A program made the position numbers and the translations under genes. 34,481 bases of DNA from an uncultured Bacilli bacterium (GTDB taxonomy: Bacteria > Bacillota_I > Bacilli_A > RFN20 > CAG-826): assembly GCA_905236535.1 (NCBI GenBank), contig CAJOQN010000055.1, positions 1 through 34,481 of the forward strand, given 5' to 3'. This document shows, piece by piece, positions 1 to 34,481 of the stretch. The notes beneath the pieces were generated by a model. That model searched no databases. It had not been told where the DNA came from and worked only from the letters and a program-made list of their open reading frames with translations. The first letter of the stretch is position 1. Every line of letters starts with the position of its first letter.

Positions 1-1
1 A

Positions 2-871
2 GTAAAATTTATAAACGGAACAAGATCTTACTTTTTTGGTGTTTATAAAAACCAAGAAACCTTGCAAGAAGGCGACTTTGTTGTTGTGGAAACCGCCAGA
101 GGAATAGAACTTGGTGAAATCACCGCGAAAGAATCTTCAATTGAACATTATCATAGTGATTTAGGTTTAAAACCGATATTAAGAAAAGCCACTTTAAACG
201 ATATTCGCATGTCAGAAAGCAACATCAAAGATGCCGCCTATGCGATGAGTATCTGTCAAGAAGAAGTCACAAAACTTGGTTTAGATATGAATTTAATTTC
301 CAGCGAATACACTTTAGATAAAACAAAGATTACCTTTTCTTATCTTGCGGAAGACCGCGTTGATTTCCGCGAATTATTAAAAGTTTTAGCTTATAAACTT
401 CATGTCAGAATTGAATTAAGACAAATCGGAAGTCGAGATAAATCGAAGATGATTGGTGGTTTAGGAGTTTGTGGACTTCCATTATGTTGTTCAACCTTCT
501 TAAATGAATTCGATGGTATTTCAATCTCGAGAGCCAAGAACCAAATGCTCGCGATCAACATTCCTAAATTATCAGGTCAATGTGGAAAATTGATGTGTTG
601 TTTAAAATACGAAGATGATTTCTACACTGATGTCAAAAAAGATTATCCAGACGTTAATTCAAAGATATGGATTGATAAAAAAGAATATATCGTTATGTCG
701 ATCAATGTCATCTCCACGGATATTACTTTAAAATCTACAGATGAAGATCCCGAATTTATGGTTGTGGATTTAAAACAATTCAATGAATTGATTAATAAAC
801 CAAAAGAAGAAGATAGACCTAGCGGTGAAAGAAAACCAAAACATCATTTCTTTGGTAAGAAAACAAAATGA
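2..871 (+). CDS. ricT: PSP1-domain protein, RicT/YaaT family (5' end outside the window)
   Basis: Frame is open from base 2 (VKFINGTRSYFFGVYKNQETLQEGDFVVVETARGIELGEI). Cys-rich motif GGLGVCGLPLCCSTF...GQCGKLMCCLKYE is typical of RicT. Followed by rsmI, similar to the Firmicutes neighbourhood. Confidence 0.9.
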   Translation, partial: VKFINGTRSYFFGVYKNQETLQEGDFVVVETARGIELGEITAKESSIEHYHSDLGLKPILRKATLNDIRMSESNIKDAAYAMSICQEEVTKLGLDMNLISSEYTLDKTKITFSYLAEDRVDFRELLKVLAYKLHVRIELRQIGSRDKSKMIGGLGVCGLPLCCSTFLNEFDGISISRAKNQMLAINIPKLSGQCGKLMCCLKYEDDFYTDVKKDYPDVNSKIWIDKKEYIVMSINVISTDITLKSTDEDPEFMVVDLKQFNELINKPKEEDRPSGERKPKHHFFGKKTK

Positions 872-1719
872 GAAGATTAAAATCTTTCGATAAAAACGCC
901 AATGTCTTATACATGGTCGCTGTCCCAATTGGAAATCTCAAAGAGATGACTCCAAGGGCCTTAGAAATTTTAAAAGAAAGCGATTATATCTTTTGTGAGG
1001 ACACAAGAAACACCGCTTCTTTATTAAATAAATTTGATCTTCGTAAAGAACTTATTTCTTTAAGAGAACATAATGAATCAAGTGTCTCAAATAAAGTAAT
1101 CGATTTATTAAAAGACGGAAAGAAAATCTCTTATGTTTCAGATGCTGGTTATCCAGGCATTTCTGATCCTGGGAAGATTCTTGTAAAAAAGGTGAGAGAA
1201 AGCGGTTTTGCTGTCAGCACAATTTCAGGAAGCAACGCTTTATTAAATGCTTTGGTGTCTTCATCCTTAGACGCCACGCATTTTTATTTCCACGGTTTTC
1301 TCTCTTCAATCGATAAAAAAGCGAAAGAAGAATTAGAAACACTTAAGAATAAAAATGAAACTATCATCTTTTATGAGGCTCCTCATCGAATTGAAAGAAC
1401 CACTCATCTTTTATATGAAGTGATGGGTGATAGAAAGGCCACTATAGCGCGTGAATTGACCAAACTCAACGAAGAATATATCGAGGGTTCTTTAAGCGAA
1501 TTAGTGACTTTAGATTTTTCCACTTTGATTGGAGAAATGGTCATCGTGTTAGAGGGAAATAACAAAGAAGAAAGCGTTGATGATAATTCTATTCTTTCAA
1601 GAGCGGACGATTTATTAAAAAGAAACATCTCCTTAAAAGATGTCTCTGATATCATTTCTTTTGAATTAAAAGTAGGAAAGAATTACGTTTATAATTTATT
1701 GCTAAATAACAAAAAATAA
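868..1719 (+). CDS. rsmI: 16S rRNA (cytidine-1402-2'-O)-methyltransferase RsmI
   Basis: MVAVPIGNLKEMTPRALEILKESDYIFCEDTRNTASLL and SDAGYPGISDPG motifs. ATG overlaps the ricT TGA stop. Confidence 0.95.
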   Translation: MRRLKSFDKNANVLYMVAVPIGNLKEMTPRALEILKESDYIFCEDTRNTASLLNKFDLRKELISLREHNESSVSNKVIDLLKDGKKISYVSDAGYPGISDPGKILVKKVRESGFAVSTISGSNALLNALVSSSLDATHFYFHGFLSSIDKKAKEELETLKNKNETIIFYEAPHRIERTTHLLYEVMGDRKATIARELTKLNEEYIEGSLSELVTLDFSTLIGEMVIVLEGNNKEESVDDNSILSRADDLLKRNISLKDVSDIISFELKVGKNYVYNLLLNNKK

Positions 1720-1741
1720 ACCACTTTTGATAGTAAATTTG

Positions 1742-4700
1742 CTATTTTTGGAGCCAATTTAGCTCCATTTTTTCTTTCTTTTTAGTCTCTATATATAAAT
1801 ATGATATAAGGCTTGTAAAGAAAACACTCATTCCCAAAACAGAAAGTAATTTTCCTTCTTGTAACATTGGAGTTTCATAATCCATGGAATAATAAACATG
1901 ACCAGGTTCGGCAACAAAGCCAACAAAACCACCTTGAGTTAAATAGGTCTTAACATCGGTGATTTTTCCATCTTTTTTCGCTTTTATTTTCCACCCAGAA
2001 TCATAGGCCACTTGAGTGACCACAAAACGAGCGAGAGCATAGTCAGTGGTAAAGTCAAAATGGTCATCTCTAAAATGAATATTCTTTGGAGCGGTGTCTT
2101 TTAAGTTTCCAATTATATTTCTAAACGAAGAAAGAGAAATATATCCAACCCCGTGAAATTGAGCTTCGAGATTATATCGATGGATCAAAAGGATTTTATT
2201 CACCTTAGGAGCAACACCGGTGGATGAATCGGGATTGACATAGAACGCTCTTGGGCCTCTTCTTGTGGTGTTATCCGTGCAGCGATTGTCATTATGATTG
2301 TCCCAGGTGATAACTTTATCGTCATCATCTATTAAATAGATATTAACTTTTTCGCTATTTAAATAAGGGATATCAAAATAATAAATCATTCCCCCACTAT
2401 CATAAGGGAGACTACTACCATCAATCACAACCGCGTAATTATTAAGTGAACTAAGAGGAGCGATAATTTCGGGGGCTGAAGTATTAATAACATTTAAAAT
2501 TTCCTTAATCCCCATATTCTTCGCACTCTTAGGCATTGGGTAATAAAGCTTGTTAGAAATCGGGGTGTAACTATAAGAAGAATCGAAACTAAATGGAGCG
2601 GTAACCATTTTTTTACTAATTTCTAAATATTTATCATTAATCGCATTCGCATCATCTTTAGAAAGAATCGCACTTGATAAATATAGTTCTTCATTTCTGA
2701 TTGCCAACCATGGTGAATAAGAAGGATATGAACCAATCGCGGAAGAGAGCAAATCTTTTCCAGAGGCATCTTCATAAGCAACCACATTATCAACAGAGAT
2801 GGCAAAATCGAGGTTTTCGGTATCTTTATAAATATTAAAATATTTATTTTCATATTCATCTGTCACATCCGTAAAATACATCGGGAGATTAGGGGTGACT
2901 TCTATATAATTACTTCCTTCCATCAAAACCATATTCTTATCTTTTTCTAAATAATAATATTTAAGGCCGAGGAATTTATCTAAACCCGCTCTCTTTTCGG
3001 TGTATTTTCCACTCCACCCAGATTCAGAAGCCATGAACATATTCCAATAAGTAAATTTCTTAACATTGAAATTATATAAAGAATGGAAATATGAAACGCC
3101 ATTATAGCCATTGGAAGCTCCATCGTTTTTATTCGCGTCACCAATTAAAGATGAGGCGCTTCTAAAATAAGTTTTATCATCACTATTAACTCTATTAACA
3201 ACTTTGGATAATTCATGATTTAAAGTGATGCCATAATTAACATCATTAAAAGATGTGTATCCATGTCCATCAATGGTTAAAGCCCCCATAATCGAGGCCT
3301 CAACAACAATAACTCCTAATAAGACAGTCTTAAAATATTTTTTATTTCTTAAAAAGAAAATAACAAGACTTAAAACCATGACATAAGCGATTTCAATCGC
3401 CATAACCGTGGCTAAAGGATATCTCTCTTGATATGCATAAACATTTTTGATGATATAACTAGCGATTAAGCCAGAAGCAATAACCCCAAAAAGGGTAAAT
3501 ATTCCACCGACCAGAACACTCCATTTTGGTTCCTCATCTAGATGGTCCATATATTCCGCAACATAAGTGAGAAGTGAAGAAATGACAAAGATGTACCATC
3601 TCGAATAAGGTTTGGTAAAACCAAAGAACAAATAATAAGAAAACGGAGTCATCAACATAATGATGAATAACAAAGAAGCTGCTAAAGGCCAAAAATTATG
3701 TTTCTTTGTCGATCTAATTAATGCTGGAAGATAAAAGATGATAAATGGGAAGAATAAGAATAAGCTACCAGCGACATTATCGTATGTTCCGTTGCTATAG
3801 TTCATTAGTGGTGTCCCTCTATCTGACATCACAGGATAGAAGAATTCAATAATTGGGAAATAATGTCTCCATTCAAGACCATTATCCGCTTTTTTCCAAA
3901 GGAAAATATAATCAAAGAAAGCTTTGATATCAAAGTTTTTTAATGAGGCAAGAAGGTTTTCTAAATATCCATCGCTTGAGGCTCTTGGAGCTTGAGAAGC
4001 CACTACCAAGGAAGGAAGCAAAACAACAAAACCCATCATTATTCCAAAAAGGAATCCTAAGAAACCATAAAGGAGAATAAATAAATTATCTCTCACATCA
4101 TTGAGTTTTAATCTTTGGAAATAACGATACATCGCATAGATGAAACCAATAATCGCAAAAGCCACGAGGAAGAAATAATTAGTGAGTCCAGATAAGAATA
4201 ATGAACCCATCAATAACCAAGGCTTCTTCTCCCTTAAAACTTTTTCAATTCCAAAAAGAATTAAGATGAAAACAAAACCGTTTTCGGTGTAGCAATTAAA
4301 CCAAAGATACCAAGCCGTCCAACCACAGTACGCAAAAGCTAAACCTGCAAGTTTCGATGATTTCATCGAAATACCCATATATCTGAGATAGAAATAAAAG
4401 ATTAGTCCGTTTAAAGACATCCTGATAATCGAAGAAATAGCCATCGCTTGAGGTAAAAAGTCGCGAGGCACAAATAAACAAAGGAAAAAGAATGGGTCAG
4501 TTAAAGAATAGAAACTATTCGAACCCAAATTATTAACACCCAAGTAAGTGTTAAAATCAAAATATTGAAAAGACCCTGTCTTAAAGAAATGCCACCACCC
4601 ATCATAGACATTATTATAAAAAGCGTATTGCTGGGTGACATAGTCACCAGTGAAAGGCGTAGTAAATGAATTTATCGCTAAAGAAGTGATAAAAAATAAG

Positions 4701-4825
4701 ATTCCTGTTCCCAAAAGGATGAGGAAATAATAAAAGAGTGAGTGGGGGTTTTTAAAGATAGAAATAAACTTTGAAAACTCTATTTTAAATTTAGAGTTTT
4801 GTTCGTTATTTAAGGTCTCAGTCAT
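1742..4825 (-). CDS. YfhO-family multi-spanning membrane protein
   Basis: About 1030 aa, many TM segments, YfhO-like N-terminus (PFTGDYVTQQYAFYNNVYDGWWHFFKTGSFQYFDFNTYLGVN). Start set at MTETLN (4825) because the track's upstream start overlaps a TATAAT box. Confidence 0.85.
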   Translation of the reverse strand: MTETLNNEQNSKFKIEFSKFISIFKNPHSLFYYFLILLGTGILFFITSLAINSFTTPFTGDYVTQQYAFYNNVYDGWWHFFKTGSFQYFDFNTYLGVNNLGSNSFYSLTDPFFFLCLFVPRDFLPQAMAISSIIRMSLNGLIFYFYLRYMGISMKSSKLAGLAFAYCGWTAWYLWFNCYTENGFVFILILFGIEKVLREKKPWLLMGSLFLSGLTNYFFLVAFAIIGFIYAMYRYFQRLKLNDVRDNLFILLYGFLGFLFGIMMGFVVLLPSLVVASQAPRASSDGYLENLLASLKNFDIKAFFDYIFLWKKADNGLEWRHYFPIIEFFYPVMSDRGTPLMNYSNGTYDNVAGSLFLFFPFIIFYLPALIRSTKKHNFWPLAASLLFIIMLMTPFSYYLFFGFTKPYSRWYIFVISSLLTYVAEYMDHLDEEPKWSVLVGGIFTLFGVIASGLIASYIIKNVYAYQERYPLATVMAIEIAYVMVLSLVIFFLRNKKYFKTVLLGVIVVEASIMGALTIDGHGYTSFNDVNYGITLNHELSKVVNRVNSDDKTYFRSASSLIGDANKNDGASNGYNGVSYFHSLYNFNVKKFTYWNMFMASESGWSGKYTEKRAGLDKFLGLKYYYLEKDKNMVLMEGSNYIEVTPNLPMYFTDVTDEYENKYFNIYKDTENLDFAISVDNVVAYEDASGKDLLSSAIGSYPSYSPWLAIRNEELYLSSAILSKDDANAINDKYLEISKKMVTAPFSFDSSYSYTPISNKLYYPMPKSAKNMGIKEILNVINTSAPEIIAPLSSLNNYAVVIDGSSLPYDSGGMIYYFDIPYLNSEKVNIYLIDDDDKVITWDNHNDNRCTDNTTRRGPRAFYVNPDSSTGVAPKVNKILLIHRYNLEAQFHGVGYISLSSFRNIIGNLKDTAPKNIHFRDDHFDFTTDYALARFVVTQVAYDSGWKIKAKKDGKITDVKTYLTQGGFVGFVAEPGHVYYSMDYETPMLQEGKLLSVLGMSVFFTSLISYLYIETKKKEKMELNWLQK
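1749..1780 (+). terminator. Rho-independent terminator of ricT-rsmI
   Basis: TGGAGC-CAATTTA-GCTCCA stem-loop followed by TTTTTTCTTTCTTTTT; lies inside the 3' end of the convergent yfhO-like CDS. Confidence 0.75.
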
Positions 4826-4832
4826 ATCATTT

Positions 4833-4838
4833 ATTATA
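4833..4838 (-). promoter_or_regulatory. -10 box TATAAT of the yfhO-like gene, 7 nt before ATG
   Basis: Reverse strand reads TATAAT-AAATGAT-ATGACTGAG. Confidence 0.5.
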
Positions 4839-4878
4839 CACACACATGAGCTTTTTTTGAAAAGAGTTATATTTTTTC

Positions 4879-4908
4879 TTGCAATTATTCTTTCTATTTT
4901 CTATTATA
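4879..4908 (+). promoter_or_regulatory. Sigma70-type promoter of typA
   Basis: TTGCAA - 17 nt - TATTAT about 20 nt before the typA ATG; coordinates accurate to about 1-2 nt. Confidence 0.65.
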
Positions 4909-4927
4909 GAAAATCGGTTTAACAATT

Positions 4928-6760
4928 ATGGAAATTCGTAACATTGCAATCATCGCTCACGTCGATCATGGAAAAACCACATTAGTGGATCAACTCCTCC
5001 GTACTGCAGGAGCTTTTAGAGACAATGAAGAAGTCAACGATCGCGTCATGGATAGCAATGATATTGAAAGAGAAAGAGGTATCACCATCTTAGCAAAGAC
5101 AACCTCAATCGATTATAAAGGCACCCATATCAATATTTTAGACACTCCTGGACACGCTGATTTCGGGGGAGAAGTCGAAAGAATTATGAATATGGTTGAC
5201 GGCTGCTTATTGCTTGTCGATGCTTTTGAAGGAACGATGCCACAAACAAGATTTGTTCTTAAAAAAGCCTTAGAAGCGCACATCAAACCAATCGTTTGTA
5301 TCAACAAAGTTGATAGAGCAAATATTGATATTCAAGACACCTTAGATCAAATCCTTACTTTGTTTATCGAATTAGGGGCTCCTGATGAATTTTTAGATTT
5401 CAAAGTGGTTTATACCTCGGCATTACAAGGAACCTCATCTTTAGATGAAGACCCCTCCACTCAACAAAAGGGAATGGACGCTGTTCTTCAATTGATTATC
5501 GATGAAATCCCAGCCCCAAAAGTAGATTCAGAAGGCGCACTCCAATTTCAAGTTTCCTTACTTGACTATAACGATTTCGTTGGAAGAATTGGCATTGGCA
5601 CCATCAAACGCGGAAAAGTCCATGTCAATGATATGGTCACCGTCTCCCGTTTAGATGGATCAACCAAGAATTTCAAGATTATGAAATTATTTGGTTTTAA
5701 AGGAATTAAGAGATTAGAAATCGAAGAAGCTCAAGCTGGTGAAATCGTCGCTATCGCTGGTTTGCCAGACATCAATGTTGGTGAGACAGTGTGCACTTTC
5801 AATCAAGTTGAGCCACTCCCATTAATTCATCTCGATGAACCAACACTTGAGATGACCTTTGGCACTAACTCTTCACCTTTCTCAGGAAAAGATGGAAAAC
5901 TCTTAACTGCCAGAAAAATTGAAGAAAGACTCTTTAGAGAAACACAAAAAGATGTGGCTTTAAAAGTTAGAAGAATTCCTGATTCAGAAAGCTGGATTGT
6001 CTCTGGTAGAGGTGAACTCCACCTTGGTATTCTCATTGAAAATATGAGAAGAGAAGGTTTTGAACTTGAAGTTTCAAAACCAAAAGTCATCATCAAAGAA
6101 ATTGATGGAGTTAAATACGAACCTTATGAAGATCTCGAGATTGATGTTCCGAACGAATTCGTTGGTGATATCATGACGACAATAGGCGAAAGAGGAGCAG
6201 AAATGGTCGATATGGACAGCAAAGAAGCTACCACTAAATTAACCTATGTTGTTCCCTCTCGCGCACTTCTTGGATATATCACAAATTTCATGACTTTGAC
6301 CAAAGGATATGGCATTATCTCACATGTCTTTAAAGAATATCGCCCGATGATGAATGTCAATTTAGGCGAAAGAGTCATCGGAGTTCTTGTCGCCACCGAA
6401 ACTGGTGTTGCTACCCCATACGCTATTGAGCATGTTGAGGAAAGAGGAACGATGTTCATCGAGCCAGGAACCGATGTCTATGAAGGAATGATTATTGGTG
6501 AAAATAGATATGATATCGATCTCGCGGTTAATGTTGTATTAAAGAAAAATCTCACCAATGTTAGAAGCTCCACTAAAGATAACACCGTTGTTTTAAAGAC
6601 TCCACGAAGAATGTCATTAGAAGCTTGCCTCGATTATATTAATTCTGATGAACTTGTGGAAATTACTCCTTCAACATATCGTATGAGAAAGAGAATTCTC
6701 AACACTGTTGAACGTAAAAAGTACGATGCTCGCAAGAGATCAGAAGCTAAAGGTGAATAA
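4928..6760 (+). CDS. typA: Translational GTPase TypA/BipA
   Basis: MEIRNIAIIAHVDHGKTTLVDQLLRTAG, DRVMDSNDIERERGITILAKTTSI, NILDTPGHADFGGEVERI; full-length 610 aa. Confidence 0.98.
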   Translation: MEIRNIAIIAHVDHGKTTLVDQLLRTAGAFRDNEEVNDRVMDSNDIERERGITILAKTTSIDYKGTHINILDTPGHADFGGEVERIMNMVDGCLLLVDAFEGTMPQTRFVLKKALEAHIKPIVCINKVDRANIDIQDTLDQILTLFIELGAPDEFLDFKVVYTSALQGTSSLDEDPSTQQKGMDAVLQLIIDEIPAPKVDSEGALQFQVSLLDYNDFVGRIGIGTIKRGKVHVNDMVTVSRLDGSTKNFKIMKLFGFKGIKRLEIEEAQAGEIVAIAGLPDINVGETVCTFNQVEPLPLIHLDEPTLEMTFGTNSSPFSGKDGKLLTARKIEERLFRETQKDVALKVRRIPDSESWIVSGRGELHLGILIENMRREGFELEVSKPKVIIKEIDGVKYEPYEDLEIDVPNEFVGDIMTTIGERGAEMVDMDSKEATTKLTYVVPSRALLGYITNFMTLTKGYGIISHVFKEYRPMMNVNLGERVIGVLVATETGVATPYAIEHVEERGTMFIEPGTDVYEGMIIGENRYDIDLAVNVVLKKNLTNVRSSTKDNTVVLKTPRRMSLEACLDYINSDELVEITPSTYRMRKRILNTVERKKYDARKRSEAKGE

Positions 6761-6763
6761 ACA

Positions 6764-6791
6764 AAACTAGGCGATTGGCCTAGTTTTTTAT
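6764..6791. terminator. Probably bidirectional terminator between typA and the rluA-family gene
   Basis: AAACTAGGC-GATTG-GCCTAGTTTTTT; the reverse strand gives the same stem followed by TTTTGTTT. Confidence 0.85.
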
Positions 6792-6810
6792 AAAATATTG
6801 AACTTTTGCG

Positions 6811-7779
6811 CTATTTTTTACGCTTTTTATAATTATTTTGAGTTTTAGGTTTTTCTTTCTTTTTAAAAGTTCCCTTCATCAATTCACCAAATTCTTTGGG
6901 CATCGGAGCGACAAAGTCATAAACCTTGTTGTTTAAAGGATTAGTGAGAGTTAATTGATAAGCATGGAGTCCAAGCCTTCCTAATGGATTAACGGGTTCA
7001 CCATATTTATCATCACCAATAATATGATGGCCTCTTTCTCCTAGGTGGACACGAATTTGGTTTTTACGACCAGTTTCAATGTTTACATCCAAAAGTGAAT
7101 ATTTATCATTCTCTTGGATGACTTTATAATTCGTAATCGCGTATTGACCATCCCCTTTTTTAGAAGAATACATTAAATTGAGATTATTCTTTTTTAAATA
7201 CGAGGTAATACGGCCTTCTTTTTGCTTAAGTTGACCCTCAATAATCGCGTAATAGCCACGTTTAATAACAATGTCATTCCACTTCTCTTGAAGAGCTTCT
7301 TTTAAAGCTTGATTTTTAACTACAATAAAGACTCCAGAGGTATCTTCATCAATACGGTGAACGATAAAGACTCTATTATGTTTATCCTTTTGCTGAACAT
7401 AGTCGGTAAGAATCCTGAAAGCGGTTGATCCTTTTTCTTTATCACTTGCGACAGAGAGGAGTCCACTAGGCTTATTTAAAGCGATAAAATCATCATCTTC
7501 AAAAATGATTGGTAAATGACTTCTCTTCTTTATGGAAACTGGATTTTTAAAGATGGTGACCGTATCGCCAGGATATAATTTTAAATCAAACTGGGTGACC
7601 GGGGCTCCATCGACTCCGACTTTATGAGAACTTAAAAGAGATTTGACCGCACTCTTTGAGGAATCTTTATATTTCTCAAATAGAAAGTTTAATAAAGCGT
7701 TTTCTTTGTTAACAACAAATTCATTGCTTACTTCATTTTCTTTGGAGTGGTATTCAAATCTCTTTTTGTTTTTATTCAT
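6811..7779 (-). CDS. RluA/RluD-family pseudouridine synthase with S4 domain
   Basis: HRIDEDTSGVFIVVKN catalytic motif, IVTNYKVI-like core, GRKNQIRVHLGERGHHIIGDDKYG. Confidence 0.93.
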   Translation of the reverse strand: MNKNKKRFEYHSKENEVSNEFVVNKENALLNFLFEKYKDSSKSAVKSLLSSHKVGVDGAPVTQFDLKLYPGDTVTIFKNPVSIKKRSHLPIIFEDDDFIALNKPSGLLSVASDKEKGSTAFRILTDYVQQKDKHNRVFIVHRIDEDTSGVFIVVKNQALKEALQEKWNDIVIKRGYYAIIEGQLKQKEGRITSYLKKNNLNLMYSSKKGDGQYAITNYKVIQENDKYSLLDVNIETGRKNQIRVHLGERGHHIIGDDKYGEPVNPLGRLGLHAYQLTLTNPLNNKVYDFVAPMPKEFGELMKGTFKKKEKPKTQNNYKKRKK

Positions 7780-7784
7780 AAAAA

Positions 7785-8693
7785 TTATTTATATTTTTTG
7801 ATGTATTTCACTAAAGCAACGATTAAAGTAATAAGTTCCATCAACGCGATAATGAATAAACCTATTGGCATCTTAATCGCGTAGCCAAACGGGAATAAAC
7901 CTGCCATTGAATGTGGAACAAAATATGGGGAAATAATGTATCCAACAAGTGTCCAGATGAATAAGACGACGAATAATGAACCTAGGATAATTAAAGATGA
8001 AAGGAACATCTTCTTTTTAAATCCTTGTGGTAAATGGTTAAAAACCATAAACAAGATGAAGGAGATCATTGGAAGCATAAAGGCTAATAAAACAGGAACC
8101 ATAAAGATGATATTGCTATCAAAATAGCCATCTCCAATAAATAGTACTGAACTAATTGCTGCTCCTTCAAAATAGGCTGCTGTTCCAACATAGAAGGCCA
8201 CTTTCCAAGGCATGCCTTTGGAAATGATTTCAGGATTAACAATTTCCGCGTTCGCGTCTTCGTGATGGATAATGCATCTAATAAAGATGAAAAGGCAAAT
8301 GCCAAAGGCCATTATTAAGAACGCGAGGACATCAAATGGATATAAGACGGAAACACCACCATATAATTTCCATCCTAAAGTTAGACAGATGGAAACAATG
8401 TGCCAAGCAAGAGCGAGAAGATTGATAATCCCACCGATGATTGAATAATAATACGCTACTCTCCATTTAGAGCTAGGATTTCTTCTATGAACATATGCAA
8501 ATAAGAAAGCAAATGAGAAGATTGGGAAGAAATAAATTAAAACGGTAGGTAAAAATGTTAAAACACCACGACCTTCAAAAGAGATGAATGGGAACATTAA
8601 ATACACCGCATAGAAGGTGCTTAAGCATGAGGTGAATAATAAGGCGAACATCGCAATTCTTTTAAAAAGTGGGGAACGTAAAAATGTTTTCAT
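7785..8693 (-). CDS. Multi-pass membrane protein of unknown function
   Basis: 302 aa, about 8 hydrophobic segments, no recognisable motif; 3 nt from the upstream metallophosphoesterase gene. Confidence 0.75.
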   Translation of the reverse strand: MKTFLRSPLFKRIAMFALLFTSCLSTFYAVYLMFPFISFEGRGVLTFLPTVLIYFFPIFSFAFLFAYVHRRNPSSKWRVAYYYSIIGGIINLLALAWHIVSICLTLGWKLYGGVSVLYPFDVLAFLIMAFGICLFIFIRCIIHHEDANAEIVNPEIISKGMPWKVAFYVGTAAYFEGAAISSVLFIGDGYFDSNIIFMVPVLLAFMLPMISFILFMVFNHLPQGFKKKMFLSSLIILGSLFVVLFIWTLVGYIISPYFVPHSMAGLFPFGYAIKMPIGLFIIALMELITLIVALVKYIKKYK

Positions 8694-8696
8694 ATA

Positions 8697-9842
8697 TTAT
8701 TCCTCCATTCCACCATTGATATAATCATTGGTCATCACAAATGCTTGATAGTCATAAGAAACATTAACACGTTTCATAGTGAAGGCTTCAAGTGGGTCAG
8801 TTTCACCAGTCGCGCTGGCATTCAAATATATGAAATTACAACCCATAATGCGAGTGTCATGATAAATGCCGTGGCCTGTCTTTGTCGTGTACACTAAACG
8901 AATGGCCCCATTGTTGTCTTTGTTATAATAGAAATCAGTGTTGTTCGTGTGGTCATGTCCAACAACAAATGCTTTGGTGGATTTTAATTCTTGAGCTTTT
9001 TCATATAAATCATTAGATTTATAGCCTCTCGCCACCCCGGTGTCAAGCATCGCCCAGGTGGATTTAGGATTATATCCTGCAAAAGTGCTGTTTGGGTGTT
9101 TGGATAGCGTGCCGTCGCTTTCAAGACTCCACGCTTCTTCAAATTCTTCAATTGGAATATGGAAATACGCAATTGAGGGAACGACCTGTCCGGCTTGTGC
9201 TTTGGCCCAATTAACTTGGTTTTCATACCACTTAACTTGATCTTCGTGAATAATGTCGTAATCAAGACGATAATAGTCATTACTATCAAAAATAAATAAT
9301 TGCCATTTCAAATTTGTGCCGTCATAAAGATTGAGGACATAATTTGATTCACCAAAGACATCGTCATCAACTGGATTGATGAGAAGGGAATTTTGGCATT
9401 TTTTAATCTTTTGATCGATATAACGGAATCCATATAAACCATGATAATCGTGATTACCATAGGTAAAGGCAAATGGAATACCTAAAGTATCAATCCAATC
9501 AAAGAAACGATCAACGACACTTTTATCGATAGTTTGAAAAACATCACCATCTAAAATAATAACTTTTGGAGCGTAGGCCTCTAATTCGGTATCGCTTAAT
9601 GCATCAACATCTTTGCCATCTAAAATAGCTTCAGAATAGATGACATGCTTTAAATAATCGCATTCATAAGCCATATCGGAAAGGATGCTGAGATGAATAT
9701 CACTTAAAACACAGACGCGATATTGATCTTCAAATCCTGTTAAATTTTGATGGTATGTCTCTAAAGGATATGACTTCAGAGTGGCGCATGAAGTAAGTGA
9801 AGAAGCAAGCACCATCAATAAGGGAAGATATTTTTTCTTCAT
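8697..9842 (-). CDS. Calcineurin-like metallophosphoesterase, predicted lipoprotein
   Basis: Lipobox MKKKYLPLLMVLASSLTSC; LSDIHLS, LDGDVFQ, YGNHDYHG and VVGHDHTN metal-site motifs. Start overlaps the upstream TGA (ATGA). Confidence 0.88.
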   Translation of the reverse strand: MKKKYLPLLMVLASSLTSCATLKSYPLETYHQNLTGFEDQYRVCVLSDIHLSILSDMAYECDYLKHVIYSEAILDGKDVDALSDTELEAYAPKVIILDGDVFQTIDKSVVDRFFDWIDTLGIPFAFTYGNHDYHGLYGFRYIDQKIKKCQNSLLINPVDDDVFGESNYVLNLYDGTNLKWQLFIFDSNDYYRLDYDIIHEDQVKWYENQVNWAKAQAGQVVPSIAYFHIPIEEFEEAWSLESDGTLSKHPNSTFAGYNPKSTWAMLDTGVARGYKSNDLYEKAQELKSTKAFVVGHDHTNNTDFYYNKDNNGAIRLVYTTKTGHGIYHDTRIMGCNFIYLNASATGETDPLEAFTMKRVNVSYDYQAFVMTNDYINGGMEE

Positions 9843-10717
9843 CCTCTTTTCTCCTCCATAATTTTTTTAATCATCTTTAAATATTCAAAAGCAACATTTT
9901 TGCCTGTTACTTTTTCAAATACATCGAAGAAGGCATTGGAATTAACTTCACAAAGAATTGGACCATCTTTTCCAAAAAGTAAATCAATTCCAGCATACCT
10001 TATATCCATTATTTTAATAATTTTGTTAACAAAATTCACTTGTAATTCATCAAGTTCAATTTTTTTGCCATCAGCAGTCCCATGAAAATTAGAGCGAAAA
10101 TCCTTAGTGTTAAATCTTTCAAAGGCCCCAAAAATTTTATGATCGATGACTAAAACGCGAATGCTTCTTCCATAACTTGAGGAGATATATTCTTGGAATT
10201 CTAAAGGTTCAGTGAAGTTGTTGGCGTAGAAATTTCTTAATTCGTCTTTATTGTTAATTAGATGAACTTCTTGACCTAAAGAACCATACACTCTTTTAGC
10301 CACCAAAGGTAAGCCAATGGTTTCAATAACTTTATCTAAGAATAAATAATTCTCCTCTTTGAGCTCTTTTTGATAGATCAGTGGAGCGGACATTGTTAAA
10401 GGCATTTTAATACCGTTATTTGCTAAAGCGATATAAGTTAAGGTCTTATCATCACAAGTCTTTAAAAAGTTCGCATCATTAAAAAGGACAAAACCTTTCT
10501 TTTCAAGCATTTTGGCAAGATAGATATCTTTATCTAAATAGATGATGAAATCTGTTTGAATGTCGGTGATGATATCTCCGTTTTCAATTCTCGCTAAAGT
10601 TCCATCATTTGTTAAAACAGATAATTCCACATCAAGTTTTGGAGCTTCTTCAAAAAAACGTCGAATTTTATTGACATTAAGTTCGTTGGATTGATTGACA
10701 ATGATAAGGCCTTGCAT
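9839..10717 (-). CDS. ATP-grasp ligase, RimK/LysX-like
   Basis: VAKRVYGSLGQEVHLI, SSYGRSIRVLVIDHKIFGAFER, YAGIDLLFGKDGPILCEVNSNAFF. Start moved from a TTG (10777) overlapping the previous gene to ATG at 10717. Confidence 0.83.
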   Translation of the reverse strand: MQGLIIVNQSNELNVNKIRRFFEEAPKLDVELSVLTNDGTLARIENGDIITDIQTDFIIYLDKDIYLAKMLEKKGFVLFNDANFLKTCDDKTLTYIALANNGIKMPLTMSAPLIYQKELKEENYLFLDKVIETIGLPLVAKRVYGSLGQEVHLINNKDELRNFYANNFTEPLEFQEYISSSYGRSIRVLVIDHKIFGAFERFNTKDFRSNFHGTADGKKIELDELQVNFVNKIIKIMDIRYAGIDLLFGKDGPILCEVNSNAFFDVFEKVTGKNVAFEYLKMIKKIMEEKRG

Positions 10718-10718
10718 A

Positions 10719-11936
10719 TTAACGGATTGTGCGGTAATCGTTCCTTTGATAATTGTTCCACGAATAATCAAAATCAACGGTAAAAGAATTGTTCACTAAA
10801 GCATTAAAGTTTCCAATAATCGTGTTGTTTTTAGTGGTTTTATGTGGAACATAATATACCATTTTATAAATTGTGATAATAATTGAAGTTAAAGAGATAA
10901 CAATGGTGGTGATATTAAACCAGATAGCTCCTGATAAATCAGCGGTGGCAATTCCTCCTGAACATATAACAGCGATGACAATAATCAAACTGGCAGCGAG
11001 AATTGGAAATCTCGTAAACATATTCGCCGCGACAATGACAGTGATGAGAGCAAAAACATAAATAAGTGAGGAAATTGAAGCAAAAACATAGGCTAATGGC
11101 CCATTGATTAAAGAGCCTTGGTTCGCTCGAATGATAAGTTCCACAATATTAAAGATAAGAGCGAAAAGAGAGACGGAATACGCTAAAGTGTATAATGAGA
11201 ACTTCGTGGAGTTTCCAGGATTAGGAGTGTTATTAAAATCTTTTCTCACCACTTCATTAGCCTTATCACTATACGATGAAAAATCGACATAAGCATGAGC
11301 CACACAGTCAATCCAAACTTTTAAATTATAAAGGATGTTCTTTTCTCTTTGAGAAGAGGCTTCGCTTTCTAATTTTGGTAAATATTTATTGCGAATGGTG
11401 TTCGCATACAAATTATAAAGGTTGAGGGTTTCTTCCTTCGCGCTTAAAGAGGTGATTGATCTCTTCCACTTTCCCCGGCTCTCCCCCGGGATATCAGGGT
11501 AAATGCCCGCGATTTTATTGAATGACTTCTGTGGAATGCGATGATATTTCTTTCTCGCATAGAAATAATAACGAGAGCGTAAATCTTCATCCATTTCTTC
11601 TTTTGAAGCCTCGGTGGGGATTATAGGAAGATGGTAGATAAAGTCCACTTTTGTTTCATCAATTAACGCGAAAAGAGTGGTAAAGAAATAACCATCAAAT
11701 TGTTCGTTCATTTTGCTTGAAGCAAAAGATAATTCGGTAAAATCGTTATTTTTAAGACCCTCTAAAACACTTGAAACATAATTATCATAAGAAAGGGGCT
11801 TATCCTCTAAAACAACATCATTATTTATATGATGTTTTAAAGAAGCGCCACAAACAGGACAAATCTCCACATTGAGAGATTCATCGATGGTAAGTGGTTG
11901 GCCACAACTTTCACAAATTATTTTAATAAGTCCCAT
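10719..11936 (-). CDS. Zinc-ribbon membrane protein of unknown function
   Basis: N-terminal CESCGQPLTIDESLNVEICPVCG zinc ribbon, about 200 aa soluble region, about four C-terminal TM helices. AAGGA upstream of ATG. Confidence 0.78.
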   Translation of the reverse strand: MGLIKIICESCGQPLTIDESLNVEICPVCGASLKHHINNDVVLEDKPLSYDNYVSSVLEGLKNNDFTELSFASSKMNEQFDGYFFTTLFALIDETKVDFIYHLPIIPTEASKEEMDEDLRSRYYFYARKKYHRIPQKSFNKIAGIYPDIPGESRGKWKRSITSLSAKEETLNLYNLYANTIRNKYLPKLESEASSQREKNILYNLKVWIDCVAHAYVDFSSYSDKANEVVRKDFNNTPNPGNSTKFSLYTLAYSVSLFALIFNIVELIIRANQGSLINGPLAYVFASISSLIYVFALITVIVAANMFTRFPILAASLIIVIAVICSGGIATADLSGAIWFNITTIVISLTSIIITIYKMVYYVPHKTTKNNTIIGNFNALVNNSFTVDFDYSWNNYQRNDYRTIR

Positions 11937-12002
11937 AAAAATTAATCCTTAATTTTATGTGTCTTTATCTTAACATCTCATAATATTTACGCAAGTGTAA
12001 AT

Positions 12003-12031
12003 AAAAAAGTTGATGCAAAGCACCAACTTTT
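12003..12031 (-). terminator. Rho-independent terminator of the degV-family gene
   Basis: Reverse strand AAAAGTTGGTGC-TTT-GCATCAACTTTTTT. Confidence 0.85.
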
Positions 12032-12047
12032 GTTATGCCAATTTTGA

Positions 12048-12941
12048 CTATGCGTCTGGACCAACAATGGTAACTTCTTTACCAAAGCAGAAGGTAGCGA
12101 AGACACCTGGGCCACAGGTGATGCCGATGATAGGACCAATCCAGAATTCAACGACTTTAACACCAAGTTCGTTTTCAAGTCTCTCTTTGAGAGCAGCGGC
12201 TTGTTCCTTAGCCATACCTTGTCCGAGATAAACAGTATCACAAGCTTCTTTTTCGATGCTGTCTCTTGTCATTTCAAAGACACGGTTGATAGCATTCTTT
12301 GTGCCTTTGGCTTTTTCAACAGCGTAGTTATGACCAACTCTATCAGAGATGATGATTGGTTTAACACCGAAGATGTTTCCAAAGAAAGCACTGGTACCGG
12401 AGATTCTTCCGGCTTCTTTTAAATATGTAAGAGTGCTGACAGAAGCGGCTTGGTTAAATCTAAGTTTATTGGCTTCAACCCATTCAACGATTTCTTCAAG
12501 ACTCTTGCCTTCTTGTTGAAGTTTAGCAGCGGCTAAAACGATCATACCTTCACCCATACAAGCATTGCAGGAATCGATGCCGATCATTTTGCGATCTTTA
12601 AATTCTTCTCTTAATTCTTGTCCAACGAGATTGAAGACGTTCATGGAACCGGTTAATTTTCCAGAACAGCCGATATAGAGGACATCAATACCTTTTTCAA
12701 AGTACGCTCTGATTTTGGTTTCAAACTCTTCAGCGGGGACTAATGTGGTTTTGCAATGATTCTTTGTATCAGCAACCCAAGCATAGAGTTGTTCTGGACT
12801 ATATTCTTCCCAGTTGAGGTCAGCGTGATGTTGTTCACCAGCGACGACAATGTTCATGCGGAAGTAATCGATATTGTTTTGTTCTCTTAACTCTCTTGGC
12901 AAGTCTGAACATGAATCTGTGAAAATTTGAAATTTAGACAT
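12048..12941 (-). CDS. DegV family (fatty-acid-binding fold) protein
   Basis: MSKFQIFTDSCSDLPRELREQNNIDYFRMNIVV; SGKLTGSMNV; VKPIIISDRVG. AAAGGAG Shine-Dalgarno supports start at 12941 rather than 12971. Confidence 0.93.
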   Translation of the reverse strand: MSKFQIFTDSCSDLPRELREQNNIDYFRMNIVVAGEQHHADLNWEEYSPEQLYAWVADTKNHCKTTLVPAEEFETKIRAYFEKGIDVLYIGCSGKLTGSMNVFNLVGQELREEFKDRKMIGIDSCNACMGEGMIVLAAAKLQQEGKSLEEIVEWVEANKLRFNQAASVSTLTYLKEAGRISGTSAFFGNIFGVKPIIISDRVGHNYAVEKAKGTKNAINRVFEMTRDSIEKEACDTVYLGQGMAKEQAAALKERLENELGVKVVEFWIGPIIGITCGPGVFATFCFGKEVTIVGPDA

Positions 12942-13007
12942 AATTTGGTCTATTCTCCTTTGCTCAAACAATATATAAAATAACGACTTGAATGTCCACC
13001 TTTTTTT

Positions 13008-13040
13008 AAAAAAAGCGATTAAGAATATAGACCTAACCGC
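13008..13040 (-). terminator. Terminator overlapping the stop codon of the 13033 gene
   Basis: Reverse strand GCGGTTA-GGTCTATATTCT-TAATCGC followed by TTTTTTT; TAG stop lies in the stem. Confidence 0.65.
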
Positions 13041-13542
13041 GTTTCATTAATTGTTTGATATAAGAAGAACGTTTTAGATGGAATAATTGTGGATTATCCC
13101 CATAAAATCCCCATATTTTTGTGATTTTTTCGTTCCACTCTTGAACGTTTTCCATCCGTTGACGGAGATAATTTGTGGCTCTTAGTAAGGCTATTTGTGG
13201 CTCGCTATTATGGTAGGTAAGATGAACAATAAATTTTGTTTTGCCTCCCTCGAAAGCATAAAAGCGATAATATTTTCCTTGGACTGATTCGCTGAGTTTC
13301 CACCCATAATAGGTAAATCTTCCTCTCGCAATTTCAATATCGAGAGCGTTATACATGCTGACGCAAATATTAACTCCGCTTTCTGAAAGAGTGAATTTAG
13401 CCGCAGACTCTAAAACCGGAAAAATGTCTTTATGATATTGATCTAACATTCGATGAATGAGATTTTTTCCACTTTGAAACAATCTCTCTCTATGAGATGA
13501 ATAATGATATAACTTTACTTTTTTTGTAAGTAAATCTTCCAT
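13033..13542 (-). CDS. Hypothetical protein, 169 aa
   Basis: Intact ORF with ATG directly after the stop of the upstream lipoprotein gene; no family recognised. Confidence 0.7.
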   Translation of the reverse strand: MEDLLTKKVKLYHYSSHRERLFQSGKNLIHRMLDQYHKDIFPVLESAAKFTLSESGVNICVSMYNALDIEIARGRFTYYGWKLSESVQGKYYRFYAFEGGKTKFIVHLTYHNSEPQIALLRATNYLRQRMENVQEWNEKITKIWGFYGDNPQLFHLKRSSYIKQLMKRG

Positions 13543-14274
13543 CTATTCAGACACATCTTCACTTGTTTGAGAATTTGGATCAACTGGAGGATTGAATTGA
13601 GAATAGTTAACTTTGTAAGTTATATTTTCTTCATTTCCATTTTTTCCAACAACCGAATAATAGCGAGATGGATAACCATTGGTGAAGTCGATGGTGAAAT
13701 GGATGGTTTCACTACCCTCAACATTTGGAGTAGCGTCGGAACGAATGGTAATTTGAGAGCCTTTTGTTGAATATTTATTTTCAACAGTTTTGTATTCTCT
13801 GATGATAGATGAATCTTCAGATTCAGAATTTTCGTTATCATAGCTCATTAATTCTTTAGCTTTGTTAATTGGATTAGCAAACGAATTTTTTATCGTCGCT
13901 AAACCAGCGGTCATATAAGAATCAAATTGTTCCTTAGTGATTTCTCTAAATTCGGGATTACTTGAAAATTCAGTTTTGTTGTAATAATAATATTTTCCAT
14001 CTTGGGTCCAAGTCGAAGTATTTGAGGTAACTGGAACAAGGATTATTAAAGCCCATGTTGTGTGACGGTAATATTCCCCTTCTTTATAATCATATGTCCT
14101 AGTATTGTTTTTGGTATTGATATGAAGTCTCTTTGGGAATGTTTCGTCGTTGTCAAAATTAGCTTCGACAGTCGCGAACTTTTCATTAAATTGCTCGCTA
14201 TTGATTGATTTGACACATCCACTCAATAAAAATGGGAAAGTCATTAACAATAATGCTTTTTGAATATTTTTCAT
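13543..14274 (-). CDS. Predicted lipoprotein, unknown function
   Basis: Lipobox MKNIQKALLLMTFPFLLSGC; GAGG Shine-Dalgarno; TTGCAA-16-TATTAT promoter upstream. Confidence 0.78.
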   Translation of the reverse strand: MKNIQKALLLMTFPFLLSGCVKSINSEQFNEKFATVEANFDNDETFPKRLHINTKNNTRTYDYKEGEYYRHTTWALIILVPVTSNTSTWTQDGKYYYYNKTEFSSNPEFREITKEQFDSYMTAGLATIKNSFANPINKAKELMSYDNENSESEDSSIIREYKTVENKYSTKGSQITIRSDATPNVEGSETIHFTIDFTNGYPSRYYSVVGKNGNEENITYKVNYSQFNPPVDPNSQTSEDVSE

Positions 14275-14329
14275 ATGTTTATCCTCACTTTTATAATACC
14301 TTTGAATAAAATTTTTGCAACATTATCCT

Positions 14330-14349
14330 AAAAAAGAGGCAAAGCCTCT
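14330..14349 (-). terminator. Rho-independent terminator of the 14361 lipoprotein gene
   Basis: Reverse strand AGAGGC-TTT-GCCTCTTTTTT. Confidence 0.85.
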
Positions 14350-14360
14350 ATATTAGCAAT

Positions 14361-15185
14361 TTATTCTGATGTTGTCACTTCAGATGTTTGTTCATCATCT
14401 GGGATATCAAATGGTTCAGGCGCCACAAGATTAAGCGTGTATTTCACGACTAAAGAAGCACTGGTATCGAGTTTATAATCGATAAGCGAATAATCGTTTA
14501 ACAAATATTTGTCATAGAGGAAATATCTCACTTCAGCAAGAGTGCGACGGCTTGTAGAAGTATAACGATTAATCTCTGCAACAATATGCCCATTACCTTT
14601 ACTATGATAACGATCCTTAATAATTTTTGGAGTTTCCATTGTGGAGAATGAAGTGATTAAATCAACTTTTGAAGAAACGTTATCATATTGCTCTAAAAAA
14701 TTAGAGGCATTAGTGTATAAAGTCGAATATTTTTCATTGAATGAGGTGATGGCTTTATCTTTATTTTTGGTTCCAGTTCTTTCAAGCAAAACCTCAGAGG
14801 TTCCATCTTCTTTGGTCGTTAAAGAAAATTCACTGCAATAATAATTCCCATCCCTCATAAAATATTGGTTATTTATTTGAGTGGTGATAACTTGGCTTTC
14901 ACTGCGGCTTTTAGTGTATGAATAATGAGCGACTTTACTCGAGAAAGAAAGTTCAAAAAGTTCCACTTCTTTAATCTCGATATGAGATTCGACATGAGTC
15001 TTCACTAATTCAATATAAAGTTGAGTAAAAGTGTTACCACTTTCCTTAATCGATTGAAGCTTAGATTCAATAAGTTTTAAAGATTGAATAGCTTGAGTGC
15101 GATTAATCAAAGAACCCTTACATCCCACTAAGAGAAGTAAGGCGATTAAAGACATAGGAACAAATTTAAATAACTTTTTATTCAT
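14361..15185 (-). CDS. Predicted lipoprotein, unknown function
   Basis: MNKKLFKFVPMSLIALLLLVGCKGS signal peptide/lipobox. The longer ORF start overlaps a TATAAT box; the start may be 15191 or 15185. Confidence 0.75.
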   Translation of the reverse strand: MNKKLFKFVPMSLIALLLLVGCKGSLINRTQAIQSLKLIESKLQSIKESGNTFTQLYIELVKTHVESHIEIKEVELFELSFSSKVAHYSYTKSRSESQVITTQINNQYFMRDGNYYCSEFSLTTKEDGTSEVLLERTGTKNKDKAITSFNEKYSTLYTNASNFLEQYDNVSSKVDLITSFSTMETPKIIKDRYHSKGNGHIVAEINRYTSTSRRTLAEVRYFLYDKYLLNDYSLIDYKLDTSASLVVKYTLNLVAPEPFDIPDDEQTSEVTTSE

Positions 15186-15261
15186 AAACATTGTATTTAG
15201 ATTATACATTGATTTTGATAAAAGTATAAAGAAAAACGATTAACTACTAAAAGAGGCTGTT

Positions 15262-16404
15262 TTATTCAAAACACTTCACACAATAAAAGGCCGAAGTTAA
15301 CGCAAACCTTAAATTGTAACCACCACATGGTCCATCGATATCGAGCATTTCTCCTAAAAGATAGACATTATTTTCAATCGAAGAGGAAAAATCTTTATGG
15401 ATATTCTCTAAAGAAATACCACCTCTGGTCACTTGAGCTTCATCGTAACCATATAATGATTTAACCGTGAATCTTAAATCCTTCAATGTTTTATACAATA
15501 ATTCTTTTTGGCCATTATTATCTAAAGATAATATTTTTAAAACATATTTTGCTAAAGGAATTGGGAGGTAAGAAATAAGAAGAGAATAATTATCGCCTTG
15601 ATAAGAGAGGAAGTCCTCTTTTGAAACACCCTCGATTAGATTCAGCGATAAAATACATTCATCATCTTGAATAAGTCTTGATAAGTTCATCACACAGATA
15701 CCAGAAAGACCATCTTTTTTAAACATTATCTCCCCTTCTTCAACGCCTAAAACTTTATCTTTTTGAAGGAGACTTACCTTTCCCTTACATCTAGCACCAA
15801 AAAGGTCGTGAACGTTTTCTTTAACCTTAATTGGGCAAAGTGCTGGTCTTAATGGAACCATATAGTAACCATGTTTTTGTAAAACGTCAAAGAAAGCGCC
15901 ATCAGAGCCAGTCTTGGGGTAAGATTTGCCCCCAACACCCAAGAATAAATAATCGCATTTAAGGTCTTGTTTATCAGTCTTAACAATTATTCCATTTTTA
16001 GAAGAAGTATAATCTAGGACATTTTCATAGATGATTTGCACGGAATATTTGACTATATTTGCATTTAAAATAGTTAAAACATTTTTGGTGGATTCACTAA
16101 TTGGATATAACCCTTTGTTATCTAAATACTTAGTGTTAATGCCTAATTCTTTAAGTGTTTGTCGATATTCTTCATCATCAATTTTCTCAAATAATGATTT
16201 GACGAACGATGGATTATTGTATTTAGATTCATAACCTCCACTTAAGGGAGCAAGATTGCATTTTCCATTTCCAGTCAACGAAAGCTTGCGGCCAAGCATT
16301 CCACTTTTTTCAATAATAAAAACTTCCATCTCTGGATGTTTCTTTTTTAATAAAATAGCCCCTACTAAAGAGGAGGCACCGCCTCCCACAAAAATAGCTC
16401 TCAT
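15262..16404 (-). CDS. NAD(P)/FAD-dependent oxidoreductase, BaiN/HI0933 family
   Basis: AIFVGGGASSLVGAILLKKK, GNGKCNLAP, LFLGVGGKSYPKTGSDG, C-terminal GEMLDIDGPCGGYNLRFALTSAF. Confidence 0.92.
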   Translation of the reverse strand: MRAIFVGGGASSLVGAILLKKKHPEMEVFIIEKSGMLGRKLSLTGNGKCNLAPLSGGYESKYNNPSFVKSLFEKIDDEEYRQTLKELGINTKYLDNKGLYPISESTKNVLTILNANIVKYSVQIIYENVLDYTSSKNGIIVKTDKQDLKCDYLFLGVGGKSYPKTGSDGAFFDVLQKHGYYMVPLRPALCPIKVKENVHDLFGARCKGKVSLLQKDKVLGVEEGEIMFKKDGLSGICVMNLSRLIQDDECILSLNLIEGVSKEDFLSYQGDNYSLLISYLPIPLAKYVLKILSLDNNGQKELLYKTLKDLRFTVKSLYGYDEAQVTRGGISLENIHKDFSSSIENNVYLLGEMLDIDGPCGGYNLRFALTSAFYCVKCFE

Positions 16405-17690
16405 TATTTATTTCCTTCAGCTTCTTTGATAAGCCTATCGGTGATTTTTTGACATCTACGATAAATGTTTTCAACATTCTCGCCAACAAAGAATTTGCCG
16501 TTCAAATATAAAATCTTGCCATTAATCATCGTCATTTTGACATTTTCTTTGCTTCCGGAATAGACAAGATTCTTAACGATGTTATGGATTGGTTGCATAT
16601 TTGGTCGATGTAAATCAATCATGATGATATCCGCATATTTTCCAACTTCTAAGACATCGGAATCCTTTAAATTCATCGCGTGGGCTCCACCTAGGGTCGC
16701 CATCTTTAAAACTTCTTCGGCTGGAGTAACGCTTGGATCTTTATATTTCAATTTGCTTAAATTAGCGACAAGCATCATTTCTTTAAACATATCAAGGCAA
16801 TTATTTGAGGCTGGTCCGTCGGTTCCAATCGCGATTTCAATGCCATATTTTCTTATCTTTTCAATATCTGCGACTCCACTTGCAAGTTTTGAGTTACTAC
16901 CTGGATTAGTGACAATGATAAGATTGTTTTCTTTGAATAATTTTAAATCTTCATCGCTCATCCACACACAGTGGAAGGCTCCACCTCCGTATTCATAAAC
17001 ACCTTGCTTAATTAAAAATTTAACAGGGTCAATCCCTCTTCTATTTAAACAATCTTTAACTTCACTTTCAGTTTCCGCTAAATGGGTAAAGAATGGAGCT
17101 TTATATTCATGAACTAGTTCATTCATGACATTTAATTCTGATTCACTAACCGTATATTCAGCGTGAACTCCAAAACAATAATGAACTAATGAATCTTTGT
17201 TAGTGAAGCAATCTTCATACATCTTTTTTAAATCATCTTTAGTTAAATATGAGGTGTATGTTGCTAACACCAAAGCTCTCATCCCAATATCTTTTGCGGC
17301 TTTCATAATTGAAAGAGGGAAATAATATTGATCGAAGCAAGCCCCTATACCTGAAGTTAGATATTCTAAAAACGCTAATTTGGAAAGTTCATAAACATCA
17401 TCTGGGGTTAAATGTTGTTCGGCTGGAATGCAGTATTTGAACAACCAATCTTGAAGAGACATATCATCAGCGTGGCTTCTTAAGAAAACCATCGCACTAT
17501 GGGTATGGGCATTTTTAAAAGTAGGCATCAATAAGTTGCCTTTTCCATTGATGATTTTGTCATATTTAACATTTCTGTTGGCTTTTGGACCGATATAAGA
17601 AATACGTTTGTTAGTGACCACTAAATCGCCTAAAAAGATGGGTTCACCGGTCATTTTTAAAATGTTTACATTGTGAAAAAGTGTTTTCAT
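16404..17690 (-). CDS. Amidohydrolase, MtaD/SsnA-like (adenosine/chlorohydrolase-type superfamily)
   Basis: MPTFKNAHTHSAMVFLRSHADDMSLQDWL, FTHLAETESEV, IAIGTDGPASNN, EVGKYADIIMIDLH. Confidence 0.88.
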   Translation of the reverse strand: MKTLFHNVNILKMTGEPIFLGDLVVTNKRISYIGPKANRNVKYDKIINGKGNLLMPTFKNAHTHSAMVFLRSHADDMSLQDWLFKYCIPAEQHLTPDDVYELSKLAFLEYLTSGIGACFDQYYFPLSIMKAAKDIGMRALVLATYTSYLTKDDLKKMYEDCFTNKDSLVHYCFGVHAEYTVSESELNVMNELVHEYKAPFFTHLAETESEVKDCLNRRGIDPVKFLIKQGVYEYGGGAFHCVWMSDEDLKLFKENNLIIVTNPGSNSKLASGVADIEKIRKYGIEIAIGTDGPASNNCLDMFKEMMLVANLSKLKYKDPSVTPAEEVLKMATLGGAHAMNLKDSDVLEVGKYADIIMIDLHRPNMQPIHNIVKNLVYSGSKENVKMTMINGKILYLNGKFFVGENVENIYRRCQKITDRLIKEAEGNK

Positions 17691-17765
17691 AACGAAAATA
17701 GTGTATCATAGTTTTAAAGATTTTGAGATTTTTGTTTATATTTTTTTAAGAAAGGGAATGTTTAT

Positions 17766-18677
17766 ATGAAACATTTAATTATCCTAAATGGCAAAGCTGG
17801 AGAAGGTAGAGCCGAAGAAAAAAACGAATCCATAAGAAAAGCATTTAGTAATTTGGATTCAGAAATCCACACCACAATTGCTCCAAAAGAAGCCACCGAA
17901 TTTGTCAAAAATTATTTAAACACTCACAAAGATGAAAAAGTTAGAGTCTACGCTTGTGGCGGAGACGGCACAATCTTTGAAGTCGCTAATGGTTTAGTGG
18001 GCTTCAATAACGCCGAATTGGCCATTTATCCAATCGGAACAGGCAATGATTTTGTCAAATATTATGGCGGAGCTGAAAGATTCTTAGATTTAGAAAAATT
18101 AATTAAGGCTGAAGCCAAACAAATCGACCTCTCAAAGATTAGTGGTCCATCTCTTGATGAACCAATCTATTCCATCAATGTTATCAACTTTGGTTTTGAC
18201 GCGATTGTTGGAGCGGTTGGAAATAAATATAAGGATCAAGGAAAGAAAGATCCATATGGAAAAGCGATTAAAGTAGCGATTATGAAGGGCAGATTCAACA
18301 AGATTAAAGTAACCGCGGATGGTGAAGCTTTAAATAAAAAGAGTTTGCTCTTATGCACGATTGCTCAAGGTCGTTTTGTTGGTGGCAAATTCATGTGTGC
18401 CCCACATTCCATCAATGATGACGGACTTATCGATGTCTGCTTATTAAGAACAAGATCATTATTCGCTTTTTTAGGTATTCTTACTCCATATACCGAAGGG
18501 AAACATTTAGATACTCCTAAACATCGAAAAACCTTGGAATATCGCCAAGCTAAAACCATCACAATCGACGCTCCAAAAGATATCGATGTCTGTGTTGATG
18601 GTGAAATGATTGTGGGTTCTCACTTCGATGTCGAAGTCGTCCCAGGCGCGATTAAACTTGCAATCCCTGAAGAATAA
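17766..18677 (+). CDS. Diacylglycerol kinase-family lipid kinase (DgkB/YegS-like)
   Basis: VYACGGDGTIFEVANGL, PIGTGNDFVKYYG, DGLIDVCLLR, IDVCVDGEMI. AAAGGG upstream of ATG. Confidence 0.92.
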   Translation: MKHLIILNGKAGEGRAEEKNESIRKAFSNLDSEIHTTIAPKEATEFVKNYLNTHKDEKVRVYACGGDGTIFEVANGLVGFNNAELAIYPIGTGNDFVKYYGGAERFLDLEKLIKAEAKQIDLSKISGPSLDEPIYSINVINFGFDAIVGAVGNKYKDQGKKDPYGKAIKVAIMKGRFNKIKVTADGEALNKKSLLLCTIAQGRFVGGKFMCAPHSINDDGLIDVCLLRTRSLFAFLGILTPYTEGKHLDTPKHRKTLEYRQAKTITIDAPKDIDVCVDGEMIVGSHFDVEVVPGAIKLAIPEE

Positions 18678-18694
18678 AATAATAGGAATAAAAC

Positions 18695-19582
18695 ATGATA
18701 TTTTATATTTCAATGTTGGTGATGGGCGTGGCTTTAGCCACGACAGGTGTCCTAACTTTCTGGCAGCCCCATGTTTGGTATGAATGGATTTATCGTCTTA
18801 TTCTTCTTTTCTTAGGGGGCTACTTTGGGATGATGGCTCTTTGGCTTATCACCATGGGAATCATGACCCTCTTCATTAAAAAGGTTCCTCACACCAAGCA
18901 AAGCAAATGGGCGATGTTCTGGTTGGAACAAGGACATGACTGCATGCTTGCCATCGCTATGGTAAGAACAAAGATTAACGGATTAAAGAAGCTCCATGTC
19001 GGAGAAAAACAAAAATTCCTCTTAGTGTGTAATCATCGTTCAATCTATGATTCGATGGTCATGACCTCAAATCTTAAATATTTAAAGATTTCTTGGATTA
19101 CTAAAGCCTCAAATTATCGTGTCCCATTCTTTGGAAGATTCTGCTATGCGGCATGTTTCTATCCAATTGTGAAGACCGACCATCTTCAATCATTAGAATC
19201 ATTTAAATACGCTTCTGATTTAATTGCGTCCGGGGAAGCGAATGTTGGGGTTTTCCCTGAAGGTAAAAGGCAACAAGATGATTATCTTATCGACTTCCAT
19301 GAGGGAGTCTTCAATATCGCCTTACGAGCGAAATGCCCAATCGTCATCGCCACTTCCGATGGAAGTGATCAAGTCCATAGAAACTGGCCATTCAAACCTA
19401 CAACCATAACGATTGATATCCTTGGAGTTGTTCCTTATGAAGAACTTGAAGGACAAACCGCAAAAGCGATTTCCGATCGTGTTCACACGATTATGAAAGA
19501 GCATCTTGAAGTCATCGATGTCATGAGATTTGAAAGAAGAACTCGTCGATACAAGAAGAAACACGCGAATGATATGCAATAA
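18695..19582 (+). CDS. 1-acyl-sn-glycerol-3-phosphate acyltransferase (PlsC-like)
   Basis: NHRSIYDSMV (NHx4D) and FPEGKR motifs, N-terminal TM helices. Confidence 0.92.
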   Translation: MIFYISMLVMGVALATTGVLTFWQPHVWYEWIYRLILLFLGGYFGMMALWLITMGIMTLFIKKVPHTKQSKWAMFWLEQGHDCMLAIAMVRTKINGLKKLHVGEKQKFLLVCNHRSIYDSMVMTSNLKYLKISWITKASNYRVPFFGRFCYAACFYPIVKTDHLQSLESFKYASDLIASGEANVGVFPEGKRQQDDYLIDFHEGVFNIALRAKCPIVIATSDGSDQVHRNWPFKPTTITIDILGVVPYEELEGQTAKAISDRVHTIMKEHLEVIDVMRFERRTRRYKKKHANDMQ

Positions 19583-19607
19583 AAACGCGTAAATCGCGTT
19601 TTTTTCT
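19581..19607 (+). terminator. Rho-independent terminator after plsC-like gene
   Basis: AAAAACGCG-TAAAT-CGCGTTTTTTT. Confidence 0.85.
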
Positions 19608-19660
19608 TTAAGTTTCTAACGACAATTTTATAAAATAATGTACAATAAAACAGGAAATAT

Positions 19661-20677
19661 ATGAATCTTTGGTTAGCTATATCACTTATCCTCGGGGTTG
19701 TCTCCGTCTACATGTTCACTGTTGAAATCTATTCAGTGGCCTTTAAGCTTACTGGTTTAGCCACGAGTAAGATTAAATTTCAAGTCGCCTCTTTATTTAC
19801 CAGTACGGGTTATACGACCGCTGAAAGTGAGCTTATCACCAACGATGACAGAAGAAGAAAAATTGCCGTAGCCTGTACCTATACAGGACACGTCTTCTCC
19901 GTCATTATCATGGGCTTAGTTATCAACGTCTTCTTCTCCATTGGTCTTTATATCAATGATGGAACACTCACCATTAATTTCTCCGATTGGCGTTTTATCA
20001 TCTTTATGATTACGCTCGCAATTTTCCTTTTTGTGCTCCTTCTTAAAATTCCTGCAATCAATAAACGTTTTCAAAGATTATTAGAGAAAATCGCTATCAA
20101 TTCCTCAAGAAAAAGTAGAAAAACGAATATTATTACTGTTTTAGATATGTATGGAAAAAACGCTATCGCGGAAGTTGTTTTGAACAACATTCCTGATTTC
20201 GCCAAGGATGTTCCACTCTTCCAAATGGGCTTAACAAAGAAGTTTTCTATTAATGTTCTTTCAATTAGAAGAGGGGTTCGCATTATCGATGTCAGCAAAG
20301 ACACAATGTTTAAAAAAGGTGATATTCTTGTCATCTATGGCCTAATCAATGACATTAAAGTGGCCTTTGTTGATTCTATCGATAAGAACCAAAAAGAAAT
20401 AATCACTGATAGAACAAACGAAATCGCATTAGTGAATAACTATGGGACAAATGCTCTTGTTGAAGTCTTTATCGATGAAGTTCCAAAAGAACTTGAAAAC
20501 ACCAAGATTAAAGATAGCCATCTCACCGATCGCTATAACATCACTCTCGCTATTATTAAAAGAAAAGATGAATATCTTTATGTTAATAAAGACACCATCA
20601 TTGAAAAGGGTGATACCTTAACCCTCTTCGGTCCATATAAAAATATTAAATTATTATTCCAAAACGAAGAAAAATAA
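19661..20677 (+). CDS. Membrane protein with two TrkA-C (RCK_C) domains
   Basis: Hydrophobic N-terminus with LFTSTGYTTAESELI; two repeats: DVPLFQMGLTKKFSINVLSIRRGVRIIDVSKDTMFKKGDILVIYG and NTKIKDSHLTDRYNITLAIIKRKDEYLYVNKDTIIEKGDTLTLFG. Confidence 0.85.
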   Translation: MNLWLAISLILGVVSVYMFTVEIYSVAFKLTGLATSKIKFQVASLFTSTGYTTAESELITNDDRRRKIAVACTYTGHVFSVIIMGLVINVFFSIGLYINDGTLTINFSDWRFIIFMITLAIFLFVLLLKIPAINKRFQRLLEKIAINSSRKSRKTNIITVLDMYGKNAIAEVVLNNIPDFAKDVPLFQMGLTKKFSINVLSIRRGVRIIDVSKDTMFKKGDILVIYGLINDIKVAFVDSIDKNQKEIITDRTNEIALVNNYGTNALVEVFIDEVPKELENTKIKDSHLTDRYNITLAIIKRKDEYLYVNKDTIIEKGDTLTLFGPYKNIKLLFQNEEK

Positions 20678-20709
20678 AAAGAGAAGATTGTTGTTTCTTC
20701 TCTTTTTTT
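20676..20709. terminator. Bidirectional terminator between convergent genes
   Basis: AAAAAGAGAAGA-TTGTTGTT-TCTTCTCTTTTTTT; both strands give a stem plus T-tract. Confidence 0.88.
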
Positions 20710-20718
20710 AATCATAGA

Positions 20719-21702
20719 TTAAAGCGGCAAATCTTTTTTGACGAATCGTCTTCCACCGATATAGGCAAAGACCACACCGATGACCAGTAAAATAGCAAGT
20801 TCCCAAATCCAATTGAAACTAATCGTGACATCTAAGCCTTCGATAGCTTTAGCAAAGTTGGACATTGAAGTGTTGTCCACTAAAGTGAAAATGCTGAGGT
20901 AATTGAAGAAGCCCATGGCTTTAACACCCACTCCAACCGCGACAAAGACTTCATTACCAAATAAGCCTAAGATACAACAAAGAAATGATAAGATACATGC
21001 ACCACCACCAACAGCAATGCTGTTAGAAGATTTATTAAAGAAAGCACTGGCGCCAAAACAAATACCAGCTAAGGCAAAGATGGCGAGGAACGAACCTAAA
21101 CAGAATAACAGAGTGGTAATTGGACTATAAGTGGCAATGACATCAGGATTGCTAGTTTTATTAATTAAGAAAGCCATAAATTCCGACAAAACAGCAGATA
21201 CAGTAATGGCGAGATACATTCCCACGATGGTGGTTAATAAGAAGATATATTGAGTTCTAACAACAGTCTTTCTATTTGTAGGAGTAGATAAGATGTAAGC
21301 CATCGAACCATCGTTGACTTGGGCCGCTAATAAGCGGTTCGCGGCAATCATCACAAAGACCATTGGTAAAAGAACTCCAGCAATCTTATAAACCAATTCG
21401 TTAAGAATGCTATTTAAGTCGATTTGGGACATGACTTGAATTCTATTCAAAGAGAAGCCCATTTTTTCTAAAAATCCCAAGATTTTAAGCCAGGATAAGT
21501 CTTCATCTTGAACATATGTAGAAACGGAATCCATGTCGATATTTGTGAAGATATTTTTAGAACCGATAGCGATATTGATAACGATGAAAATTAAAGCGGA
21601 ACCTATGGTCATAGCGATCCATAGACTTAATAAAGATTTAAAAGATTGCTTAAAAAGCGGGGCGCTTATAAATTTATTTTTCTTCGGTGCTTGTTCTTTC
21701 AT
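20719..21702 (-). CDS. ABC-2 type transporter permease
   Basis: About six TM segments, MAYILSTPTNRKTVVRTQYIFLLTT permease motif. GGAGG 8 nt before ATG at 21702 supports the shorter start. Confidence 0.87.
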   Translation of the reverse strand: MKEQAPKKNKFISAPLFKQSFKSLLSLWIAMTIGSALIFIVINIAIGSKNIFTNIDMDSVSTYVQDEDLSWLKILGFLEKMGFSLNRIQVMSQIDLNSILNELVYKIAGVLLPMVFVMIAANRLLAAQVNDGSMAYILSTPTNRKTVVRTQYIFLLTTIVGMYLAITVSAVLSEFMAFLINKTSNPDVIATYSPITTLLFCLGSFLAIFALAGICFGASAFFNKSSNSIAVGGGACILSFLCCILGLFGNEVFVAVGVGVKAMGFFNYLSIFTLVDNTSMSNFAKAIEGLDVTISFNWIWELAILLVIGVVFAYIGGRRFVKKDLPL

Positions 21703-22609
21703 TTTGTTTTCCTCCAATATCGTTCATAAAATATTCTTCTAATGTATGTTTTCTCTCGCTTAATGATTTAATGTCGCGATTTCTAAATTCTTTAACCGCA
21801 TCATTAATCTTAGAAAGTTCCACTCTAATGGTTAGGCAACGATTACGGTCATCTTTTTCTAAAACCTCCATCGTTGAGGTATTAATACTTTGATAGTCTT
21901 CATCATTGCTGAAGGTGATGACATAATCGCGATATGGAAGATTTCTCATCTTTTCCATATCAATGACATCTATAAGATGTCCATCTTTAATAAATCCAAC
22001 ATAATCGCATGTTTCTTCAAGTTCATCAAACATGTGGTTTGACATGATGATGGTCGCCCCTCTAGCTTTTTCCGCTTTGATGATGTTGACAAAAACATCG
22101 CGCATCAAAGGATCTAAACCAGTAGTAGGTTCATCTAAAATAATAATTTCAGGGGAGTGCATGAAAGCCGCGACCAATGCGGTCTTTTGTTTCATTCCCT
22201 TGCTCATTCTTCGAAGATTGGCGGTGGGGTCAAGTTGTAAGGCATTAATAATCGCTTCAGCCCGAGACATATCTTTTAAGCCCACGCCTTCAGCTTGAAT
22301 CTTTAAGAATTCACTTCCGCTTTCCACTTGTGGAAAAGCAATTTCTCCTGGAACATAACCAATATATTTTTTAATCTCATCAGCGTTCTTCCAAGCATCT
22401 AATCCTTTAACAGTGACGCTTCCTTTATCAGGTTTAATAAAGCCCATAATGTTTCTAAGGGTTGTTGTCTTTCCACTTCCGTTCGTGCCGCAGTATCCAA
22501 AAACTACACCTTTTGGAACATCAAAAGAGATATCAAAGATGCCACGACCATGGCCATAGTCTTTAGTCAAATGCTTAACGGAGATGACAATATCGTTTTT
22601 ATCAATCAT
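21674..22609 (-). CDS. ABC transporter ATP-binding protein (second of tandem pair)
   Basis: GTNGSGKTTTLRN Walker A, MSKGMKQKTALV signature, IIILDEPTTGLDP Walker B, NH switch His. Confidence 0.96.
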   Translation of the reverse strand: MIDKNDIVISVKHLTKDYGHGRGIFDISFDVPKGVVFGYCGTNGSGKTTTLRNIMGFIKPDKGSVTVKGLDAWKNADEIKKYIGYVPGEIAFPQVESGSEFLKIQAEGVGLKDMSRAEAIINALQLDPTANLRRMSKGMKQKTALVAAFMHSPEIIILDEPTTGLDPLMRDVFVNIIKAEKARGATIIMSNHMFDELEETCDYVGFIKDGHLIDVIDMEKMRNLPYRDYVITFSNDEDYQSINTSTMEVLEKDDRNRCLTIRVELSKINDAVKEFRNRDIKSLSERKHTLEEYFMNDIGGKQNERTSTEEK

Positions 22610-23586
22610 TGTTGAGCCTCCGTTTCTTTAAATCCTTCTTTCGAATTTCCTTTTACTCCTTCTAGACCACCAAAATCCCGCTCTTCTTTATAAAAGGACA
22701 TGAAATAATCTTGTAAAGTAAATGGTTTCTCTTCAAAGGAAGTGATGACAATGCCTTTTAAAGAGGCAAAGAAGTCGTTATGTCTATCTCTTGGGAAGGA
22801 TATAACGGCGAGCAATAAATCTTCATTGGAATAAGAACAATTAAATTCGGTTTTGCTCAAATATTTATTCATGTTCTCCTTATCTTTGAAATGGAGAATA
22901 TAGGTTCGATCTTGGCCTTTTTTCAAATCTTTAGCGTTAAATGTTGAAACATGTCTTCCATCTTTAATGATAGAAATAACATCGCAAGTTGCATCAATTT
23001 CCGAGAAAATATGGCTGGAAAGAAGGATGGTCTTTCCTCTTTTTTTCTCATCTAAAATAAATTGGATGAAAACCTTTTGCATGATTGGGTCTAAACCTGA
23101 GGTTGGTTCATCTAAAACCAAAACATCAGGGTCATTCATAAAGGCGGTGACCACCGCTAATTTACGTTTATCCCCTAATGACATCTGTTTAACGGGCATA
23201 TGAGGATCAAATTTAAAGAGTTTTAAAAGATAATCTAATCTTTCTTGATTAGCTTCTCCTCTCATCTCCTGCATCATCTTGATAAATCCCATTCCATCAA
23301 GTCCGGCGGGAATCGCGGGTTCGCCTGGAAGATATCCAACTTTTGCTAAAATCTCGTCGGTGTGACCAAAAGAATCAACACCAAAGACTTGAACTTTTCC
23401 AACAGTGGGTTTGGCAAATCCCATGATGTGTCTAATAGTCGTGGATTTACCCGCTCCATTAGGGCCAAGATATCCATAGCATTCGCCCTTATGGATTTTA
23501 ATTGAGATATCAAAAACCCCACGACCATAACCATAGTCTTTAGTGAGATTATCAACGTTAATAATTACTTCTCTTTTATCTTCCAT
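22606..23586 (-). CDS. ABC transporter ATP-binding protein (first of tandem pair)
   Basis: GPNGAGKSTTIRH Walker A, MSLGDKRKLAVV signature, VLVLDEPTSGLDP Walker B, SSH switch His. Stop overlaps next start (ATGA). Confidence 0.96.
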   Translation of the reverse strand: MEDKREVIINVDNLTKDYGYGRGVFDISIKIHKGECYGYLGPNGAGKSTTIRHIMGFAKPTVGKVQVFGVDSFGHTDEILAKVGYLPGEPAIPAGLDGMGFIKMMQEMRGEANQERLDYLLKLFKFDPHMPVKQMSLGDKRKLAVVTAFMNDPDVLVLDEPTSGLDPIMQKVFIQFILDEKKRGKTILLSSHIFSEIDATCDVISIIKDGRHVSTFNAKDLKKGQDRTYILHFKDKENMNKYLSKTEFNCSYSNEDLLLAVISFPRDRHNDFFASLKGIVITSFEEKPFTLQDYFMSFYKEERDFGGLEGVKGNSKEGFKETEAQQ

Positions 23587-23587
23587 A

Positions 23588-24364
23588 TTATTTCTTATTT
23601 AAGGTGAGTTTGAGATCATTAAACGCACGATATGATGTAAACATCATTCCAACGTGTTCACCATAGAATGTATCATTGATTTCTTTAACTTCATCTTGAG
23701 TTGGGGCGCTTCCAAGTTCGTGTTTTTCAGTTTCTTGGATAGCGATACTATAATTATCATCTTCATGCTCTGGAAGAGTGATTTGAACATCATATCCATA
23801 CCAATAAAGTTGATAATAAACATCATCCATAGATACTGGAATATAAGCATTAATCGCCCCTTTGGAATATGTCGCATAAATAACACTTTCAATTAGGTCG
23901 TTATTATCTAAAACATTTAAAACATTTTTGGCTTCTTCACTCATTTCTTCTCCAGTCATTTCTTCGTATGATTCCACAAATTTTTGGAGGAGATAAGTAA
24001 ACCCAAAACCGAGAGAAAGTCTTCTTTCTCTAAGCTTGTTATATTCATCGGTGAGTTTGTAATAACCCGAAACCGCAAAATTGCCTTCTTCATCTTTAAA
24101 GAGGTCAAGAATGGAAGACATTTCTTCCATCATTTCCTCTCCTTCTCCTTGAGGGAAAGAGACACTGAAAGAAACAACCATCTTTTTATAATCAACAAGG
24201 TCTGGATTATCCGAATAATCCTCATTCGAGAGATTTAGAAAAAGACCAAAATGGGTTCCTTTTTCTTTTCCAAGTTGGAATCCATATTTCCCAGCGATAG
24301 AGCTTCCTTGGCAGGCGCACATAAGGGAAACGAGAGTGAGAACAGGCAATACTTTCTTTTGCAT
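23588..24364 (-). CDS. Predicted lipoprotein in the ABC transporter operon
   Basis: MQKKVLPVLTLVSLMCAC lipobox; AAGGAGG Shine-Dalgarno; 1-nt gap to the first ATPase. Confidence 0.78.
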   Translation of the reverse strand: MQKKVLPVLTLVSLMCACQGSSIAGKYGFQLGKEKGTHFGLFLNLSNEDYSDNPDLVDYKKMVVSFSVSFPQGEGEEMMEEMSSILDLFKDEEGNFAVSGYYKLTDEYNKLRERRLSLGFGFTYLLQKFVESYEEMTGEEMSEEAKNVLNVLDNNDLIESVIYATYSKGAINAYIPVSMDDVYYQLYWYGYDVQITLPEHEDDNYSIAIQETEKHELGSAPTQDEVKEINDTFYGEHVGMMFTSYRAFNDLKLTLNKK

Positions 24365-24376
24365 AATAAGCCTCCT

Positions 24377-26476
24377 TTATAATTTCTTAAGGTCTTGCTG
24401 TAACATCTTTCTTCTAAGAGTAGCAAAGGCCTGATCATTTAAGTGATTAATAATACGTTTCTTATTATTGTTTGGAATAAGAATAACAAGAGCAAAGTAC
24501 AATAGTCCAACAATTGTGGAAGTAATTAATGCGGATAGAAGTCCAACTTCTAAAAGGTTGTTGGAGATAGTTAGTGAAATGATGACCACGATAAATACCA
24601 TGGCAAGCAATGTAATCCGATTGTTCACAAAAGTTCCTTTAATCGTGTCTAAGAACCAATCTTTAAACGAACCACGAACAGATGGGAAATAAATAATCAT
24701 TTCAATAAGAAGGGTAACAAAATAGATGGCGGGCACTAAGGTGTACAAGTAAATATCATTAGCTAAATTATAGATAAAGTACCCCAAAACCCCGTTAATT
24801 CCTAAGAGAATTGGAATATTAATTAATAGTCTAACAACGAATCTTCTTGGAGAAGAATTCTTGCTCCATAGGGTAATTAAATAAGGGATGAATATTAATG
24901 AAATTAATAAAAGCAAGAGAACCAACGCTAATAATTTAGCGTGTCTGCCAATATAAGCATATGGGCTTAAATAAACGCTTATTCCCATAACCATAATACC
25001 AACAATTACAGTGGCGATGCTTTGTGTGGTGAGGTGATGATTGAGTTTTTGACGGAAATATGGAGAATTCTCTTTGAATATTTGAATCTCGGTTTGTCTC
25101 TTCTTTTTGGTGTAATAAGCTTCTGAAATAACAGGGGCAAAGAACAAGGTGGTATATAAAAGCCCAATAACATTACCATCAAAGAAGAAAGCTGTTTCCA
25201 CCAATCCGTGGAGCGTTAATCCGATATAACACAAGGCGAAGATGAAGGCGTATCTTCTCTTCTTTTTCACAAACAAATAAATAGCTTCAATAAGGAAATA
25301 GACCGCTGTTGAATAATATAAAACGGTTCCAATGATTCCTCCCCTAATCAACATTTCAAAAAATGTTGAGTGAGCAGATAATATCTCATATTCTCCAATG
25401 GTCGGATTGAGGTTCACCATGATTTGATAATGGAAAATCTTTGGTCCAATCTTATATCCACTACCAAGCCATAAGGAAATCCAATCTCCTTTCACCATAT
25501 TCATCGCGCTTTGCCAAAGCGCAATGCGGCCATTGAAGGATGAATAAGTATTCATTTCTTTTCTAATTGCGCGGACCGCATAATCTAAGAATGTGACAAC
25601 TGGCTCAAAATTATAACGATATAAAAGCGCAAAAGTAACAATTGTTGAGAAAGTGATAATCACAAAGAAGAATAGATAAAGAAGGGATCTAACTAAATGT
25701 CTTTTCATTGAGGCAATAGTGTTATAGATGAAATAGATAACAATAATTGCAAGAGAAACAAGATTGGTAGCCAAACATTTAGTGAATAACCCCATAAAGG
25801 CAAAAACAATCATGAAGATAGTAACATACCAATGAGGTTTATCAATTTGTAGAATCGCCATCGCCATAATCGCGAGCATGATTATCATTCCGAAGAAATT
25901 AGGATTTGGGAATAAGGATTTAACATAAGCTTCATCGTTAGTGAAAGAAATAATTTCTTTATAAGAATCGAAATCGGTATAGATACTGATACCAATAAAG
26001 ACTAAAACAGCGATAACCACTATCCAATAAATCCATCTTTTTACTAAAAGTGAAATATGGTTTCTCTTATATGGATAGATAATAAGATACATCACCAGCA
26101 TCGAGACCCCTAATTGAATAGAGGCAAAGAGTTTTTCTTTAAATGTAATTGAAAAAGTTACGCTTGTTAAAGCTTCTTCGTTAGTCAATGTCATCTCAGA
26201 GGGAGTTCTCCAAATAACAAAAATGTTTATAGCAAAGAAAACAAGGAAGCCGAAAAGCCACACAAAATGTACTTTTAATTTATTGCGTCGATGCTCACAA
26301 ATAAGATAGAACAAAGACAAAAGTCCCAAGGCCACAGTGATAACTGAAAATGAATTAGTGTCAAACCCCTCTCTAATGTTGGGAGTGAAAAAAGCAATGT
26401 TCTCGACAAGTAAGGAACATAACAGGATAATGACCCAGAATAAGACATTGGTTAATAAGAAACGGATTTTTACCAT
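24377..26476 (-). CDS. O-antigen ligase/polymerase-like (Wzy_C-type) membrane protein
   Basis: 699 aa, many TM helices; WLGSGYKIGPKIFHYQIMVNLNPTIGEYEILSAHSTFFEMLIRGGIIG resembles the O-antigen ligase signature region. Confidence 0.75.
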   Translation of the reverse strand: MVKIRFLLTNVLFWVIILLCSLLVENIAFFTPNIREGFDTNSFSVITVALGLLSLFYLICEHRRNKLKVHFVWLFGFLVFFAINIFVIWRTPSEMTLTNEEALTSVTFSITFKEKLFASIQLGVSMLVMYLIIYPYKRNHISLLVKRWIYWIVVIAVLVFIGISIYTDFDSYKEIISFTNDEAYVKSLFPNPNFFGMIIMLAIMAMAILQIDKPHWYVTIFMIVFAFMGLFTKCLATNLVSLAIIVIYFIYNTIASMKRHLVRSLLYLFFFVIITFSTIVTFALLYRYNFEPVVTFLDYAVRAIRKEMNTYSSFNGRIALWQSAMNMVKGDWISLWLGSGYKIGPKIFHYQIMVNLNPTIGEYEILSAHSTFFEMLIRGGIIGTVLYYSTAVYFLIEAIYLFVKKKRRYAFIFALCYIGLTLHGLVETAFFFDGNVIGLLYTTLFFAPVISEAYYTKKKRQTEIQIFKENSPYFRQKLNHHLTTQSIATVIVGIMVMGISVYLSPYAYIGRHAKLLALVLLLLLISLIFIPYLITLWSKNSSPRRFVVRLLINIPILLGINGVLGYFIYNLANDIYLYTLVPAIYFVTLLIEMIIYFPSVRGSFKDWFLDTIKGTFVNNRITLLAMVFIVVIISLTISNNLLEVGLLSALITSTIVGLLYFALVILIPNNNKKRIINHLNDQAFATLRRKMLQQDLKKL

Positions 26477-26483
26477 TGAAATA

Positions 26484-26503
26484 ATTATATATTGATATCA
26501 ATA
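26484..26503 (-). promoter_or_regulatory. TATAAT -10 box and adjacent 14-bp palindrome upstream of the 24377 gene
   Basis: TATTGATATCAATA (26490-26503) abuts the reverse-strand TATAAT (26484-26489), 7 nt from ATG. Confidence 0.45.
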
Positions 26504-26586
26504 AAAAATCATTTTTATTCGTTCGAGATATAAAAATAGTAATGAAAATATGAATTTATTGACTCGTTTTAAGTTGGCTTGACCTA

Positions 26587-26595
26587 TGCTATTAT
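26587..26595 (+). promoter_or_regulatory. Extended -10 box (TGC-TATTAT) of the GH2 gene
   Basis: TTTTAA - 17 nt - TATTAT with TGn directly upstream; 21 nt before ATG. Confidence 0.45.
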
Positions 26596-26616
26596 TTTTA
26601 AGAAAAGAGAAAAAAT

Positions 26617-28941
26617 ATGAGACAACCTTTAAATTTTGATTGGAGGTTCATCGATCATTTTGATGAAACTTTTATTAATAATAATCTTAAAGATTATGAA
26701 ATAGTCAACATTCCCCATTCAGTCAAAGAAGTACCATATAATTATTTCAGTGAAAAAGACTACCAAAAAGTCTCGATGTATGAAAAATTTTTTGATGTTT
26801 ATGAGGATGTTCAAAACAAGATAACCATTCTCCGTTTTGAGGGTTTTATGTTAAAAGCGGATATCTATCTCAACGGATTTAACCTCGGAAGGCATGTCTC
26901 AGGTTATGTTCCTGTGGAAATCAATGTCAGTGAAATTATCAAACAAAAAGATAACCGCTTATTAGTGATCCTTGATTCTAGAGAAGATAAAAACTACCCA
27001 CCATTTGGTTTAGTTGTGGATTATTTAACATTCTCTGGTATATATCGCGAAGTTAATCTTGTCACCCATCCTAAAACATATTTAAAAAACATTTTTGTCC
27101 ATGGAGATATGGATGGAAATGTCAAAATTGATTATGAAGTTGTGGGTCCTGCAATCACTGATATTTCTTATAAACTTGAATTCGATAATAAAGTAGTTTT
27201 CAAAAGCAAAGAAAAACAATTCAAATACGATAATCCTAAGCTTTGGGATTTGGATAATCCAAATTTATACACTTTAAAAGTGTATCTTAAGTCAAACGAA
27301 GGAGAAGAAGAATACTCAATTCGTTTTGGATTTAGAAATAAAGAATTTAGAAAAGATGGATTCTATCTCAATAATAAACACATCAAAATTGTTGGTTTAA
27401 ATCGCCATCAAGGTTATCCAATCGTGGGGTACGCGATGCCTAAATCCATGCAAGAAGATGATGCGAACATCTTGAAATATGAAGTTGGTGTTAATGCGGT
27501 GAGAACCTCCCACTACCCACAAAGTGAACATTTCTTAAATCGATGTGATGAGATTGGTCTCCTCGTGGTCAATGAAATCCCGGGTTGGCAACACCTCATG
27601 AAGGATGAAGTTTGGAGAAAACAAGTTCTCATCAATACTCAAAAGATGGTAATTGAAGAAAGAAACCATCCATGTATCATCGCTCACGGAGTAAGAATTG
27701 ATGAATCTATCGATGATAAAGAGCTTTATAGTGAAACTAATAGAATCGCTCATGAGCTTGACCCATACACTCAAACGATTGGGGTTCGAAACTTTAAAAA
27801 CAGTGAGCTTTTAGAAGATATTTATGGCTATAACGATTTCATCTGCAACTCCTTAAAAGTGGGTCTTTGTAATCCAAATTCTGTAAAAACCAAAGGTAAA
27901 CCTTACCTTGTCACTGAATATATGGGTCATATGAACCCAGTTAAACCAACATCTGATGAAAAGCAAAAAATTGAAACCGCCCTTCAACATTTAAAAGTCA
28001 TCAATGATAACTTTAAAAACGATAGAATCGCAGGGGCAATTGGCTGGTGTTTCGTCGACTATCACACCCATCAAGATTTTGGGTCCGGGGATAGGATATG
28101 CGCTCACGGGGTTATGGATTTATATCGTAATCCGAAATATACGACCTCTATCTATGCTTCTCAACAAGACAATTTCCCAGTGCTAGATGTCTTATGTAAT
28201 ATGCATGCTGGAGATCAAGGAGAAGCTATATTTAACGATATTTATGTCGTTACAAACTGCGATTATATCGAGTTATATAACAATGATAAATTCGCGGTGA
28301 AATATGAACCCAAAAAGATTAAACCATTTAATAATTTAAAGCACCATCCAATCTTAATAGATGATTTAGTGGGTGAGGCTTTTGATGAAGAAAAATATTC
28401 TAAAAAAGACCGAAAGAAAATTTCCAAGATTCTTTCCTACTGCGCTTGTCACGGAGCTTGGCATTTAAAACCGTCTCATCTTATAACATTAGGCCTCAAG
28501 ATGGCGAAATATAAGGTAAAATATGATGACCTTGTTGAATTATTTAATAAATATGTCGCGACATGGGGTGGAGAAGCTCGAACCTTTACTTTTAAAGGAT
28601 ATAAAAACGGGGAATGTGTTGTCACTAAAGAACTAGGGCCAGTCGTTTCATTTGATTTACGATTAACTCCGAGCAAATTAGTGTTAGAAAACACCGATAC
28701 TTATGACGCGCTTAGAATTAGAGTTCAACACATTGATAATCACGGAGAAGTTTTATCTTATTCTTCTCATATCTTAAAGATTGAAAGCGAAGGACCAATC
28801 AAAGTTTTAGGAGATAAATATCAAACTCTTCTCGGTGGTCAATTATCCTTATATGTCGTTTCTAAGAAAGAAAAAGGACGCGGCAAGATCCGTGTCCAAA
28901 TGGATGATATAATAAAGGAAATTGAAGTTGAAGTCCGTTAA
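26617..28941 (+). CDS. Glycoside hydrolase family 2 protein
   Basis: Sugar-binding and Ig-like domains, VNAVRTSHYPQSEHFLNRCDEIGLLVVNEIPGWQ, HPCIIAHGVRIDES, YLVTEYMGHMNPVK. Confidence 0.9.
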   Translation: MRQPLNFDWRFIDHFDETFINNNLKDYEIVNIPHSVKEVPYNYFSEKDYQKVSMYEKFFDVYEDVQNKITILRFEGFMLKADIYLNGFNLGRHVSGYVPVEINVSEIIKQKDNRLLVILDSREDKNYPPFGLVVDYLTFSGIYREVNLVTHPKTYLKNIFVHGDMDGNVKIDYEVVGPAITDISYKLEFDNKVVFKSKEKQFKYDNPKLWDLDNPNLYTLKVYLKSNEGEEEYSIRFGFRNKEFRKDGFYLNNKHIKIVGLNRHQGYPIVGYAMPKSMQEDDANILKYEVGVNAVRTSHYPQSEHFLNRCDEIGLLVVNEIPGWQHLMKDEVWRKQVLINTQKMVIEERNHPCIIAHGVRIDESIDDKELYSETNRIAHELDPYTQTIGVRNFKNSELLEDIYGYNDFICNSLKVGLCNPNSVKTKGKPYLVTEYMGHMNPVKPTSDEKQKIETALQHLKVINDNFKNDRIAGAIGWCFVDYHTHQDFGSGDRICAHGVMDLYRNPKYTTSIYASQQDNFPVLDVLCNMHAGDQGEAIFNDIYVVTNCDYIELYNNDKFAVKYEPKKIKPFNNLKHHPILIDDLVGEAFDEEKYSKKDRKKISKILSYCACHGAWHLKPSHLITLGLKMAKYKVKYDDLVELFNKYVATWGGEARTFTFKGYKNGECVVTKELGPVVSFDLRLTPSKLVLENTDTYDALRIRVQHIDNHGEVLSYSSHILKIESEGPIKVLGDKYQTLLGGQLSLYVVSKKEKGRGKIRVQMDDIIKEIEVEVR

Positions 28942-30828
28942 TTATAGACGGGTGATAACCTCGTTATATCTCTTGTTTAAGAAATATTCCATATATCTAA
29001 TATTTTCATAAAGAATTGAGATGTTATCCTCTTTCCAAAGGGTAGCATCTTTTATCATTTCGTTAGTAATATGATTGGTTTCATCACGGAATATTTGGAT
29101 GATTTTTTCAAGATTTTCATCAAAAAACTCCGTAAATCTCCGTTTAAATTCTTGTTTTGTCTCTGAAATATCTTTGGTCACTACTTTGAGCCAATAGTTT
29201 GCTGGAACATACGATGGAGCGGTTGAATCCTTAAACGGGTCGACAAAATATGTTCCTTCATTCCAGATATGTCCAAAAGCGGTGATATCATAATCCCAAC
29301 ACGGTCCAAAATTGAGTTTCCCTTCACGATCTTTAAAGAGTTTGACAGAGAGCCATGAGTGGTCTCTTTCGTCAGCGAATAAATCGAGAATACTTTGGTT
29401 ATAGATTGAATCAAGATCAAAGAGTTCATTAATTCTTGTAAGGTTTTTAGAATCCATCGCATCCCATGCGTTGTTAAGGGTCACTTTTAAATGATTGAGG
29501 AAGCTTGTGAACATCGTTGAAGTATTAGAGACTGAATTATAATCTGGAAAATCATCAATCTCTGGATATTTAATTTCATAGTAGTGATTATTTCCGCTTC
29601 TACTAACATTGATATAATCAACATTTTCAGTTCCTTGCTCTGCCGCTCTTCCATCATATTCGATGAGATAATTGATATCCTCAATAGGAGTGTCACTTTC
29701 GATTTCTTGTTCAATATTCACTCTTCCGGGTTTTTCATCTGGATTTTCAATCATGACATATAATCCTTGATAAGCACCATTTAGATAAACAACAACATGT
29801 TTTGGATGAAAGACCACTTTTTGATCAGGGAGCAATTGAACAATGCTTTGAGCAACGAAATTATGCATATTTGAACAATCAAACCACTCGGCGAGCAAAA
29901 CCCAGCTCTTAGCCTTGGCAAGCCCAAAGATGCTTTGCTTACTATCAAATTTAATACGATAAGGTTTTTTAGGAGCGCTAAAAGTGCTATTTCCACGTAA
30001 TCTAATACCCGCGGTCGCTTGATTAATGTTGTTTTTCGACTCTAAAGAATCACTGATACTAATCTTTCCGCTTGTGTATGTTTCTCTAGAATTAATCTCG
30101 GCCCCATTATTCGTGACAATATCCACACGCGGAAGTTTTTCATCTTCCATTCCTTTCTCTAAAAGGAAATATGTAAATTGAACACTATTAATTTTCACCG
30201 TTGAAGTTCCATGATTTGATAAAAGGAAATGATTATATGTTTCAGTAAAAGTATGGTCATAAGAACCTGAGCTTAAGGAAACTTCGTTTAAGTGAGGAAG
30301 AGGAGATTCACCTAAGGTCAGATATAGTTCACTTATCGCTCCTTCTGCAGAGATAGTAAGGTTTTTAATCTTATATACTGGGGTAACGTTCGTGAAAGTG
30401 CCATGTTTTAAAAGGGACAAAAAGCCTAAACCTTTGGCCACATATCCACCTTGGTAATCAATATCAGAAATAGAGAATTTAGTGATATTTTTACTGATAG
30501 TAAAAGAAGTTTCGGAAACTAATGAAATCTCGTGCCACGATAAAGTATCATGCCCATCTAAAATTGTTCCGCACGAGGCACAGTGATGACCCATCGTATA
30601 ACCCAAGGAAGTTTCAGTTGGTTCCACTTCTTCGTCTTCAATCAATGTGAGATGAGGGCATGTTTCAGGGTCAATGTATTCACTTTCGCTTTCAGATATG
30701 TCTTCACTCTCGCTTTCAATCGTGCTTTCTGAAGTCTCAAAACTATCATCGATGTCTATTGGTAAGCTATGACAAGATGACAAAACAAACAAAAGAATGA
30801 TTGGAGCGATAAAATATCGATGTCTCAT
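28942..30828 (-). CDS. CotH kinase-family lipoprotein
   Basis: Lipobox MRHRYFIAPIILLFVLSSC; GIRLRGNSTFSAPKKPYRIKFD, VVYLNGAYQGLYVMIENPDEKPGRVNIE, SVKLFKDREGKLNFGPCWDYDITAFG. Confidence 0.88.
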   Translation of the reverse strand: MRHRYFIAPIILLFVLSSCHSLPIDIDDSFETSESTIESESEDISESESEYIDPETCPHLTLIEDEEVEPTETSLGYTMGHHCASCGTILDGHDTLSWHEISLVSETSFTISKNITKFSISDIDYQGGYVAKGLGFLSLLKHGTFTNVTPVYKIKNLTISAEGAISELYLTLGESPLPHLNEVSLSSGSYDHTFTETYNHFLLSNHGTSTVKINSVQFTYFLLEKGMEDEKLPRVDIVTNNGAEINSRETYTSGKISISDSLESKNNINQATAGIRLRGNSTFSAPKKPYRIKFDSKQSIFGLAKAKSWVLLAEWFDCSNMHNFVAQSIVQLLPDQKVVFHPKHVVVYLNGAYQGLYVMIENPDEKPGRVNIEQEIESDTPIEDINYLIEYDGRAAEQGTENVDYINVSRSGNNHYYEIKYPEIDDFPDYNSVSNTSTMFTSFLNHLKVTLNNAWDAMDSKNLTRINELFDLDSIYNQSILDLFADERDHSWLSVKLFKDREGKLNFGPCWDYDITAFGHIWNEGTYFVDPFKDSTAPSYVPANYWLKVVTKDISETKQEFKRRFTEFFDENLEKIIQIFRDETNHITNEMIKDATLWKEDNISILYENIRYMEYFLNKRYNEVITRL

Positions 30829-30865
30829 ATGTTTTTCTCTTGTTATTATACTAGTTTCGTTTTAA

Positions 30866-30894
30866 ATAAAAAATCCTAACCACAAGGTTAGGAG
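30866..30894 (-). terminator. Rho-independent terminator of the HAD-MFS-GDPD-Rex-like operon
   Basis: Reverse strand TCCTAACC-TTGT-GGTTAGGATTTTTTATTT. Confidence 0.85.
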
Positions 30895-30905
30895 ATTATA
30901 GTTGA

Positions 30906-31325
30906 TTATTTCTTCTTTCGACGAGCTTGTTCATCACCGATGAGGCGTTTCAAGGCTCTTAGTTCAGCATCGCTCCAATTGTAGTTGCGATCAATCATTC
31001 CAGCGTATGTCATCTTCTTATATAGGAAGTCATTTAATGATTCATATTTCGCTAATTTCTTTTTAGTGACAACATTTTCAACTTTGGCCACTTCTTTTTT
31101 GTTCGCATCATCACTGACATATTTTTCTAAGGTCGGGATGAGCTCTAAAAGATCATAGGTGTAATCCATGTTAATCATCGGATCGAAGTAAGAAAGATCT
31201 TCGTTAATCTTTTCAGGATAAACACCGACGATTGAGGCAAGTCTTTCGCTGGTCATATATTTGACTTTTTTCTTTGTCAAAGCTTGCAAATACTTTTTAA
31301 CAGTGGTGACACTTGGTTTTTTCAT
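30906..31325 (-). CDS. Small protein with Rex-N-like winged-helix DNA-binding domain
   Basis: VKKYLQAL...MTSERLASIVGVYPEKINEDLSYFDPMINMDYTYDLLELI resembles the Rex N-terminal domain; no Rossmann domain follows. Confidence 0.65.
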   Translation of the reverse strand: MKKPSVTTVKKYLQALTKKKVKYMTSERLASIVGVYPEKINEDLSYFDPMINMDYTYDLLELIPTLEKYVSDDANKKEVAKVENVVTKKKLAKYESLNDFLYKKMTYAGMIDRNYNWSDAELRALKRLIGDEQARRKKK

Positions 31326-31343
31326 AACTAACTTATTTTATCA

Positions 31344-32078
31344 TTATTTCTTATTTAAAAGTAAATCTTTAACATATTCAGGTTCAATAAACTGATATGT
31401 CACCGTATCAACATAAGGAAGGACTTCTTTGAAGTCTTGTTCGTTTTCAATGGTCCAAACATTAACGAAATGTTTTTTTGAATATTTTTGATAAGCTTTC
31501 TCTTTTAATAAAAGATATTCTAAGTCTAATCCATCAAAATCATAACGAAGTTTAAAGGTGAATTGATGTTCTTTACAAATAAGAAGAGAATTAACAATTC
31601 CAAGTTTCTTCACTTTTAATAAGGCTCTTGGATCAAAAGAGATAATCATATATTTTGATTTATCTTTGATATCTTTTAATTCCTCAATCAACCTTTTAGA
31701 AATCGCTTTATAATTCTTGTTCACCACTTTGACTTCGATAACTATTGGGACTCTTTCTTGATTACAATCAAGAATTTCTCTTAATGTCGGAAGACATTCA
31801 CCATTAGGTAACCGATAATTATCCTTTATCTCTTTTAAAGTTAATTCTTCAATATTTCCATCTTTCCCAGTCATTCTTAAAAGATTAGGGTCATGAGAAA
31901 TTACTAATTCGTTATCTAAAGTAAGATGAATATCAAATTCAAAAGCGGAATTAATCTTAATAGCTTCTTTAAAAGCCTCTAAAGAATTTTCAGGTATGTG
32001 GTCATTATGAAAACCACGATGGCAAATGCCATTTAAATAACGAGGATCTATTCTTTTAATTACTTCTTCTTTTTTCAT
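31344..32078 (-). CDS. Glycerophosphodiester phosphodiesterase family protein
   Basis: GICHRGFHNDHIPENSLEAFKEAI, FEFDIHLTLDNELVISHDPNLLRMTG. Confidence 0.93.
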   Translation of the reverse strand: MKKEEVIKRIDPRYLNGICHRGFHNDHIPENSLEAFKEAIKINSAFEFDIHLTLDNELVISHDPNLLRMTGKDGNIEELTLKEIKDNYRLPNGECLPTLREILDCNQERVPIVIEVKVVNKNYKAISKRLIEELKDIKDKSKYMIISFDPRALLKVKKLGIVNSLLICKEHQFTFKLRYDFDGLDLEYLLLKEKAYQKYSKKHFVNVWTIENEQDFKEVLPYVDTVTYQFIEPEYVKDLLLNKK

Positions 32079-33616
32079 TAATCGTCGCCTGCATCAAAGG
32101 CTTCTATGCCTTTCGCGATTGTGGTTTTTCTTGTTTTAACATTCTTTACAAAGATGAAAACGACAATAGAGACCACTACACATGAAAGAGCGTAGACTGG
32201 TAATAATTGCCAAGAGAAATTAGGGAATAATAACAAAACTCCTAAGGCAATTGGGGTGATGGTTTGAGCGGCCATACTGGAAGCGTAATAATACCCAGTA
32301 AAACGCCCAATTTTGGAGTTTGGACAAAGTTCCACCACCATTGGGAAAGAGTTGACATGGACTAAGGACATTCCAAATCCTTTCACAAACCAAATAATAT
32401 AAATCCAGATTGGGAAGACGCCAGAATGTGGTTTAATCGCCACAAAAGTGAGAATCATCCATGCCGCATAGGCTAAAGCGGTGACACCAAGACCACTTAG
32501 AAGCGTCCATTTTCTTCCAATCTTAGAGGCAATAATTCCGCCTAAAGCAAAACCAGCAACTGAACCGATACCACCTAAGATGGTGTTAACCATATTGCTG
32601 CTACTTTCAGCGCCTAAATAATAAACCGTATAGTTACCCATGAAGGTTCCAATCCCATTATCGGCCATAAACCAGAAGAATTCGGCCACCAAGATGAAGA
32701 TTAACATCATCTTATTCGCTTTAGACATTGGTTTATCTTCACTGACTTGGTCCACGACTTCAGCTTCAGATTCACCTCTAGCCATTTCATCTTTTACTTC
32801 TTCAGCAACTTTGTTTTCTTTAATTAAGATGAAAAGAACAATCGCCGAGATAAGCATTAAGACAGAAGCGATTAAGAATGGAGCTTCAATGGCCCAGATA
32901 TTGTGGTAAGCCCATGATAAGCTTTTATAGACAATATAATCACCTTCTTTAACTGTCGCAGTCCCTAAATATTGACTTAAGACAAAGAAGATACCAACGA
33001 CGGTAGCGTAAGCTCCGCCGATATAACCCATGATATTAATAATTCCATTGGCTTTACTACGTAAAGGTTTAGGGGTGATATCAGGCATTAATGCCACTGC
33101 TGGGTTACGATACATCATCGCAAATAAGACAACGATGGCCATCATAATGATGACACCAGCGAGGTTGTTATAATGGAATAATAATGGAATAAATGGGAAA
33201 GCTACTGAACAGACAAAGGTTCCCACTAAGATGTAGGGCATTCTTTTACCAATTCTTGAATGAGTCTTGTCAGAAATCATTCCAAAGATTGGAAGCAAGA
33301 TTAAAGCGGCAAGGTTATCGATCGCCATCATAATACCGACAAGGTATTGTTGTTGCTCGATAATCTCATTACATTGTTTTATTGCGCCGTCTACTTCCGC
33401 TGGGGTGTATCCGTTTGCGATGGTAATAGCCCTAAGATTTGCATAATCTGGGTTAAATGCTTTAGCGAAAAGTTCCGCTAAGAAAGTTGGACACCAAGAA
33501 TCATAGACTTGCCATAACAAAAGGATACCAAAAAAGGCGAAACCAATAATGAAGGTCCGCTTCAAGTTCAGTTTCAAAGGTTTGACCTCTGAAACTTGAG
33601 ATACATTATCAGTCAT
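32078..33616 (-). CDS. MFS transporter
   Basis: 12-TM pattern; GMISDKTHSRIGKRMPYILVGT in the loop 2-3 region and IIASKIGRKWTLLSGLG; AAGGAG Shine-Dalgarno. Confidence 0.9.
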   Translation of the reverse strand: MTDNVSQVSEVKPLKLNLKRTFIIGFAFFGILLLWQVYDSWCPTFLAELFAKAFNPDYANLRAITIANGYTPAEVDGAIKQCNEIIEQQQYLVGIMMAIDNLAALILLPIFGMISDKTHSRIGKRMPYILVGTFVCSVAFPFIPLLFHYNNLAGVIIMMAIVVLFAMMYRNPAVALMPDITPKPLRSKANGIINIMGYIGGAYATVVGIFFVLSQYLGTATVKEGDYIVYKSLSWAYHNIWAIEAPFLIASVLMLISAIVLFILIKENKVAEEVKDEMARGESEAEVVDQVSEDKPMSKANKMMLIFILVAEFFWFMADNGIGTFMGNYTVYYLGAESSSNMVNTILGGIGSVAGFALGGIIASKIGRKWTLLSGLGVTALAYAAWMILTFVAIKPHSGVFPIWIYIIWFVKGFGMSLVHVNSFPMVVELCPNSKIGRFTGYYYASSMAAQTITPIALGVLLLFPNFSWQLLPVYALSCVVVSIVVFIFVKNVKTRKTTIAKGIEAFDAGDD

Positions 33617-33640
33617 AGGGATAGGCTCCTTAATATAGTT

Positions 33641-34300
33641 TTATTTTAATAAACGACGAGGTTTTTTAAAAGAAAGTTTATTTAATGCGTCTTCTAATTC
33701 AAGAAAAGATTTGATGCTAACAACTTTATTTTTTATCTTCCCAAACCCATAAGAAGCATGAATAAATTTCACACCAGCTTTTTTGGCTTGAAGATAATCT
33801 TTAAAAGTGTCACCGACATAAATGACATCTTCAATTCCTTCTTTTTCCATGAGATATCGGATGTTCTCCGCTTTATCTAAACCAGTGTCGCCCGCGCATA
33901 AAGTACCTTTGAAATATTTCTTAAAATCATAGCCATTAATATAATTATCGATATACCCTTTAAAGGAGTTGCTCACAATATATAAATCATACTTTTTATA
34001 GAGGTTTTGCAGGACTTTTTCCTCATTTTCATATAATTTTCCGGGGTTTTTGCTTAAATATTTGATTTCTTCATCAAAACAAAGAAAGAACAATTTCATT
34101 CCTTCTTCAAAGTTGTCGTTAGGAAAGGCTAAAGGGGCGGTCTCTTCTGGAGTGAGACCCATATATGAGATGGTTATCTCTTTGGTAAAGCGATAAGGCT
34201 TATTATTTTTAATCATCGCTTCGTTCCATGCAAAAGTAATGCCCTCTAAGGCGTCCCATAATGTTCCATCTAAATCAAAAAATATGGCCTTTTTCATCAT
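33641..34300 (-). CDS. HAD superfamily hydrolase (phosphoglycolate phosphatase-like)
   Basis: FFDLDGTLWDALEGI, YIVSNSFKGYI, VIYVGDTFKDYLQAKKAGVKFI. Confidence 0.92.
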   Translation of the reverse strand: MMKKAIFFDLDGTLWDALEGITFAWNEAMIKNNKPYRFTKEITISYMGLTPEETAPLAFPNDNFEEGMKLFFLCFDEEIKYLSKNPGKLYENEEKVLQNLYKKYDLYIVSNSFKGYIDNYINGYDFKKYFKGTLCAGDTGLDKAENIRYLMEKEGIEDVIYVGDTFKDYLQAKKAGVKFIHASYGFGKIKNKVVSIKSFLELEDALNKLSFKKPRRLLK

Positions 34301-34352
34301 CTATAATTTATCACATTTACCTTATTCATTCTATGATAGATAGCCTCATTAC

Positions 34353-34383
34353 AAAAAAAGGCTTGATAATATTTATCAAACCT
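34353..34383 (-). terminator. Rho-independent terminator downstream of tRNA-Lys
   Basis: Reverse strand AGGTTTGATAA-ATA-TTATCAAGCCTTTTTTT. Confidence 0.85.
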
Positions 34384-34395
34384 ATTTTTTACCAA

Positions 34396-34471
<76 letters not shown>

Positions 34472-34481
34472 AACGCTTAAT

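Follow-up and report, generated by a model that had tools for sequence, protein, structure and literature searches.

The window studied here, the whole 34,481-nucleotide stretch of contig CAJOQN010000055.1 from an uncultured Bacilli bacterium, carries four minus-strand genes that form a probable operon. The last of them encodes a protein of 139 residues, hereafter T. The genes, the parts of T and the feature that follows it are these:

33641-34300, minus strand: HAD-family hydrolase (context)
32078-33616, minus strand: MFS transporter (context)
31344-32078, minus strand: GDPD (glycerophosphodiester phosphodiesterase family), 5' of the T gene and in the same probable operon
30906-31325, minus strand: gene for T, a 139-aa stand-alone Rex-N-like protein, stop codon included
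31092-31325, minus strand: winged-helix domain of T, homologous to Rex-N (residues 1-78)
31194-31217, minus strand: equivalent of the recognition helix (residues 37-44, PEKINEDL)
31152-31193, minus strand: equivalent of the wing (residues 45-58)
30909-31076, minus strand: family-specific C-terminal domain of T (residues 84-139)
30863-30896, minus strand: terminator-like hairpin with a thymine run, 3' of the T gene

The open reading frame recorded at 30906-31325 in a preliminary description of this DNA exists, with the correction that its coding strand is the minus strand: the frame opens with ATG, and the plus strand over the same interval contains many stops. That description had also made the gene the last of a HAD-MFS-GDPD operon, which fits the gene order, the common strand, the gaps of 24, -1 and 18 bp and the hairpin that follows. 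This context is atypical for the T family, whose usual neighbor is the gene for pyruvate:ferredoxin oxidoreductase (PFOR), often together with galU, and GDPD is genomic context of T in the window rather than a conserved partner. Downstream, T is adjoined by a lipoprotein-like open reading frame with a CotH kinase domain (28942-30828, minus strand; PF08757, E 3.5e-32).

Taking sequence profiles and a structure model together, we consider it established that residues 1 to 80 of T are homologous to the N-terminal winged helix of the redox-sensing repressor Rex. The NCBIfam Rex models match T with E values between 1.7e-7 and 6.5e-5, the best of them spanning residues 2 to 80, at a score well below the curated Rex family cut-off (31.3 against 138 bits). 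The Pfam model PF06971 matches residues 11 to 45 (E 5.8e-4), yet its 20.3 bits fall under the curated (gathering) cut-off of 27 bits, and at E<=0.01 it matches only 2 of 40 T orthologs. Searched against the PDB, a profile of the 40 orthologs matched Rex 3wg9 at E 1.5e-5, and hhalign aligned T with a profile of 54 Rex proteins at a probability of 94% and a pairwise E of 9e-8. The AlphaFold model of T (pLDDT 85) retrieved Rex chains at all of ranks 1 to 34 in Foldseek, with probabilities of 0.91 to 1.00, E values that were all at least 0.056, and alignments mostly about 70 to 80 residues long. Chance similarity between T and Rex is ruled out by the NCBIfam, ortholog-profile and Foldseek matches. 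The proposal that T is a stand-alone Rex winged helix without the NADH-sensing half is borne out by the agreement of NCBIfam, ortholog profile, hhalign and Foldseek and by the end of the protein at residue 139; the Pfam search and the comparison of an AlphaFold model with Rex that had been recommended with it gave the subthreshold match and the Rex chains reported above.

Since T stops at 139 residues it has no Rossmann domain, and because that domain is absent, T, as its sequence demonstrates, cannot sense NAD(H) in the fashion of Rex. A Lys/Arg-rich tail had been said to replace the Rossmann domain. The tail is there, but the statement was incomplete, as residues 84 to 139 constitute a separate domain, conserved in the family, which ends in this tail and is predicted to comprise a helix, a beta hairpin and a long helix. 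No Rex match to these C-terminal 56 residues was obtained (hhalign probability 0.2%). Pfam, PDB sequences and Foldseek yielded no relatives of the domain beyond chance, and PHROGs returned nothing but weak hits on families without a known function.

Orthologs of T, about 140 aa in length, are present in 74 of the 147 genomes of the order and in 27 of its 46 genera, with single-sequence and profile searches in agreement. The order comprises uncultured Bacilli, several of them from rumen. Among 296 genomes of the class we found no convincing orthologs outside the order, only weak partial matches. A PF06971 scan of 392 genomes of the phylum placed all above-cut-off matches in frames of at least 201 aa, and the only short-frame match, itself below the cut-off, was the window's T; the scan reaches only proteins near PF06971 and does not pick up even the orthologs of T, which leaves room for diverged stand-alone copies elsewhere. 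Frames of 272 to 275 aa in L101 and L102 suggested fusions with a neighbor and were taken as upstream frame extensions, because the start that aligns with the orthologs falls at codon 125 to 136. No account of stand-alone Rex N-domains as a family turned up in our searches of the open-access literature.

In a tree of the N-terminal domain, which used 88 columns only and leaves finer placement unsure, the T family occupies one side of a branch with support of 100/100, apart from the Rex proteins of the order and of the class. Recent truncation of a local Rex is ruled out, as the T proteins form a single clade apart from the Rex of the order and are spread order-wide. The T family is homologous to the Rex winged-helix domain and presumably descended from it, if the two do not simply share ancestry. 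Across the order, 44 genomes have both T and Rex, 30 have T only, 35 have Rex only and 38 have neither; the corresponding numbers for the window's taxonomic family are 43, 26, 20 and 3. Many of the 30 genomes with T and no detectable Rex are >90% complete, and because such genomes exist, the function of T does not depend on Rex. The preliminary description had advised a search for full-length Rex in the window genome. None was detected, and at 75.6% completeness this absence is no proof.

The residues that read the operator are known for Rex of T. maritima: Arg48 and Lys49 in the major groove, Arg60 and Gly61 in the minor groove (PMC8836258). We compared the equivalent positions in 40 T proteins and 54 Rex proteins (30 from the class and 24 from the order, with one sequence in both). 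Asn41 and Glu42 of T occupy the sites of the base-reading Arg/Lys pair. At the Arg48 equivalent a basic residue stands in 54/54 Rex proteins but in only 4/40 T proteins, which mostly have Asn or Ala; at the Lys49 equivalent the counts are 54/54 and 2/40, with an acidic residue in 33/40 T. In the wing, where the register of the alignment is less sure than in the recognition helix, one position is Asp in 36 of 40 T proteins and another is Met, Leu, Phe or Ile in T where Rex mostly has Lys or Arg; residues 45 to 58 of T are hydrophobic and acidic, whereas the Rex wing is basic and Gly-rich. The median net charge of recognition helix and wing together is -4 in T, compared to +1 in class Rex and +2 in order Rex, and the ranges do not overlap (-7 to -2 for T, 0 to +5 for Rex). 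The former DNA face of T has kept its scaffold and a well-conserved surface, with its chemistry reversed. Taken as a whole, T is a basic protein (pI ~9.5); it has a Lys/Arg tail, and its lysines at positions 10, 11 and 22 are well conserved.

Because the Arg/Lys pair has given way to Asn/Ala plus Glu/Asp and the basic glycine wing to a hydrophobic and acidic one, T very probably cannot read Rex operators, and we infer that it has lost binding to them. These replacements bear directly on the suggestion, made in the preliminary description, that T acts as a competitor of Rex, a dominant-negative protein that would block Rex operators or bind Rex itself. A Rex-like domain and the coexistence of T with Rex in 44 genomes would suit such a role. 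We nevertheless consider it very improbable, because throughout the family the operator-reading residues have given way to others, often acidic, Rex is undetected in 30 genomes with T, and T does not branch from inside the Rex of the order.

The most consistent aspect of the surroundings of T is a codirectional PFOR gene (TIGR02176) no more than 3 kb downstream, which 63 of 74 genomes have: 40 at <=250 bp and 23 more at up to 3 kb. It is the commonest neighbor (34/40 loci), followed by uvrA (19/40), and the adjacency spans several families of the order and is better kept than any other gene pair around T. As gene order, the link between T and PFOR is strong; the synteny may in part reflect shared ancestry. 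The window genome is an exception, with PFOR on a separate contig (C98), and T is away from PFOR in a few other genomes as well. The order MFS-GDPD-kinase-T-PFOR in G142 (L079) bridges the window's arrangement and the common one. In several genomes and lineages galU lies between T and PFOR. This is the case in the closest relative, L002, a goat reticulum MAG with a T ortholog 69% identical, where the order is T-galU-PFOR and the ortholog overlaps galU, with PFOR next (L002:6001-7295); because galU intervenes in several genomes and overlaps T in this one, T may be linked to galU as well or instead. Since a permissive scan found a terminator-like hairpin 3' of T in 29 of 41 loci, T and PFOR are probably transcribed separately in most cases. 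We looked for a diverged T directly 5' of PFOR in genomes without T and found none. Two further products recur near PFOR across the order, the window genome included: a small uncharacterized protein of ~110-137 aa and one resembling P-loop kinases (L138:5265-5597 and L138:4696-5199).

Such positional data can be read in another way, in that T could have a general housekeeping function unrelated to PFOR (e.g., RNA or ribosome binding) and owe its position to ancestral gene order only. A basic protein with a Lys/Arg tail would be suited to this, T no longer lies by PFOR in the window genome and in a few more, it has been lost from many relatives that keep PFOR, and in L002 it is near ribosomal protein genes. 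Against this stands the T-PFOR adjacency, the best-kept gene pair around T and one seen across several families of the order, and we regard the housekeeping function as improbable.

A further possibility, less likely than not, is that T binds DNA as a redox-blind transcription factor of new operator specificity and controls PFOR and perhaps itself. Its winged-helix fold, basic pI and tail are compatible with this, as is its location next to PFOR in what is mostly a transcription unit of its own, a common arrangement for local regulators; in C. bescii, moreover, POR is among the targets of Rex (PMC8579813). However, the recognition helix and wing are acidic, and no operator common to the T and PFOR promoters was seen by eye. 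Classical Rex operators (TTGTGA-N6-TCACAA type) at T or PFOR promoters did not exceed shuffled sequence. Inverted repeats near PFOR starts are enriched over shuffled sequence, some of them being terminators, but those scoring >=8 at PFOR promoters are no commoner with T than without it (43% versus 50%). In the window genome the palindrome TAAGTAT-N4-ATACTTA upstream of PFOR (G000:C98:12289-12306; L138/L211) overlaps a putative -10 box. It is the single match in that genome and has close variants in the T-less relatives L139 to L141, which suggests a PFOR-specific regulator other than T. As a site for T the palindrome is unsupported, inverted repeats being equally common without T. Close to the -10 position, the PFOR promoters of L066, L067, L072, L073, L076, L097 and L103, from several genera, instead carry elements like CACGCGTG or related ones containing CG, so the putative PFOR operator seems to change between genera. 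Overall, the promoter sequences lend no support to T as a repressor of PFOR, though they are compatible with it.

We conclude that T is best read, with about an even chance of being so, as a redox-blind protein of the PFOR neighborhood that uses its former DNA face to dock on a partner protein. Docking would be the most likely mechanism because the altered surface is still well conserved. The C-terminal domain could provide dimerization or, via its basic tail, loose contact with nucleic acid. That T so often lies beside PFOR, in most cases separated from it by a terminator-like hairpin, suggests that it acts on behalf of PFOR and independently of NADH, either as an accessory factor or as a local regulator. 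Several features temper this docking view: the basic pI, the tail and Lys10, Lys11 and Lys22 would also suit a nucleic-acid binder, part of the synteny may be inherited and the window's own PFOR is on another contig, and T may be tied to galU in addition to, or in place of, PFOR. A bolder form, which we think rather unlikely, is that a Rex domain freed from its NADH sensor acquired an acidic docking face and became, order-wide, a dedicated partner of PFOR (an assembly factor, an activity modulator or an RNA polymerase adaptor). The terms used for T at the outset, a redox-independent regulator or a repurposed protein, both describe possible outcomes, and we favor the second. In T a transcription-factor domain persists without its sensor. 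It is conserved across an order, its chemistry for reading DNA is reversed, and gene order ties it to a central fermentation enzyme. T would show a rewiring of redox control in small-genome Bacilli, and it offers a candidate, open to experiment, for a factor dedicated to PFOR.

T overlaps only in part with the known system. Rex (the NCBIfam PRK05472 group, PF06971 plus an NAD-binding Rossmann domain) shares the winged-helix fold and detectable sequence similarity with residues 1 to 80 of T, whose match to PF06971 (Put_DNA-bind_N) is weak, at 20 against 27 bits. In Rex this part is joined to a Rossmann domain for NAD(H) binding and dimerization, whereas T carries a different C-terminal domain. 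The Arg, Lys and Gly residues with which Rex contacts DNA are lost in T, whose face is acidic, and the two proteins form separate clades in the N-domain tree. In C. bescii Rex controls POR (PMC8579813), and it is a gene of such kind that T usually adjoins.
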